A stretch of DNA of 64,000 nt from positions 106,299 through 170,298 of the forward strand of contig JAPMUG010000008.1 of assembly GCA_026692725.1 (NCBI GenBank), given 5' to 3'. This document shows, one piece after another, positions 1 through 64,000 of this stretch. Made by a program: the position numbers and the translations under genes. The notes below the pieces were generated by a model. The model did not search any database. It saw only the letters and a program-made list of their open reading frames with translations, and had not been told where the DNA came from. This DNA is from Ecytonucleospora hepatopenaei. Lineage: Eukaryota > Microsporidia > Enterocytozoonidae. How positions within the stretch are numbered: position 1 is the first letter of the stretch; each line of letters opens with the position of its first letter.

Positions 1-986
1 GAAAGCAATTTATCTTTAGAAATGCATTTAAGCATACCTTCCTTTCTACTACCTTTAAAATAGTTTTGTTTTGTAAAATAAAATAAAGTTCTCATAAATA
101 AAGCTAAATATGGCATTCCAATCAAAATATTTGGAATTTGCTGAACAGTAATAAATTTTAAAAAACCTTGGTTCCAATATTGCTTTTGAATAAAATTATA
201 TGGAACAATTATTTTAAAATTGCAATTATTTTTTATATATAGAAGAAGACAAAATGATTGATATAGTGAAAATGGCAAAAATATTGCTGTTATAAACGTT
301 AAAACACAAACAGAATTAGTTACAAATGTTGACTTGCTAAACCAATTCAGGGATGTTTTTTTGATTACATCATGATCAAAAAATAACAATATTAATAAAA
401 TACCATTGGATCTACAAAATGATGATATTCCAAACATCAAAATAGAATGTAAAATGTTTCCCTGTAAAAAATTGTAATATCCGCATAAAAACAACAATGT
501 AAATAGAGATTCTGTATATACTGATGAATATATAATGCCTGGTATGCACAATATAAAGTAAATAGCACATTTATAAGCAATCAAATAATTTTTAGTTTTT
601 TGTAAAACTATCTTGAATAAAAATAGTGCAGATATAAAAAAGTAAATGTTATTTAAAACTATTCCAAGAGTGCAAATATCAATCTTATGACGAAAAATAA
701 AAAATAAACATTTCTGTATAACATTAATAATGGATATGTGTAAAGGCATAAATGCCATTGCATGTTCATAAAAGTATCCATCTTGAGCTATTTTAATAAA
801 ATGCATAGCATCCCAAGAAATCAAATGGGAAAATAAACTTTTAACATTCGCTGTACTTTTATCAAACCTAACGAAAAAGTATTTTGTAACAAAACTAATA
901 ATGAATAAAAATGTCTGTGAAAGAATAAAAACATACAATAGTTTTAAAAAGACAAACCTTAAACTTTTAGCATCGTATAAATTCAT
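1..986 (-). CDS. GPI18: GPI mannosyltransferase 2 (PIG-V/Gpi18), 3' end cut by window edge
   Basis: The minus-strand frame opens at an ATG at 986 and runs without a stop off the left edge, giving at least 328 residues. Residues about 58-82 read SWDAMHFIKIAQDGYFYEHA followed by MAFMPL, the luminal motif of PIG-V/Gpi18 (WD-x-HF, IA-x-GY-x-E, AF-PL). Near the visible C-terminus NQGFLKFITVQQIPNILIG matches the second conserved PIG-V block. Long hydrophobic stretches in between fit a multi-pass ER membrane protein. Family knowledge: it adds the second mannose to the GPI anchor precursor in the ER, so surface proteins of this parasite are probably GPI anchored. The stop codon lies outside the window. 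Identification is firm; exact C-terminus unknown. Confidence 0.88.
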   Translation of the reverse strand, partial: MNLYDAKSLRFVFLKLLYVFILSQTFLFIISFVTKYFFVRFDKSTANVKSLFSHLISWDAMHFIKIAQDGYFYEHAMAFMPLHISIINVIQKCLFFIFRHKIDICTLGIVLNNIYFFISALFLFKIVLQKTKNYLIAYKCAIYFILCIPGIIYSSVYTESLFTLLFLCGYYNFLQGNILHSILMFGISSFCRSNGILLILLFFDHDVIKKTSLNWFSKSTFVTNSVCVLTFITAIFLPFSLYQSFCLLLYIKNNCNFKIIVPYNFIQKQYWNQGFLKFITVQQIPNILIGMPYLALFMRTLFYFTKQNYFKGSRKEGMLKCISKDKLL

Positions 987-1154
987 TAATGTTTGCAAAC
1001 AAATGGGGTCATATTATAAAGGGCTTGTTTAAAAATTTCATGAATAAAATAAAAACAAGTTAATTTTTTATAACATTATTGTATAAAAACCAAGTAAAAA
1101 CTTTTTATGATGTATTGTTAAATTTAGTTATGTATTAAACAATAATTATAAATA

Positions 1155-1271
1155 GTTGCGGTCATATTTTCAGATAAGCTCCCGAACCCGTCAGCTCTCG
1201 GTAGATAAACCTGTACAAGCTTAAACAAGTACTGAGTTGAGAGATCACGCGGAAACGTTAAGTACTGCAAT
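1155..1271 (+). rRNA. 5S ribosomal RNA
   Basis: A 117-base GC-richer block in AT-rich surroundings. Its ends pair as 5S helix I: GTTGCGGT at 1155-1162 with ACTGCAAT at 1264-1271 (8 pairs, two G-U). Inside are CCCGAACCCGTCAGCTCTCGG and a later AGTACTGAGTTGAGAGATCACGC-like arm (quoted in part), which match the loop B/C and helix IV/V regions of eukaryotic 5S. A run of T follows directly, as expected for RNA polymerase III. It is a single copy on the plus strand, between two minus-strand protein genes. Confidence 0.9.
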
Positions 1272-1276
1272 TTTTT
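1271..1276 (+). terminator. Oligo-T pol III terminator of 5S rRNA
   Basis: Six consecutive T residues immediately follow the 3' strand of helix I of the 5S gene. This is the usual RNA polymerase III termination signal. The first T also pairs in helix I. Confidence 0.7.
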
Positions 1277-1323
1277 GTTAAAAAATTATATATCAATGAA
1301 TATTTTAAAGACATTTTTAATAA

Positions 1324-2127
1324 TTATTTATTGATCATTTCATTGCAAAACATTTTAAAATTTTCTTCGGTGTAAAATATTTTTCCGTTAGTTTCATTAA
1401 TACTTATTAAATATTCTTCATAATCATTTTTTGTACTATAATCTTTTTCTATCATATTGTTTTTTATTTTATATAGCTTATCATTCATTTCATTAATAAA
1501 ATCAGTAGTTATTAAAAGGGTTTTATCAAAATCAACATTTTTATGTTTCTCTTCATATTCACTATTTATTATATTTTCTTGATTATTATTTATTTGTGAA
1601 ATAATAAAATTGTATTCATCTATTGTTTTAACTTCAACTTCTTCCATTTCACCGATTTTAATGTTTTTTGTTTCAAAGTCAAAAAAACCATCACAAATTA
1701 TCTTTTCTTTATATAATTGATATTCTTCCTTTGTATAAAAATAATTTCCTGATTTTGATTCTAAAAAATTTTTAAATCCGCCTTTTGTTTTACATTGTTT
1801 TTTGTTCTTAACACCTACAAACACCTTTAAATGATTATCATTTAATTCATTATTTTCACAATTTACTTTAAGTTTTTCGTCTAAATTAAAATGTGAATTT
1901 TCTTCAATTAAATTGTTATTAATACAAGATTGTTTTAAATTCAAAAATTCTTTTAAATTAAACGTATTTCCCTTCTTGATAAATTTCTCTATTTCAGAAT
2001 TTTTAAAAATTAAATCATCTAAAAACACTTTTATGTATACTTTTTTATTGTTAACTTTCGTTAAAAACGATCTAATATGCTCAATTTGACCTACAAAGGT
2101 AGTAAAAATAAAGTTGATTTTTTCCAT
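1324..2127 (-). CDS. Hypothetical protein, 267 aa
   Basis: An ATG-started frame with no family I recognise. It opens MEKINFIFTTFVGQIEHIRS and is rich in Lys, Asn, Glu and Ile, with no signal peptide and no membrane segment. Two short stretches look alike (ESKSGNYFYTKEEYQLYKEK around residues 123-142 and ETNGKIFYTEENFKMFCNEM near the C-terminus), with the shared pattern G-K/N-x-FYT-x-E, and a further FNLKEFLNLKQ segment earlier. This hints at a repeated small helical unit. No CCC motif is evident right before the ATG. Probably a lineage-specific intracellular protein. Confidence 0.6.
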   Translation of the reverse strand: MEKINFIFTTFVGQIEHIRSFLTKVNNKKVYIKVFLDDLIFKNSEIEKFIKKGNTFNLKEFLNLKQSCINNNLIEENSHFNLDEKLKVNCENNELNDNHLKVFVGVKNKKQCKTKGGFKNFLESKSGNYFYTKEEYQLYKEKIICDGFFDFETKNIKIGEMEEVEVKTIDEYNFIISQINNNQENIINSEYEEKHKNVDFDKTLLITTDFINEMNDKLYKIKNNMIEKDYSTKNDYEEYLISINETNGKIFYTEENFKMFCNEMINK

Positions 2128-2340
2128 ATGACAAACAAGGATTATAAAATTTTAAAATATTTTAAACTATTTTTAAATCAATTAACAACAATATAGTGTT
2201 TATTTTATTCAAATATGTTAAATAAAAAATAAATAGAACTAAAATACATGTTAAATACATTTTTATTTTGAATAATATACTTTTAAAACATAATCTAGTA
2301 GGTAATTTTTTAAATAATAATATTTTTAAATAAATTTATT

Positions 2341-2901
2341 TCAAAAACATTTTTTCATAAATTCTTCCTTATCTCTTGCTGTAAATTTAACCACTGGTAA
2401 AACACGATTATCTAATAAATCTTCACACTCCTGTACTTTTACACAGTTCTCATATCCAAGAAAACAAATTAAATAACAGATATATTCAATATAACCACCA
2501 TACATAAAAATACATTCATCTGTATATTTTAAAACAATATGTTGTGCATTTTTATTCTTGTTTTTATACATTAAAACACCTCTATTGTTAGTAAATGCAC
2601 CTTCTGGAAACATAATCTTACAATTACCATACAAATAAGAAATGACATCACAGTCAAATTGAGTAACACAATTAGAACAAATTGTATTTTGTGTTTTATT
2701 ATGTAATTGTGTATTCTTTTTGCCAATTTTTTTAATTTTTATAATCCAATTTATTCTTAATAATCTTAGTCTATATAAAATATAAAGAGGATAAAATAAC
2801 AGAAACCTTAAAAAAACAATCAAAGTTATTTTTCTATATTTAGGCTGTACAAATGGATTAACACCACTCATAGGGTCAATAAACAAACTGTATTTTTCCA
2901 T
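2341..2901 (-). CDS. Loa1/Vps66-like lysophospholipid acyltransferase
   Basis: The 186-residue product starts MEKYSLFIDPMSGVNPFVQP, which closely follows the N-terminus of the fungal Loa1/Vps66 family (MEKYT-x-W-x-D-x-GTGI-PF). A hydrophobic segment at about 26-46 is followed by SNCVTQFDCDVIS, in the place of the acyltransferase block I (normally NHxxxxD), and then FPEGAFTNNRGVL, the FPEGxxTN block III. The block I histidine appears replaced by Cys, so activity is uncertain. Family role: acylation of lysophosphatidic acid in the ER or lipid droplets. The ATG is directly preceded by CCC on the coding strand (2902-2904). Confidence 0.7.
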   Translation of the reverse strand: MEKYSLFIDPMSGVNPFVQPKYRKITLIVFLRFLLFYPLYILYRLRLLRINWIIKIKKIGKKNTQLHNKTQNTICSNCVTQFDCDVISYLYGNCKIMFPEGAFTNNRGVLMYKNKNKNAQHIVLKYTDECIFMYGGYIEYICYLICFLGYENCVKVQECEDLLDNRVLPVVKFTARDKEEFMKKCF

Positions 2902-2904
2902 GGG
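2902..2904 (-). promoter_or_regulatory. CCC start-site motif abutting the Loa1-like gene ATG
   Basis: On the coding strand the sequence is TTTTAACCCATGG, so CCC touches the start codon. This is one example of the motif seen before most genes in this window. In microsporidia a CCC- or GGG-like motif close to the ATG is known to mark the transcription start, which here implies an almost leaderless mRNA. Confidence 0.55.
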
Positions 2905-2997
2905 TTAAAATACACTAATTATAAAATATTTAGACCATAAAATAGTTAAGGTTGTTTAAAAATAAAAAAGTATACTTAACCAATTTATTTTTTATAA

Positions 2998-3267
2998 TTA
3001 ATTATATCCTTTACGTATAAGTATTACTATTAATACAGATAATATTATGAATATAGGCAATAAAATTGATAATGTAATAAATATACGTTTGTTTTTATTA
3101 GGTTTATCATCTTTGTTCTTTTTAAAATTATCCATAAAACTTATTTTTCCTTCTTCATTTTTCCTTTTATTCGGTTTTTCTTTCTTTTTGATCTTTAAAC
3201 TTCCTTCGGTTTTATCATGTTCCTTTGGATCATTTTTATATTTTTTGTTTTTTTTTAACTTCTCCAA
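2998..3267 (-). pseudogene. Out-of-frame C-terminal part (transmembrane tail) of the preceding membrane-protein gene
   Basis: This frame has no ATG start; its first codon is TTG, inside the upstream gene. It encodes a Lys-rich linker (GSLKIKKKEKPNKRKNEE) and then a clear transmembrane helix (FITLSILLPIFIILSVLIVI) with a short basic tail. The upstream 597-residue protein has a signal peptide but no membrane anchor. The two frames overlap at an A9 run on the coding strand (plus 3248-3256 region), and skipping one A would fuse them into a standard type I membrane protein. I read it as the same gene interrupted by a one-base frameshift: sequencing error, mutation, or less likely programmed shifting. 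Confidence 0.65.
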
Positions 3268-5029
3268 TATATGTTGCTATATCATCTAATTTATTGCTGT
3301 TTATTATGATTTTAGCATTTTTATCCAATATCTCAACTTCTGTTTGATATGACAATACAGTTTTATCATTGCTATTTATAAAATCAATAAATTGATTAAA
3401 ATTCATATTGACTAGCATATGCCAAAAATTATTGCAGTTAATTACTATTTGTTTTTTACCATAAAAGCAAAAAATATTGAAATTGTGATCATAATTTAAA
3501 AGTATTCCTTTTAATAAATCTCTATTCGAACTATCGAAATAATCACAATACTCATTCATTTCATAATCAAAACTAATAAAGTTAGCCTTAATAATGTCAG
3601 GATTTTGTTCTTTACTTAAATATGGAACAAATCCAAATGTTTTTTTCTTTTTATCTTCATCAAGTTCTCTTTTTATCAAAAAAACATTATGACCATTTCT
3701 GTTTTTTTCATTCTCAGTTTTCTCAAGATCATCTTCCCATGTACTTTCACAATTTTGCAGCTGTAAATTGCATTTTTCTTTTAATATAAAATTAGTATTT
3801 TCGTTATTTATTTTATATATTTTATTACCACAGGTCAATTCTGTATCTTTTTTTAACATCAATTCTTTAGTTATTAAAAATCTTTTTTTGTTATCTTTGC
3901 CAGGTTTATCCTCAATTGAAATTGTAACAAAACTAAAATCAAATAGGTTTTGGTCCTTTTTAATGCTAGTAATTATTTCATCGTTTAACTTATTATCAAA
4001 TAATTTGTAAACATTATATTTTTCATTAAATATAACATCTTTAATTACAACATCATCTATTATATAACTACTTTTTATATTTGGATTTAAATATTTATCT
4101 AATAATTGGTAAATGTTTCTATTTTCTAAACATTTGACATCTTTATCATTAATATCCAAAAAAGACACATCAATGGTATTCTCTTGATTGAATTTGCATT
4201 TTACATTGTAACTCATTTCATCTCTATTTGTATCATTCAAAAATTTCAAAAATTCTTGTATGTCCATAAAAATTGACATAAAACTTTTGTTTGGTAGTTT
4301 CTCAAGAAATTCAGATGAGTCACCTTCATTTTTTTCAATAAAGTTAATTTTGTTTTCTTCTTGTAAAAATACAATTTCATAAAGGTCAGTCTTATTTGAA
4401 ATTTTAAAATTATTTTTCCTCAAAGTAAAAAGGTCGTCTTCCCAAGATATACTAAACTGGTTTAAATCATTTCCATGTAATTTATATAAACTACTGCAAT
4501 ATTTATTTTCTTCTTCACTTTCTTCACTTTCTTCTAAATTTTCTCCATCTAATAGAATTTCATTTTTATATAATAAACCCTCAGGCAAATTATTCTTTTT
4601 TAAACAAAATAAATTGTATTTCATAACATCATCATTTTTTATAGCAGAATATTCAGCAAAACCATAATATATTAAAAAATTAGTATCTGTACATTCATCT
4701 TTTTTTAGTTTTTCGTCTAAATATACAAATGGAATGTAATTAACAAAGTATTTTGTATTGTTTAAAAGTTTAAATTCTCTTTTAAGAATAAAAGTGTGTG
4801 TATTATCATTAACCTTAAAATCAAAAAGAGAAAAATCAGCAACACTATCGCTTTCTGACATTTCCTTTAGTTTTATGTAATATTCATCATTAACATCTTC
4901 TAAGTTATGTTTATCAAAGTCATTCAATTTAAAAATAGTATATTTTTCGTAAAAAGCAATGTCAGATACAACAGCATCAGTATACGTTGTATCACATAAT
5001 AAAAAACCAAGTAAATTTAAAATAATCAT
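3236..5029 (-). CDS. Secreted/type I membrane protein with tandem internal duplication, 597 aa before frameshift
   Basis: Starts MIILNLLGFLLC, a short signal peptide. The rest seems to be two divergent copies of a module of roughly 270-300 residues. Copy 1 (about 19-317) and copy 2 (about 325-590) share, in the same order, EKY-x-x-x-K-L (28-35; 337-343), a F-x-x-x-K-E strand (80-86; 384-390), WEDDL (196-200; 431-435), and a late block ending in a FL-x-FLN / FIDFIN helix and a YNVKCKF / YQTEVEI strand (250-280; 535-567). An acidic ESEESEEEN stretch sits at about 167-175. It ends KKKQKI at a poly-A run where the membrane tail continues in another frame. No known family recognised; surface or wall protein is an inference. 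Confidence 0.65.
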   Translation of the reverse strand: MIILNLLGFLLCDTTYTDAVVSDIAFYEKYTIFKLNDFDKHNLEDVNDEYYIKLKEMSESDSVADFSLFDFKVNDNTHTFILKREFKLLNNTKYFVNYIPFVYLDEKLKKDECTDTNFLIYYGFAEYSAIKNDDVMKYNLFCLKKNNLPEGLLYKNEILLDGENLEESEESEEENKYCSSLYKLHGNDLNQFSISWEDDLFTLRKNNFKISNKTDLYEIVFLQEENKINFIEKNEGDSSEFLEKLPNKSFMSIFMDIQEFLKFLNDTNRDEMSYNVKCKFNQENTIDVSFLDINDKDVKCLENRNIYQLLDKYLNPNIKSSYIIDDVVIKDVIFNEKYNVYKLFDNKLNDEIITSIKKDQNLFDFSFVTISIEDKPGKDNKKRFLITKELMLKKDTELTCGNKIYKINNENTNFILKEKCNLQLQNCESTWEDDLEKTENEKNRNGHNVFLIKRELDEDKKKKTFGFVPYLSKEQNPDIIKANFISFDYEMNEYCDYFDSSNRDLLKGILLNYDHNFNIFCFYGKKQIVINCNNFWHMLVNMNFNQFIDFINSNDKTVLSYQTEVEILDKNAKIIINSNKLDDIATYIGEVKKKQKI

Positions 5030-5043
5030 TTTTGTTAAACAAG

Positions 5044-5111
5044 AATATATAAATATATAAATATAAATATATAAATATATAAATATATAAATATAAATAT
5101 AAATATATATA
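5044..5111. repeat. AT simple repeat (ATATAAATATAAAT-like)
   Basis: Irregular tandem runs of ATAAATAT and AAATAT units in the spacer between the signal-peptide gene and the nucleoporin gene. No coding potential seen. The spacer 5030-5306 holds nothing else I can identify. Confidence 0.7.
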
Positions 5112-5306
5112 ATAATATCAAATTATATTATAAATAAGGGTAAATCAATAAATTTTTTATTTTAAAAATGATCAAAAACAAATAGTTAAAATTTATTTAA
5201 AAAATAAAAACTTTATACTTTATAACCAATAAAATACAAAAATATGTTTTTATTAAAAATATCATATTATTTCATAAACTTATCAAAAAAATAATAAATT
5301 TATTAA

Positions 5307-7316
5307 TTAAAAGTGTTCTACTTCATAAACATATACACCCGTATCCTCATCATAATCTATGTATTTTTTATTTTTATCAGTCTTAAGCCCATAAATGAAT
5401 CTTTCTTGCACACCCTTGTTAGGCCAAGTGTCCTGCTTGCCCCTTAAAAAAGTCCCCGTGCTCCTGCTGTAAGCAAACACGTTTTCAATGTATACCTTGG
5501 CCCTCTTGTTGTAGCCCTGTCCTATTTTGCTGTTAACAATAACGTCAGTGTTGTTGATGAGGATGTCACCCAGTGCCTCCCCGTTGAAAACGACGTCCTC
5601 CAGAAATTCAATCCTACCCTTTCCCTCGAATCCAACAACCAGCCTCTTGACCCTCTCCCCCTCCTGCACCTCAGCCGGAATGGTGTAGATGTTGTGTTGG
5701 ACGTATTTCTTAGGAGCCCTGAGCCCCAGTTCCACCGCCGTATCGCGTGCGTCGCGCTGCTTGAAGTGCCTGACCCTAGGGATGTCAGCCACAGCCCTGG
5801 GCCTATGGACCAAAGGCTCAGGAAAAGAAATGCCAGCAACCAAGTAAGGGTCATCATTAGCATTGCTATTATTTAATATATTATTGTTATTATTTAATAT
5901 ATTATTGTTATTATTTAATATACTACTATTGATGTTATTATTACTATTATTTAATATATTATTGTTATTAAATAAATTGTTATTATTAGCAGTAATATTA
6001 TTTAATAAATTATTATTACTATTATTTAATATATTATCATTATTGTTTTTTATACCAAATGGATTATTACTAATAGTATTATTACTTAATAAATTACTAT
6101 TACTATTATTACCTATTATACTACTATTATTACTAAATGGATTATTATTATTAGTAGTATTACTAAATGGATTATTATTACTTAATAAATTATTATTACC
6201 AAATATACTATTATTAGCATTACTGTTAGTTGTAGTATTATTACCAAATATACTATTATTATTAGTATTAGTATTATTACTTAATAAATTATTGTTAGTA
6301 TTACCAAATATACTATTAGTATTAGTATTATTACTTAATAAATTATTATTAGTAGTAGTTGTAGTATTACCAAATATACTATTATTATTATTAGTAGTAG
6401 TAGTATTATTATTACCAAATATATTACTGTTACTATTATTAGTAGTAGTATTGCCTAATAAATTATTAGTAGTATTACCAGTACTACTTACACTACCACT
6501 GTTTGTATTCTTCCTCCCTATCTCATAATCCTCTTTCCTCAACTCTTCTATTCCCTTGTCCTTATAGCATACCATTGCTGTTATGTCTGTTATATAGTTG
6601 TTGGTGCCATCTACCTTGGTGAGTGTAGATGCATATGTAGCAGCCTTGGTGCCTTTGCTGGTACTGTATATATTGCTATTTAATAGGCTATTGCTACTGC
6701 TACCAAATGTATTGTTGTATAAATTATTACTATTATATGTATTACCAAATGTATTATTATTTAATAAACTATTACCAGTATATGTATTATTTGTATTACT
6801 ATTAGTATTATATGTATTACTATTATTATTATATGTATTACTATTATTTGTATTACCAAATGTAAATGGACTACTAGTAGTATTAGTCTTATTATATGTA
6901 TTAGTACTATTCCATAGATTAGTGTTACTATTAGTGTTACTATTAGTATTATATGTGTTAGTATTATTTAATGGTACTATTGCTGTTGTTGGTTTATTAC
7001 CAAATGGACTAAAAGTATTACTACTGTTATTATATGTATTACTATTTATATTACTATTTATATTATTACCAAATCCAAATGTGTTAGTATTAGTATTGGT
7101 ATTAGTATTAGTGTTAGTATTGGTATTAAATGTATTGCTATTAAATGTATTAGTGTTACTATTCATACCAAATGGATTATTATTATTTGTATTATTGGTA
7201 TTACTACCAAATGGACTATTAGTATTAGTATTGGTGTTAGTGTTATTTGTGCTAAATCCAAATGGTTTATTTTTATTTTGGTTATTAGTATTCCATGAAT
7301 TATAATTATTAAACAT
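5307..7316 (-). CDS. Nup98/Nup145N-type FG nucleoporin
   Basis: The 669-residue product has three parts. The N-terminal two thirds is an Asn/Thr-rich repeat domain with many PFG, IFG and NTFG dipeptide repeats. Around residues 235-265 lies ITDITAMVCYKDKGIEELRK, the conserved Nup98/Nup116 linker motif (SI-x-AMP-x-Y-x-x-K-S-x-EELR). The last about 150 residues form the nucleoporin autopeptidase-type domain (GKGRIEFLEDV, TGVYVYEVEHF). It works in the central channel of the nuclear pore as part of the permeability barrier. The protein stops exactly at HF, the autocleavage site in relatives (HF|S), so no C-terminal partner is made. The C-terminal domain DNA is strikingly GC-rich compared with everything around it. 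Confidence 0.92.
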   Translation of the reverse strand: MFNNYNSWNTNNQNKNKPFGFSTNNTNTNTNTNSPFGSNTNNTNNNNPFGMNSNTNTFNSNTFNTNTNTNTNTNTNTNTFGFGNNINSNINSNTYNNSSNTFSPFGNKPTTAIVPLNNTNTYNTNSNTNSNTNLWNSTNTYNKTNTTSSPFTFGNTNNSNTYNNNSNTYNTNSNTNNTYTGNSLLNNNTFGNTYNSNNLYNNTFGSSSNSLLNSNIYSTSKGTKAATYASTLTKVDGTNNYITDITAMVCYKDKGIEELRKEDYEIGRKNTNSGSVSSTGNTTNNLLGNTTTNNSNSNIFGNNNTTTTNNNNSIFGNTTTTTNNNLLSNNTNTNSIFGNTNNNLLSNNTNTNNNSIFGNNTTTNSNANNSIFGNNNLLSNNNPFSNTTNNNNPFSNNSSIIGNNSNSNLLSNNTISNNPFGIKNNNDNILNNSNNNLLNNITANNNNLFNNNNILNNSNNNINSSILNNNNNILNNNNNILNNSNANDDPYLVAGISFPEPLVHRPRAVADIPRVRHFKQRDARDTAVELGLRAPKKYVQHNIYTIPAEVQEGERVKRLVVGFEGKGRIEFLEDVVFNGEALGDILINNTDVIVNSKIGQGYNKRAKVYIENVFAYSRSTGTFLRGKQDTWPNKGVQERFIYGLKTDKNKKYIDYDEDTGVYVYEVEHF

Positions 7317-7642
7317 TATTATATTGTATTGTGTATTATATTATAATGTATTATTATATTATTATACTATATTATTATAATGTGTTATACTATATTATAT
7401 TATATTATTATACTATATTATATTATATTAGTTATACTATTATATTATTATAATGTAAAATATTTTATATAATTCTATAAGGGTTAAATATAAAATATAT
7501 TTATATGGGAATATTTATATAAATTATTTTATTGTTATATATTTTATTTATACTATACTATACTTATATAATATATTATTTATATTATACTATACTTATT
7601 GTATATTTTATTTAAATCCATTTTTATCCATATTTTACTATT
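7317..7642. other. AT-rich spacer, TATTATA-type low complexity
   Basis: About 326 bases of TATTATA, TATAATG and TATACT variants between the nucleoporin and TFIIA genes. No open frame, RNA fold or CCC motif stands out. It resembles spacers in the 53-60 kb zone more than the poly-A/poly-T spacers of neighbouring genes. Confidence 0.5.
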
Positions 7643-7984
7643 TTACTGCTTTGCTTTTCTTTTTCTTCTCCCTCCTTCTGCTGACATGTCTGCATCACAT
7701 GCTACTATGCGGCTGTATGGCAGTGTGTAGTACGAATTGTTTATCGACACCAGAAGGTTCTTGCACAGGAACTTCCACACTCCGTCCACGTTGTTGTAGG
7801 TCAGCGCTTTCCCTTTGAACCCTATTGTGTTCGACACTTTCTCAAACACTCGGGGTATTACCTTGTCAAACTTCTCTAATATCACATTTGCTTGCTCTAC
7901 TGTTATTGCATTTGTTTTTACTTTCTCATCTACTGTTTCTAGTAGGGCACGGCCTACTATTGTTGAACGATAGAATTCATACAT
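7643..7984 (-). CDS. TOA2: TFIIA small (gamma) subunit
   Basis: A 113-residue protein starting MYEFYRSTIVGRALLETVDE, the TFIIA gamma N-terminal helix (YELYR-xTTLG-x-L-x-x-xLDE). The ITVEQANVILEKFDKVI helix and KGKALTYNNVDGVWKFLCKN segment follow, and SRIVACDAD near the end matches the C-terminal beta strand (KIVACDGK). Length fits the family. It binds TBP-TATA complexes in RNA polymerase II initiation. Codon use is less extreme in A/T than in the neighbours, like the adjacent nucleoporin C-terminal domain. The tail is very basic (GGRRKRKAKQ). Confidence 0.92.
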   Translation of the reverse strand: MYEFYRSTIVGRALLETVDEKVKTNAITVEQANVILEKFDKVIPRVFEKVSNTIGFKGKALTYNNVDGVWKFLCKNLLVSINNSYYTLPYSRIVACDADMSAEGGRRKRKAKQ

Positions 7985-8092
7985 TTTAAATTAAGGATTA
8001 AAAATATTTATATAAAAATATTATGTTATTAGGTAATGATTATAATATAATACTATTAAATAAAATAATTACATCACAATTTTATTATATGC

Positions 8093-8635
8093 TTATATTT
8101 CCTTTACTTTTTTCTTTTTTACTGTTACCTTGATTTTTGTTTTATTCACTTTTGAACATGGTAATCTTTTAGTGCTTGTATGGGATGATGATCCATAATT
8201 ATTTTCAGTTGATACTTTATCTAAACTATTAAAAAAACTAGAATAAAGATCATTTGTATCAGAATCCTCAAATTTATGTTTTCTTTTATGTTGTGTTTTT
8301 GGATTTGATTTGAATGAACTTTCTTCACTATTTAAAATTTTTAAAATTTTCTTTAGGGTAGATTTTGTTAAAGATTTAGTAGATGAATTATCATCTAATA
8401 TTCTACTTAAACTTTCTGAAAAATTATTCTTTGATTCAGTTTGTATCGACGCATTTTTAACAGTTTTAAGGTCATCCATTACTATTGGTGTGTTTTTTTC
8501 TACTGAATTATTTAAATCTTTTTTTGTATCTTTTATTGGTTCAGATTGAGTGGAATATATTTCTTTTCTAGAGTTATGTGTTAATTGACAAAAAACACAT
8601 TTAAACATTAAAAAGCATATAACAAAAAACATCAT
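8093..8635 (-). CDS. Putative secreted Ser/Lys-rich protein, 180 aa
   Basis: Opens MMFFVICFLMFKCVFCQLTH, a good signal peptide with likely cleavage after VFCQ. The mature part is hydrophilic and rich in Ser, Lys and Asp, including SSSHTSTKR, and ends in a Lys cluster (KVNKTKIKVTVKKKKVKEI). There is no further membrane segment and no family I recognise. Candidate secreted or spore-wall/host-exposed protein, by inference from the signal peptide only. Confidence 0.55.
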   Translation of the reverse strand: MMFFVICFLMFKCVFCQLTHNSRKEIYSTQSEPIKDTKKDLNNSVEKNTPIVMDDLKTVKNASIQTESKNNFSESLSRILDDNSSTKSLTKSTLKKILKILNSEESSFKSNPKTQHKRKHKFEDSDTNDLYSSFFNSLDKVSTENNYGSSSHTSTKRLPCSKVNKTKIKVTVKKKKVKEI

Positions 8636-8790
8636 ATAAAATATGGTTATTATTGAAAATAAATTTAAATATCAAAAAAATAAACATTTCATTAAAAATG
8701 ATAAATGTAAATAAAAAGCAAAAATATGTGATAAAACATAAAATTAAAACTTAAACTACAATTTTAAAAAAAAACTTTTCTGACAAAAAA

Positions 8791-8864
8791 CGGTGCTGGT
8801 GGGTCTCGAACCCACAACCTCCCGATTAACAGTCGGACGCGCTAACCTATTGCGCCACAGTACC
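8791..8864 (-). tRNA. tRNA-Asn (anticodon GTT)
   Basis: The minus strand folds as a cloverleaf: acceptor GGTACTG with CAGCACC (one A-C mismatch at the fourth pair), D arm GCGC...GCGC, anticodon stem TCCGA/TCGGG with loop CTGTTAA (anticodon GTT), and T arm GTGGG-TTCGAGA-CCCAC. The discriminator base would be the G opposite 8791. No intron. An oligo-T stretch (opposite the A run at 8785-8790) follows as pol III terminator. Confidence 0.93.
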
Positions 8865-8988
8865 TGTTTTAATGACAAATTTACAATATGATTAGTTTAC
8901 GACTAATATTTAAAAACACTTTTTTCCATAATATTTACAAAAATATAAAAGTTTTATTGCTACAGAAACATTTTTATATAAAATTTTA

Positions 8989-9549
8989 TTAAAATTCATT
9001 TGATCCTGTTGCGTCTCTACAAGCTTCAATTAATTTTTTATCATGAGCCTGAATAAAATCCATAGGACTGTATCTTTTTAAAACTTCTCCTTGGCTACTT
9101 ATTAAAAAACTACTAAAATTCCATTTTATTGAATTTGTTAGCCATCCACCTTTTTCATTTGTTAAAAATTCATAAACTGGATGTATGTGTTCACCCTTGA
9201 CTTGTATGGGCTCTGTTAATATCACTCTTTTTATTTCCTTAACGTGTTGGTGCTGAATATCCGTGCTGCTGCTAATGTTTTCTTTCTTTATGCCCATTTT
9301 ATCCGATACAAAATCAGCAATGTCTTCTGGATGATCATGCTCCTGATTTAAGAACTGTTTGCAAGGGCATAGAACGAAAATAACATTTTGATGTTCATGA
9401 TATATTGTTTTCATTCTTTCATATGATGAATTAGATAAACCACACTTTGACGCCACATTTACCACGATAATAACCATCCCTTTAAATTGTTTAAAACTGA
9501 ATGTTTTACCCTTGTAATCTCTCATTTCAAAATCATAAATGTTTTTCAT
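8989..9549 (-). CDS. Glutathione peroxidase-type thiol peroxidase
   Basis: The 186-residue product carries the family blocks in order: VNVASKCGLS with peroxidatic Cys36, LCPCKQFLNQEH in place of FPCNQFGxQEP (Gln65 kept), and WNFSSFLIS with Trp143-Asn144. These complete the Cys/Gln/Trp/Asn active-site set; it is a Cys, not a selenocysteine, enzyme. It reduces hydrogen or lipid peroxides using glutathione or thioredoxin. No signal peptide, so probably cytosolic. About 40 residues between blocks (e.g. QHQHVKEIKRVI) are unusual for the family. The start follows TTTACCCATTG on the coding strand by a few bases. Confidence 0.85.
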   Translation of the reverse strand: MKNIYDFEMRDYKGKTFSFKQFKGMVIIVVNVASKCGLSNSSYERMKTIYHEHQNVIFVLCPCKQFLNQEHDHPEDIADFVSDKMGIKKENISSSTDIQHQHVKEIKRVILTEPIQVKGEHIHPVYEFLTNEKGGWLTNSIKWNFSSFLISSQGEVLKRYSPMDFIQAHDKKLIEACRDATGSNEF

Positions 9550-9573
9550 TTAAATAACAATGGGTAAATAAAT

Positions 9574-11091
9574 TTATTTTTTAGTAATGTTTTTTCTATA
9601 TTTATTTTTGATTATGTCTATAATTTCATTAGGCTTAAGAATTCTATCACTACTTAAAATCAATTCAATACCCAATGCTTCGCTTAAATCATATGCCAGT
9701 CTACATTCTTCGACTGTTAAACCATTCTTAACATAAACAACCACTTTTTTTCTATTTACATTTTTCTTTTTTACCGTTAACATGCTCGTTTTTCTCAGAC
9801 TAAAAGGCACTTCCTTTTGTTTTTTAGGTTGTAAATTGTTTACTTTCACCAAAAACGATTTAAAATCAGAAACCAAACAATCATTTATTATGTCGGTTAA
9901 AAATGGTTCAAATCTGCTTATTTCATACTGGTAGTCTTTTTCTACTGTTCTTGTGTACTTATTTGATAAATCTACCCTGCAATCTATATCTTCTGCCAAA
10001 AACCCACTTTGTTTTAAAATCGACTGCTCTGTTATTGTTAAACTTACGTTTTTAAACTTTATCAAATACAAAAGACGTAATTTATCTGTTTTCTGGAGAC
10101 GAGTTGATGCCAATAAATCAAATAAAAAAGATAAATCTATGCTAATTTTTTTGTTTTCTTTTTTACCTGTAGCCAAAATCAATTCTGCTTCTATCAAACA
10201 ATTAAAGTTTACATCATCAGACAAAACTTCTTGCAAATAATTTAACCTGGCAAACGCTTCTTTTAAATAGTTTGAATATTTTTCAATTGATTTTTTTAAT
10301 TTTATATTTTCAGGCGCATCCAAAACCATTTTACTTAATTCACTTGTGCTAAGTTTTTTATCAAGCTGTTCCATATTTTCATTCAGCTTGTTAATATTAT
10401 ATTGAAGTATTTTTTGAATATCTGCCATATGCCTATATCTCAACTCTTTGTACAATTTAGATCCATCATCAAAATTTTCATTTGTTTCTGAATAAATTTC
10501 ACTAATCATCGATTTGAATGTAAAAAAATGCATTAATGGCGTAAATAAATCAAAACTTCTATCTAAAATTAAAAAATCTCCCAAAATATCATTTTCACTA
10601 AATTCAGAAAATTGAGGTGTTTCTTTAATACATGGCATTTTAAAAATTGTAAATTTTGTGTCTATTAAATATTCTGCTGATTTAATGCAATTTTTGAAAC
10701 TCGAAACAAAAATTCTTTCTTCATTTACATTAGCGTTAAAATTTAATGTTTTTGTTTTGATTAATTTGTTAAGTGATCTTTTATCATCCTTTTCCTCCAA
10801 AATTATGACCGTAGTTTTTGAAAATATTTTGTTGTTAAACTCCGTGTTTATCTTTGCATAGTTTTCATCTGTTCCTAAGACGAAATAAACTGCAGGAAAA
10901 TCCCATTCAGGTTTTTCCGCGTTTATTAAGAAAGCTTCGGAAATAGAATATCCATTTAATTCACTTTTTGAAAACAAATCCACCATGATCTCACCAGCTG
11001 CTTTATCATATACAAGTACAGACCAGTCAGCGTTATAGATTGTTAAAACATCTTTAACTATTTTCTTTTTTAACATTTCTTTTATATTCAT
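9574..11091 (-). CDS. Sec1/Munc18 (SM) family vesicle-fusion protein
   Basis: A 505-residue protein with SM-family landmarks: early DVLTIYNADWSVLVYDKAA, the KPEWDFPAVYFV segment (PAIYFV in relatives), ILDRSFDLFTPLMHFFTF (DRSxDxxxPLxHxxTY), and a C-terminal VVVYVKNGLTVEECRLAYDL followed by LSSDRIL (GG-x-T-x-x-E-x-R...GST-x-IL). These favour the Sec1/Munc18 branch over Sly1 or Vps45, though this is not decisive. SM proteins clasp SNARE bundles to drive vesicle fusion at the plasma membrane or other targets. Somewhat shorter than yeast Sec1. Coding strand reads GACCCTGTATAAATG at the start, so the CCC motif is present. Confidence 0.82.
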   Translation of the reverse strand: MNIKEMLKKKIVKDVLTIYNADWSVLVYDKAAGEIMVDLFSKSELNGYSISEAFLINAEKPEWDFPAVYFVLGTDENYAKINTEFNNKIFSKTTVIILEEKDDKRSLNKLIKTKTLNFNANVNEERIFVSSFKNCIKSAEYLIDTKFTIFKMPCIKETPQFSEFSENDILGDFLILDRSFDLFTPLMHFFTFKSMISEIYSETNENFDDGSKLYKELRYRHMADIQKILQYNINKLNENMEQLDKKLSTSELSKMVLDAPENIKLKKSIEKYSNYLKEAFARLNYLQEVLSDDVNFNCLIEAELILATGKKENKKISIDLSFLFDLLASTRLQKTDKLRLLYLIKFKNVSLTITEQSILKQSGFLAEDIDCRVDLSNKYTRTVEKDYQYEISRFEPFLTDIINDCLVSDFKSFLVKVNNLQPKKQKEVPFSLRKTSMLTVKKKNVNRKKVVVYVKNGLTVEECRLAYDLSEALGIELILSSDRILKPNEIIDIIKNKYRKNITKK

Positions 11092-11120
11092 TTATACAGG
11101 GTCAAAAACAAATAAACAAT

Positions 11121-12092
11121 TTATTTATGGTTATTTTTTAGTTCAAAGTAACTTGTCAATTCTTCCACAGTTCTGACTTCACATGGAACATCTTTTTTTA
11201 AATACTTTCCAATTTTATTAACAAAAAGTTCATTTTTCTTTTTACTAGACTTAATAAATGCATCTTCATCAAAAAATTCTTTTTTATCTTTGTTTTTGTT
11301 AATTTTAAACTTAAATTTAGTTGCTTCATAGCATGTTAAAAAAGTCTTTAACTCGTTAATTGCTGTATTTACAATTTTAAAAGTATCATTTTGTGGTATT
11401 TTGTTTATTTCAATCCAAAATATTTTTTGAATTTCATTTTTACATTTTGGTTCAAACTTAATACTTTCCGGTACATTAAAAACCAAATAAAATGTTAATT
11501 TATCAAAAACTGTAAATTGAAAATTAGTAATTTTGCTACTAACATCATATCCAATTTCTTCAAGTGTTTCCCTTATTGCACATTCCTTTCCGCTTTCATT
11601 CAAATTCTTCTTCCCTTTAGGTAAAGCCATATTTGATTTCTTCTTTTGTTTAATCACAAGAATCTTTTTTCCATCTTCTGAAAATATACATGTGCCATAA
11701 ACAAGAATATTTTGTTTAAATTTTTTAAAACTGTCATATTCCTTATGAAATTTTGAAAGCACAGAATTAATGTCAATAAAAATTGTTTTAAATATGTTTG
11801 TGTTTGTAATATCTTCCTTTTCTAAAATATTTCTTATTTCAAAAATAATTTCCTTTTTGTTTTTGTCAAATTTGTCAAAATAACCACAATATTTCATTAA
11901 AAACATTGAAAAAAGCTTAAATGGAATGTATTCCATTCCATATTCATCACATGCACACCAATATGCTTCTTCTAATACAAATAAATAATCTTTCCCACAT
12001 AGTAAAAAGTTTAAATTTCCTTCAATATATTTTTTAGATAAAATTTCCAAAACTCTTAAAATTTTGTCTGTTTCACTTTTTTTATTCATCAA
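11121..12092 (-). CDS. DCP2: mRNA-decapping enzyme subunit Dcp2
   Basis: 323 residues. An N-terminal helical domain (about 10-125; WCACDEYGMEYIPFKLFSMF resembles the Dcp2 Box A region) precedes a Nudix domain starting ILVYGTCIFSEDGKKILV. The Nudix box GKKNLNESGKECAIRETLEE continuing IGYD at 160-183 keeps G, E and the RE-x-x-EE-x-G metal ligands; ALPKG just before it fits the WxFPKG of Dcp2. The enzyme removes the m7G cap to start 5'-3' mRNA decay. The C-terminal tail is short and Lys-rich, lacking long regulatory extensions. Confidence 0.88.
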   Translation of the reverse strand: MMNKKSETDKILRVLEILSKKYIEGNLNFLLCGKDYLFVLEEAYWCACDEYGMEYIPFKLFSMFLMKYCGYFDKFDKNKKEIIFEIRNILEKEDITNTNIFKTIFIDINSVLSKFHKEYDSFKKFKQNILVYGTCIFSEDGKKILVIKQKKKSNMALPKGKKNLNESGKECAIRETLEEIGYDVSSKITNFQFTVFDKLTFYLVFNVPESIKFEPKCKNEIQKIFWIEINKIPQNDTFKIVNTAINELKTFLTCYEATKFKFKINKNKDKKEFFDEDAFIKSSKKKNELFVNKIGKYLKKDVPCEVRTVEELTSYFELKNNHK

Positions 12093-12311
12093 AATTTAAA
12101 TTTAAAGCAAGAAATTTAAAATTATAAAACTAACAAATATTATAAAATTATAAAATCAACAAAATTATAAAATTATAAAATTGGGGTGTAAAAGTAATTA
12201 ATTTTTTATAAATAGAGTTTAATGACAATAAAATATGATTAAAAACAATATTAGTTATTAATAATAATGCTCAAATTTAATAAAAACAATCATTGCCAAG
12301 AATATAACAGG

Positions 12312-12923
12312 TTAACAACAAAAAAAATTTTTATGTTTAGGCGGATTTTCTTTTTTTAAAATGTCTTTGATTATAACATCAAAAATTTCTTTAATATTAA
12401 AATCAACAACAACAGAAACACCCCCTCTTCCAATAACATTCATTTCTTTTCCCAAAAGTTTTCCTTCCTCAAAACTAACTTCCTCACAAACACCAAGTTT
12501 ATCTGTTTTTGTCGCACAAATCAAAACTTTGACGCCTTTTTTACCTTTTCTTTTAATAATGTCTGAAAAAACATGTTGTGCTTCATAAAATCCCTCTCTG
12601 TTGTCTATTGCATACATAAGAACCACATAATCAGAAACTGGAATTGTTAGGTCTCTTAATCTGGTGTATTCTTTATGACAGCTAGGGTCAAAAAATCTCA
12701 AATATACATTTTTCTCTTCATTGTGATATATCTTTATAGTGCTCTTGTTTGTTTTTTTATTTTCAATTGCGCGGGACATAATTTCCGTGTTTTCCTTCTT
12801 ACCATAAATAAACTTGTTTAAAAGAGACGTTTTTCCACATCCATATGCACCAAGCAGCGTTACTTGATAAACTTTATCTTTGTTTTTTAAAACTAAATCA
12901 TCATATGTTTTATAATTTTCCAT
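12312..12923 (-). CDS. Atypical Ras-superfamily small GTPase
   Basis: 203 residues with a P-loop GAYGCGKTS (25-33), a TKTD guanine-recognition motif (138-141) and a C-terminal NFFCC that fits prenylation of the two cysteines. Switch II, normally DxxGQ, reads FDPSCHKEY (about 78-86), so both the invariant Gly and the catalytic Gln are missing. Either it hydrolyses GTP poorly or acts as a nucleotide-locked switch. The family (Rab, Rho, Ras) cannot be decided by eye. CCC lies seven bases before the ATG on the coding strand (12930-12932). Confidence 0.8.
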   Translation of the reverse strand: MENYKTYDDLVLKNKDKVYQVTLLGAYGCGKTSLLNKFIYGKKENTEIMSRAIENKKTNKSTIKIYHNEEKNVYLRFFDPSCHKEYTRLRDLTIPVSDYVVLMYAIDNREGFYEAQHVFSDIIKRKGKKGVKVLICATKTDKLGVCEEVSFEEGKLLGKEMNVIGRGGVSVVVDFNIKEIFDVIIKDILKKENPPKHKNFFCC

Positions 12924-12986
12924 TTTTTAGGGTTATTAAAAAGCTAGTATAATATTTTTTCAAATAATTTTTAACATTTAAACGGC

Positions 12987-12998
12987 AAAAATTTGCCC
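12987..12998 (+). promoter_or_regulatory. AAATTT + CCC core promoter before the Mkt1-like gene
   Basis: AAAAATTT at 12987-12994 is followed by CCC at 12996-12998 and the ATG at 13001. This is a good example of the two-part signal seen across the window and reported for microsporidian genes. The mRNA leader would be only a few bases. Confidence 0.55.
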
Positions 12999-13000
12999 TT

Positions 13001-14449
13001 ATGCCTATACGTGCCTTAAAAAATTTTTCAACTGCTTGTAATTGGCCTCTTGCCTCACTGAACAACTCAAAAATAGCAATCGATGGTTTTTGGTTTATAA
13101 GAAAGTATTTTTCTGCGCTTGAAATAAATGAAATGATGTGTAGTTTTGAGGATTATGTTACCAGACAGCTAAAAGGTATTTTAGGAAAATGTAAAGACAT
13201 ACAATTTTTATGGGTGTGGGATGGTTTAAAATACAAACCAGAAATGAAAGATGCTTCTTCTGAGTTGGAAAGGGAAATAAGTTTTTTATGTGAAAACAGG
13301 AAATTAAAGTTTGGAAAGAGCATTGATGTATTAGAATTGTTTGTTACACCTGTTAATAATGTGTTGACAAAATATGGAATAGAATTTTGTCGTGCTCCAT
13401 ATGGTGCAATAGCACAAATTGCATATTTTTACAATAATAAGTGTGTGGATTATATTTTTACCAAATCTGATGTATTTTTATTTAACAATGTCGATAGGGC
13501 AATTATCGAATTTGATTTTAAAAATAATTCTCTATGCTTTTTTGACAGGAATGAAATTGAGAAGACGTTAAAAATAAAAAAGCATGTTTTTAAATTATAC
13601 ATGTTAGCCTCTGGCTGTGAATTCTCTCCTACAATACCAGAATTCTCAAATGAATTTGACAACGAACTTTTTAGAGAATTTTTTATTACTAAAGTTTTTA
13701 AAAATGATTCTGTTCCTTCAAATTTTGGAGCAATAAAGGCATTTTATACACAAAATATTGTTTTTTGCAGGCAAATTGAAAATGGTCTGTATTTTCATAA
13801 ACTGCACCCAATTATGAGTTTAAATGGGAAAATAGAGCCTGTTGAGAATTTTAATACGCATGTTGATATGGTTTCTCTTTTTGGTATTAAATTGCCGGTT
13901 AGTTTTTATGAGGCTTTGTTTGAATGCAAAGTGCAGCCAATCGGAATTTCCGAATACGTTTTTAATCAAAGTTACCATTCAAAAAGTGAAGAAATCAACA
14001 AAATTAAGGATTTGACGGCTGATTTGTTAAATTATCGCTTAAAAAATAAAAGTGATTCTAATTTTATTCTCGATATAATAAAAGATGAGCTTGGATTAAA
14101 AACAGATCATGATAAAGAGCAAGAAAGAACACTGGAGATTGCGTTTTTACATTTTGTAAAAAATACAAAAAATGTGTGTACACCACTTATAAATTGTATA
14201 GTGGGTAAACGGGCATTAAATGAAAATTTGCATAATTTAGAAGCGAATTTTGAACTTAAAAAAGATGATTTTATCATGTTTTTTAGACTTAGGGAGTATG
14301 TCAATTGGTATAAGATTTTTTCATTGTTTTATAGCGAGTTTGAAAAAACAATTTCAAATTATTCTCTTTTTGATTTTTCTACAAAGTTCTGTGCTCCTGT
14401 TAAGAACACAGGATTATATAAGTCTTTTGTTGCAAAATTTAATCTGTAG
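13001..14449 (+). CDS. Mkt1-like PIN/XPG-fold post-transcriptional regulator
   Basis: 482 residues. The N-terminus (MPIRALKNFSTACNWPLASL, then IAIDGFWFIRKYF) fits the XPG/FEN-type N-domain of Mkt1, and RAPYGAIAQIAYFYNN followed by DYIFTKSDVFLF around residues 128-155 matches the Mkt1 RVPY-SA-AQLAY...D-x-I-x-G-S-x-x-LLF block. Acidic nuclease residues look incomplete (IDG early, KSD instead of GSD-E), as in Mkt1, which is thought to be non-catalytic and to act with Pbp1 in mRNA translation or stability. The C-terminal half is helical without a motif I can name. Confidence 0.68.
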   Translation: MPIRALKNFSTACNWPLASLNNSKIAIDGFWFIRKYFSALEINEMMCSFEDYVTRQLKGILGKCKDIQFLWVWDGLKYKPEMKDASSELEREISFLCENRKLKFGKSIDVLELFVTPVNNVLTKYGIEFCRAPYGAIAQIAYFYNNKCVDYIFTKSDVFLFNNVDRAIIEFDFKNNSLCFFDRNEIEKTLKIKKHVFKLYMLASGCEFSPTIPEFSNEFDNELFREFFITKVFKNDSVPSNFGAIKAFYTQNIVFCRQIENGLYFHKLHPIMSLNGKIEPVENFNTHVDMVSLFGIKLPVSFYEALFECKVQPIGISEYVFNQSYHSKSEEINKIKDLTADLLNYRLKNKSDSNFILDIIKDELGLKTDHDKEQERTLEIAFLHFVKNTKNVCTPLINCIVGKRALNENLHNLEANFELKKDDFIMFFRLREYVNWYKIFSLFYSEFEKTISNYSLFDFSTKFCAPVKNTGLYKSFVAKFNL

Positions 14450-14517
14450 TCAAAATTATTTTTTTAAGTTTTTCTTATGTTTTTCTTAAAATAAATTATT
14501 ATTCTATTACCCATCAT

Positions 14518-15204
14518 ATGGAAAAAAATATGGAAAGTTTGAAGGTTTTGATTTTACAGGCTCTTGTGTCAGATGACATTGATGAAAATTTATTTATAGA
14601 ATTAAATGCCCATTTACCTAAAGATAGAAAAATCCAAATTATTTTATCTTTTTTAAAATACAAACTCTATAAAGACAAGAATAGTTTAAGTGATTTTATT
14701 GCTTTTTTTGACAAGAAACAGTTTGAAATGGAATTGCAAAATTTAAACTTTAGGGCAAATTACATAGAACACATAAAGAACTTATCAAAATTTAGAGTTA
14801 TAGACTGGGATGATCAGGTAGTTTTTGATGAAATAATTCGACATTTTTATATTTCTTCCTTGTTTGAAATGCGCAAATATAAACAACTTGAGGAAATCAT
14901 AAAAAAAGAAGAGGCCCCAAATGAAAAAAATAAAAAGTCGATTTTTGCATTACAATTAGGCATGAAAAATGAACAAACAAACAAATTTTTTAAAAATTCA
15001 TATGGACCCACTAAAACATTGGACGAATATGTTGATTTTGTAGAAAGCACAAACAAAAACACACTAAGTCGTCTAAAAGAGAAACAAGAAAGAGAAATAA
15101 TGTACAAGAATTTATATCAAATATCTTCAGAGAGCACGGAAGAAATGTTTGATGTTTCTGATGATGCTTCTTATTTTAAAGGTAATTTGTATAAACAAGG
15201 TTGA
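14518..15204 (+). CDS. Helical protein, possibly Tap42/IGBP1-like
   Basis: 228 residues, mostly charged helices, no membrane segment. A weak resemblance to Tap42/alpha4 (PP2A-binding) comes from the segment KNSYGPTKTLDEYVDFVES around 160-178, which recalls the PTMT-x-DE-x-x-E motif after the Tap42 helical repeat domain, and from the preceding DDQVVFDEIIRHFYISSLFE helix. The protein is shorter than typical Tap42. If correct it would bind PP2A-type catalytic subunits. The ATG follows TTACCCATCAT, so the start is well supported; the family call is not. Confidence 0.45.
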   Translation: MEKNMESLKVLILQALVSDDIDENLFIELNAHLPKDRKIQIILSFLKYKLYKDKNSLSDFIAFFDKKQFEMELQNLNFRANYIEHIKNLSKFRVIDWDDQVVFDEIIRHFYISSLFEMRKYKQLEEIIKKEEAPNEKNKKSIFALQLGMKNEQTNKFFKNSYGPTKTLDEYVDFVESTNKNTLSRLKEKQEREIMYKNLYQISSESTEEMFDVSDDASYFKGNLYKQG

Positions 15205-15313
15205 ATATTTGTTTAAAAGAATATTGGTGATTAAATGTGCAAAATACGTTGATTTGTTTTTAAATTTTGTAAAAATGTTTGTTATTTAAAATCTATTTCA
15301 AATAAACCCACCC

Positions 15314-16234
15314 ATGCCAAAAAATTTTGAAGAAGAAAAGTTTCCTTTGACTTCTGAAGAAAAAGAGGTGCTTAATGGTTTGTCACAGATTGAAAGGGAA
15401 ATGTATTTGGCAAAGAGACAGGATAAGTTACAGGCGGATTTAGATGCAGAAAAACTAGAAAAACTGAATTTGGAAAATAAGGGGATTTTACCAGAAAAAA
15501 TTGATGAAATAGAAACAAACATAGCAAACGATAAAACTTCATTCAATATGACACCATTTGTTCTTACTAGAGAAATACTTATGAGAGGTGTGTTTAGACC
15601 AAATTTCCATTTTATAAAAAATTGTTTTGTTAGAGTAAAAATTAACCAGGAATACAGGATTTGCAAAATAATTTCAATTAAGAAAGTACAGCCATATAAG
15701 TTGGCAAGCATGAAAAGAACAAATAAAAGACTAAATTGTAACCTGGCTCTAGATTTAAATATTGATGGCGCTAATAAAAAAATGATCGGGTGGCCGATAA
15801 ACAATATTTCTTCGAAGCCACCTAGTGTTGAAGAGTTTCAGGTTTTTAAAGGAATGTTTGAAATTACAGAGGAATATTTTGAAATAATTTTGGAAAAATA
15901 CAAATGTGTAGTTAGGGAATTTAAAAGACCATTAACTAATGATGAGATTACAGAAGTAATTAAAAGAAAATTGGAAACGAATCCAAAAAAAGAGTCTATT
16001 ACAGAAACAAAAATGAAAATTATAAAGGCCAGGGATGCTGCTATTTATCGAAAGGATAAATTTGAAGCAGAGCGTTTACAACGAGAATTAGAGAAAATTG
16101 AAGACGAGGAATATGTAGAAAGGATGAAAGATATATACGATAAAAACAAAATGGAAGAAATGTTGAATTTAAGAAAGGAAGCATCCAATAAAATGGATGA
16201 TAACAGTAATTTTAATGACAAAAACAATAACTAA
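15314..16234 (+). CDS. RTF1: Rtf1, Plus-3 domain subunit of the Paf1 complex
   Basis: 306 residues. The Plus-3 domain spans about 75-200: TPFVLTREILMRGVFRPNFH, NCFVRVKINQEYRICKI, a conserved VQPYKLA and TNKRLN, then ISSKPPSVEEFQVFKG (SN-x-P-x-T-x-EEF in the family). The C-terminal third is a charged coiled coil (RDAAIYRKDKFEAERLQREL), as in Rtf1. It links RNA polymerase II elongation to chromatin modification. The start codon abuts CCC, with two CCC triplets at 15307-15309 and 15311-15313. Confidence 0.85.
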   Translation: MPKNFEEEKFPLTSEEKEVLNGLSQIEREMYLAKRQDKLQADLDAEKLEKLNLENKGILPEKIDEIETNIANDKTSFNMTPFVLTREILMRGVFRPNFHFIKNCFVRVKINQEYRICKIISIKKVQPYKLASMKRTNKRLNCNLALDLNIDGANKKMIGWPINNISSKPPSVEEFQVFKGMFEITEEYFEIILEKYKCVVREFKRPLTNDEITEVIKRKLETNPKKESITETKMKIIKARDAAIYRKDKFEAERLQRELEKIEDEEYVERMKDIYDKNKMEEMLNLRKEASNKMDDNSNFNDKNNN

Positions 16235-16281
16235 TTGTTTACTTGTTGTTGGTTAGTAAATTCTTCTTTAACTTTTATGTT

Positions 16282-16458
16282 ATGTTTAAATACATTAAAG
16301 ACAAATATAAAAGAACCATTAAAAGGGTAATGGTTATTATTGCATTCATTGTTTTCATCATAGTGCTTTCAAATTCCTCATCCCCATATTCATATAGAAA
16401 AAATTCTTCGATATTTTCGTTGGTCATATCATATAAAATTTATACTTTATTTAAATAA
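16282..16458 (+). CDS. Small membrane protein candidate, 58 aa
   Basis: The ATG at 16282 starts a basic stretch (MFKYIKDKYKRTIKRVM) followed by a hydrophobic helix (VIIAFIVFIIVLS) and a second weaker one (FSLVISYKIYTLF). It sits 47 bases after the Rtf1 stop, on the same strand, and has no CCC motif before it. The longer frame upstream begins at TTG and was not used. It could be a real tail-anchored-like protein or chance; evidence is thin. Confidence 0.25.
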   Translation: MFKYIKDKYKRTIKRVMVIIAFIVFIIVLSNSSSPYSYRKNSSIFSLVISYKIYTLFK

Positions 16459-16515
16459 TTAACCTTAAATATAATTTTATTTATTAACCTTAAATATAAT
16501 TTTATTTATTACCTT
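16458..16515. repeat. 25-bp tandem duplication
   Basis: A 25-base unit (ATTAACCTTAAATATAATTT plus TATTT) occurs at 16458-16482 and again at 16483-16507, followed by a partial third copy with one base missing. It lies in the spacer between a plus-strand and a minus-strand small gene. Confidence 0.8.
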
Positions 16516-16561
16516 AAACAATATTTAAACGTAAACACAATTAAAAGTTAATTCTTCCTAC

Positions 16562-16717
16562 TTAATTATCATCATCGCTTTCACTTGAACTCTCACTATC
16601 ACTTGAACTGTCGCTATAACTATCGCTTGAACTGTCACTTAGAGAAGCTGTACCATCATCACTTACATCTGATTCTGAACTTGAAACGCTGCTTAAATTT
16701 TGTTTTTCCGGACACAT
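16562..16717 (-). CDS. Tiny acidic serine-rich protein, 51 aa
   Basis: Starts MCPEKQNLSSVSSSESDVSD and continues with SDSSSDS-type repeats to a DDDN end; about half of the residues are Ser and most others are Asp or Glu. The coding strand shows CTAACCCATATG, so CCC sits three bases before the ATG, which supports a real gene despite the small size. Such casein-kinase-2-like acidic serine tracts occur in nucleolar or chaperone-like proteins, but no function can be assigned. It is divergently arranged with the next gene, sharing a spacer of about 77 bases. Confidence 0.6.
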   Translation of the reverse strand: MCPEKQNLSSVSSSESDVSDDGTASLSDSSSDSYSDSSSDSESSSESDDDN

Positions 16718-16794
16718 ATGGGTTAGAAAATTTTTTCAAAATTTATCTTTCAAAAGTTAAGTGAAATTCTAGAAATTTTTAACCTTAATATTTT

Positions 16795-17631
16795 ATGCTA
16801 AGAAAAAAAGTGGTTTTATTTTATTTTTTAGTTAAAATTCTTAATGTTTATGGGATGTTTGCAGTTGAAAATAAAAGTGTGTTTATGACCCGTATTGCTT
16901 ATGCTTTTTGTGATATTTTAGTTGCATATAAAATTAATAATGAAAAATATTTGCAGTACAATATTTACACACAGTCACACATAAGTTCTTTAGAAAATTT
17001 ACTGATATTGTTTAAAACTAATCATCCACATTTAGTTGACGTGTTGCTTAGCTATATAAATATTTATAACACAGGCAACTTTGAAAATCTCATGCTTCTT
17101 AATATTTCAAGAGAAATTTTTATAAATAAAGAGAAGTCACTTATTAGCAATAGAAACACACTTCAAAGTATGAAAAAAATTTATGATAGTTTTAAAAATT
17201 TTAAAAACAATAATTATGCTGTAGGATATTCTTTTAAGCCATTTGCCTATCATTTAAGAAAAAGAATACATTTGCCTTGTTTAAATGCCTGCTGGTTTGT
17301 AAATTTACATACAGAAGAACAGTTTAAAAAACTTATTTTTCAAATTTATTTGATTGTTTCATTTTGTGTGTATGATATAGATCCAAAAATGGCATTGCTT
17401 TTTAAACCTGGTGTAACTTTTACTAATTATTTGCCATATATTTTAAAAAGCTATTATGTAAATGTTTACTTTGTTCTTTATTTAATGTTTACCTATCTGC
17501 TAGAAAACTTTAAGCATGGACGCATAGTAGGGACTAATTTTTTAATGTGGATATCTTTTTTGTTTTCCTTGTTATATATTTTTGACAAAAAAGACCAATT
17601 TCATAAAATTAATAAAAATAAAGCTGTATAA
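16795..17631 (+). CDS. Hypothetical membrane protein with signal peptide, 278 aa
   Basis: An N-terminal signal or anchor (VVLFYFLVKILNVYGMF) is followed by about 180 residues without membrane segments, then hydrophobic helices near the C-terminus (VYFVLYLMFTYLLE; FLMWISFLFSLLYIF) and a basic tail. Cys residues cluster in LPCLNACWFVN around residue 161-171. No family recognised. The ATG is preceded by TTTTTAACCTTAATATTTT, an imperfect motif (ACC). The next gene starts 73 bases after its stop. Confidence 0.6.
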   Translation: MLRKKVVLFYFLVKILNVYGMFAVENKSVFMTRIAYAFCDILVAYKINNEKYLQYNIYTQSHISSLENLLILFKTNHPHLVDVLLSYINIYNTGNFENLMLLNISREIFINKEKSLISNRNTLQSMKKIYDSFKNFKNNNYAVGYSFKPFAYHLRKRIHLPCLNACWFVNLHTEEQFKKLIFQIYLIVSFCVYDIDPKMALLFKPGVTFTNYLPYILKSYYVNVYFVLYLMFTYLLENFKHGRIVGTNFLMWISFLFSLLYIFDKKDQFHKINKNKAV

Positions 17632-17699
17632 ATGCATAAATAAATATTTGCATAAAAACAAAAATTTGTTGGTTTTGAATTTAATGTTTGTGTTTTATA

Positions 17700-17702
17700 C
17701 CC
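17700..17702 (+). promoter_or_regulatory. CCC motif that fixes the proteasome beta-3 start
   Basis: CCC at 17700-17702 is followed two bases later by the ATG at 17705. The open frame extends upstream to 17582, inside the previous gene, but only this ATG has the motif and gives a product of normal beta-3 length. Confidence 0.55.
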
Positions 17703-17704
17703 TT

Positions 17705-18322
17705 ATGTCAGATATTTCTACACATTATGGTGGTTCTATTTTAGCAATAAAAGGAAAAGACGCAGTGATGATAGTTAATGACAAGAGAATGGGAACAGGT
17801 CCTATAACTGTTGGATTGGAGAGAAGTAGTGTTCATAAAATAGGTAACAAAGCATATGTAGGATTTTCAGGATTTCTTCCCGATTCACAAGGAGTGTTAA
17901 GCAAACTTAAAAATTACGTAAATTTTTTTGAAGTAAACGAAGGTAGAGAAATAAATGTTGAGGAACTTAAAAATCTTTTGAGTTTTCTTTTATATGAGGA
18001 AAGAACTAGGTCACCGTATTACGTTGAATCTATTGTTGTTGGAATAGACATTACTGGATCCCCTCGTGCATTTAGCATGGATTGTTTGGGGTGTGTGTCG
18101 GAATATCATTTTGTGAGCACAGGAACTGCATCTAACAATCTGACTGGACTAGCTGAAACATTATACACAGAAAATATGAGCACAGATGATTTGTTTACCT
18201 GTGGAATGCAAGTTTTTTTGAATGCCGTCGACAGAGATGCATTAAGTGGTTGGGGTGCAGATTGTTATATAATCAAGAATGATCAAATTATCAAAAGAAC
18301 AGTAGAAGGAAGAAACGATTAA
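17705..18322 (+). CDS. PUP3: 20S proteasome subunit beta-3
   Basis: 205 residues from the ATG at 17705, the same length as yeast Pup3. MSDISTHYGGSILAIKGKDA is the beta-3 N-terminus, which begins directly at SI-x-x-YNGG without a catalytic Thr, so the subunit is non-catalytic. Further family blocks are VNDKRMG, VGFSGFLPDSQG, YYVESIVVGID and DALSGWGADCYII (SGWG near the C-terminus). Part of the two central rings of the 20S core. The upstream extension of the frame overlaps the end of the preceding membrane protein gene and is not used. Confidence 0.93.
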   Translation: MSDISTHYGGSILAIKGKDAVMIVNDKRMGTGPITVGLERSSVHKIGNKAYVGFSGFLPDSQGVLSKLKNYVNFFEVNEGREINVEELKNLLSFLLYEERTRSPYYVESIVVGIDITGSPRAFSMDCLGCVSEYHFVSTGTASNNLTGLAETLYTENMSTDDLFTCGMQVFLNAVDRDALSGWGADCYIIKNDQIIKRTVEGRND

Positions 18323-18405
18323 TTAAAATCCAGATAATTTTTATTTTTTAAATATTTGTGTAATTTTTTAAATTTTAAATTATTTTTTATTTTAACTAAT
18401 GTAAT

Positions 18406-19272
18406 TTATGTTTTAAAACAACAATTTAAAAGTTTTTTAAAGTCTTCTTTTCTTTCACACAATACAACAATGTTTTTTACAATATAAACTTGTTTTTCTG
18501 TTAAATTTCTCAATAAAAAATCACATTTTTTAATTTTTTCCCTTAAAATTTCTTTATTTTTAACATTTTCTAGCATTTTATATGATTCTACCAGTTTCTT
18601 GACATTAAAAAAGCAAGTATTTCTTATCTTTTCAAGCTCTTTAAATTTATTTTGTTGGTAATAAATATTCTCTTTAATAAAATAAATATAATTCTTGATT
18701 TTCTTGATATTTTCATCATTATTTGTAATGTAATTGCTAGAAACGGAAAGCAAATCCAAAAATTCATCATGTAAAGCATTATAAAATGTAAAATAACTAA
18801 GAATTGATACATGCACTTCATTAAAGGCATTATTAAAAAGTTCATTATATTTTGAATTATAAAGATCATTAGTTACTTCTCTAAAATTGTCGATAATAAT
18901 ATTAAGTGATGTTTTCTTTCTATAAAAATTTCTTTTTATTATATGAAAGCATAAAATTGATAAATTATTATACACCTTGTTTTTTAACAAAGATATTTCC
19001 TGTATTTTTTCATAAAACCCCATATTATAGTTATTAACAAGACTATTTACATTTTTACACATATTTTTTATTTCTGTTTTTTGGACTATTTGGTTGCATT
19101 CTTTTCTTAATGATGGAATATTTGTGATTATGCCTTCTGACATGCTTGATATATTTTCAGGCAAATCTTTGTTTGATATTTTTAACAACATGTCTTTCTC
19201 ACAACACATAATTATTTTTTCGATAAACATTACGAGTTTAAAAAAGCTCATGGATATAAAACTTAGTGGCAT
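18406..19272 (-). CDS. Hypothetical helical protein, 288 aa
   Basis: A mostly alpha-helical, Lys/Asn-rich product with probable coiled coils (ENIYYQQNKFKELEKIR; EILREKIKKCDFLLRNLTEK) and many Cys (including a CC pair near each end). No signal peptide or membrane helix is certain. The ATG at 19272 is the first possible; another Met lies six codons in. It is divergent with the P5A ATPase gene, only 56 bases apart. No family recognised. Confidence 0.6.
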   Translation of the reverse strand: MPLSFISMSFFKLVMFIEKIIMCCEKDMLLKISNKDLPENISSMSEGIITNIPSLRKECNQIVQKTEIKNMCKNVNSLVNNYNMGFYEKIQEISLLKNKVYNNLSILCFHIIKRNFYRKKTSLNIIIDNFREVTNDLYNSKYNELFNNAFNEVHVSILSYFTFYNALHDEFLDLLSVSSNYITNNDENIKKIKNYIYFIKENIYYQQNKFKELEKIRNTCFFNVKKLVESYKMLENVKNKEILREKIKKCDFLLRNLTEKQVYIVKNIVVLCERKEDFKKLLNCCFKT

Positions 19273-19313
19273 TTATATTTTTAAGCTTAATTATTTTTTA
19301 TAAACATTTTTAT

Positions 19314-19316
19314 CCC
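19314..19316 (+). promoter_or_regulatory. CCC motif before the P5A ATPase gene
   Basis: The spacer reads TTTTTATCCCTACTATTGTA before the ATG at 19329. The motif lies 12 bases upstream of that ATG and supports it over the longer GTG-started frame. Confidence 0.5.
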
Positions 19317-19328
19317 TACTATTGTATT

Positions 19329-22322
19329 ATGGAAACAATTAAAAAATTACAGTTTTTCAGGAAATCGGATGTATATGTACATTTATATCTCATACCTATG
19401 TATCTTTTGCCATTCTCAATGCGATTTTCTTTATGGTATGAATTTTCAATTTTAGGAATTTCAGTAAGTTTGCTGCTTTACTTATCAACATTTTGGTCAG
19501 TTAAAAGCCATGTTATTCAATGTTTTGGTAAAATTACACACGATGACGTAGTTAACAACAACGATAAGGCTTTTATACTTTTTGGTAGAAAAATATGCCA
19601 AGTGCAAAAAGAAAAAGATGTATTGTTTTTTATATTTGAAAACAAAAAGTTTTTAATACTTAACAAATGCACTATTGAACGTGTTTTTCCTTCTTGGGAA
19701 AGTTATACGATTGGAGAATTGAAAAATCAACGTTTTGTGCAAAAGCACAAAAGTAATTTTATGCCGAATGTATTGCATTTTCCAGCAAAAACATTTTTGA
19801 GTTTATACAAAGAACAGATCACAGCTCCTCTGTTTTGTTTTAGTATTTTTAGTTCAGTTTTAACTCTTTTTGATGATTATGTTTATAACAGTTTGTTAAG
19901 TATAGGAATTGGATTTGCAGTTGAAGCAATGATGACACTTACCCGTTTGGCTACTTTAAAAATGTTTCAAACTTACAAAATTGAAACTTCTGACATTTTA
20001 ATTGAAAAAGAAAGAGATCTTAAAAGATACACAAGTGATTCTTTGAAACCAGGCGACATTGTTGTTTTTAAAAACACAAGTGAATTTTCATTTATAAAGT
20101 TAAATGCAGATTTTTTGATTTTGAATGGGAATGCAGTTGTAAATGAGGCTATGCTTTCAGGAGAGTCCGTTCCTTTGTTAAAACAAGAGGTGGAAATCTC
20201 TAAAAAATTGTTTAGTTTTGAAAGATTTAAAAAACACATTTTATTTTCAGGAACAGAATTGCTAAAAATTGAAAAATGTGACAAATTAAGATTACTATGT
20301 TTAAGAACAGGATTTGATACAGAACAGGGACAGTTATTAAGCAAAATGATATACAATGATACTGTAGAATACGATAAGGAGGCTTTAAAATTTGTATTTA
20401 TTCTTACATGCATTTCCATTTTAGCATCTTTTTTGACCTTTTTTTACAGCAAAAAGAAAGGATATGATTTGTTTTTAGATATTTTAATTTTATTTACAAA
20501 TTCAATTCCTTTTGAGTTGCCGATGGAAATGGGAATGGCTCTTCAAATGGCAAGTAGATCTTTGTTCACCAAAAAAATATTTTGTTTGGAACCGCATAAA
20601 ATACAATTAGCTGGAAAATTAGATGTTTGTTGTTTTGATAAAACAGGTACTTTGACCGAAACAAACATTTCTTTAGAAAAGTTAGTAGTATATAATGAAA
20701 AAAGAAAAAATTACGACTCTTTTTCTGAATGCACAGATAATCATTTAGGTTTTTTGTTAAGCTCCTGTAATGATTTACAGGTAATCAACGATAAAATAGA
20801 GGGAGATCCTCTTGATAAGGCAGTGGAATGTTTTTTAAGAAAAACAAGTTTAAATAAAAATGTTGTAAAGGAAAAAGAATTTGCATTTCAGTCAGAAAAA
20901 AAGAAACAAAGTGTTTACGTCAAAAAAGAAAACCAGCTATTTTTTGTAACAAAAGGCGCACCTGAAGTAATTCAAAAGCAAATAGGAAATTTACCTAAAG
21001 AATATGACAATTACAAAAAATATGCAAATGATGGTTATAGAGTAATTTCACTGGCATATAAAAAAGTGACAGATATAAACGGAGATGATGTCGAAGACTT
21101 ACATTTTGTTTGTTTTTTGCTTTTTACCAGTTCACTAAAAGAATATGCAAAAGAAATGGTTTCAGAACTAAAAAATAGTAACCATAAGGTTGTTATGATA
21201 ACTGGTGATAATAAATATACAGCTAAATGTATTGCACAGAAACTTGAAATTATGAGTGATTTTTGCAACAATTTGGTGGAAGGGGATTTAATAAATAAAG
21301 CACTTGAAAATGACACGGTGGATGATTTTGTTGTTTTTGCCAGAGCAAATCCGGAGCAAAAAGAAAAAATAGTAAGATGGTTTAGAAAGCAGGGTAAAGT
21401 TACCATGATGGTTGGAGACGGAACAAATGATGTTGGTGCCCTTAAAGTTGCAGATGTAGGCATAGCTATGTTAGAAACAAGAGATGATTTGGTAAAAAAG
21501 CCAAAAACTATTCAAAATCAACCCCAGACTTTGAGTGATGTTTTGCAGCAATTTAAAGAAGACAGTGTAAAACCAGGTGATGCATCGGTAGCTGCTCCGT
21601 TTACTGTTAAGTCAAATTCTTTGAAAGCAATTTTAGAAATTGTTTTGCAGGGCAGAACAACAGCATGTACAACTGTTCAAATGTACAAAATACTTGCAAT
21701 TAATTCGCTAATTAGCGCATTTACCATGAGTTTTTTAGATTTGTTTGGCATAAAATTTAGTGAAAAGCAAATGTTAAGTCTCGGGATTTTAAACTCTGTG
21801 GCTTTTAATGCAATTAGCAGAGGAAAGACACTTAATAAGATTGCAAACAAAAGAATGTTAAGTAGCATTTTTAATTTTGGATTTATGGGAAGTGTTTTGT
21901 CACAAGGTATATTACATACAGGAATATTTGCTGTATTAATTTATTTATTAAGAAAAGAAGAAATGATAAAGAATTTTTTCTTAAGCAGCAAGCACTTGGA
22001 AAATATTAAGTTTGAAAAAAGCAAGGTAAATTCTACTGTTTATGCATTGGGAATGTGTCAAACAATTGCTACTTTTGCATTTAATTATATAGGAAGACCT
22101 TTTAGAGAAGATATATCAGAAAATGCCGTGCTTTTTGGTTCTTTAGTAGCAATGATGGCAATACCATTAAATATAATCTTAAACATCAACGTAGAATTAA
22201 ATGAATATTTGGAGTGTGTGGATTTGGAGGAATATAAAGGTGTGTTGGTAACATTATGTGCTATTCTTTTGACATCTACATGGATAATCGACAAATTTAC
22301 TAAAAATAAAATGTTAAGATAA
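19329..22322 (+). CDS. SPF1: P5A-type ATPase (Spf1/ATP13A1), ER
   Basis: 997 residues from the ATG at 19329. The P5A signature PFELPMEMGMALQMASRSLF comes shortly before CCFDKTGTLTE, whose phosphorylated Asp is residue 437 (PPELPMELS and EVCCFDKTGTLT in Spf1). VNEAMLSGESVP, MITGDN and MVGDGTNDVGALKVADVG complete the actuator, P and hinge motifs. P5A ATPases remove misinserted transmembrane helices from the ER membrane. Slightly shorter than yeast Spf1 (about 1,200 residues), mostly through a short N-terminus. It converges with the next gene, whose stop lies 11 bases away. Confidence 0.93.
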   Translation: METIKKLQFFRKSDVYVHLYLIPMYLLPFSMRFSLWYEFSILGISVSLLLYLSTFWSVKSHVIQCFGKITHDDVVNNNDKAFILFGRKICQVQKEKDVLFFIFENKKFLILNKCTIERVFPSWESYTIGELKNQRFVQKHKSNFMPNVLHFPAKTFLSLYKEQITAPLFCFSIFSSVLTLFDDYVYNSLLSIGIGFAVEAMMTLTRLATLKMFQTYKIETSDILIEKERDLKRYTSDSLKPGDIVVFKNTSEFSFIKLNADFLILNGNAVVNEAMLSGESVPLLKQEVEISKKLFSFERFKKHILFSGTELLKIEKCDKLRLLCLRTGFDTEQGQLLSKMIYNDTVEYDKEALKFVFILTCISILASFLTFFYSKKKGYDLFLDILILFTNSIPFELPMEMGMALQMASRSLFTKKIFCLEPHKIQLAGKLDVCCFDKTGTLTETNISLEKLVVYNEKRKNYDSFSECTDNHLGFLLSSCNDLQVINDKIEGDPLDKAVECFLRKTSLNKNVVKEKEFAFQSEKKKQSVYVKKENQLFFVTKGAPEVIQKQIGNLPKEYDNYKKYANDGYRVISLAYKKVTDINGDDVEDLHFVCFLLFTSSLKEYAKEMVSELKNSNHKVVMITGDNKYTAKCIAQKLEIMSDFCNNLVEGDLINKALENDTVDDFVVFARANPEQKEKIVRWFRKQGKVTMMVGDGTNDVGALKVADVGIAMLETRDDLVKKPKTIQNQPQTLSDVLQQFKEDSVKPGDASVAAPFTVKSNSLKAILEIVLQGRTTACTTVQMYKILAINSLISAFTMSFLDLFGIKFSEKQMLSLGILNSVAFNAISRGKTLNKIANKRMLSSIFNFGFMGSVLSQGILHTGIFAVLIYLLRKEEMIKNFFLSSKHLENIKFEKSKVNSTVYALGMCQTIATFAFNYIGRPFREDISENAVLFGSLVAMMAIPLNIILNINVELNEYLECVDLEEYKGVLVTLCAILLTSTWIIDKFTKNKMLR

Positions 22323-22333
22323 TTTATAAATAT

Positions 22334-23080
22334 TTATGCGGACATCACTTCTGAATCATTTATTGTTTTTTCTTGTGCAATTCTCCTCATTTCGTCATTA
22401 AATTTTGCAAATCTACTATGGTAAATTTTATTTTCCATGTGGTTTTTTATTAGCAAAATTAAGATTCCAATTGCAAAAAGAATAATTACCAATATCATAG
22501 AAACCTTACCCAATCCGCTCCATGGGAATATTGAAATTTTGTTATAGTTTTGTTCGTTATATATGGTATTTTGAAGACTTAATTTTTGTATTTCTGGATT
22601 TTTCTTGATAACATTGTTTGTGTTAAAATTTTCTATAGTAAAGTAAGGTGTTCTCATAATTTTAAATTTTTGAGTTGGGTATTTAACTTTAAACTCCATA
22701 AAAAAAGAGTCATATTGCATCATGTTATGGGCGTGTGTTAAATATTCATTTTGTTTTATAAAAAAGTTTAGTTTTTCTGACAAATTTTTAATTGTATAAG
22801 TTGTTTTGGTACCATCTTTTGAAATATCATCAAAAAATAAAAAATCAAATCTGAGCGTCTTTTTAAGCAATAATTCACTGTTGCTATAATTTGTGCTATA
22901 GCATGATAAAAAAACAATAGTTGGTGTATTGTTTAAATATTCTATTTTTGAAAAGGTGGTACAGATTTCAAGATCTCCTTCTAAATTTTTAGTGACAGTG
23001 GTTTCAGTAATTTCTTCGCCAAAAATATCATTGTTTTTTTCTATACAAAAATACATTAAGATGTAAATTAAAAAAATCAT
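22334..23080 (-). CDS. Type I membrane protein, 248 aa
   Basis: An N-terminal signal segment (MIFLIYILMYFCI), an extracellular part of about 180 residues with several N-glycosylation-like sites (e.g. NYSN), then a strong transmembrane helix (VSMILVIILFAIGILILLI) at about 197-215 and a short polar tail ending MSA. No family recognised. Head-to-tail with another gene of the same architecture about 300 bases away (23382-24098), although the sequences do not obviously align. Confidence 0.6.
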   Translation of the reverse strand: MIFLIYILMYFCIEKNNDIFGEEITETTVTKNLEGDLEICTTFSKIEYLNNTPTIVFLSCYSTNYSNSELLLKKTLRFDFLFFDDISKDGTKTTYTIKNLSEKLNFFIKQNEYLTHAHNMMQYDSFFMEFKVKYPTQKFKIMRTPYFTIENFNTNNVIKKNPEIQKLSLQNTIYNEQNYNKISIFPWSGLGKVSMILVIILFAIGILILLIKNHMENKIYHSRFAKFNDEMRRIAQEKTINDSEVMSA

Positions 23081-23124
23081 TAGAGCAGTAAATTTTGTAA
23101 TAATAGTATTGTTGTTATCCTGTT

Positions 23125-23238
23125 ATTTGTATTTGTATTTGTATTTGTATTTGTATTTGTATTTGTATTTGTATTTGTATTTGTATTTGTATTTGTATTT
23201 GTATTTGTATTTGTATTTGTATTTGTATTTGTATTTGT
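23125..23238. repeat. (ATTTGT)19 hexamer microsatellite
   Basis: Nineteen perfect copies of ATTTGT, followed by a decayed copy. It sits between two minus-strand membrane-protein genes, within roughly 240 bases of the ATG of one. All G is on the plus strand and all C on the minus strand. The Tyr-Leu repeat frame it creates on the plus strand is not a gene. Confidence 0.95.
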
Positions 23239-23381
23239 ATTTATATTTAGTAGTTATGTTATTAGAACTTATAATTATTATATATATTACTTAGAATTTA
23301 TAACTTTTTCTATATTTCTTAGAATTTTTAGTTAGTAGATATATTTAGGAGGGAAAAAGGGAATAGTAAAAATTACAAAAT

Positions 23382-24098
23382 TTAATTTAATATTTCAGAC
23401 AACTTAACGCATTTTTTACGTGTTCTTTTTTTCTTAACAACACCTTCTGCATGAGATAAAATGTATGAAAGTATGCCTAAAAGCACTCCTAAAACCAAAC
23501 ACACCCCTAGCACATAATACATAAAATGCGACATTTCAAATGTGTCTATGAAATTGTCCATGGATGTGTTATATTTTGTTTCCTTTCCAAATAATGCAAT
23601 GGTTACTTTTTTGTTAATTTTTGTTGCGAATGTTTTTAGAAACAGGTGATAATCGCGAGGTAAAATGTTATAAAACTGTCCATATTTATTTGTATATATT
23701 TTTTGGGTTACCAGTGAATGTTTTGTGCCTTCTAACGATGTAAAATTCATTTGGAAATAAAAATACGTCACATTCCGGGGAATATCACTTATGTTGATTC
23801 TTATGTCTTTAGCCATGTTCATGTGCGTTGTATTTTTAGAAAAATTTCTGACTTGAATATTTTCAAAAAACCATGTAAAAGTCTTTTCTCTATATGTATG
23901 TATAGTTACAAGATATATATTGATACCAACATTTTCCAATGCGTCCTTAAACGTATATTTAATAAAATACAAGGGGCCCTGTCTCTTTAAGGCTTCTTTT
24001 ACGATGTGTTTCTCATTTTTACAAAATTTATATTCTAGCACATTGTAATTATTTAAAACATAAGCAAATGCAATGTATATTTTTATAAAAAATAGCAT
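23382..24098 (-). CDS. Type I membrane protein with basic tail, 238 aa
   Basis: Signal peptide MLFFIKIYIAFAYVLN, an extracellular part with N-linked sites (NFSKNTT, NISD, NVTYF, NFTS), a transmembrane helix (FMYYVLGVCLVLGVLLGILS) near 190-209, and a cytosolic tail with KKKRTRKKC. The pattern is that of a small glycosylated surface protein. No family recognised. The ATG is preceded by TAAAAGGATAAAAG rather than a CCC motif. Confidence 0.6.
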   Translation of the reverse strand: MLFFIKIYIAFAYVLNNYNVLEYKFCKNEKHIVKEALKRQGPLYFIKYTFKDALENVGINIYLVTIHTYREKTFTWFFENIQVRNFSKNTTHMNMAKDIRINISDIPRNVTYFYFQMNFTSLEGTKHSLVTQKIYTNKYGQFYNILPRDYHLFLKTFATKINKKVTIALFGKETKYNTSMDNFIDTFEMSHFMYYVLGVCLVLGVLLGILSYILSHAEGVVKKKRTRKKCVKLSEILN

Positions 24099-24276
24099 AT
24101 TTAAAATCTTTTATCCTTTTTAAATTTTAAGGGATTTCATAAATTTAATTTTATGCATTGTAAAATAAAGAGTAAAAACAATATCAGCACTAAAAAAATG
24201 CACATATGTCAAGTTTCATTTCAAAATAGATCAATATTTAATTTTAGAAAAAACTAATTAATAATTTAATATTCTA

Positions 24277-26103
24277 TCATTCACTATCTTCTACAAATCT
24301 ATTGTATTTTACATCTTTTGCTGTATTTTCTTTAATTTCTGGGTGTTTCAAATCATTTTCTTGGGTATTTTCAGGTGATATAACTTTATACTCCTCTTGT
24401 TGATCTTTTTCAGCATTAAAACCATAAAAATCGTTTCCTTCATCAAGATTATAAGTTATCTTTCCTGATCTTTTGGAAACAAATGCTTTTTTAGACAAAA
24501 TTATTTCAGCAACATTTAATTTGTTTTGTGTCAAAAAATGAATAAAATGCTTAAAATATTCTTGAATCCATTCACACTCTTTATCCAACTTATCTGACAA
24601 AGGATGCCCTTTAAAAATAAGTTCATTAAATTTTAAAAGAATGCTCCTTAATATTATCAAATAGCTTGGTTTATAACTGTTTATACTTTCTGGTAAAAAA
24701 AGACACCTGAGTAAATCAAAAAGCCTTAAAACTTCTTCAATTTTCCCCTCATATTCTAAAGCCAAAAATACATGCTTTATAGGCAATTTGTTAGTGATGT
24801 CAAAAACATAGCTTATGTCATCAATATAATACGTGCATATATACACACTTAAGTTTCTTATTTTATCATTTAAATCAATGTTACCCAAAATATTTTTTAA
24901 AAAAACCGCACTTGTTGCTCCTGTTAACTTTAATTGTTTCTTATGGTACAACAGCAATGCTTCTAAGATAATTTTGTATTTTGCAGTTTTTATTTTTTTG
25001 ACTATGTTAGCCTGTTTTTTCTTACCAAATTCTGCATAAACGCTGTTTAAAAAGACCTCAATTTCTTCGGAAATGTAAGAAATAGGTTTATATGCCAGAA
25101 CATTATAAAAATCATTTACAAAACATTCTACCAATTCCCTAAAAATGCTATTAGTTAGTTCATTATAGACTTCTCTATGTATTTTTGTGTCTGATCTTTT
25201 TTCCCCTTCTTTTTTAAACTTAAACATGGTTAAATTTCTTAAAATCACCTCGTCTACTGGAAAATGTGGCCTTTGAATAACAAAAACAGCGTCTTTTTCA
25301 AAATTTTTATAAAAATCAGACGTATAATCAATTTTTAAATTATCTTCGCAACTTACTTCTAAATATTCATTGTTAAAATCCATATGGTTAAAAATTTCAT
25401 TATAAAGTACTGCAACTTCCTTGATATTTAATGCATTTATTAATTTAAAAAAACCTGTAGAATGCAGTATAAAAACAAAATTAGGATCGTATTTAAGAAT
25501 AAAATATACAATTTTCAAAAGATATCTGATAGTGTTTGTTTCATCTATCTGAATTTCAGAATACTTTTCATTGTAAACATGCTCATAAATATCACTGTCC
25601 TTTAAAAAATTTATGGCATCATCATGTGGTTTTTTAAGCAAAATGCTGTAAATTTCTACAAGAATTTTTTCAGAACACCAAAATGCAAATTTCTTACTTC
25701 TCATTTTCTCAGGAACAAATGCCTTACATTCTAAAATTATTAAAAGAATTTTGTAAGAGACCTTATATGTTTGTGGACAATTCATACAGCACAACAAAAT
25801 ATCATAGAAATCGTCTTTGTTGTGTACATTGCATAAAGATTCCAACAAACGTGGCATATGTTTTTGTTTTTCCATTTTATATTCTTCAATAACTGTAAAA
25901 TGCTCTGTTAGCAGCTCAAAAATAATGTTTAAATGTTCAAGTGCAGTTGTTTTTATTCTACCATTGCGAAAGATTAGAAATTTTGATTCACATAATTGTT
26001 CTATATATAGTTTAACTTGTTTTTCTTCTTTTCTAGTTTCTTCCTTGAGCATTTCATTTATTTTATTAGTTGAATTTTGTTCTTCATTTAGAGAAGTGCT
26101 CAT
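24277..26103 (-). CDS. Large helical protein, unknown, 608 aa
   Basis: Almost entirely alpha-helical by composition, with repeated Leu/Ile-rich amphipathic helices that could form ARM/HEAT-like repeats between about residues 60 and 530, and an acidic, Gln/Glu-rich disordered tail (QQEEYKVISPENTQENDLK). No catalytic motif, signal peptide or membrane helix seen. The coding strand reads TACCCCGAAAAATG, so the start is well supported by the CCC motif (26109-26112). Probably a conserved scaffold, but I cannot name it. Confidence 0.62.
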   Translation of the reverse strand: MSTSLNEEQNSTNKINEMLKEETRKEEKQVKLYIEQLCESKFLIFRNGRIKTTALEHLNIIFELLTEHFTVIEEYKMEKQKHMPRLLESLCNVHNKDDFYDILLCCMNCPQTYKVSYKILLIILECKAFVPEKMRSKKFAFWCSEKILVEIYSILLKKPHDDAINFLKDSDIYEHVYNEKYSEIQIDETNTIRYLLKIVYFILKYDPNFVFILHSTGFFKLINALNIKEVAVLYNEIFNHMDFNNEYLEVSCEDNLKIDYTSDFYKNFEKDAVFVIQRPHFPVDEVILRNLTMFKFKKEGEKRSDTKIHREVYNELTNSIFRELVECFVNDFYNVLAYKPISYISEEIEVFLNSVYAEFGKKKQANIVKKIKTAKYKIILEALLLYHKKQLKLTGATSAVFLKNILGNIDLNDKIRNLSVYICTYYIDDISYVFDITNKLPIKHVFLALEYEGKIEEVLRLFDLLRCLFLPESINSYKPSYLIILRSILLKFNELIFKGHPLSDKLDKECEWIQEYFKHFIHFLTQNKLNVAEIILSKKAFVSKRSGKITYNLDEGNDFYGFNAEKDQQEEYKVISPENTQENDLKHPEIKENTAKDVKYNRFVEDSE

Positions 26104-26176
26104 TTTTCGGGGTAAAATTATTTTTATTTAAAATTTAAACAGTAGAATTATCTTAAATAAACTTTATAAATACATT

Positions 26177-27094
26177 TTATACATTAAATTTTTTAAAAGC
26201 ACCAACAATTGCACTTAGCTGTATGGTTTCATTACATCCTATAGATAGTGCCATTTCAATATTACCAAGTTCATACATAATTTTAAATCTGTTTTTATGT
26301 CCTGACAGTAAAATTTTATTAAATAAAAAAGAAAGCAAATTTCCACATTCAATGTTTTTAGAAATGCAATAATCAAATAGTTGTTTAAAACTCACATCTT
26401 TGTCAATGGACATCTCAAAAATTTCTTGCATAATTTTTGTGTCACAAAGACCTAAAAATTCAGAAATGTTCTGCTCCGAAATAAATTCAAAACTATTTTG
26501 AATTCCCTGCAAATCAACAACCAACTTTCTTAAATCACCATCTGCATGATCAATCAATAATGAAATTCCTTTATCGTCTTTTATTTTTATGTTTTCTTTT
26601 TGCAAAATATTGTCAACAAAAGATTTTACATATTGAAGATCAAGAGGTTTAAAACGGAATTTAGCACATCTTGATTGAATCGGTTCTATTATTTTACGGG
26701 CGTAATTGCATATAAGGCAAAAACGGCAATTTGGAAAATCTTCCATAATTCTTCTAAGAGCACCTTGGGCATCTCTACTCATAGAATCTACTTCGTCTAA
26801 AATAACTAATCTGTGCTCTGTCGATGTTTCTGCAAAGTGCTTTATGACATGTCTGACAATATCAATGCCTCTTTCATCACTAGCATTTAGTTCAAGAACA
26901 TTAAAAGCCTTAATTTTTTTGTAAATAAGCGCTTTTATAGCGGTTGTTTTACCAGTCCCTGGTGGACCATAAAATAACATGTTAGGCAGGTCATTTATAT
27001 CAAAAGATTCCAAGCACCTTATGATTTGTTTGTTTCCTTTTACTTCTTTAAGAGTATTTGGTCTGTATTTTTCAGTAAATTTCAATTTATCCAT
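26177..27094 (-). CDS. Replication factor C small subunit
   Basis: 305 residues with RFC boxes: FTEKYRPNTLKEVKGN (box II), FYGPPGTGKTT (Walker A, about 41-51), LELNASDERGIDIVR (box IV), LVILDEVDSM (Walker B, with DEVD), and IQSRCAKFRF (SRC arginine finger, box VII). ICNYARKII fits the RFC2/RFC3 group, but the paralogue cannot be fixed by eye. Loads the PCNA clamp at primer ends. Length is that of a compact small subunit. The DEVD variant instead of DEAD is as in other RFC subunits. Confidence 0.9.
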   Translation of the reverse strand: MDKLKFTEKYRPNTLKEVKGNKQIIRCLESFDINDLPNMLFYGPPGTGKTTAIKALIYKKIKAFNVLELNASDERGIDIVRHVIKHFAETSTEHRLVILDEVDSMSRDAQGALRRIMEDFPNCRFCLICNYARKIIEPIQSRCAKFRFKPLDLQYVKSFVDNILQKENIKIKDDKGISLLIDHADGDLRKLVVDLQGIQNSFEFISEQNISEFLGLCDTKIMQEIFEMSIDKDVSFKQLFDYCISKNIECGNLLSFLFNKILLSGHKNRFKIMYELGNIEMALSIGCNETIQLSAIVGAFKKFNV

Positions 27095-27240
27095 GTCAAA
27101 AAAAGAGCAAGGACAAATTTTTAAGAAAAAAATTTTACATCAATTGTTTTTACAATTGAGTTTTTTCTTGTTGTATTAATTATCTGCATCGTTTTAAATT
27201 TTATAAAAAATGAAAATTTTAAATAAAAACAAAAGATTTC

Positions 27241-27251
27241 AAATTTTGCCC
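27241..27251 (+). promoter_or_regulatory. AAATTTTGCCC core promoter of the NTT gene
   Basis: AAATTTT at 27241-27247, CCC at 27249-27251, and the ATG at 27257. The textbook arrangement for microsporidian genes. Confidence 0.6.
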
Positions 27252-27256
27252 TACCA

Positions 27257-29059
27257 ATGAGAAATGAAAATTTTGGTAAAGGAGATACTTTTAAAGAAGA
27301 TTCAAAGAAGTTAATGGGCGAGTCCTCTTACTATCAAAACAAAGAACTATTTACAAATGGATCTAGAAATCACATTTTTACTGCTACAAGCACAGTAGAA
27401 AAAACAGTAAACGTCGATGAAAAAGTAATGAGTTTTGAAGAATATGAAGAGGAGGTTAAAAAAGTAAAAAACACAAAATTGGGAAGTTTTTTGACCATCA
27501 TAAGATCAGAATACAAACGAGTATTTCTTTCAATCACATGCTATTTTGTTGTGTGTTTTCTGTATTCTTTTGTTAGACAGTTTAGAGATGTGATAGTGTT
27601 TGACGTATTTGACGATCCTGGTTTGGTCAATTGGTTTGAGTTGATTTCATTTATTATGGCTATTTTTATTTTCAAGATTTTTACAAAAATTTGTCGTAAG
27701 TACGGGGTAAACAAAGGGGTAGACTTATACATGATATCTTGTGCATCGATTTTTGGCGGATTTATTGCTCTTATCGCATTTGACAGATTTGTTTTTTCCA
27801 CGAAAGGTGGGTATTGTGAAGAATTATTTAATGGAAATTTGGCATCTATAAGACACGTCAGCATATTTTTGCGTCCGGCAAAATTACTGAATTTATTTTT
27901 TATGACAATTTTTTCAGTGTTTCTGGAAGTTTCTTCTTCATTTTTGATATCAGTCATATTTATGACATATCTGTCATCAAACATTACACACGAGCAAAAT
28001 CAAAGATATTTATTCCCCATTCTTTTTGGTGCTAATATGGCGTTGTTTTTCTCTGTTTATGCTGTTAAATTGACAGTGAAGCAAATCAACAAGTTTTCGG
28101 TAGCATCAACTTCCTGGGTGTTTTACTCAATCTTTATTTTGATGTTGATTCTTCTATACGGTATCATTTTTGGTCTTAAAAAGGTACTTGATTATGAATG
28201 GAAAAAACCTCTTTATATTGGTCAGCCTATTCTTGGTAATTTACCACAAAAAAATAAAAAAGCAGAAAATAAAACTTCTTTCTTAGAAGCTTTAAAGACA
28301 ATTTTTAAAACAAAATGGTTGATGGGAATATGCACGCTTGCTTTATTTTATAATATTTCTAGTGTTATAGTCACATCACAATCATTTTATTCATATGCAG
28401 CACATGCAGATTATTATGCTGCAAATCCTTTGATGATTAATAAACCTGGTTTCATTCCAACAAAATCAAATGTATCTGTTTTTTACAAGAGCACAGAATG
28501 CATAATCACATCGATGGCCACCATGATTCTTATGCTTTTACCGGTGTTTAAAAAGATTTTTGAAATTTTTGGTGTTTTGTCATTTGGCTCGATTGTGATT
28601 TTTTGGCCGATTATCAATTTTGCTGTATGTTATTTTTTTGCAGCTATAAATTATCCTTTTACAAACAATGGTAACACTATTTTATGCAATCTTGGTATAT
28701 CAAAAACCAAGCCAAATTTTGAAGCTGAATCAGCGCTTATTTGTGCATTAAACATCGCAGCAAAGGTAAGCAAGTATTCTTTTTATGACATTATTAAAGA
28801 AAGTGTTTCAAGCAAAATAGATCCACAAAATAAGGTTTTTTATAAAGGCATTTTTGATGGGATAATGCCAAAAACAGGAAAGTTATTTTGCGTAGCTTAT
28901 TTTATTTTGATGACGAGTATTTTGAACAAAAATGATGTAAGATATTTTTCAGCAGTATCATTGATTTTCCTTGTAGGGATGGGATCAGTTGCAATGTATT
29001 CTACAATTTTACTTCATAAAGCATATAAAAAAGCAATAAACACCAATAAATATCTTTAA
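27257..29059 (+). CDS. ATP/ADP translocase, NTT (TLC) family
   Basis: 600 residues. After a polar N-terminus of about 75 residues there are about 11-12 hydrophobic helices. The N-side blocks SEYKRVFLSITCYFVVCFLY and SFVRQFRDVIVFDVF fit the NTT first helices (KDTLVV in plastid/bacterial relatives), and FLEVSSSFLISVIFMTYLSS with ITHEQNQRYLFPILFGANM is typical of microsporidian NTTs. These transporters were acquired from bacteria and import host ATP across the parasite plasma membrane (or serve the mitosome). A small EEVKKVKNT-type linker precedes helix 1. This is the clearest lineage marker in the window. Confidence 0.93.
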   Translation: MRNENFGKGDTFKEDSKKLMGESSYYQNKELFTNGSRNHIFTATSTVEKTVNVDEKVMSFEEYEEEVKKVKNTKLGSFLTIIRSEYKRVFLSITCYFVVCFLYSFVRQFRDVIVFDVFDDPGLVNWFELISFIMAIFIFKIFTKICRKYGVNKGVDLYMISCASIFGGFIALIAFDRFVFSTKGGYCEELFNGNLASIRHVSIFLRPAKLLNLFFMTIFSVFLEVSSSFLISVIFMTYLSSNITHEQNQRYLFPILFGANMALFFSVYAVKLTVKQINKFSVASTSWVFYSIFILMLILLYGIIFGLKKVLDYEWKKPLYIGQPILGNLPQKNKKAENKTSFLEALKTIFKTKWLMGICTLALFYNISSVIVTSQSFYSYAAHADYYAANPLMINKPGFIPTKSNVSVFYKSTECIITSMATMILMLLPVFKKIFEIFGVLSFGSIVIFWPIINFAVCYFFAAINYPFTNNGNTILCNLGISKTKPNFEAESALICALNIAAKVSKYSFYDIIKESVSSKIDPQNKVFYKGIFDGIMPKTGKLFCVAYFILMTSILNKNDVRYFSAVSLIFLVGMGSVAMYSTILLHKAYKKAINTNKYL

Positions 29060-29203
29060 TTTATAATTAAAAGATAAAAATATACCTTTAACATTTAATA
29101 AATTATTTTTATTAAAGCATTGTAATCAATTTCATTTGTTTTTAATCTATTTTAAAACACTTTGTGTGAAACATTATTTTAAAAAAATGTTTTATGTTTA
29201 TCT

Positions 29204-30223
29204 ATGCTTTCTGAGTGCAATTGGAACGTGAGACAGAAATTAATTGATTATTTAGGAAATGATGTGAGCAACTACAATATTACAGGAAGACAAAAAGAAG
29301 CAATTGAAAAGCTTTTAAAATTACCAAGTATAAAATTCACTGAACTATGTGATGATGTTGTTAATGAAGTAAATCGCAGGGAGGGATGCGATGAAGTAGA
29401 CAAAAGCAGGCCTATGTTTGAAAGGCTGGCAAGTCTTGCAGAAGAGAAATTTAAAAATTTAGTAATTGACGTATTATTGGTATATAATTATAGATATTCA
29501 CCTGAAAATAACAATTCAGAAATAAATAACATTAAAGATGAAAACACAATAAACACGCAAAAGGCAGCGGAAGTACTAGAAAATATGGAAAAGACATATA
29601 ATGCAGAAAATTTTATTAAAAATACAGAAGGACTAACCTTTTACAATAAACTTAAGGAATATTTGTATTATTCTAAAAAATATGTTAAAGACACAAAAAT
29701 TACCGAATATGTGGACAGATGCATTGAAAATAGAATGGAAAGTGACTGTTGTGATTTTATTGAAACAATTGCATATCCAGAAAAGTTGATAAAAAAACTT
29801 AAAGAAAGCAAAAATTATTCAGAAGAAGCCGCTAACCTTGAACAGATAACTAAAAATAATTCAGATGGTGACTTTAAGAAAAATTATACACATTTCTTAG
29901 AAGCCATTACAAAAAACATCCAGCCTTATAAAAAAGTATTTGTTTATGAAGAAGAGGTTGGTGTTTTCTGTAATATTTTGCAACAGATTTTAACAAACAA
30001 TTCAGAAATTGATTTGGAAAAAGTAAAAAAGGAGCAAATAATACCGGCAGTGGATTCAATTTTGACGAAGTCAAAAAATATCGATGAAGAAATGATAAAT
30101 AATTTAAAAATGCGCAGATTTTTGGCAGAAGGAATTAGCAATTCTGGGTCACGTAATGATTCAATGCTTTTAATTTTAGAAATTGCCAAAAATGTAAATG
30201 AAATTGCCAAATATGGTAATTAG
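29204..30223 (+). CDS. Spa2-homology-domain protein (Spa2/GIT-like polarity scaffold)
   Basis: 339 residues. Two Spa2 homology repeats appear near the N-terminus: RQKEAIEKLLKLPSIKFTEL with CDDVVNEVNRR (about 29-58), and PMFERLASLAEEKFKNLVID with VLLVYNYRY (about 70-98). They match the (K/R)-x-x-A-x-x-KL-x-x-L-x-x-x-x-F-x-x-L-x-x-DV-x-x-E-x-x-RR consensus. The rest is helical and charged. In yeasts such proteins organise polarised growth sites and bind MAP-kinase or Rab GAP partners. The region after residue 110 has no match I know. Confidence 0.6.
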   Translation: MLSECNWNVRQKLIDYLGNDVSNYNITGRQKEAIEKLLKLPSIKFTELCDDVVNEVNRREGCDEVDKSRPMFERLASLAEEKFKNLVIDVLLVYNYRYSPENNNSEINNIKDENTINTQKAAEVLENMEKTYNAENFIKNTEGLTFYNKLKEYLYYSKKYVKDTKITEYVDRCIENRMESDCCDFIETIAYPEKLIKKLKESKNYSEEAANLEQITKNNSDGDFKKNYTHFLEAITKNIQPYKKVFVYEEEVGVFCNILQQILTNNSEIDLEKVKKEQIIPAVDSILTKSKNIDEEMINNLKMRRFLAEGISNSGSRNDSMLLILEIAKNVNEIAKYGN

Positions 30224-30482
30224 TTTATGCTTCTAAATTCATGTATTTTCTTAAAATAAACCATTGTTTATACTTTTATTGCTGTTCAATTTAACTATTG
30301 TCTTTGCCTCCTTTATTTTTCAATAAAATATTTCCTGTCATTTTTTAAAAATGATATTTTTATTGTAAAACGTAAACAGTAAATTTAGATGTAATTTATT
30401 GATATAAATCATGAAAATAACATTTTAATTACATCATTTTTTTACTTGTAAATATAAATAAAATCAATTGCCCTTTTTAGAC

Positions 30483-31718
30483 ATGGGTGCAAACAATTTA
30501 CGAGAATCAAGTAGTGATTATCATTTTGATAATACCAAATTAAATCTCCAAAAAACGGTATTTGACAAGGAAGAAATGCAAAAAGGTCTGGATGAAAACA
30601 GCACACAATTTGTTGACCAGTTAAAATCAGTTTGTAATAAAGATTTATTAAAGGAGAAAAATACTAAGCAATCAGGAAATTACACACAGATGCATGAATT
30701 ATTTTTTAATGATGAAATGGAAAGAATTGAAACAACTGTAGAAAACAATAATGTTTTTTATGATCATCCCAAAAGTGTTTTTGACTTGAAAACAGTTAAG
30801 AATGACAGTGATAAAAAGATTTTTCAAAAACAAATATTTGATGATAAAAACCCTTGTCATAAAAATATGAAAGAAAAAAAATCTTCAGAAAATACAAAAG
30901 ACGCAGATAATTTAAACGCGTATGAAAATTACGCCAGTTATGATGATGAAGCATTTTACAAAATGCAAGCACGGATGAGCAATGATCCGCACTTGTTTTA
31001 TACTAACAAAGATGGTAGCTATCCACAACACAATATGTATGCTACGTATTTGGAAGGTGGGCAAGAACAGGATTTTATGTTATCAAGAAATTACTACCAA
31101 CAGCAACTGTCACCCCGTAAAAAAGGAAAACAAGCCGCAAGAAAGAAACCAAAAATTAGAATATGCTCCAACTGTAAAACAACCAGCACACCAAGCTGGA
31201 GAAGAGGTGGAAATGGTAGAATGTTGTTGTGCAATGCATGTGGGTTATATTTGAAGTTGCACGGTAGAAACAGACCATTTGCAGTAAATTCAGAGGGAAA
31301 AACAAAGGCGTTAAAAAGTACAAGAACAGAAGTTTACTGCATTGTTTGCAATGCACAGGGTGATGCAACAAACATGATTGCAACTACCAGTGGAACTGCT
31401 TGTATAAATTGCTCTGCGTATTTTAATAGACAAATTTTAGAAAATAATATTGTCATAGATCCGACACAAAATTATACCGCAAATTACAATTTTCAGGAAA
31501 ATTTTAACATGCCAGTGAATACACAATATGCTGCGTTTTATGATAATTCACAGTCAGAAATATATGCAGTTGATAATTCTGTTCAGCCTGAGTATGTAGA
31601 TCCCATGTCTTTTTATCAACAAGGAAATGTAGAAGAAAGTGCACATGGAGAGAATTATCATGTATTTTATGGTGAAGATAATGAAAAAGAAGATAATAAA
31701 GCACATGAGAAAAAATAA
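30483..31718 (+). CDS. GATA-type zinc finger transcription factor
   Basis: 411 residues from the ATG at 30483 (the frame begins at a TTG before it; CCC lies at 30471-30473). A basic stretch KKGKQAARKKPKIR leads to the finger CSNCKTTSTPSWRRGGNGRM followed by LLCNACGLYLKLHG at about 226-260, a CX2CX17CX2C GATA finger with the TPSWRR core. A second, looser set of cysteines follows (YCIVCNAQGD ... GTACINCSAYF, CX2C...CX2C), where double-finger GATA factors have their second zinc finger; its WRR core is missing. The C-terminal region is Asn/Gln/Tyr-rich, likely an activation domain. Confidence 0.9.
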   Translation: MGANNLRESSSDYHFDNTKLNLQKTVFDKEEMQKGLDENSTQFVDQLKSVCNKDLLKEKNTKQSGNYTQMHELFFNDEMERIETTVENNNVFYDHPKSVFDLKTVKNDSDKKIFQKQIFDDKNPCHKNMKEKKSSENTKDADNLNAYENYASYDDEAFYKMQARMSNDPHLFYTNKDGSYPQHNMYATYLEGGQEQDFMLSRNYYQQQLSPRKKGKQAARKKPKIRICSNCKTTSTPSWRRGGNGRMLLCNACGLYLKLHGRNRPFAVNSEGKTKALKSTRTEVYCIVCNAQGDATNMIATTSGTACINCSAYFNRQILENNIVIDPTQNYTANYNFQENFNMPVNTQYAAFYDNSQSEIYAVDNSVQPEYVDPMSFYQQGNVEESAHGENYHVFYGEDNEKEDNKAHEKK

Positions 31719-31836
31719 ACTATATTGTTTATTGAATAAAATTATTTTTAAATTTTTACCCTGTTATTTTGTTAAAATTTACAACATATTAAACAACTAG
31801 ATAACTAACTAGATAACTAACATTTATTTATAATTA

Positions 31837-31974
31837 ATGTCACAAAAACCAATTAAAAAAATCAAAATAAAAAAGAAAGAATCCAAATACAAAAAAACAC
31901 GGTGTAAAAATGCCGTCACCAAAATGATTAATAAGGCTATTGTTGAAAATTACACGAAAAAGCTGAATAAATAA
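31837..31974 (+). CDS. Small basic protein, 45 aa
   Basis: ATG at 31837, stop TAA at 31972-31974. Product begins MSQKPIKKIKIKKKESKYKK and is over one third Lys/Arg, ending NYTKKLNK. Size and charge suggest a ribosome- or nucleic-acid-associated peptide, but it does not match L39, L41 or S30 as I know them. It ends one base before the stop codon of the convergent V-ATPase gene, consistent with the tight packing here. A CCC lies about 75 bases upstream, further than usual. Moderate support only. Confidence 0.42.
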   Translation: MSQKPIKKIKIKKKESKYKKTRCKNAVTKMINKAIVENYTKKLNK

Positions 31975-31975
31975 A

Positions 31976-32263
31976 TTATTTTATTTCTTTGCATAGTTTT
32001 GATTTTGAACTTGGTATGATAATGATGGAAGGAAGCATTTCATTATAGTTTTCTATTTCTTGTTTTATTTTTACTGCAACAAAATCACAAACAAAAATAA
32101 TTGCAATTTCCTTGTTTAATGATGTTTCTTTAAAAATTCTTAGCAGTTCTTCTGTTGCTGTTTTATGTGAAACATTTTCATATATATTTTTGTTTTCTAG
32201 AACACCTGCTATCTTAAAACCAGTTAATGTGTCTTTGTCTCCAATTATAGCTAGCTTTTCCAT
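31976..32263 (-). CDS. VMA7: V-type ATPase subunit F
   Basis: 95 residues from the ATG at 32263: MEKLAIIGDKDTLTGFKIAG is the subunit F N-terminus (VIGDEDTVTGFLLAG). EIAIIFVCDFVAVKIKQEI and LPSIIIIPSS complete the fold (IAIILINQxIAExIR; PAVLEIPSK). The frame extends upstream to 32428 but that part is hydrophobic and unlike the family, so it was dropped. Part of the central stalk of the proton pump that acidifies vacuole-like compartments. Slightly shorter than usual (about 118 in yeast). Confidence 0.85.
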   Translation of the reverse strand: MEKLAIIGDKDTLTGFKIAGVLENKNIYENVSHKTATEELLRIFKETSLNKEIAIIFVCDFVAVKIKQEIENYNEMLPSIIIIPSSKSKLCKEIK

Positions 32264-32335
32264 TTGTTTGTTTTTTGTACTATATTGTTTATTTAATTGG
32301 TGGATTTTAAAAATTACAAAAAGTATATCTCCTTT

Positions 32336-32605
32336 ATGGCAACAGAACCACGTACAGCTTATGTTGATTTTACTGAAAAATATAATAATAAAGACACTAA
32401 AATAAGAATTTTTGAAACTAAAACACATGTGTTTGTATATGTAAATCAGTATCCATCACAAATGCACCTGTATAATGAATTCCTACGAGATAAAATTAAG
32501 AAGTATATTAAGCGTAAAGAAATCGTGTGTGTTTGTAATTTAGAGTCATATGATTCTTTAAAACCAATTGCTTCAACGATTACTGAAATTTTTAAAAATA
32601 AATGA
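32336..32605 (+). CDS. Hypothetical small protein, 89 aa
   Basis: Starts MATEPRTAYVDFTEKYNNKD at 32336 (the longer frame begins at TTG). An alpha/beta pattern is visible: strands KIRIFETKTHVFVYV and EIVCVCNLESY separated by helix MHLYNEFLRDKIKKYIKR, then a C-terminal helix. The layout (strand-strand-helix-strand-helix, about 90 residues) is reminiscent of small proteasome-assembly chaperones, but this is a guess. Divergent from V-ATPase F with a 72-base spacer. Confidence 0.5.
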   Translation: MATEPRTAYVDFTEKYNNKDTKIRIFETKTHVFVYVNQYPSQMHLYNEFLRDKIKKYIKRKEIVCVCNLESYDSLKPIASTITEIFKNK

Positions 32606-32718
32606 AAATTTTGTCCTTATATAAATTTTTTAAAATTTTACGTCTTTTTAGTAATATATCTTGTTAGTTTAGCAATATTTTGGTTCCACAACTATATTAA
32701 TTTTCTACTTTATTTATA

Positions 32719-33018
32719 ATGAGAAAGTGCACTAAAAAATCTAAAAGAACTAAAACAACACAGAAATTCAATAAACTTAAAATTTTTGAAAGTCGTCCAT
32801 TGGATAGAATTAAAGAAGAAATAGTTGAAAATGAATATTTTTTACAAAAAATTGAAGAGGGAAAGTATAATTGTATAAAATGTGACAAATTCTTTAAAGA
32901 CGAACATACTTTACAGCAGCACATAAAAACAAAAGCACATAAAAGAAGAATAAAAGAATGGGAAAAATCTTATCACACTCAGAAAGATGCAGAAAATGCA
33001 GTAGGTTTAAATTTATAA
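32719..33018 (+). CDS. BUD20: Bud20/ZNF593-like C2H2 zinc finger, 60S biogenesis
   Basis: 99 residues. A basic start (MRKCTKKSKRTKTT) leads to a central C2H2 finger YNCIKCDKFFKDEHTLQQH followed by IKTKAHKRRIKEW, with the HxxxxxxH-KRR signature (about 50-80), and the ending YHTQKDAENAVGL, the YTQ-x-x-A-x-x-A-x-GL tail of the family. All are typical of Bud20/ZNF593, a shuttling factor for export of pre-60S ribosomes. Only about two thirds of the yeast length. Confidence 0.88.
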   Translation: MRKCTKKSKRTKTTQKFNKLKIFESRPLDRIKEEIVENEYFLQKIEEGKYNCIKCDKFFKDEHTLQQHIKTKAHKRRIKEWEKSYHTQKDAENAVGLNL

Positions 33019-33028
33019 ATTTATTTAT

Positions 33029-33583
33029 CTAATTGAACAATTTTTTATATTCCTTTTCAAACATTGTGTTTTCTTTGTGTAGTTCTTTTATTTTCAAGGA
33101 ACATTTATTTATAGATTCATCCATTTCTTTTATTTGTTCTCTTAAACGTTCCTTTTCTTTATCCATCAAATCAATAAGATTTCCTTTATTTTCTGCAACA
33201 TGACTTTCTATAATTTCCTCAATGTATTTTTTATCTTTCAAATCGTCAATTCTTTTCCTTCCATAGCAAATTTCATGTTCTAAAACATTCAATCTATTTT
33301 CTACATTATATGTGTTCATTGTTTCTAAGAAAAAATGGCTAAATTTATTTCCAATGTTATCTATAAATTCATTAAGCGTGATTTCTTCTTCTTTCTTTTT
33401 TTCTTCCTTCAAATTTTCCAATATTTCACTGTCATCATTTGTTTGATTGTTTTTTACAGATTGTTCAGAAAAAAACGAGTCTTTTGTTTTTTCAATTTGT
33501 TCCAAAACGTCAGTTTTTAAAATTTCTTGAACTGCTTTTTTAAAAACATTTTTAAAACAACTGTATTTTTTCCCTGTTATCAT
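33029..33583 (-). CDS. Coiled-coil protein, possibly kinetochore Nnf1
   Basis: 184 residues. The N-terminal helix YSCFKNVFKKAVQEILKT and the middle block FSHFFLETMNTYNVENRLNV with LEHEI resemble Nnf1/PMF1 (F-x-x-AL... and R-x-x-x-x-LN-x-LD-x-LI). A C-terminal coiled coil follows (KERLREQIKEMDESINKC). If correct, it would be part of the Mis12/MIND complex. The resemblance is by pattern only. It converges with the Bud20 gene, stops 10 bases apart. Confidence 0.38.
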   Translation of the reverse strand: MITGKKYSCFKNVFKKAVQEILKTDVLEQIEKTKDSFFSEQSVKNNQTNDDSEILENLKEEKKKEEEITLNEFIDNIGNKFSHFFLETMNTYNVENRLNVLEHEICYGRKRIDDLKDKKYIEEIIESHVAENKGNLIDLMDKEKERLREQIKEMDESINKCSLKIKELHKENTMFEKEYKKLFN

Positions 33584-33758
33584 TTAAAATATTTTTTAAA
33601 AGTTCAATGTTCTAATATTTTATAATGTTTTAATATTCCAATATTTTTATTTTGTAATATTATAAACTTATAAACTTATATAAAAACTTGGAGGGTATAA
33701 AAATAAACACATAAATTTTACAAGGTTTATTTAAAATTTAACAAACAAAATAATTTTT

Positions 33759-34466
33759 CTATTTACTCTTTTCAGCATGTAACAGCGCTTCTTCTATTTT
33801 TTCACAAATATTTGCATCAACATGAAAACAGTTCCAACCCTTTTTTATTGCACCTTCAATATTTTTAATATTATCGTCAAAGAAATATACGTTTTGTGAA
33901 TTTTTAACACCCATTTTTTGTTCAACAAAACCAAAAGCCTCTACTTCAGGCTTCATCAAAGGCATTTCTGTAGCATTTGAGTCTGGAGCAAAAATAACAT
34001 CAAATGTGTTCTCCAAGCCAATAATTGATAAAATTTTTTCTATTCGTTTTTTACCACCGTTTGACATTAAAACTTTTGTGTGGTTTACACTTGCTAATGC
34101 TTCAATCACCTTTTCGTTTTTACTCAAAAACTTATCAAAATCACAAATGTCTATCTCATTAAAAAATTCAAAAACGTTGATTTTACAAATTTTTAAAAAC
34201 ATTGCAGCCCATGGCTGTATTGTTTTATTGCAATGATCCCAGTCAAAACCAGTACCTTTGTTTTTTTCTACAAATATGTTTTTTGCCTTTTCATTTTCAA
34301 ACTGTTTAAGCTCTTCGCTGTTGTACAAGCAAAAATCCAAATCAAAAACAAACAATTTCTCATCCTCTTTAATTTGTTCGCATAAAGTCTGTAATAAACT
34401 TTCTTGATTCATTTCTATCAACACAGAGCGTTTTAAAACCAAATTGATTTTTTCTTGACCAGACAT
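33759..34466 (-). CDS. HAD-family pyrimidine 5'-nucleotidase (Sdt1/Phm8-like)
   Basis: 235 residues with HAD motifs: LFVFDLDFCLYN (motif I, DxD), KVLMSNGGKKRI (motif II, S/T), MKPEVEAF (motif III Lys) and NVYFFDDNIKNI (motif IV, DD). The cap is small and helical, including FDWDHCNKTIQPWAAMF. This is the Sdt1/Phm8 branch, dephosphorylating nucleoside monophosphates, plausible in a parasite that salvages nucleotides. CCC (34474-34477 on plus as GGGG) lies before the ATG. Confidence 0.82.
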   Translation of the reverse strand: MSGQEKINLVLKRSVLIEMNQESLLQTLCEQIKEDEKLFVFDLDFCLYNSEELKQFENEKAKNIFVEKNKGTGFDWDHCNKTIQPWAAMFLKICKINVFEFFNEIDICDFDKFLSKNEKVIEALASVNHTKVLMSNGGKKRIEKILSIIGLENTFDVIFAPDSNATEMPLMKPEVEAFGFVEQKMGVKNSQNVYFFDDNIKNIEGAIKKGWNCFHVDANICEKIEEALLHAEKSK

Positions 34467-34835
34467 TTTTATAGGGGTTATTCTTTTTTCTAATTAAATT
34501 TTTAATAACATTTTCAATATCTAAATTTAAATAATAAATTTAACTAAAAATATCATACTAAATTAAATAAAATTTATCATACTAAATAAACTAGAATAAT
34601 CATTAAACTATAAAGACAATAAAAATATTAAACCTAATGCAATTTAGATATTTAAAAAAGGTTTTAAAAATAATAATATATTTACGTTTAGTTTATTTAA
34701 TATTTAAATAGCATGCTATAGAATTTAATTATATTTTTATACAAAATTATTTAGTATGTTATTAATTTAAATATTAGTTAATTTTAAATTACCAAAAGCA
34801 ATAAGATATTTTATCTAAAAGTTTGTTTTTTTACC
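34467..34835. other. AT-rich divergent spacer
   Basis: A 369-base spacer between divergent genes. It contains a loosely repeated TATCATACTAAATTAAA/TATCATACTAAATAAA (around 34550-34590) and ATTTAAATA-like palindromes. No open frame or RNA fold is apparent. TTTTTTTACCATGG just before the lipin ATG is a partial start motif. Confidence 0.4.
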
Positions 34836-36716
34836 ATGGGTGTTGTAAACAAAATATTTACGAGTGTTTCTGAAATTTATAACAGCATGAATCCCTTGAC
34901 TTTGTCTGGGGTTAATGATGTCATAGTTGTTAAGCATGCAGACGGTTCTTATTCGTGCAGTCCTTTTCAGTTGCGTTTTGGTAAGCTACAGTTTATAAAT
35001 TGTAAAAGCCAAATAGTTCATCTGTTTATAAATGGACAACTTACAGATGTAAACATGACTATAACACCACAAGGTGACTTATATTTTGAAGAAACAATAG
35101 ACATTAATGTTTCATATATGTCAAAGGATCAGTACGATGAGTCACTCATACAATCTATAATGGAAAATGAACTATTTGACAGTACATTTAAGGATGAAAG
35201 GTTAAAAAAGGAACCAGTTTCTAAAGAAATAAAAGAAAACTTGCTTGAAAATTTTGCAAGGTTTGGCATAAATGGAAATACAAATGGAAATACAGACGCA
35301 AATACAATTGGAAATACAAACGCAATTTACAGACATGGTGGCAAAAGGTTTTCAAAAAGCAGTAATAGCCTACTGATTGAATCTAATAAAGATGTTTACC
35401 AAAATAAAAACTCAGAAGCAATTTCAAAAGAAAATTTTAAATTGAAAAATTACATGAGTACTGATGAAATTCTATTATGGCGTAAAAAAAGACATGAATA
35501 CATCAAAATGAGAATTTATAGCAAAAATTTATATTTTAAAAACAATTTTGAGTCTTATTACGATTTAAGCATTTTATATGAAAAATTTAATTATCTGCTA
35601 ACTTCCACAGAACACTGTGAATTTTTGATAAATAAAAGTGAAGAATTTCTTAGCGTTCTTGAAGATATTTACAACAACGACAAGGACGCAGACTTTTCTT
35701 TCTCAAAATGTCTTTATACAAGGATTGAAACAGGCAAACCCAGCCTTACCTTTTCAAAATACATGACAAAAAAATTAGAAGACAGTGAAATACTTGTTGT
35801 TTTTTTAAGAAATAGCAAATACAAATTTTATTTAACTTTTATGCAATTTTCAAAAATATTTTTTGAACTTAAAATGCACAAGAACAAGAGAAAACATCTT
35901 ATGGTGTTATTAGAAGAATTTCATAATGAAAGTTTGGGTTGGAATTTGTTTGGGAATAAAAAACCTGTAAAAAGAGATATCCAATTTTCATTGTATTTAG
36001 ACTCATCCGAGCTAAAATCTCTTAACCTTAAATATGGAAAAAACGATGCTGTTTTTAAAATAAGTGGTACAGATGAACAACTGGAAGCAGCAATATTTCT
36101 GTGGGATGAGAAAGATAAAATTGTTGTCTCTGATATTGATGGAACCATAACCAAGTCAGATGTTTGGGGAATGATAAGTGGGTATATTGGTACGGATTGG
36201 ACACACACTGGTGTAGCACCATTATTTAGCAAAATATATGACAATGGATATAAAATTATTTATTTAAGTGCCAGATCATTAGGCCAATCTTATACAACTA
36301 AAGAATATTTAGATGGTATCAAACAAGATAACATGTCATTACCAGAAGGACCTGTTTTACTTAACCCCGACGGCGTAATGGGTGCATTATTTAGAGAAAT
36401 AGTGACAAAAAATCCAGATGAATTTAAAATTAGCGTGCTTAAAGGAATCAAAGAGCTTTTTGGAAAATACAAGAACAGTGTCTTGGTTGCTGGTTTTGGT
36501 AACAAATTAACCGATGTGATTTCGTATAATGCCGTTGATATACCAAAAAATCGTATTTACACCATAAATCCTCATGGTCAAATACAATCAGAATATTCAA
36601 AATCTCTGGTTGGTACTTATTCGACCATAAATGATTTTATAGACACTATTTTTCCATGTATTATTGAAAAACATAGAGATTCTTCGATTTTTAATGATTT
36701 TAATTATTGGTTTTAA
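34836..36716 (+). CDS. PAH1: Lipin-type phosphatidate phosphatase
   Basis: 626 residues. The N-LIP domain starts at MGVVNKIFTSVSEIYNSMNP and includes LSGVNDVIVVKHADGSYSCS and SPFQLRFGKLQ. The C-terminal LNS2/C-LIP phosphatase domain carries VSDIDGTITKSDVWG (catalytic D433xD435xT), TGVAPLFSKIYDNGYKIIYL, SARSLGQSYTT and LPEGPVLLNPDG. It converts phosphatidate to diacylglycerol and controls lipid supply and nuclear membrane growth. Two short Asn/Gly/Thr repeats (NGNTNGNTDANT) lie in the linker near residue 148. Yeast Pah1 is larger through a longer disordered linker. Confidence 0.92.
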   Translation: MGVVNKIFTSVSEIYNSMNPLTLSGVNDVIVVKHADGSYSCSPFQLRFGKLQFINCKSQIVHLFINGQLTDVNMTITPQGDLYFEETIDINVSYMSKDQYDESLIQSIMENELFDSTFKDERLKKEPVSKEIKENLLENFARFGINGNTNGNTDANTIGNTNAIYRHGGKRFSKSSNSLLIESNKDVYQNKNSEAISKENFKLKNYMSTDEILLWRKKRHEYIKMRIYSKNLYFKNNFESYYDLSILYEKFNYLLTSTEHCEFLINKSEEFLSVLEDIYNNDKDADFSFSKCLYTRIETGKPSLTFSKYMTKKLEDSEILVVFLRNSKYKFYLTFMQFSKIFFELKMHKNKRKHLMVLLEEFHNESLGWNLFGNKKPVKRDIQFSLYLDSSELKSLNLKYGKNDAVFKISGTDEQLEAAIFLWDEKDKIVVSDIDGTITKSDVWGMISGYIGTDWTHTGVAPLFSKIYDNGYKIIYLSARSLGQSYTTKEYLDGIKQDNMSLPEGPVLLNPDGVMGALFREIVTKNPDEFKISVLKGIKELFGKYKNSVLVAGFGNKLTDVISYNAVDIPKNRIYTINPHGQIQSEYSKSLVGTYSTINDFIDTIFPCIIEKHRDSSIFNDFNYWF

Positions 36717-36771
36717 ATATTGTTTATGTTTTAAGTTTTATTTATAAATATTTTGTAAATAAGAGGTAAAT

Positions 36772-37521
36772 ATGATGCTTGTTTTTTGTGTTTTGATTTC
36801 AGCATTGTCCATTTCTGTTAATTTTTATTTTGAATCTCTGGATGTAGATCCGACCATTTCAAAAACAGTAAAAAATATTTCGAAACAATTTAGCGATCGT
36901 ATTCTTGATGGTAAAATATCTATAGTTCCCCAAAATGTTATGTATTATGACGAGTATAGCAAAATTTACAAGGATTTGAGCCGTTGTGCAGGGTCTGAAA
37001 ACGTTAACTGTAGAGTGAATGCTTTAAATAGTGTAGATTTTGTCAAAAAGGACGTGTTTAAAAACACAAGCAAAGTAACATTTGTTTTTATTTCGACGCC
37101 TAAAATCAATGAAAAACAAGACATTTTTATTGATTTTAATATTTGCAACAGTATTTTTATTATAAATATTCATTCTGATAGCATGCATGTTTTGGTAGAA
37201 AATTCACTTAAAAAATACATGCAACTTATCTCTAATGAAATAAGAAGAGATAAAGGAGATAAAAAGACAAATGTTAAAGAATTAGAAGAAAAACTTAAAT
37301 TGTGTGATAAACTATATTCTTATGGTAATAACAAAAATAATTTAGACGAAAATAATGCTAAAAATACTGATGGTTTACACACAAAACAAAATAAAGAAAA
37401 AAAATATAGCAAGCCTTTTAAATATGAAAAGAATCAATTGCAGGGAAAGTTTATAAAAATACAGAGTGATTCTAATGAAGATGTAGAAAGTGATCCAAAT
37501 GGGTTTTTAATTAAAAATTAA
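36772..37521 (+). CDS. Secreted protein, possible degenerate reprolysin-like domain, 249 aa
   Basis: Signal peptide MMLVFCVLISALSIS, then a domain whose pattern (DEYSKIYKDLSRCAGSENVN, then SKVTFVFISTPK, FNICNSIFIINIH, VENSLKKYMQL) can be aligned by eye with the convergent neighbouring gene at 37650-38336. The order of strands, the Cys before a hydrophobic strand and the helix after it recall the M12B (ADAM/reprolysin) fold, but no HExxH zinc site is present. The C-terminal 90 residues are Lys/Asn-rich and disordered. Secreted role is inferred from the signal peptide. Confidence 0.5.
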   Translation: MMLVFCVLISALSISVNFYFESLDVDPTISKTVKNISKQFSDRILDGKISIVPQNVMYYDEYSKIYKDLSRCAGSENVNCRVNALNSVDFVKKDVFKNTSKVTFVFISTPKINEKQDIFIDFNICNSIFIINIHSDSMHVLVENSLKKYMQLISNEIRRDKGDKKTNVKELEEKLKLCDKLYSYGNNKNNLDENNAKNTDGLHTKQNKEKKYSKPFKYEKNQLQGKFIKIQSDSNEDVESDPNGFLIKN

Positions 37522-37649
37522 GTTGTATGATTAGGTTTTTTATATTTGTTTATAATAAAATTTATAGAAAAGATCTATATTTTGATCAAAAAGTTAATAA
37601 TAAAGTGTTTTAAAATATGATAAAAAATTAATAACCAATAGTTTATTAG

Positions 37650-38336
37650 TTATAATGCTAAAATATTGTAAAAACACTTTGAATCAAGTATATTATGTAT
37701 TGTTTCCTCATTTATTGTTAAATGACTTTCAATACCCTCATCACCATTGCTTACAGTTGTAAGTTTAGCATAGTCATCTAATGGTGCTCCAATAGCCTTA
37801 AGTACTGCGTTTCCGAATGATGACATAAGCATTTCTTTATTGCTTTCTCTAAATATTGCAATTCTGTTTGAACATTCAATATTTACTTTATGCATAACCA
37901 AAGGAACATCCACGTGTGCAGAATTGAAGATTTCGGTATGATTATCAGCTTTGCATGGTAAAAGCACAATATAGTGGCTAGACGCATCTATCACGTTTAT
38001 GTTATTTAAGAGGGTGGTTACTGAAGTCATTGATCCTTCGCATATGGTTTCGTCCAGTTGATCCATGACAGGGTGTGATGCCGGACTTTCCAGGTCAATT
38101 TGAATTTTTAAGTTGTTTTCTCTGAATCTTACGGATTTATTGAGTTCATTCTGTACTTCATCCTTTATCATGTGCAAGTCAGCGCCGAGAGACTCGTGTG
38201 TTTGTTCGTAATATTTGGAGTATTCCTGGGGTGCAAGCACTTTTATGGTGAAAATGGTTTTTTGTTCTTGTGGTGTTGCACTTGCTTCGTGGGTTGTTCT
38301 TGTTTGAGCATGCATAAAATAATTTACAAATAACAT
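37650..38336 (-). CDS. Probable secreted protein, degenerate reprolysin (M12B)-like domain, 228 aa
   Basis: Starts MLFVNYFMHAQTRTTHE, a weak signal segment with possible cleavage after HAQ. The core reads FTIKVLAPQEYSKYYEQ, DLHMIKDEVQNELNKS, LKIQIDLESP, HYIVLLPCK, then CSNRIAIFRESNKEMLMSSF and GNAVLKAIGAPLDD. This order mimics an M12B domain up to the zinc-helix position, where a metzincin would have HExxHxxGxxH; here the His and Glu positions are Asn, Ala, Lys and Leu while the Gly is kept. So if related, it is catalytically dead. Gene is less A-run-rich than its neighbours. Confidence 0.48.
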   Translation of the reverse strand: MLFVNYFMHAQTRTTHEASATPQEQKTIFTIKVLAPQEYSKYYEQTHESLGADLHMIKDEVQNELNKSVRFRENNLKIQIDLESPASHPVMDQLDETICEGSMTSVTTLLNNINVIDASSHYIVLLPCKADNHTEIFNSAHVDVPLVMHKVNIECSNRIAIFRESNKEMLMSSFGNAVLKAIGAPLDDYAKLTTVSNGDEGIESHLTINEETIHNILDSKCFYNILAL

Positions 38337-38484
38337 GTTTGTTAGTTATCATAATGTTTTAAATAATTTCTGAAACTTTGTTTTATAAAAGAGTGTAAAC
38401 TAAACAAATTTTATTAATTTATTAATAAAAACATGTTTGTTATAGATAAAAAATTAAAAAGATTTTTAATATGCAGTACCCTTA

Positions 38485-39525
38485 ATGAATTTTTTTAATT
38501 TATTTATGGTTGCTAAATGCAAAAGTAATTCTAAAAACTTGTGGCAAACAGTTAAAGTAGATGTTGATAAACATGTTTATTTTTGTAACAAAGAATCTTC
38601 AAACACAACTTGTTCTTTGAAGCTTTTTAATTATTTGGAAAATGAGCCTGTAAATAAAAAAAGACATTGTAAATCACTGGTTGTGCTTGAAAATGATTTT
38701 TTTGAAATATCAATAAGAGAAAATGTGGATAAGAAAATATCTATGGCCTGCAAGGGATGCTATGAAAATGCACTTGTTTTTGCTGAATTTATGAAATATG
38801 CACTTGATAACAATGCTTTTTTAGAATTAAAAATAGATGATGAACTTTTTAAATTCATTTTTAATGCAGATAAAAACGGAAGAAGAATATTTTTGCCTGT
38901 TATCAATAAACAAACACTTTTTTACAATCCTTATCAAATAACAAACCATTTTGAAAATCAAAATATTTTGCCTTTTTATTTAAAATCGAGTGAAGAATAC
39001 GATTTTAGCACTGTTTGGCTTAATAATTATGGACCAAAAAAAGACGGTAAATGGTATTTTGAATATAATGGGTGGGAAAATATAAGGGGGAAACCATTAA
39101 TATCATGTGGCAATACGATTGGTTTTATTAGCATTGATGCAATCCATCACGCCATTTTTTCAAATCCCAACACTTCTCGTTTTAAAGAAGATTCTCTTGC
39201 ATTTGCCTATATAAATCCACTAGATGAAGATTTTTTGAGTATTAAGAAAATGTTGCTTAACACTTATATCTTTGAACAGCAATATAATATTTGCCATTTA
39301 TCAAGATACCTGTCTGAAAACAACATTACAGACATTGATTTGAAAAATTTAAAATTTACCAAAGGGAAAAATATTGTTTATGACTTGCATAAAAATACAA
39401 TTAAAGAACATGATAATTTTAAAAAATGGCCTATTTTTACATGTATATCGTTGTCTACTTTGTTTATTATTGTTCTTATTATTAATGTCTATTATTTATA
39501 TAACAAAAAGCACCTCTTAAAATAA
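38485..39525 (+). CDS. Single-pass membrane protein, 346 aa
   Basis: An N-terminal signal-like segment (MNFFNLFMVA) is followed by about 300 lumenal/extracellular residues with eight or more Cys and few hydrophobic runs, then a strong transmembrane helix (PIFTCISLSTLFIIVLIINV) near 316-335 and a short basic tail (YNKKHLLK). FSTVWLNNYGPKKDGKWYFE and GWENIRGKPLISCGNTIGF suggest a beta-rich region. No family known to me. ATG follows TACCCTTA. Type I topology, probably surface or spore-wall related. Confidence 0.6.
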   Translation: MNFFNLFMVAKCKSNSKNLWQTVKVDVDKHVYFCNKESSNTTCSLKLFNYLENEPVNKKRHCKSLVVLENDFFEISIRENVDKKISMACKGCYENALVFAEFMKYALDNNAFLELKIDDELFKFIFNADKNGRRIFLPVINKQTLFYNPYQITNHFENQNILPFYLKSSEEYDFSTVWLNNYGPKKDGKWYFEYNGWENIRGKPLISCGNTIGFISIDAIHHAIFSNPNTSRFKEDSLAFAYINPLDEDFLSIKKMLLNTYIFEQQYNICHLSRYLSENNITDIDLKNLKFTKGKNIVYDLHKNTIKEHDNFKKWPIFTCISLSTLFIIVLIINVYYLYNKKHLLK

Positions 39526-39690
39526 ATTATGTTATTTTATTAAGTTTTTATTAAATATTTTCATAAATTTAAAACATTTAATAAAAATTGTGTTTAAGTC
39601 ATTTTTAAATTAAATGAAACAGAAAAACATTAAATTGTTGCTAAATTAACTAGGTTAATGACTGATATTAAATTATCAAAACAAAATTAT

Positions 39691-39703
39691 AAAATTTTTA
39701 CCC
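39691..39703 (+). promoter_or_regulatory. AAAATTTTTACCC core promoter of the RanBP1 gene
   Basis: AAAATTTTT is followed by ACCC (CCC at 39701-39703) and the ATG at 39707, matching the pattern before other genes in the window. Confidence 0.55.
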
Positions 39704-39706
39704 ATA

Positions 39707-40294
39707 ATGTGTGCTGAAAAGTTAGATTTAGAAAAAGAGAAGACTGCAGAAGAAATAAAAAAGCAAGCTAACGACACAACTTCGCCATTTTTGGTCAAAA
39801 AGGAAAGCAATAAAGAAACAACAGAAAAACCAGAAAAGAACAAAGAACACGAAGAACAGACTAAAGAACTTGAACAAAAAACAGGAAGCGATGCAGTTTT
39901 CTTAAGATCATGCAAGCTATATTTTCTGATGCCGTCTACAAAAAAGTTGGAAACAAGAGGTTCTGGACATATTATGATTTTAAAATCTAAAAGCAAGCTA
40001 CACAAGCTTATTATGATAAGGGATGGAATTAAATTAAAAGGTGCAGATCACTATATTTCGCCATCTTCAAAGCTTGTTAAAGCTGTAAATGTTGAACACT
40101 CATATATATGGGTTGCAGTGGATGATAAAAGTGATGCAGAAGAAAATTATAAAAGAACAACATACTTTGCAACGTTTAAAAATGAGGCGGAAGCGGAAGA
40201 ATTTAAAAAGGCGTATGAAGCAGCACAGGAAAATAATTTGGCTGTATTTTCTGAAATAAAAGAACAGTTAGCCAAGAAAGAGAGTGAAAAATAA
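39707..40294 (+). CDS. YRB1: Ran-binding protein 1
   Basis: 195 residues: an acidic/Lys-rich N-terminal third (about 1-62), then a single Ran-binding domain with the family pattern: SCKLYFLMPSTKKLETRGSG, HIMILKSKSKLHKLIMIRDG (LK...RLLMRRD), YISPSSKLVKA, SYIWVAVDDKSDAEE (WVW) and YFATFKNEAEAEEFKKAYEA. It stimulates Ran GTP hydrolysis with RanGAP on export cargo release. No FG repeats, so RanBP1 rather than Nup50 type. Length and single domain fit Yrb1. Confidence 0.9.
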   Translation: MCAEKLDLEKEKTAEEIKKQANDTTSPFLVKKESNKETTEKPEKNKEHEEQTKELEQKTGSDAVFLRSCKLYFLMPSTKKLETRGSGHIMILKSKSKLHKLIMIRDGIKLKGADHYISPSSKLVKAVNVEHSYIWVAVDDKSDAEENYKRTTYFATFKNEAEAEEFKKAYEAAQENNLAVFSEIKEQLAKKESEK

Positions 40295-40358
40295 ATTTTT
40301 TGCTAGTTTATTTGTTTTTTTTGTTTTAAATATTTTATTTTGCAGAAGTAAATAAAGA

Positions 40359-42281
40359 ATGCAATCGATTGATAAACTTTCAAAATTAATCAATGAAGTT
40401 GAGAGCATGCTTTACGAGAGTAAAAGTAAGAATATTATCAACAATTCAAATAACGATGTCGTTGAAAATATAATCCACGAACTTCAAAAGTTTCAAAATG
40501 AAGTCGAAACAAGCAAGGATATAATTAACAAAAAAATATCTAACCATACCAAAGAGGTACTGCGTTGTTTAGTAACTCTACAGAAAAAATTTAATAAATC
40601 TACTGAAGAAAAAAATGTTAACTTTAAAAGCATGTCACAACAAATCAAAGAATATGAAAGTGCAATTGCAAATTTACAAAAAGATTTAGAAGAAAATGCA
40701 AAAGATTTTGAGATCCTAAAAGATTTAGTGGATTCTGTTACTGATGAAAATAATGCATTAAAAAAAGACAATGCTTTTTTTAAAGAAAAGAACAACAATT
40801 TAGAAAGTAAAATCAATATGTTTGAACATAAATTGAGTGAATTAAAAACAAATTTAAAAGAAAGCAGTGAGAGTGAAATAAAAAAGATTAGTTGCAAAAA
40901 TGTAGAATTTAAAAAAGCTAATGAAGATCTTAAAAATAAAATTGAAAATTTGAAAAAATGTTTAGAAGAAACAGAGAGAGATTTACATAAAAAAGAAACG
41001 GAATGTTCAGGTTTAGAAACAAAATTACATTCTAAAGAACAAGAAAACTTAAAACTTTTAGAAGAAGTAAAAATAAATGAGGAAAAAATTCAAAATTTGG
41101 GAAATGAAAAAGAAGAAGTTGAAGATAAGTTAACAAAAGCAACAAAAAAGGCATTTTTCTTGGAAGCTGATCTTAAAGAGCGTGAAAATGAAAACAAGGA
41201 ACTTGTAAAACAATTGACAGATTTACATAAAAACCAAGCAGAAATAGAAAAAACTTTAAAAAACCTAAATGATGGCGATGAAAATGCACAAAAAATCATT
41301 GAATCCTTAAAGCAACAAAATGCACAATTACAAAATAAAATCACCGAAATAAACCAAAGCAATGAAATGAAAATTCAGTCACTTAAATCTGAATTACAAA
41401 AGAAACAATCGGATATATTTGAGTTAAAAGAAAGTAATGCAAATAATAAAAGAAACGAAGAAATTACAGAGTTAAATAAAAAAATTACAAAATTAGAACA
41501 TGCATGTGCAAGTAAAAATTCTACAATTGAAAAGTTGCAAGGTGATCTTGCGGTTAAAGAAAAAAACATAAAACATGTAGAAGATATATCAGAACATTAT
41601 AAAAATAAGTTAGAAAATATTAAAAAAACCATTAGTAATAAAGAGGAAACAATAAATAAAGAATTAGAAATGATGAAAGAAGAAAATATTCGCTATGCTA
41701 ATGAAATAAACACTCTAAATTCTCATGTAGAGCAACTTGTAGAAGAATTACAAAGTGTAAAAGAAAACTCTTTATTAATAAAAAATCAATCATTAGAAAA
41801 TTTGGCACTTTTACAGAAGGAATCTCGCAATAAAGAAGAAACTTTAAAAGAAAAAATAAAAAATTTAGAAGAAAATACGGTAACCTTGCACAATACACAA
41901 GAGAAGATGAAAAAATATCAAAAACAAATCAGTGAATTGGTTCATGAGAATAAAATTCTTAAAGAAAAAGACGTAAACAGTAGCTTTTCATTTGACGAAA
42001 ATGAAAGTGTGTTTGATTTTGTGGAAAAAAAGAGCGGTGCTTTTTCTAGCGAACTGTTTGAGTTGATTCAGAAGATAATTAATTGCTTTAGTGAAGGCAC
42101 AGTTGAGTGTGATTCTAGATTTTTAAAGATAATTGACAAAACAATAAAAAGGCTTGAGGTTTATGACGATGCAGCTCTTTGCAAACTTGCCGTGCAATTT
42201 AGTTTATGTAAAAAATACATTGAAGAAGTTATAAATGCAAAAACACTGGTTGAAAAAAACAATCACATGCTGAAAAAATAA
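40359..42281 (+). CDS. Long coiled-coil protein with C-terminal helical module, 640 aa
   Basis: Residues about 60-540 are nearly continuous heptads rich in Glu, Lys and Leu (e.g. ENKELVKQLTDLHKNQAEIE). A compact C-terminal module after about 545 (SFSFDENESVFDFVEKKSGA ... CDSRFLKIIDKTIKRLEVYDD) is less charged and contains several Cys. No motor or membrane segment. Such proteins often tether vesicles, spindle poles or Golgi membranes; identity unknown. The C-terminal module might be an anchoring domain and is the better search query. Confidence 0.65.
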   Translation: MQSIDKLSKLINEVESMLYESKSKNIINNSNNDVVENIIHELQKFQNEVETSKDIINKKISNHTKEVLRCLVTLQKKFNKSTEEKNVNFKSMSQQIKEYESAIANLQKDLEENAKDFEILKDLVDSVTDENNALKKDNAFFKEKNNNLESKINMFEHKLSELKTNLKESSESEIKKISCKNVEFKKANEDLKNKIENLKKCLEETERDLHKKETECSGLETKLHSKEQENLKLLEEVKINEEKIQNLGNEKEEVEDKLTKATKKAFFLEADLKERENENKELVKQLTDLHKNQAEIEKTLKNLNDGDENAQKIIESLKQQNAQLQNKITEINQSNEMKIQSLKSELQKKQSDIFELKESNANNKRNEEITELNKKITKLEHACASKNSTIEKLQGDLAVKEKNIKHVEDISEHYKNKLENIKKTISNKEETINKELEMMKEENIRYANEINTLNSHVEQLVEELQSVKENSLLIKNQSLENLALLQKESRNKEETLKEKIKNLEENTVTLHNTQEKMKKYQKQISELVHENKILKEKDVNSSFSFDENESVFDFVEKKSGAFSSELFELIQKIINCFSEGTVECDSRFLKIIDKTIKRLEVYDDAALCKLAVQFSLCKKYIEEVINAKTLVEKNNHMLKK

Positions 42282-42314
42282 ATTTTTTAAAATTTTAGTT
42301 TTTTGTTCCTCAAA

Positions 42315-42860
42315 ATGCTGTTAAAACATAAAATAAGTAAAAACGATGTTATTATAATAAATAAAAACAGTTTGATAGTTTATGAAGAAAATCAAGTGCA
42401 GAGAACAAAATTGAACATAAACACAAACTTTTTTGTAAAAAACAATAATTTTATAAAAACAACTAGTATAATACAAAATAATGAAGGCAAAGATGTTTTA
42501 AAAATTGATTTTTATGAAAAAGAAAATATAACCAACACGTTTGTTTTAAATTCAAACGGGAAGTTACACAACATTTTTATTCAAAATGAACAAATGTATT
42601 TTATCATAAAAAAAGGTAAACTATATGCTATATATAATGAATACAATAAGATTGAACAAAATAATTTATCTTTTATATATGAAAACAACGAAAGTATTTT
42701 ATATGTAAAAAACAATAATATTTTTATTTTTGGTCAAAATGATCCTTTATGTTCTTTGGAAAGCATAAATAATGTGCATTTGCATAAAAATGGATATATA
42801 AAGAACAATAAACTTTATGATTTTACACATAAGTTGATTAAAAGGTTGAACTTGGGTTAA
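42315..42860 (+). CDS. N-terminal part of a split beta-propeller-like gene
   Basis: ATG at 42315 (longer frame starts at TTG). About 181 residues made of short beta strands and hydrophilic turns: MLLKHKISKNDVIIINKNSL, YFIIKKGKLYAIYNEYNKI, NNESILYVKNNNIFIFGQ, HLHKNGYIKNNKLYDF, typical of a beta-propeller blade repeat. The frame stops at TAA (42858) shortly after DFTHKLIK. The next frame continues in the same style (see next entry), and the two overlap over 42842-42860, so one -1 step or one missing base fuses them. I treat it as the 5' half of one gene of about 395 residues. Confidence 0.55.
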   Translation: MLLKHKISKNDVIIINKNSLIVYEENQVQRTKLNINTNFFVKNNNFIKTTSIIQNNEGKDVLKIDFYEKENITNTFVLNSNGKLHNIFIQNEQMYFIIKKGKLYAIYNEYNKIEQNNLSFIYENNESILYVKNNNIFIFGQNDPLCSLESINNVHLHKNGYIKNNKLYDFTHKLIKRLNLG

Positions 42861-43495
42861 ATGTTAGTGTTTTGATTGAAGATAAATCAGGTTGGTATTT
42901 TGCAACAAATGAAAAGGTTTTTTATATGAGTTTTTTAAGTGATGACTGTATATTTCTATTTGAAGTGATGGGTAAAATAGAATATATGTATAAAAAAGAC
43001 GATTTATTGATTGTAAAAACATCACTCATGTTTTATGAATTTACCCTTACAACATATACTCTATCAAGAGAATTTTATTTAATTGATAATTTTTGTGAAA
43101 TAGATAAAGCGGGATATATTAAAGAAAATAAAAAAAGTGATTTTTTAGAAATTAATAATCAAAACAGAGAAATAATATTACCATTTTATACAAATCAAGA
43201 AATTAAAGAAAGTGGAGATGAGTTTGCTATTGCAGATAGAGTTTTGATGGTTTTTTATAAAGGCATAATTTTTGAAAAATATATGTTACCGCGTAGTATT
43301 AATGTTTTTATAGATGGTAATTACATAATATTGCTAAAGCAATCACAAGTTATACTCTATGAACTAACAAATCAAGGTCTTATATGTTATAAAAAGGCTG
43401 GTGTAAAAGGATACTTTATAAATGGATATGTGCATGAAAATGAAATATTTTTAGAACAAGAAAATCAAAGTAAAAACACTTCTATAAAATTTTAA
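42842..43495 (+). pseudogene. C-terminal part of the same split gene, other frame
   Basis: This frame has no ATG at its start; the first ATG is at 42926. It reads from the overlap into ELGLNVSVLIEDKSGWYFAT, then KIEYMYKKDDLLIVKTSLMF and SINVFIDGNYIILLKQSQVI, again beta strands with turns, ending IKF. Without a start or CCC motif it is best explained as the continuation of the preceding frame, shifted by one base near TTAAAAGG. Whether this is a real mutation, a sequencing error or a frameshift site is open. Confidence 0.5.
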
Positions 43496-43596
43496 AATAT
43501 TTTATGCATAATTTTATTTTTATACAATTTATTTTACGTATAATAATAATTAAAGAAATAAAAAATTAAAATTTAAAGTTTACTATAATGTTAAAA

Positions 43597-45624
43597 TTAT
43601 AAAACGTCCTCCTTCTTTGGCTCCTCTTCCTTCTTTTCACCACTTGCTGAAATTGCCTGTGCTAATTCCTGCGCACTTTCTCCTAAACGTGCAACCTGTC
43701 TTTCCATTTCATCTGACTTAACTGAATTCTCATTTGCACTGTACCATTCCTTTAGAGTTTGAAGCACAGTCTCAAAATGCAATTTTTTGTCTTCTGAAAG
43801 ATTCTTTGCATTTGTAAGCTGTTTTTCGTACTCTTCTAATCCCTGTGTATAGAGACGCTTCTGAGTCAAAAGTGCACCGAGTTCTTCGTCTTCAGCTTTA
43901 TGTTTTTTAGCATCTTCCAGCATTTTGTTAATAAAATCTTTGTTACCGCTGATATAATCAGTTTTAAAAACCTTTTCAAATTTCTTCTTTGTCTTCAAAT
44001 CCATTGCAGTCACTGTCAATTTGTAATTAGCATCCATTTTACAGCTAACTTGAATTTGGGGAACACCACGTGGTTGTAATTCATCAAGCTGAAAATCAAA
44101 CTTACCAATTGGATGGTTGTCCTTAAACATTTGTCTCATACCTGATGCTACTTCAACAGTAATCGCCGATTGATTATCACGAACAGTAGTAAAAACTTCG
44201 TGTTGTTCAATTGGAATGACCAAATCCTTTTCCAAGATTGGCTTGAATGAACCGTCTGAAACGCAAATTCCAATAGGCAATGTAGTAATGTCCAACATGG
44301 TTAAAGAACTGTCACCACTTGCTGAATCAGAATTCATGCATAATCTTGCCGCACCTGCCGCAACAGATTTGTCTGGATCAATGGAATCATAGATTGGCAC
44401 GTTTTTAAACTTATTTTTTAAATATTCCTTGATGTATGGAATTCTGGTTGATCCACCCACTAAAACAATCTTTTTTATGGTAGAAATATCAACAGGTTTA
44501 TCTAGCTGGTTCTTGTTTGTATTCATTGGCCTAAACAATCCAATTTCTTTGTTAAAAAGTAAATGATCAATTTTATCATAAACAGGCTGAGATAATTTGT
44601 TAAATTCCGCCTGAGTTAATGACAATTCATACCTTTGCTTATTTGCATCGAAAAAAACATCCTTCATAACTGCGTTAGGATCTGTTTTCCATCTTGTGCA
44701 GCTATTAATTTTAAACTTTTCAATTATAAGACGTAACGTTAATGCTTCATCCTGTGACAAAGTATGTGGAATTAGTGTTTTAAAGTGATCAAACAAATAG
44801 TCATTAACATTTTCTCCTCCCAAAAAATTATCACCGCAGTATTTTGCCACTGTTAATGTAGAATTCTTTTGACCATCATCCATGTCATTTTCTACTTCGA
44901 CTATCGAAATGTCAAATGTACCACCACCTAAATCAAACACCAATGTGCTTTCTTCTTTATCAACCTTTAAATCTGCTGTTTGTGCATATTCAATACAAGC
45001 TGCAGTTGGCTCTTTTGCTATTTTTATTTTTTCAAATCCAGCCATTTGACCTGCTTTTCTTGTTTCCTCTTCCTGCTCAACGCTAAAATATGAAGGGGTT
45101 GTAATCACCACCGATAAAATTTCATACTTGGACGTAATGAGTTGATGAATTTTTGACAATAAAAAGGCAGACAAATCTGTAGGTGAAAATTCAATTTTTG
45201 ACTTGTCGTTTAAAATAACTGGAAACACGTTAATTGCAACTTTGTTGTCAACAATTTTCCTTTCAACATCATATGTCACTGATTTTTTAAATCCTGCAAC
45301 TTCTTTATGATTTGCAAGCAATCCCATCAATCGCTTAAAACCATAGAAAAAATTGTCTGAAGTTTGAGAAGCTTTATTTTTTGCCTGTGCTTCATAACCA
45401 ACACTTATTAATGGTGATTCACCCGTCTTGAACTTGTCAACATAAACTACTGAAGGTATTGTATCCGGTGTTTCTCCTCCAAAATTTAAATATTCAAAGG
45501 ACCTATCTTGGTGGAATATTCCTACACACGAAAAGGTTGTGCCTAAGTCAATACCCACATATACCTTTGGTTTTTGTGCACTGGTTGCATTTGTTTGTAA
45601 TAAAAAGTTCCAAAGTTTAAACAT
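43597..45624 (-). CDS. Hsp70 family chaperone, possibly ER-type
   Basis: 675 residues from the ATG at 45624 (longer frame starts at TTG). Hsp70 signatures are clear: VYVGIDLGTTFSCVGIF (near 23-39), VFDLGGGTFDISIVEV and IVLVGGSTRIPYIKEYL, followed by a substrate-binding domain (PRGVPQIQVS) and helical lid. The N-terminus MFKLWNFLLQTNATSAQKP could be a weak signal sequence. The C-terminus is KKEDVL, neither the cytosolic EEVD nor a clean HDEL/KDEL. So the compartment (ER BiP-like or cytosol) is not settled. GC content is a bit higher than neighbours, as in highly expressed genes. Sense strand reads GGGAGGGGT just before the ATG. Confidence 0.9.
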   Translation of the reverse strand: MFKLWNFLLQTNATSAQKPKVYVGIDLGTTFSCVGIFHQDRSFEYLNFGGETPDTIPSVVYVDKFKTGESPLISVGYEAQAKNKASQTSDNFFYGFKRLMGLLANHKEVAGFKKSVTYDVERKIVDNKVAINVFPVILNDKSKIEFSPTDLSAFLLSKIHQLITSKYEILSVVITTPSYFSVEQEEETRKAGQMAGFEKIKIAKEPTAACIEYAQTADLKVDKEESTLVFDLGGGTFDISIVEVENDMDDGQKNSTLTVAKYCGDNFLGGENVNDYLFDHFKTLIPHTLSQDEALTLRLIIEKFKINSCTRWKTDPNAVMKDVFFDANKQRYELSLTQAEFNKLSQPVYDKIDHLLFNKEIGLFRPMNTNKNQLDKPVDISTIKKIVLVGGSTRIPYIKEYLKNKFKNVPIYDSIDPDKSVAAGAARLCMNSDSASGDSSLTMLDITTLPIGICVSDGSFKPILEKDLVIPIEQHEVFTTVRDNQSAITVEVASGMRQMFKDNHPIGKFDFQLDELQPRGVPQIQVSCKMDANYKLTVTAMDLKTKKKFEKVFKTDYISGNKDFINKMLEDAKKHKAEDEELGALLTQKRLYTQGLEEYEKQLTNAKNLSEDKKLHFETVLQTLKEWYSANENSVKSDEMERQVARLGESAQELAQAISASGEKKEEEPKKEDVL

Positions 45625-45760
45625 ACCCCTCCCAAACAAATAAATTTTTATATGCTTATTTTTTCTGGAAATGTTTTAATTTAAAAAGTGATATTTTAGA
45701 ACAATTTGATATTTTTGTAAAATTGGTGTTTTTTAAAAATTTTTTGAAATACCCATTATA

Positions 45761-46321
45761 ATGAAAATTGACTCTGAAATTAGAAAAAAGTTGGAGGGTT
45801 TTCAAAAAGTTGTTGATGAGCGTTTTGAAGAGTTTATAAAAAAGGACTTTGACTTAAAATTAGAATTTGAAAAACAAAATAAGGAAATTTATAATGAAAG
45901 AGATGAAATCCTAAAAAGTTTTTCTGACGATGACTTAAAAAGTTTAATGACAACTGCGTTCGAAAACTTTCCAGAAATACACCATATGTTACCAACACGT
46001 TGTGAAAATGAAGAATATTATTTTGATTGTGGTTTTATAAAGTTTATTAAAGCTGAATATTTGGAAGGATATAAAATTAAGGTAACAGCTGAGTTTTTTG
46101 AAAATGAATATGTAGAAAATAATCAGTTAGAGAGAACTTTTAGTTTTTTAACTAAAGAAGAAAATTCTACCCAGGTAAAGTATAAAAAGGGTGTTGAGCC
46201 ATGTGCGTTGTTTGCTTATTTTGATTCTGATGAAGAGTCATTAGAAGTTTTTGACATTTTCTATGAATTTTATGCAAATATAACATCTTTGATGTTTGCA
46301 GAAGCACCAGTAACAGAATAA
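45761..46321 (+). CDS. NAP/SET-family histone chaperone
   Basis: 186 residues. A long N-terminal dimerisation helix (RKKLEGFQKVVDERFEEFIK to about 50) with NKEIYNERDEIL fits the NAP family helix (Y-x-x-R-x-x-I). FENFPEIHHMLPT leads to the core: FIKFIKAEYLEGYKIKVTAE and FENEYVENNQLERTFSF, the F-x-F-x-x-NPYF-x-NxxLTKTF pattern. ALFAYFDSD closes it, as SFFxFF in relatives. Short length without an acidic tail fits SET/Vps75 more than Nap1. Starts at ATG after ACCCATTATA. Confidence 0.78.
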   Translation: MKIDSEIRKKLEGFQKVVDERFEEFIKKDFDLKLEFEKQNKEIYNERDEILKSFSDDDLKSLMTTAFENFPEIHHMLPTRCENEEYYFDCGFIKFIKAEYLEGYKIKVTAEFFENEYVENNQLERTFSFLTKEENSTQVKYKKGVEPCALFAYFDSDEESLEVFDIFYEFYANITSLMFAEAPVTE

Positions 46322-46396
46322 AAATTCTTAATTAAATATATTATAGTATTTTAGTGTTTATTTTTTATATAATTTTGTAAAAATTTTATTTATAAC

Positions 46397-46621
46397 TTAA
46401 CATTGTTTATTTTCATAAAATTCTTTTGTTCTTTTATCTGTGTCTTCTTTGATTCGTTGCAAATGCTCCCTGTGTGTTTGTGTTACAAATACAGAAGATG
46501 GTATTTTCTTCTTGTTTCTAGCTTCTTTTCTAACTTTTCTGTGGTGTTCTCTTACTTTCTTATTAATTTTCTCTCTCTTACGAGTAGTTATTCTCTTGCT
46601 CATTCTTTTTGCGCCTTTCAT
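46397..46621 (-). CDS. Stand-alone GNL3/Grn1 N-terminal domain protein, 74 aa
   Basis: Starts MKGAKRMSKRITTRKREKIN, followed by KKVREHHRKVRKEARNKKKI, which closely matches the N-terminal domain of nucleostemin/GNL3L/Grn1 (SKR-x-T-x-x-KR-x-KI-x-KKVREHHRK-RKEAKK). In animals and yeast this basic domain is a nucleolar-targeting and RNA-binding part fused to a circularly permuted GTPase. Here only 74 residues exist, ending FYENKQC, and no GTPase frame adjoins. Either the domain acts alone in ribosome biogenesis or the GTPase is elsewhere in the genome. Confidence 0.72.
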   Translation of the reverse strand: MKGAKRMSKRITTRKREKINKKVREHHRKVRKEARNKKKIPSSVFVTQTHREHLQRIKEDTDKRTKEFYENKQC

Positions 46622-46972
46622 AATAAATAATTTTATTTTCTTAAATAAATTTGTGTTTATAAGTTATATTACGATATGTTTATAATATTTAAAACTATAA
46701 AACTAAAAAATATATATATAAACAATTTTTTTGGGTAAAAATAAATTCAAAAATTTAAAACTAGTTCTATTTTTTAACAAAATAACCCATATTTCTTGTG
46801 TATTTATTTAAAAACAGGGTGTTCGAAAAATTATTGTCATGATTTATAGTTTAAAATGTTATTCTTTTTCTTTTATAAAAAAATTTTTTAAAAAAATGAA
46901 AATTTATTTCCCTCCAAAACAAACATATTTAAACAATTTAAACAATTTTTACACATTTAAACTATTTTAAAT
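46622..46972. other. AT-rich divergent spacer
   Basis: 351 bases between the Grn1-domain gene and a coiled-coil gene. It shows long A and T runs, an AAAAATTTTTTAAAAAAATG stretch near 46880 and TTTCCCTCC at 46909-46916, a possible start signal about 60 bases before the next ATG. No open frame or RNA structure recognised. Confidence 0.4.
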
Positions 46973-49069
46973 ATGGATAATTACAATAAGGTTAATGAAG
47001 AAATACAGTCTTTTTTAACAAATAAAAAAACAGAAGATAATGAAAAAAACATCAACACACCCAATAAGGTAGACGAGCATAATCAGTGGAACAAGGACAA
47101 TAATTTAGAAATTTTACTCGAAAGATTATATAATTTATATAGTGAAATAAACACTCATTTGAAGTATGATAATGAAAAAGGATTAAAGAATAGTCTTTTA
47201 GCAAATGATATAAAACTTAATTTGGTAAATGAAAGCTTGTTGGGCACATTAAAAAATGTTGTATCGGATAAAAATAGATTACTTGAAGAAAACAACAACT
47301 TAACCAAAGAAAAAAACGAGTTTGAACAGAAATATAACAAAAGTAAGTTTTACAGCCAGAAACTAGAAGGGGATTTAGAATACAAATCATCTAATGTTAG
47401 CGAGCTGAACAGAATCATTCAAGATCAAAAACAAAAACTAGGTGAGTTAAATAATCATTTGGATAAAATAAGAATCGAGCTAAAACAAAAAGAAAATCTG
47501 GAAGAAGAGTATAATTTAAAGTTTCAAAGACAAAGTGAAAAATATAGTTTTTATGATAAAGAAATGGAAACATTAACTAATTTAGCAAATGAAAGAGAAG
47601 CTTCGTTAAAGAAACTTTTGAATGAGAAAAGAGAGGAAGAGACAAAAAATTCAGGCATAAAAATTAAATTGTCTGAAAATGAAAGGATAATAGAGCAATT
47701 AAATCAAAAGCTAGACATTAAAGACAAAAATTTAGTCATGTGTAATAATGAACTTTCTAAGCTTCTAGTGGAAAATAAGAAGATGAGGATTGAAAATGAA
47801 AAATACAAATCTACATCAAATTATTATGAAGGAATTAACAAAAATCTAAATCAACAAAACAGCTATTTAAACAAACAACTTAATAAAATAATACAGTCAG
47901 AAAAGTATATTAAGGAAGGGTTGGATGTTATTGATGTTTTTGAAGGAAAAAAGAAAAAATATAAAAGAAAACTCAGAAAAGCAAAATATGCGGTAAAGAA
48001 ACTAACAGACGAGAATGAAGAACTCAAAAACAAAATTGAAGATAATGCATATAAGGTAAATGCAAATGATGACACCTTACAGCTACATGACAAAATAGAA
48101 ACATTGGCACGTGCAAATAAAGAATATAAGGAGAAAATCAATTTATTAGAAAATGAAAAAAAGATAAACCTATTAAATCAGAAAGAAACAGTTTCATTAA
48201 AAAATAATTTAAAAGAAAACAACAAATATACTGATAAAAGTTACAAATCATCAATACTCGAAGAAAAAATAAGAAAGGCAAAAGAAAAGCTAAATTTACC
48301 TTTTTCCAACAAAAACATTTATGACATGGAACAGTTAAGATTGAAGTTAAAAACAAAAGATTATCAACCATCTAAAGAAATTAAAGGATTTAACACAAAC
48401 AATAACAGAATAGATAAATATAAATTTGATGTTGATAACAGAACAGATAAATATAATTTTGATAATGGTAATAATGATAACAATCATATTTATAACAAAT
48501 ATGTGAAATACAATGATAAAGAAGATAAAAAAGAAGGGAAATATTATTCTTTATATAAGGAAAGCCCTCTTTATGAACCTATTAATTTAGAAAATAATTA
48601 TGAAGAAAAGGAAACAGAGCCAAAAAGAAGAAACAGATTTATGGGCGGTTTAGATGAAGAAAGTATTTTGGAAGAAAAATCACTGGGATATGATCAAGAC
48701 GCTGAAGCAGCTGAACTTAAAGCTTTTTTAGACAGTCATAAAAATAATAGACTTCAAAAAAGCGACAAAAACAAATTAGTTGATAAAATTGCTTTGCTAG
48801 ATGGATATTCTCATAATTATGATGATAAAAAGGAAATGAACAACAAAAAATACTTTGACGCTCCGTCCACTGAATCATTAAAATCTTTTCAAACTTCTTC
48901 CACTCTTAAAGAGATGATGGAAAGAACCAATAAATTACAGGAAAAATTTGAAAAATTAGACAATGATTTAAATAAAGTAAAGAAGAATAAAAGTAGTAAA
49001 AATATGGATAATACGTTAAGCATGCAATATAAGGACATAAATGTAGACAGCGAAAGCGATATTTTATAA
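46973..49069 (+). CDS. Long coiled-coil protein with disordered C-terminal half, 698 aa
   Basis: Residues about 60-400 are a near continuous coiled coil (e.g. DKNRLLEENNNLTKEKNEFE). The second half is Asn/Lys/Asp-rich and disordered, with a repeated NNRIDKYKFDVDNRTDKYNF pattern around 475-500 and another coil segment near 640-680. Short motif LEEKSLGYDQDAEAAELKAF could be a binding site. The end is SDSESDIL. No domain I know; a structural or spindle/polar-body type protein is possible. Confidence 0.62.
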   Translation: MDNYNKVNEEIQSFLTNKKTEDNEKNINTPNKVDEHNQWNKDNNLEILLERLYNLYSEINTHLKYDNEKGLKNSLLANDIKLNLVNESLLGTLKNVVSDKNRLLEENNNLTKEKNEFEQKYNKSKFYSQKLEGDLEYKSSNVSELNRIIQDQKQKLGELNNHLDKIRIELKQKENLEEEYNLKFQRQSEKYSFYDKEMETLTNLANEREASLKKLLNEKREEETKNSGIKIKLSENERIIEQLNQKLDIKDKNLVMCNNELSKLLVENKKMRIENEKYKSTSNYYEGINKNLNQQNSYLNKQLNKIIQSEKYIKEGLDVIDVFEGKKKKYKRKLRKAKYAVKKLTDENEELKNKIEDNAYKVNANDDTLQLHDKIETLARANKEYKEKINLLENEKKINLLNQKETVSLKNNLKENNKYTDKSYKSSILEEKIRKAKEKLNLPFSNKNIYDMEQLRLKLKTKDYQPSKEIKGFNTNNNRIDKYKFDVDNRTDKYNFDNGNNDNNHIYNKYVKYNDKEDKKEGKYYSLYKESPLYEPINLENNYEEKETEPKRRNRFMGGLDEESILEEKSLGYDQDAEAAELKAFLDSHKNNRLQKSDKNKLVDKIALLDGYSHNYDDKKEMNNKKYFDAPSTESLKSFQTSSTLKEMMERTNKLQEKFEKLDNDLNKVKKNKSSKNMDNTLSMQYKDINVDSESDIL

Positions 49070-49103
49070 AATAAATTTTCACTGGTTATTTTTATTTTTG
49101 TTA

Positions 49104-49111
49104 CCCACCCC
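49104..49111 (+). promoter_or_regulatory. Double CCC motif before the BAR-domain gene
   Basis: CCCACCCC at 49104-49111 lies five bases before the ATG at 49116. The longer frame starting at TTG 49098 would run through this motif and was not used. Confidence 0.5.
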
Positions 49112-49115
49112 TTTT

Positions 49116-49802
49116 ATGTTAGAAGATGCAAAGAGATATGTTGAAAGAAAAATTAAAAAAATTGAATACATTCATACAAAGTTACCAGAAGGTTATGAAG
49201 AAAAACAAAACAGGTACAGAAAAATGCGTGACGAACTAAATGTTTTGCAGAGTGTTGTTAAGGGTTTAAGTAATTACGAGTTTGGCGGCACAATTCTCAA
49301 ACATTTTCACCATTGGTCAAATACAATTTCAAACACTGTAAACCTTAAAGCATTAAAAAGAGACGATATTTACACAGACACAGCATTTGTAGGATATGAG
49401 CTTTCAAATACAGTTGGAGACAAACAGCTTAAAGAAGTTTGCAATGATTTTTCTAAAGCATATGAATGCATATCAGAAGATAAAAGGAAAATGAATGAAA
49501 AAATGGGAGATATTTTTGAAGAATTAAGTATTTTAAAAAAGAAGTGCAAACAAATTGATCATCAACGCAAAACTGTAAATAACCTAAGATATGATTTAGA
49601 AGAAATATTGCAATCAAACATTTATAAAGAAGATCAAAAAGAAAATTTAGAAAAAAAATTAGGAGAAACATCTGAAAAAACACTAGTAGAAATGGATGAA
49701 TTTATGCATTTAAGTATGATAAATGGAGTAATCAAGAAAATTGCAAAGACACATCGTGAATTTTGCAAAAAGGCAGGAGATCACCTTGAAAAATTTTCTT
49801 GA
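49116..49802 (+). CDS. BAR-domain protein (Gvp36-like)
   Basis: 228 residues from the ATG at 49116. The whole protein is helical with a BAR pattern: LEDAKRYVERKIKKIEYIHT in helix 1, ELSNTVGDKQLKEVCNDFSK, KRKMNEKMGDIFEELSILKK with KCKQIDHQRKTVNNLRYDLE (helix 2), and DEFMHLSMINGVIKKIAKTH leading to helix 3. It resembles fungal Gvp36-type BAR proteins, which bind curved membranes of Golgi and endosomal vesicles. No SH3 domain. The family call is good, the subfamily less so. Confidence 0.72.
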   Translation: MLEDAKRYVERKIKKIEYIHTKLPEGYEEKQNRYRKMRDELNVLQSVVKGLSNYEFGGTILKHFHHWSNTISNTVNLKALKRDDIYTDTAFVGYELSNTVGDKQLKEVCNDFSKAYECISEDKRKMNEKMGDIFEELSILKKKCKQIDHQRKTVNNLRYDLEEILQSNIYKEDQKENLEKKLGETSEKTLVEMDEFMHLSMINGVIKKIAKTHREFCKKAGDHLEKFS

Positions 49803-49935
49803 ATAAAATATTTGTTTGTTTACCTTTTATTTAACCCTTAAATTTATTTATAAATAACATTTCTTTTTTATAACACTGGTATTATATTTATTTATAACAT
49901 TATTAATACAATAAAACATTTTAAACAATATTATA

Positions 49936-50388
49936 ATGACTAATACAACGTATAAAAAGCAAATGGATAAGGTTCTTAAAGGCTTTGATTTTGAAAGATT
50001 TTTAGTGTTATTTGGACAGTATTCAATTAATCCAGACAAAGACATTGTTTTCTACAAAACAATCGTCATGGTGTATTATTTGTCAATACAGAATTTTTCA
50101 AAATTTTATTTATTAATTCAAAGTTGTGCCAATGAGTATGAAAAGTATGTATTTGCACTAGAAGTATACGAATCAATTAGAACATGTAACATAAAGTCAA
50201 TCGAGGATCAAATAAAAGATTCAGACAAAATATTTAAAAAATTACTGCAACAAATTAAAGAAAATATAATTAACAGCAACAAATTAACAAAAAATAATGT
50301 TGCAAATGAAGAAAGCCTTTTAAAAACCAACAATGTGGACAATAATATAGCAGATTGTTGTTTTATAGTAAAGAATTTTAAAAGATAA
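49936..50388 (+). CDS. Hypothetical helical protein, 150 aa
   Basis: A mostly helical protein with the block YYLSIQNFSKFYLLIQSCAN and EKYVFALEVYESIRTCNIKS in the middle. This is loosely like the CSN8/PSMD8/eIF3k helical repeat (x-LLVQNRI-x-EFH-x-x-x...LE-x-x-L-x-EG-x-YNK), so a proteasome lid subunit (Rpn12-like) is a weak option. The tail is Asn/Lys-rich and ends NFKR. No signal or membrane segment. Confidence 0.45.
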   Translation: MTNTTYKKQMDKVLKGFDFERFLVLFGQYSINPDKDIVFYKTIVMVYYLSIQNFSKFYLLIQSCANEYEKYVFALEVYESIRTCNIKSIEDQIKDSDKIFKKLLQQIKENIINSNKLTKNNVANEESLLKTNNVDNNIADCCFIVKNFKR

Positions 50389-50460
50389 TTTCAATAAATT
50401 TACGAAAATTATTTTATTTTTGCTAATTTTTTAAACTAATCCTAATAAAAAACTAAATAG

Positions 50461-51144
50461 TTAAATCTTACTCTTTCTTTCTTCGTAAACTCTCTCAATC
50501 CTTTTCCTCCTTTTTAAGTGTGCAATTTGTGGTACAATAATAAGTTCAACAAACACATTAAATAATGCAAATCCTGTTAAAGTGACAGGAATAAAATAAA
50601 TTGGAATATTTTTAACAAAAGTTTCATTCCTAATTATGTACATTAAAACGCTGACAAATACTCCCAACAAAAGTCTAGACACAACAATATTAATGTTTAA
50701 AGAATATGCAAACAATCCTGCCACTAAAAACATCAACATAAAGACTGGTACAGCAACAAAAACAGAATTTCCTATCATAATGGTAAATATTAAGCATGTA
50801 AAAACAGCATTGGAAGCAGCCAAAAATAATTCAGAAAAAAATGGAAGTAAACATGCCAAAAAACTACTAAATAACACAAACATGTGCATATACGGATTAA
50901 TGACATTCTTTTCTTTATAAGCAAACAATGCACATTCCAAAGAAATGCCCGTCACACATCCTCCAACAAATGCTTTTTGTAAAATTCTAGCTTTTTTAAA
51001 AACATATGTTGCCATTAAAACAGTCAAAAAATATATTGCAAGATATAAATTGCACATAATTTTAGAGTCTGCATATGTTGTGCTATCAACAAATTCTTCT
51101 GCAATAAAATATCCTTCTTTAAACTTTAAAATATCCAAAAACAT
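50461..51144 (-). CDS. Polytopic membrane protein, about six helices, 227 aa
   Basis: After a soluble start (MFLDILKFKEGYFIAEEF) there are about six hydrophobic helices (e.g. LYLAIYFLTVLMATYVF; MHMFVLFSSFLACLLPFFSE; VFVAVPVFMLMFLVAGLFAY; TGFALFNVFVELIIVP), closing with a basic tail (KRRKRIERVYEERKSK). Positive residues at the end favour a cytosolic C-terminus. Family unknown; could be a transporter-like or ER protein. The start ATG has CCCCC directly before it (51146-51150 on plus as GGGGG), so it is well supported. Confidence 0.6.
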   Translation of the reverse strand: MFLDILKFKEGYFIAEEFVDSTTYADSKIMCNLYLAIYFLTVLMATYVFKKARILQKAFVGGCVTGISLECALFAYKEKNVINPYMHMFVLFSSFLACLLPFFSELFLAASNAVFTCLIFTIMIGNSVFVAVPVFMLMFLVAGLFAYSLNINIVVSRLLLGVFVSVLMYIIRNETFVKNIPIYFIPVTLTGFALFNVFVELIIVPQIAHLKRRKRIERVYEERKSKI

Positions 51145-51720
51145 TGGGGGTAAAAACTTTTATTTTTTGATTAAAATTTATAAAAACCATTAGAAAAATG
51201 ATTCTTTTGTAATAATTTTTATTTTAAATATAAAAAATTAATTTTGTATAACAATATATCAATAAAATGTCATATTTAGAAAGAAACTCAAGTAAATAAT
51301 TATAAATAGTTATTTAAAGTTATGTTTTTATTAAAAATGCATAAATTTGCACAATTTAAAAAAAACGTAAAATTTTATTTTTAAAATATTTTGGCGTTTA
51401 TAAAAAATATTATACCTTAAAAACATTAATGTTTAGTTTAATTTATTATAATATACTAAAAAGTTGATGCCGTTCATTTTATTATAGTTTATTAGACCCT
51501 TAAAAATTATGTAAATAAAAAAATAAAATTTTATTAATATAATATGAAACTTTTTATGTTTTAGCATTTTTAACTTAAGATGTTTTACCATAAAAAATAA
51601 AAAGTTTACCTATAGATTACAAAAGTTATTAAAAATGATAATTTAATGTTTTAATTAAATTTTTTTAATTTACCCCTGTTTTGCTTTATAAAAATTTAAG
51701 ATAAACATTTAATATAATCA
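51145..51720. other. Long AT-rich divergent spacer
   Basis: A 576-base stretch, unusually long for the gene-dense part of the window. It contains TTAAAAACATTAATG, TTTAAAATATTTTGGCG and a CCCC at 51672-51675, about 45 bases before the downstream ATG. I see no open frame longer than a few dozen codons, no tRNA and no fold. A regulatory region or an unrecognised RNA gene is possible. Confidence 0.4.
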
Positions 51721-53103
51721 ATGTCTCAAGAAATATTACTAAATAACAATGAATTATTAAGTAAAACAAATGAAAAAGAAGAAAACAACAATTTCATAAA
51801 AAGAAGATGTATGCTTAATCTAAAACGTAGATGTAAGGATAGATTGGCAGTGATTGTATTTTTTACATTGTATTTGTTTTTGTTAGTAGCACCACTTGCT
51901 AAAATAATATTAATGGACAAAACACCAATGGAAAAAATAGCAAATTTTATTTTTCCACGCTTTTTCATAAGATCTTTTCTTATTTATGGCATTCTTCTTG
52001 TTTTTTATATAGTAATGTCAATATGGTTTATTTCCGAATTAGTTGTACTTTCTTTCTTGTTAGGAATTGCCAATGTAATATTTACCATTTACTTGTTTGT
52101 AAAATATAAATTACATTTTACTGTGATTATTGCACCATCGTTGCTTTTACTATGCTTTTTAGGTTATTATGCTTTTTATAGAAAAACACTTGAACTATCG
52201 CTAAAGACTTTTAGATGCTCAGCTGCTATTTTAAAACATTATATTCCTGGAATGATATTGGTTTCTGTTCTAGGCGCAGTTATGTTTATTCCTCTTTATC
52301 TAATGATGGTTGTTATATCATCAGATATTCAGCAAAATAAATTCAACACTGTTTTAGTAATAATGTTGCTAATTTATATAACATGGTACATGTCTGTACT
52401 CAAGTCATTTATAGATTGTTATATTTCTTCATTGATTTTTTACAGAATTTATGGAGCAAAAAATGTTGGCATGGAAGCATTTAAAACAGCAGTGATGAGT
52501 GTAGGTACATGTGCAATAGCAGGTTTTATTGAAATGTTATTTAATTTATTGCGTTCTTTTATTAAGAACAAAACATCTTCAAGTTCATGGTTTACATCTG
52601 GAATTTTGACCATATTTCTCAAATGGTTATTAAATGGAGCAATGGATCTTATAATGGTGTTTATGGATATTTATCATAAGTTTGTTATAGGGTTTACATC
52701 ATTGCATAATACAAATTATTTAGATGGAGCAAAGTTAACATACAAAAACATTTCCAATTTTAAAGGGTACCCATTAGCAAATTATCTTACGTATGGATTG
52801 ATATTAAGAGGAATGGAATTTGTAGGAATAACCATAATGGCATTAACAATAATGTATGATATAATTTTTAATGGGATTATACAGACTGTAACTAAAAATT
52901 TGAAAGGTGAAGCAGAAGATGTAGAAGTTTTAGTAGCCAAAGTGATTCAAATACCATTAGCACCAATAAGTGGATTTGCAATTGCTCGTTTCATTTACCA
53001 AAAATTGTTTTCAGGGTCAATGGCAGTGTTACTATTATATTGTGTTGACAGAGAAACGTTAAATTTACAATTCCCAGATTTTGCTATGGAAAAAGAAATA
53101 TAA
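51721..53103 (+). CDS. SLC44/CTL-like (Pns1-like) multi-pass transporter
   Basis: 460 residues, about ten transmembrane helices after a polar, Arg-rich N-terminus. The spacing and blocks resemble the choline-transporter-like family: DCYISSLIFYRIYGAKNVG followed by EAFKTAVMSVGTCAIAGF (the family V-x-x-SxxR-x-x-x-x-xGSi-x-xG region), KWLLNGAMDLIMVFMD, GFTSLHNTNYLDGAKLTYKN (GxxFxxSA-x-x), and the end VLLLYCVDRE. Substrate is not predictable; family members affect choline and membrane lipid supply. Last gene of the ordinary zone before the composition changes. Confidence 0.58.
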   Translation: MSQEILLNNNELLSKTNEKEENNNFIKRRCMLNLKRRCKDRLAVIVFFTLYLFLLVAPLAKIILMDKTPMEKIANFIFPRFFIRSFLIYGILLVFYIVMSIWFISELVVLSFLLGIANVIFTIYLFVKYKLHFTVIIAPSLLLLCFLGYYAFYRKTLELSLKTFRCSAAILKHYIPGMILVSVLGAVMFIPLYLMMVVISSDIQQNKFNTVLVIMLLIYITWYMSVLKSFIDCYISSLIFYRIYGAKNVGMEAFKTAVMSVGTCAIAGFIEMLFNLLRSFIKNKTSSSSWFTSGILTIFLKWLLNGAMDLIMVFMDIYHKFVIGFTSLHNTNYLDGAKLTYKNISNFKGYPLANYLTYGLILRGMEFVGITIMALTIMYDIIFNGIIQTVTKNLKGEAEDVEVLVAKVIQIPLAPISGFAIARFIYQKLFSGSMAVLLLYCVDRETLNLQFPDFAMEKEI

Positions 53104-53301
53104 TTAATAAATTAAACAATAAACCAATATATTAGTTAAAAATATTTGAAAATATTTTTTATATTTTAACCCATATAAATTTTATATTTTTATTATTAAC
53201 CTTATAAAATAATTCAATTTGTAATAAACATTACAATCATTAATACATAATTTATAATCATATACATTTTAATTTATAAACATTTAAATAATTACATTAG
53301 A

Positions 53302-54072
53302 ATGGATTTTAATAGAATATTTGAAGAAAACACTACTAATGAATCATTAGAACATAATAGTAAGATTAGTATTTTAGAAGAAAAGCCATATTCCAATACA
53401 TTTAATACAAATAACATTAATAATATTACAAATAATATTACAAATAATATTACAAATAATATTACAAATAACAATATATTTAATACTATAAATAACAATA
53501 CATTTAATAATATCGAATATATTAAAAACAATAAAAGCAATAAATATGAAAAAATTAATTTTTCAGGTCTTAGTATTTGTGATGGCAATATATTAAATGA
53601 TAGAAATATAAAGCATAATAATATATTTACAAACATAAATAATCATTCAAGTAATTTAAAAGTAAAAGAGATAACATTAACACAATTAAATCAGTTATTA
53701 ACGGATAGTATTAATGATAGTATTACTAATAGTATTAATGATATTTTGATATTTGATTGTAGACCATTAAATGAATATAAAGAAAACAAAAATATAATAA
53801 ATGATATTTTAAAGAATAATGAATGTAATAGTAATATAATTAATAATAAATATAATAGTAATATAATTATCAATAATTATAACAATAATATAATATGGTT
53901 TAAAAATATACATGATAATATTACATTATTAAAGAACACTAAACATAATCATATTATATTTTATACAAATGATAATAAAAGATCATTAGAAATAAAAGAA
54001 ATAATTATAAATTTACAAAAAGGATTTAGATATGATAATATAAAGAAATATTATTTATTAGAAATACTTTAA
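53302..54072 (+). CDS. Rhodanese/Cdc25-like protein without catalytic cysteine, Asn-rich
   Basis: 256 residues, with Asn/Ile/Thr-repeat expansions (NNITNNITNNITNN around 42-55; NNKYNSNIIINNYNNN near 193-208). ITLTQLNQLL ... DILIFDCRPLNEYKENKNI (about 125-165) fits the first half of a Cdc25/rhodanese domain (LIDCR-x-x-EY-x-x-GHI). The catalytic loop position, normally C-x5-R after a hydrophobic strand, reads HNHIIFYTNDNKRS with Tyr/Thr where Cys should be. So it is probably inactive or misassigned. First gene of the TAT-rich zone; no CCC near the ATG. Confidence 0.42.
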   Translation: MDFNRIFEENTTNESLEHNSKISILEEKPYSNTFNTNNINNITNNITNNITNNITNNNIFNTINNNTFNNIEYIKNNKSNKYEKINFSGLSICDGNILNDRNIKHNNIFTNINNHSSNLKVKEITLTQLNQLLTDSINDSITNSINDILIFDCRPLNEYKENKNIINDILKNNECNSNIINNKYNSNIIINNYNNNIIWFKNIHDNITLLKNTKHNHIIFYTNDNKRSLEIKEIIINLQKGFRYDNIKKYYLLEIL

Positions 54073-54131
54073 TAAATATTATAACATACTATATGTTATT
54101 TATTAAATATTATAAGTTATTGTATTATTTA

Positions 54132-54470
54132 TTACGTATCTATTTTAATATTTTCTATATTATCATTATTGATTATATTCTTTTTATTCTTTAACTTATG
54201 CAATTTAATAGAAAATATTATTGATATAGTTAGTAATGATAATATACTTAATATAAATATTATAAGAAAAAACATTTTTTTATTTCTTTTCTTTGCATTA
54301 CATTCATTAATAAGATCTTTTTCATAGTTATATAAATATAAATCAATATAATCATTATCATATTCACTAGAAATATTAATTATACTCATTACATTATTAT
54401 AATCATTATCATTATTGGTATTATTGGTATGATTATTGTTATTACTGTTATTGTTACTATTATGTGACAT
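54132..54470 (-). CDS. Small Asn-rich single-pass membrane protein, 112 aa
   Basis: N-terminal Asn/Ser repeat (MSHNSNNNSNNNN), an acidic stretch, then KKRNKKMFFLIIFILSILSL continuing LTISIIFSI, a clear transmembrane helix with flanking Lys, and a short tail. The layout (Asn-rich head, Lys cluster, one helix, polar tail) is the same as the larger protein at 55315-56139, so they may be related or just share composition. No family assigned; expression not shown. Confidence 0.42.
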   Translation of the reverse strand: MSHNSNNNSNNNNHTNNTNNDNDYNNVMSIINISSEYDNDYIDLYLYNYEKDLINECNAKKRNKKMFFLIIFILSILSLLTISIIFSIKLHKLKNKKNIINNDNIENIKIDT

Positions 54471-55080
54471 ACTATAGAATATTGTATTATAATATTAATA
54501 TAATAGTTATATAAAATGTAAATATATTTAAAGTATTACAAAAAATAATATTAATATCAATAAGACTTTTACTTTTTATAAGAGTAATAATATTAATAAT
54601 ACTAAAAAATTATTATGAAAATATTAATAAAATATTAGGGTATTAAAAATATTTAATTTTAAAAGCAAAAATTTTTAAAGAAATTACACTTTTAAACAAT
54701 TTTTTTAGTTTATTAATCATTATGTTGTATTTTAGTTTAGTTATTGATTTATATTGATTTTAAACCTTATTTTTATAATAATTAGTTATATTTTTAACTT
54801 CTGCAGTACTTATACAAATTAGTATCTTTTTGGTATAACATTATTTAATTATTGTTTTAACTCTTCATTTTCATTTGTTTCAGTTGATATGTCTTAATAT
54901 AATAAACTTGTTTATTGTTAAACATTTATAAAGTTAATTTAAATTATAATATATTTTTATATAATAAATTATTCATTATGTTTTTATATGTATATATTAT
55001 TTAATACATATATAAATCAATATATTTAACATTTACCTATTGCACATATTATTATTGTTAGTTAAATTTTTATTTATATT
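54471..55080. other. AT-rich spacer without recognisable genes
   Basis: About 610 bases of mostly A/T with AATATTAAT and TTTTTAAC stretches. No open frame of note, CCC motif or RNA fold. It separates two groups of small Asn-rich genes. Confidence 0.4.
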
Positions 55081-55302
55081 CTATCTATTTTTATTTTGTC
55101 TACTCTTGGCAAATGCATCAAGTTCTTCTTTCATTTTTCTATCCTCTTCCATTTGTTTAAGTAACAATTTTTCTAATGAATTTAAGTTTTTAATTTCTCC
55201 ATCTATTTCTATCTTAAGTCTATCAGCTGTTTCTTTAAAACCATCATTTTCTTTTTTTATATCATCTATTTCATCTAAATAACCATTATATCTTATTTCC
55301 AT
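55081..55302 (-). CDS. Small coiled-coil protein, 73 aa
   Basis: Starts MEIRYNGYLDEIDDIKKEND and forms one continuous heptad coil (DRLKIEIDGEIKNLNSLEKL ... MEEDRKMKEELDAFAKS) with a basic end. Unlike its neighbours it has almost no Asn repeats, so it looks like a real, compact protein. It ends the minus-strand run: the gene at 55315 stops 12 bases before this ATG. Small coiled coils of this size occur in kinetochore or SNARE-adaptor subunits; no assignment made. Confidence 0.5.
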   Translation of the reverse strand: MEIRYNGYLDEIDDIKKENDGFKETADRLKIEIDGEIKNLNSLEKLLLKQMEEDRKMKEELDAFAKSRQNKNR

Positions 55303-55314
55303 ATCTTTTTTGTA

Positions 55315-56139
55315 TTATCTTATTTCATTTATACTTTCACCTAATTCTTTTATAGTTTCAGTATAATATTCATTAGGCATATGAAATAATTCAGGTTTAG
55401 TTTGTTTTGTAGATATATCATATGTACTTATTTTACTCATATGTTTATTCTTAATTTCATTACTATTCTTATGTAAATCTTTATAGTTATAATCATTATT
55501 AGTGTTATTAGTATAATTATAATTATTGGTATAATTGTTATTTTTTATAGTATTAAATTTATTTTTATTTATATTATTATCATCATCACTACTTATCCAA
55601 TATTCTATTTTATCTATATTATTTTTACTTTTATTATATAAAATAGTGTTATTTTTATTGTTTTTCTTTTTAGTAAGTAATAAATTAATTTTATTAGACA
55701 ATCTCTTACCTTTCTTTATTTTAGCAACAGTATTTTTAATTTTTTTATTTTTTAATAATTCTGGTTTAACATATGTTTCAATATTAACATCATCATATTT
55801 ATCTGTATTATTTATGTTATTCTTTTTCTTTTTTATAACAACACATATTATGATAATAATAGTAATTATTATGATACTAAATAATATACTTAATAATATT
55901 TTAGTTTTTTTACTAATAAACTTACTACTCTTATTATTAGTATTATTAGTATTATTAGTATTATTAGTATTATTAGTATTATTAGTATTATTAGTATTAT
56001 TAGTATTATTAGTATTATTAGTATTATTAGTATTATTAGTATTATTAGTATTATTATCATTGATATTGTTTGTATCATTATTTATTGTATTTATATTATC
56101 ATCAATAACATATTCATCATTACTGTTACTGTTTGTCAT
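55315..56139 (-). CDS. Asn/Thr-repeat single-pass membrane protein, 274 aa
   Basis: After an acidic start the protein has about 13 TNN/NTN repeats (NNTNNTNNTNN), encoded by a 9-bp DNA repeat at 55932-56048, then KSSKFISKKTKILLSILFSI continuing into a transmembrane helix (IIIITIIIIICVVI) and a Lys-rich cytosolic part. The C-terminal end PELFHMPNEYYTETIKELGE is less repetitive and could be conserved. Same layout as the small protein at 54132-54470. No family assigned. Confidence 0.48.
   Translation of the reverse strand: MTNSNSNDEYVIDDNINTINNDTNNINDNNTNNTNNTNNTNNTNNTNNTNNTNNTNNTNNTNNTNNTNNKSSKFISKKTKILLSILFSIIIITIIIIICVVIKKKKNNINNTDKYDDVNIETYVKPELLKNKKIKNTVAKIKKGKRLSNKINLLLTKKKNNKNNTILYNKSKNNIDKIEYWISSDDDNNINKNKFNTIKNNNYTNNYNYTNNTNNDYNYKDLHKNSNEIKNKHMSKISTYDISTKQTKPELFHMPNEYYTETIKELGESINEIR
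55932..56048. repeat. 9-bp tandem repeat, 13 copies (TATTATTAG)
   Basis: Thirteen perfect copies of TATTATTAG in the coding region of the Asn/Thr-rich membrane protein. Being a multiple of three, copy number can change without shifting frame, giving variable-length TNN repeats. Confidence 0.9.
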
Positions 56140-56242
56140 CTTATACTATAAATATGTTTAAACTATATAAAATACTAACTATTTAAACTTAAATAAATAT
56201 TAACAAAAGTATATGTATATATATAAATAACTGTATATTAAT

Positions 56243-56306
56243 AAACGTATTACACTTTAACACTAATTTAAATAAAACGTATTACACTTTAACACTAATT
56301 TAAATA
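56243..56306. repeat. 32-bp exact tandem duplication
   Basis: The 32-base unit beginning AAACGTATTACACTTTAACA occurs at 56243-56274 and again at 56275-56306 without a mismatch visible to me. It lies in the spacer 56140-56489, which otherwise holds only A/T low complexity. Confidence 0.85.
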
Positions 56307-56489
56307 TAGTAGGGTATATTAAATAAAAATATTATATAATTTAATAAAGTAAAAAAGATAAATAATTTATCAATAAATATTAACCTTATAAAATACACTA
56401 TACAACAATATAATAATATAACAATATAATAATGCAGTATATAATATAAAAAATATTTATTATATAGTATATAATATCGTTGTAACAAT

Positions 56490-57104
56490 TCAATATAATA
56501 TAAAATTAATCTTACTCCTTCCTATAGGTAACATATTATAATTATAAAAATGATAATATAGTTTACCAGTACCATGTAAAAAAGGATATTTATCTATAAT
56601 GTGTATATCATTACCAGCAATATTAAGGACATCAAACATATCAACACCCATGGATTTACAAAAAGTAAAAGCATCATCAAGTATTTGTATGTTATTAGTA
56701 TTATTAGTATTATTACCTATATTATGATATTGTAATATTGCTTTTTTAATATATTTACTATTATTATCATATAAAATAGTATTATTACTATTATTACTAT
56801 TATTACTGTTTATATTGTTATTATCATATAAATCAGTATTATTAGTATCATATAACTTATTATCAATATACATTATATAAAATGTAATAAATGTACCTTC
56901 CTGTTTATTTATTAATGTATAATTAAAGTTATCAATAATTTTAAAATTATCTCTTAATGCATCAATATCATTAAATACTTCATATAGTTGTATATTACAT
57001 ACATTACATTGATTATATTTAAGTAATAGTTGATTAATATAAATAAAATCATTATCATCATCATTATTGATTAATCTAGTATTACTATTATAATATATTA
57101 CTAT
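56490..57104 (-). pseudogene. NMT1: N-myristoyltransferase, C-terminal part (other frame)
   Basis: This frame is open from 57104 down to the stop at 56490, without a needed ATG. It contains RDNFKIIDNFNYTLINKQEG with TFITFYIMYID (ITDFxSFYxLPS in NMT), then FTFCKSMGVDMFDVLNIAGN (AK-x-x-GFDVFNALD-x-M-x-N) and FLHGTGKLYYHFYNYN (FG-x-GDG-x-L-xYYLYNW), ending SKINFILY where NMT ends near GLVLQ. Together with the next entry it covers most of NMT. Asn-rich inserts interrupt it. Confidence 0.72.
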
Positions 57105-57120
57105 TTATTATATATACTAT

Positions 57121-57987
57121 TTAATATATTACTATTAATATACTACTATTTAATATATTATCATTATATATAGTATTAGTACTATTTATATAATCATATG
57201 GTATATATATTAATTTTCTTAATCTATTTATATTAAGTATATAATGATAATATTCTACTTCAGTAAATGCAAAACCTAAATTACGTTCACCAGTAAATAT
57301 AGCAGTATAAATACCATTGATATATGCATTTCTCTTTATTTCATTAATGAGCATGGGTGCAATATTATTATGTCTCATATGTTTACTAACACATAGAAAG
57401 TTAACACTGAGAATATCACTATATAATATATTATCATTATATACTGTATCATTATATAATACATTACCATTATTATTACTATTATTATATATAGAATGTA
57501 CTTTACCAAATACATAACCAATTAATTCTAATTTATTATCATTATATACTGTATTATCATTATATAATATATTAGTATTAGTATTATTACTATTATTAAT
57601 ATATAATCCTATTGAATAACATTCTTTATGTCTCTTACTATTAAATAACATATTAAACATATCATATGTAAATATAAATTTATAATTATCACTACTATTA
57701 GTATTATGTGTATTATGTATATTATGTGTATTATAATAATTATTGTTTAAAAATGTAATAATAATATTAATATCACTAATATATTTAAATATATAATTAG
57801 TATTATTATATGTATTATATGTATTATTTAATTGGTGTATTATATCATTATTAACATGTTGTATGATATTAGTATTATTAGTATTATTAGTATTATTATT
57901 GTTATTGGTATTATTGTTATTGGTATTAGTATTATTGTTATTACCTATATTACTAACTGGTTGTGTTTCCCAATATCTTTTTTTCAT
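57121..57987 (-). CDS. NMT1: N-myristoyltransferase, N-terminal part
   Basis: ATG at 57987. MKKRYWETQPVS matches the NMT start (FWDTQPV). Conserved blocks follow: KLELIGYVFGKVHSIY (LVGFIxAIPA), SVNFLCVSKHMRHNNIAPML ([20 protein letters not shown]), and RNAYINGIYTAIFTGERNL with YYHYILNINRLRKLIYIPY (TCRYWHRSLNPRKLIEV). The enzyme attaches myristate to N-terminal Gly of proteins such as Arf GTPases. Asn repeats are inserted between blocks. The frame stops at 57121 in an AT repeat; the C-terminal half continues in another frame from 57104. Confidence 0.82.
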   Translation of the reverse strand: MKKRYWETQPVSNIGNNNNTNTNNNNTNNNNNTNNTNNTNIIQHVNNDIIHQLNNTYNTYNNTNYIFKYISDINIIITFLNNNYYNTHNIHNTHNTNSSDNYKFIFTYDMFNMLFNSKRHKECYSIGLYINNSNNTNTNILYNDNTVYNDNKLELIGYVFGKVHSIYNNSNNNGNVLYNDTVYNDNILYSDILSVNFLCVSKHMRHNNIAPMLINEIKRNAYINGIYTAIFTGERNLGFAFTEVEYYHYILNINRLRKLIYIPYDYINSTNTIYNDNILNSSILIVIY

Positions 57988-58037
57988 TATATTATTATAT
58001 TATTATATTATACTAATATATTATTATACTAATATAT

Positions 58038-58226
58038 TATAAACTATAAACTATAAACTATAAACTATAAACTATAAACTATAAACTATAAACTATAAAC
58101 TATAAACTATAAACTATAAACTATAAACTATAAACTATAAACTATAAACTATAAACTATAAACTATAAACTATAAACTATAAACTATAAACTATAAACTA
58201 TAAACTATAAACTATAAACTATAAAC
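58038..58226. repeat. (TATAAAC)27 heptamer array
   Basis: Twenty-seven perfect copies of a 7-base unit directly upstream of the NMT gene ATG, between NMT and the TPR gene. All C is on the plus strand. No coding or RNA function seen; copy number is likely variable. Confidence 0.95.
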
Positions 58227-58282
58227 TATATAAAATATTATACTAATATATATGGGTAATATTTTATTTATATTATATTATA

Positions 58283-58489
58283 TTATATATTACTATTTGA
58301 CTTATTTATATCTTCTATATATTTCTTTATTCTCTCTATATTCCTATCACATGTACTATTACTAATATATTTATTATATGCATCAATAGCATTATTAGAG
58401 TCATTCATCTTTTTATATAATTCAGCTAAATATAACCATGCATCACATGATGTATTATTACATATATTACTATTATATAAATTATATAA
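58283..58489 (-). pseudogene. TPR protein, C-terminal frame fragment
   Basis: Open from 58489 to the stop at 58283-58285: SCDAWLYLAELYKKMNDSNN then AIDAYNKYISNSTCDRN and a final helix (IERIKKYIEDINKS). This is a clean tetratricopeptide repeat (W-x-x-LA-x-L-Y-x-x-x-x-x-x-x-A-x-x-x-Y-x-K-x-I) plus capping helix. It overlaps the end of the middle fragment by 8 bases (58482-58489), so one base shift joins them. Confidence 0.55.
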
Positions 58490-59168
58490 TTATATAATTA
58501 TATATATTACATATATTAGTATTATTACATATATTACATATATTGGTATTATTACATATATTACATATATTGGTATTATTACATATTGTACTACTCTTTA
58601 TAAATGATTCTATTGCTATATCATATATATTATATTTATAATATATTCTACCTAATAATTTATATGTATTACTAATAATACAACAATTACCATTATATAT
58701 ATTACCATTATAATATATTATCTTATGTAATATATACTGTGATATATTATATTTATTATGTATATATAAGTTATATGCTATATCATATAATATATATAAT
58801 ACTATATTATGTATATTATGTATATTATGTATATTATGTATATTATGTATATTATTACATATACTATATAATACCTTATTATAATATATTACACTATTAT
58901 TCATATATGATATATTATTATGCTTATTATATTTTATATTATAACACTTACTAATTATCATATATATTATATATATTATAATATTACTATTATCAATATA
59001 TGATATATTATCAATATTATTATATTTTATTATATTCTTTAATAATATTATACATTCATCTATTTTATTATCATACATATATAATATACTATTTATTAAT
59101 GATATTCTAATATTATATGTATATGTATTATATATATGTATTATATGTATTATATGTATATGTATATA
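58482..59168 (-). pseudogene. TPR protein, middle frame fragment
   Basis: The frame is open from 59168 (no ATG needed; the first ATG is 59078) to 58482. The upstream part reads NIRISLINSILYMYDNKIDE, continuing CIILLKNII, then TPR-like helices (KLLGRIYYKYNIYDIAIESF near the end) and repeats HNIHNIHNIHN and NNTNICNICNN from simple DNA repeats. It overlaps the N-terminal fragment over 59150-59168. With the neighbouring fragments it forms one TPR gene, possibly an APC/C subunit. Confidence 0.52.
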
Positions 59169-60253
59169 TTATATATATTTAATATTTTATTATATTTTAT
59201 ATCATTAGTTATACTTGTATCATTTACTATATTTAATATATAATATTCAATAGGTATAATATATAATATACTATTTAATATATTACTATTATATGTATAT
59301 GTATTATTTATACTATTATATGTATATGTATTATTTATACTATTATATGTATATGTATCATTTATACTATTATATGTATTTATTATATATTCATATATCT
59401 TTATATTATTATATAATATATTACTATCATTACATATATACAACATATAGATATATAATTTAATATCATCATTTAATATATCATCATTTATTATATTATT
59501 AATACTATCACTATTATTATATATATTTAATATATCTACTATTATATATATTAGTTCATACATATTATTATATTTATATAATATATTAATATAACAATCT
59601 ATAGCTATATTATATTTATTACATAATATATTGTTATTGTTATTATTATATAATATATTGTTATTGTTATTAGTATTATTATTGTTATTATTATATAATA
59701 TATTGTTATTGTTATTGTTATTATATAATATTATTATACCATATATATAATTATATAATATATTAGTATTATTAGTAGTATTATTAGTATTATATTTTAT
59801 ATTATAGTTATTATTATATATTACATTATAATCATTATGTATACTATTATATATTGTATCATATAATATATTAGTAGTATTAGTAGTATTACTATTAGTG
59901 TTACTATCAGTAGTATTACTCTTTATTATACTATCATATAATATCTTATGTATTATCTTTGCTTTTATTATCTTCATTTCCATATTACAACATGTTTCAT
60001 TTGAACATGTTAAGCTTATACATGATAAACATTTTATTGCTTTATTATATTGTTTAGTATAATATAAATATATTATATAATTGATATTAGTATTATTGGT
60101 ATTATTGTCATTATATAATGTATTAGTAGTATTTAATATATTTTCTTTATATAACTTATAATCATATACACTATCATTAGTATTATTTGATAGTAATATT
60201 TCTATTGTTTCTATAAAATTATACTTTATATATACATCTATATTATCAATCAT
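59150..60253 (-). CDS. TPR protein, N-terminal part (possible Cdc16/Cdc23-type APC/C subunit)
   Basis: ATG at 60253. 367 residues with Asn/Tyr-rich repeats between TPR-like helices: IIYLYYTKQYNKAIKCLSCI (A-helix/B-helix with Y-x-x-x-x-Y-x-x-AI) and YIYGIIILYNN ... YNIAIDCYINILYKYNNMYE. The block order and the Cys-rich stretch (CNMEMKIIKAKIIHKI) recall Cdc16/Cdc23 subunits of the anaphase-promoting complex, but the subunit cannot be fixed. It ends at 59150 in an ATACAT repeat tract, where the next frame fragment takes over. Confidence 0.55.
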   Translation of the reverse strand: MIDNIDVYIKYNFIETIEILLSNNTNDSVYDYKLYKENILNTTNTLYNDNNTNNTNINYIIYLYYTKQYNKAIKCLSCISLTCSNETCCNMEMKIIKAKIIHKILYDSIIKSNTTDSNTNSNTTNTTNILYDTIYNSIHNDYNVIYNNNYNIKYNTNNTTNNTNILYNYIYGIIILYNNNNNNNILYNNNNNNTNNNNNILYNNNNNNILCNKYNIAIDCYINILYKYNNMYELIYIIVDILNIYNNSDSINNIINDDILNDDIKLYIYMLYICNDSNILYNNIKIYEYIINTYNSINDTYTYNSINNTYTYNSINNTYTYNSNILNSILYIIPIEYYILNIVNDTSITNDIKYNKILNIYNIYIYI

Positions 60254-62547
60254 TATAATATTATATTATTATATTGTATTAAAATATATTGTATTATTAT
60301 AATATGTTAATTTGTTATAAAATATAGTTATATATTGTGTTATATTATTGTGTTATATTACTATAATGTATTGTAGTTTTATATAAAAATATAAGGATAA
60401 AAAATATTATAAATAAAAATATAACATTATATAATTACAATAATATTATATGTTATAGTAGTGTTAAGAATATATTAAATATGATTTATATAAAAACATT
60501 ATTAATGTAAATAAAATAAGGAAAAAATTAAAAAAATTAATATTTTTTAAATAAATCATAATGTTTAGAATGTAAGGTATAAAAATAGATAAAATAGTAT
60601 TATATAAGGAAATAAAAATAGTTTAATATTTATAGCTATACAAAAAAACATATATATATTTATTATTTTACTTTAAACTAGATCATTATAAGATTATATA
60701 ACCTTAAAAATTTAAAAACTTTTAAAAAACAAAAATAATATATTATACAATAGTTATAAAATAATAAATTAAAAATACTACTACTATTTATATATTATAA
60801 GGAAATATTATTAATATTATTAAACAATATAATAAAAGAAAAACAAAATATAATATTTATATTAAGAAGTAGTAGTATTTATAGGTATAAAAATAATTTT
60901 AAGAATTTAAAACAATAATTTTTATATATAACTAAAGTAAAATATTTTAATTCTTTAAAAAATATAGATATATAATATATAATAATATTAAAAGAAGTAA
61001 AAAAGTAATTTTATTTTATAACATAAGAAAAGGATAAGGTTAATATAAAAAGTAAAAATTTAAAATAATAACAAATATATAAAACTATTTTTATTATTAT
61101 ATAGTATAATTAAGGAACAAAAATAAGTATATGCTATAATCCCTTCCTTTTGAGCTTTCATGAATTTGATTTAAATAATTTCTTGCTGTGAATTGCTACG
61201 TAGCGCTTTTGTTTACACAGTAGGCGGAAGGTCTTGAAGTGCTTGTTGTCGACGTGCCTCTTTCTGTTCAAGAGTGTCTAAATAATCAGTATACACTTTG
61301 GTAATGTATTAGTATAAGAATGTCACATTGTAATAAAGTTTAATAAAATAAAAATTAAGGTTTAAAACATTTCTAATTTTAAATATCTACTCTACATTTT
61401 CGATGGCATAAGCCAGCTTAAGACACTAATTTAAATATAAATATAAACTAAAATAAATATTAATATATATAATTTAGTAGTAGCTAACAATAATAACAAA
61501 TTTAAAATAGTATTACTACTTAACTATTATAAACTATTAAGGAATACACAACTATACTATATATTAACTACTAAAAACATTTTATATGTTTTATAAATAA
61601 ATTGTATAATAAATTAAATTATTTGTGTATATTATATATTAGTAGTATAAAGATATTTTATGTTAAAATAATTTGAAAAATAAAATATAATAGAAATAAA
61701 AAACACGTAGGTAATAAAGGAAAAGAAAAAAGATGAAATAAAAGTATATATAGAATGCAATGATATTGAAAATTGAATAGTTTTAGGTAGATGTATTTTT
61801 CAATTTTTTGTATTTGTGAGTATACCCTTTAGTTTAAATATTAGTAAACTTATTAGTATTTATTTTTTAACCCTTATAGTAAAATAGAATAAAACTAAAA
61901 TATAAATAAAATAATAGTAAAATCATAATTTAAATGTATTGTTATAAGTGTAAAACTTAATATAAATGATAGTAAATAAATTATAAGAATAAAAAATACA
62001 TTATTTTAGAATTTATTATTAAATAAATTCATATTTTAAGAAATTTAGAAAAAATTAAAGAAATATTCTTATAGAATATAAGTATAAGTATGAATGATAA
62101 AGTTAATATGTATTTAAATAGTAGTAATAGTAATAATAAAATGGTGTAATAAATATTTATATGTTTTTATTAAATAAATTATAAAAATATATACATTTAT
62201 TAGGGAAATATTATAAAATTTATAAAAAAATAAAAATATTTTAAAAGATAATATAATTTAAAAGAAAAACAATGAGAGTATTAAATAAAAAAGAAATAAA
62301 GAAAAAAAAATTAAAAAACTAAACTAATACTTAAGTATATTTACATATAAAAAATATAAAACTATTAATAAGTTTATTAACCTAATAATAAAATGATAAA
62401 AACAATAGAAATAACAAACGAAAAAATTACAAAAAGTTTAATTTAAGTTAATAGTACATAAAAAACATTTTAACACCTTTTTGCGAGTAATAAAAGTATT
62501 CACAAAGAAAAGAAAATACGTGAAAACAAAAATTAGATTATGATTAG
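60254..62547. other. Subtelomeric AT desert with a coding relic
   Basis: About 2.3 kb with no intact gene. Most is poly-A/poly-T and TATA-type low complexity, with loosely repeated motifs such as AAATATTATAAAT and TAAATATAAAATA. The exception is a GC-richer island at about 61130-61430 (see the relic entry). A CCC appears near 61868 without a following long frame. I see no tRNA, rRNA or clear ncRNA elsewhere. Confidence 0.45.
61135..61311 (-). pseudogene. Degenerate protein-coding relic with in-frame stops
   Basis: One minus-strand frame gives protein-like sequence interrupted only by TAA codons: YITKVYTDYLDTLEQKEARR then QQALQDLPPTV, stop (61213-61215), TKALRSNSQQEII, stop, IKFMKAQKEGIIAYT. 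The residues are well balanced (Arg, Gln, Pro, Ala), unlike the Asn/Ile/Lys chance frames around, and the DNA is clearly GC-richer. A third stop lies just upstream (61309-61311). This fits an old copy of a gene or mobile element. A structured RNA is the alternative; a GCTACGTAGC palindrome sits at 61195-61204. Confidence 0.35.
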
Positions 62548-62599
62548 TAGCGCGAGAAAACTTGACGGAGTGTAACGAAGTTAAAGTTTTGGAGCGCTA
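62548..62599. other. Strong hairpin next to the minisatellite
   Basis: The arms TAGCGCGAGAAAACTT (62548-62563) and AAGTTTTGGAGCGCTA (62584-62599) pair at 13 of 16 positions with a 3-base internal loop, around a 20-base loop GACGGAGTGTAACGAAGTTA. It is GC-richer than its surroundings and overlaps the first bases of the minisatellite (GCTA). It could be a transcribed RNA stem, a terminator or the end of an element. Confidence 0.6.
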
Positions 62600-63035
62600 T
62601 TGACTAGATATCTTACCTACGGTAAGCTATTGACTAGATATCTTACCTACGGTAAGCTATTGACTAGATATCTTACCTACGGTAAGCTATTGACTAGATA
62701 TCTTACCTACGGTAAGCTATTGACTAGATATCTTACCTACGGTAAGCTATTGACTAGATATCTTACCTACGGTAAGCTATTGACTAGATATCTTACCTAC
62801 GGTAAGCTATTGACTAGATATCTTACCTACGGTAAGCTATTGACTAGATATCTTACCTACGGTAAGCTATTGACTAGATATCTTACCTACGGTAAGCTAT
62901 TGACTAGATATCTTACCTACGGTAAGCTATTGACTAGATATCTTACCTACGGTAAGCTATTGACTAGATATCTTACCTACGGTAAGCTATTGACTAGATA
63001 TCTTACCTACGGTAAGCTATTGACTAGATATCTTA
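62596..63035. repeat. 30-bp subtelomeric minisatellite, 14 full copies plus 20 bases
   Basis: Fourteen identical copies of a 30-base unit (GCTATTGACTAGATATCTTA followed by CCTACGGTAA) run from 62596 to 63015, and a 15th is cut after 20 bases. Each unit holds two palindromic elements: AGATATCT and CTTACC-TAC-GGTAAG. Identity between copies looks perfect, which suggests recent homogenisation. The open frame it makes (a 10-residue repeat) is a by-product of the 30-base period. Confidence 0.95.
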
Positions 63036-63236
63036 GTTAAGTTAGTTAGTTTAGTAGTTAGTTAGTTAGTTAGTTAAGTTAGTTAGTTAGTTTAGTTTTA
63101 GTTAGTAGTTTAGTTAGTTAGTATAGTTAGTTAGTTTAAGTTAGTTTTTTTAGGTTAGGTTAGTAGTTTAGGTTAGTAGTTAGTTAAGTTTAGTTTAAGT
63201 AGTTAGTTTAGTTTAGTGTTTAGGTTAGTAGTTTAG

Positions 63237-63272
<36 letters not shown>

Positions 63273-63283
63273 AGTTAGTTAGT

Positions 63284-63351
<68 letters not shown>

Positions 63352-63516
63352 AGTTAGTTAGTTTAGTTAGTTAGTTAGTTAGTTTAGTTAGTTAGTTTAG
63401 TTAGTTAGTTAGTTTAGTTAGTTAGTTTAGTTAGTTAGTTTAGTTAGTTAGTTAGTTTAGTTAGTTAGTTAGTTAGTTTAGTTAGTTAGTTAGTTTAGGT
63501 TAGTTAGTTAGTTAGT

Positions 63517-63555
<39 letters not shown>

Positions 63556-63588
63556 AGTTAGTTAGTTTAGTTTAGTTAGTTAGTTAGT

Positions 63589-63619
<31 letters not shown>

Positions 63620-63638
63620 AGTTAGTTAGTTAGTTAGT

Positions 63639-63673
<35 letters not shown>

Positions 63674-63798
63674 AGTTAGTTAGTTTAGTTAGTTAGTTAG
63701 TTTAGTTAGTTTAGTTAGTTTAGTTAGTTAGTTTAGTTAGTTAGTTAGTTTAGTTAGTTTAGTTTAGTTAGTTTAGTTAGTTAGTTTAGTTAGTTAGT

Positions 63799-63853
<55 letters not shown>

Positions 63854-64000
63854 AGTTTAGTTAGTTAGTTAGTTTAGTTAGTTTAGTTAGTTAGTTAGTT
63901 AGGTTAGTTTAGTTTAGTTTAGTTAGTTTAGTTAGTTTAGTTTAGTTAGTTTAGTTAGTTAGTTTAGTTAGTTTTAGTTTAGTTAGTTAGTTAGTTAGTT
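63036..64000 (+). repeat. Telomeric repeat array, TTAG type with TTTAG variants
   Basis: From 63036 to the window end the plus strand consists of TTAG units mixed with TTTAG, and rarely TTTTAG or TTAGG, mainly in the first about 200 bases, where order is more irregular (TTAAG, TTTTTTAGG, AGTGTTTAGG). The G-rich strand points 5' to 3' to the right end, as expected for a chromosome terminus. Nearly all units have a single G. The array directly follows the truncated minisatellite unit. Confidence 0.88.

Follow-up and report, generated by a model that had tools for sequence, protein, structure and literature searches.

Terminal arrays of TTAG and TTTAG units, bordered by a 30-bp repeat, as the probable telomeres of Ecytonucleospora hepatopenaei

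The right end of contig C12 in the Ecytonucleospora hepatopenaei assembly (13 contigs, 3.09 Mb, 26 contig ends) runs out in an array of short units that mostly carry a single G. Is this array a telomere, and if so, how would it be built? The stretch of DNA analysed here, hereafter the window, is 64,000 nucleotides long (C12:106299-170298), and its array reaches the final base of the contig (170298, right end). The species belongs to the family Enterocytozoonidae of the Microsporidia (NCBI taxonomy), and two of two proteins tested are 100% identical to E. hepatopenaei, which bears out the microsporidian origin assumed in an earlier note on this DNA.

Telomeric units with different numbers of G have been published for this phylum. 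TTAGGG is reported for Mitosporidium daphniae, Hamiltosporidium, Binucleata and Gurleya, and TTAGG for Encephalitozoon intestinalis, Ordospora colligata and Vairimorpha necatrix (PMC12449221); as excerpted there, all of these are likewise short telomerase-type repeats, but with two more and one more G per unit, respectively, than in E. hepatopenaei. The TTAG motif itself is already known: it is reported for Glugoides intestinalis (PMC12449221) and Microsporidia sp. MB (PMC13174016), both placed in Enterocytozoonida and both studied from PacBio HiFi assemblies. Two steps of G loss, from TTAGGG to TTAGG to TTAG, have been proposed within the phylum (PMC13174016). The lineage-specific change surmised in the earlier note is thus supported, with TTAG already in print for these two species.

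The 965 bases of the array resolve into 222 T+A+G+ units, of which 151 are TTAG, 50 TTTAG and 21 run-length variants; TTAG and TTTAG account for 854 of the bases, and C is absent. The word TTAG occurs 210 times, whereas 200 base shuffles yield 15.4 on average and never more than 24; TRF finds period 4 across 63033-64000. The array is real. GG had been described as rare and near the internal side, which mostly holds: five of its seven occurrences do lie in the inner 201 bases (63153-63236), but two stand farther out (63498 and 63902). The features at this end of the window are collected in Table 1.

Table 1. Features of the right end of contig C12, in window positions (L and R, left and right contig ends)
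Feature	Position	Strand	Evidence or remarks
Telomere array, TTAG and TTTAG units	63036..64000	+	G-strand 5'->3' toward contig end; TRF and unit counts
30-bp unit array, telomere border	62596..63035	+	14 whole copies plus 20 bases; TRF 14.7 copies, 100%
70-bp block adjoining the 30-mer array on its inner side	62526..62595	+	Identical at 18/19 ends showing the flank; C2R differs at 3 bases
Subtelomeric block common to other ends	61458..62595	+	Sequence comparison among ends
Higher-G+C stretch (up to 38%) in AT-rich subtelomere	61131..61300	.	Its words at C7L, C9L, C11L, C12R

Comparing the terminal 5 kb at every one of the 26 contig ends excludes a peculiarity of the C12 right end. At 19 of them this span holds a TTAG/TTTAG array with its G-strand outward, and 18 ends have the same standard order, in which the 30-bp repeat is followed directly outward by the TTAG array; at the nineteenth (C2L), the stretch linking array and 30-mer reads N. 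Seven ends show no TTAG array in the outer 5 kb. C1L and C4L among them read partly or wholly N, C4R stops within the 30-mer, and C3L, C3R, C8R and C12L have neither 30-mer nor TTAG array in that span. At C6R, clean TTAG is missing directly after the junction.

The array is terminal on C12, its orientation and composition are alike at many ends, it has a common 30-mer border, and the genome holds a TERT gene with a telomerase RNA-binding domain. We are therefore confident that it is the telomere of E. hepatopenaei, to which telomerase adds single-G TTAG and TTTAG units at an end bordered inward by the 30-bp repeat.

The single-G unit dominates genome-wide as it does in the window. In 18 arrays we counted 5,183 TTAG and 2,132 TTTAG units versus 123 TTAGG and 89 TTTAGG, and the mixture is steady at about 70% TTAG and 30% TTTAG. 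Most variant units differ only in the run length of T, A or G, and the inner 250-500 bases are richest in them: units other than TTAG and TTTAG make up 25% of the first 250 bases, 10% of the next 250 and 2-5% at 500 to 2,250 bases; past 2,250 bases, which few arrays exceed, they are 4-15%, and these longer arrays include C2R and C13L, which have foreign stretches inside. TTAGG and TTTAGG units likewise fall from 6.9% in the first 250 bases to 1-3% in most later bins (5.3% in one). With C2R and C13L excluded, 16 clean arrays remain (29,879 bases, 831-2,764 each, median 1,863). They contain a two-tier G-quadruplex motif once in each of two arrays and GGG four times, so the view that such a strand forms no classic G-quadruplexes holds.

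The order of the two units is not random. Among 6,076 units in runs of at least three in the 16 clean arrays, the probability of TTTAG is 0.184 after TTTAG and 0.345 after TTAG. Counted by the number of TTAGs since the last TTTAG (0 to 5), it runs 0.184, 0.287, 0.347, 0.400, 0.456 and 0.348, compared with a flat value of about 0.294 in 200 within-run shuffles; the values after two and four TTAGs differ with z 3.5, and the value at five (63/181) interrupts the rise. After three TTAGs the probability lies above the end's own mean at all 15 ends that offer enough cases, and after none at only 1 of 16. The effect is absent or weak at C9L and C10L (P 0.294 versus 0.211 and 0.368 versus 0.438). A first-order chain does not produce this rise, and pooling arrays of unequal TTTAG share would yield the opposite trend.

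The order thus holds a memory of about four units (about 17 bases). Tentatively, this suggests that the telomerase RNA has a long template of some 13-17 bases, with a single TTTAG slot beside two or three for TTAG, whose register would shift during reading, and not a stuttering one of 6-9 bases. We consider this possible and no better than that; if true, the long template would be a handle for finding the microsporidian telomerase RNA.

At the C12 right end the TTAG array begins after base 20 of the last 30-mer (CTTA, then G). The 30-mer has 463 exact copies genome-wide, and the TTAG array starts at only six of its 30 positions (7, 4, 2, 2, 2 and 1 of the 18 ends). At each of these the final 1-3 bases match the TTAG register. 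With each position counted once, the summed overlap is 11 bases, where random joins would give 4.7 (P about 0.01). This excess of microhomology fits telomerase re-capping of broken 30-mer arrays. Ends with the same junction may, however, copy one event. Farther inward, 61458-62660 or most of it is shared at 88.9-89.8% identity with at least six ends (at least seven other ends have the block), and C11L matches the C12 right subtelomere over 2.7 kb at 98.5%, from window position 60000 on.

Could the TTAG/TTTAG mixture, as distinct from the telomere itself, be a base-calling or consensus artefact of arrays that are in reality uniform? Long-read telomeres are reported to be prone to repeat miscalls (PMC9414165), this assembly contains suspicious-looking GGTG/CACC stretches, and for both relatives the excerpted reports give only TTAG, with TTTAG absent from that on Microsporidia sp. 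MB (PMC12449221, PMC13174016). On the other hand, 405 of the 406 30-mers in the fetched ends are exact and the remaining one lost one C from CC, so random homopolymer error is much lower than the TTTAG share; at three ends the first 50-64 units come in identical order; and the TTTAG order rule seen at most ends is not given by random error, although context-dependent error could give it. We therefore regard an artefactual mixture as unlikely. TTAGG miscalled as TTAG, which the earlier note had raised, is very unlikely given the exact 30-mers and the PacBio HiFi origin of both published TTAG cases. Shared inner units also bear on a different proposal, that the arrays are maintained mainly by recombination between ends and not by telomerase. 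The 30-mer arrays and inner array parts have indeed been copied among ends (in 4 of 120 end pairs the first 39-64 units beyond the junction are the same), and subtelomeric blocks are common to several ends. Past the shared inner parts, however, the ends no longer agree in unit order, as one would expect if the units were newly synthesised and not copied; the longest shared run has a median of 19 units over the 120 pairs versus a simulated mean of 20, and one further pair shares 31 units internally versus a maximum of 26 in 60 simulated pairs. With a TERT gene present as well, maintenance mainly by recombination seems highly improbable, and synthesis by telomerase is the reading we retain.

The earlier note had counted arrays inside chromosomes against a telomere. 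Internal arrays do exist in contigs: C1 has a CTAA array with 30-mers at 17-20 kb, TTAG arrays adjoining GGTG blocks lie on C4 at 9.3-10 kb and 41-41.5 kb, and on C5 telomeres meet head to head at 219-222 kb and at 430-434 kb. Both C5 joins contain ragged turns and GGTG/CACC blocks and have the look of misassembled sequence. The C5 arrays, and perhaps those of C1 and C4 too, would be true interstitial telomeres if chromosomes had fused. The order on C5 (30-mer, outward TTAG, ragged turn, then CTAA) is what one would see in that case, and across three turns (C13L, C2L and C5 near 219.6 kb) the far array is no mirror of the near one, with longest shared runs of 17, 16 and 11 units, so a single molecule folded back on itself does not explain them; at C5 434 kb the right side has no 30-mer in the fetched stretch. 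Yet the C5 joins fall where ragged spacers and GGTG/CACC blocks lie, a block of this type begins abruptly within unique sequence elsewhere (C2 near 9.5 kb), and C2L and C13L terminate in like turns. We judge fusion to be improbable. The C5 joins are probably misassemblies, and C5, the largest contig, may consist of three chromosomes joined in the assembly.

GGTG/CACC low-complexity stretches, from about 0.4 to more than 3 kb, occur in C1, C2, C4 and C5. Blocks of about 1 kb or more beside TTAG arrays were considered as a second telomere type and rejected: they are absent from the outer 5 kb of 23 of the 26 ends, in addition to the abrupt start on C2. Faulty sequencing or assembly probably produced them. 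At the C13L turn, a nanopore adapter sequence scored 23 versus a maximum of 19 in 500 shuffles, a score to be read with the adapter's resemblance to CTAACTAAAC, on a stretch of which its best alignment lies; one of seven other comparisons reached p 0.008.

The predicted telomerase reverse transcriptase gene lies on the same contig as the window, in a frame of 850 aa (C12:72741-75293). It matches PF12009 with E 8.7e-9 and 36.1 bits (cut-off 25), a profile that none of 14 control genomes match, and aligns weakly with human TERT over a part containing VDDF (E about 0.5). The protein is 100% identical over its full length to E. hepatopenaei EHP00_886; protein searches gave no other relative of it, or of EHP00_659 (see below), at E 0.001.

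A telomerase RNA with a CTAA-type template had been proposed as a check; two C-strand word searches (word plus G within 25 bases) and Rfam identified none. The raw hits, mostly array edges, numbered 51 and 35 (several per site) compared with 14 and 14 for reversed-word controls, and those outside arrays were not clearly above control. Ten non-array sites were left, among them C2:94398, C11:157312 and five subtelomeric copies. The site at C7:210043 falls within a 183-aa open frame. At C2:113614 the site is a telomere-like run of 18 bases, placed at the 3' end of a frame (C2:113200-113900) which by eye resembles an IS1595/Merlin-type transposase, and that at C13:25119 lies upstream of a frame resembling a ribosomal protein gene. 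Six of the loci had no Rfam match up to E 1, and none of the ten sites is put forward as telomerase RNA. The higher-G+C stretch of the subtelomere was rejected as well, because CTAACTAAAC in the window is confined to the array and the stretch occurs at just 4 of 26 ends; Rfam gave no match up to E 1 in 56000-64000, this stretch included.

As to end-binding proteins, POT1 (PF02765) has no match in the genome, nor in any of the 14 control genomes. A Myb profile search gave six matches in five frames, three of them over the cut-off, and one control genome (Bacillus subtilis) matched too. Two of the five frames were examined more closely. The one on C10 fits PF15963, a profile that usually marks TFIIIB B''. 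The frame on C7 (C7:102300-104100, 360 aa) has a single Myb domain just over the cut-off and is 100% identical over its full length to E. hepatopenaei EHP00_659. Tbf1 is among its six PDB matches, none of which is better than E 0.046, and its predicted structure (pLDDT 35.7) is unusable. On sequence grounds EHP00_659 is a candidate TTAG-binding protein weakly like Tbf1, a weak lead to the adapted end-binding protein that the earlier note expected.

Taken together, telomerase would add TTAG interspersed with TTTAG beyond the 30-bp tandem repeat, the TERT on C12 and its RNA presumably building the array. Ends that lose sequence might be re-capped within the 30-mer array where 1-3 bases match the TTAG register, and the non-random order could arise from the template or from a realignment step. 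Against this explanation stand the lack of an identified telomerase RNA in the searches above, the seven ends without arrays (three of them uninformative), the internal arrays of C1, C4 and C5, the C6R junction and the one pair sharing 31 units.

Heterogeneous telomere repeats are familiar from Schizosaccharomyces pombe, where unit length varies in one array through template use. E. hepatopenaei resembles it in varying unit length; the sequence, the template and the variable base differ, here mainly the T run. Closer to it, G. intestinalis and Microsporidia sp. MB share the four-base single-G unit at contig or chromosome ends. For the latter, the excerpted text reports telomeres at all chromosome ends, as well as TERT but not CST or shelterin components (PMC13174016). 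Unlike these two species as excerpted, E. hepatopenaei has about 30% TTTAG and a 30-bp border repeat; the telomere neighbours given there are rRNA genes in G. intestinalis and mostly LINE repeats in Microsporidia sp. MB. Encephalitozoon, like E. hepatopenaei, is reported to have telomere-associated repeat elements (PMC12449221).

Judged by title or abstract start, the literature matches listed (few subscription papers, no preprints) included no report on E. hepatopenaei telomeres, and no description of a microsporidian telomerase RNA was found in the same way. As far as our searches show, the E. hepatopenaei case, the steady TTAG/TTTAG mixture, the restricted junctions with microhomology and the non-random unit order are new. 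With one G per unit, TTAG tests the minimum of G for a telomere, and a further species, from Enterocytozoonidae, supports G loss in the clade. Telomerase RNA and end-capping become testable through the defined 30-mer border and the regularity of the unit order. In shrimp farming this parasite is costly, and being able to recognise complete chromosome ends helps in assembling its genome.

Some minor observations were made alongside. Five near-identical subtelomeric copies (C5:802307, C10:7373, C10:189371, C11:163905 and C13:155545), some 7-10 kb from contig ends, each contain CTAACTAAACTAAAAAAAGG. The window holds three near-perfect microsatellites: TATAAAC (27.6 copies, 100%) at 58038-58230, TATTATTAG (13.9 copies, 100%) at 55932-56056 within an Asn/Thr-rich open frame, and TATTTG (20.8 copies, 99%) at 23124-23248. 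Rfam also placed a 5S rRNA on the forward strand at 1154-1273 and a tRNA on the reverse strand at 8791-8864.
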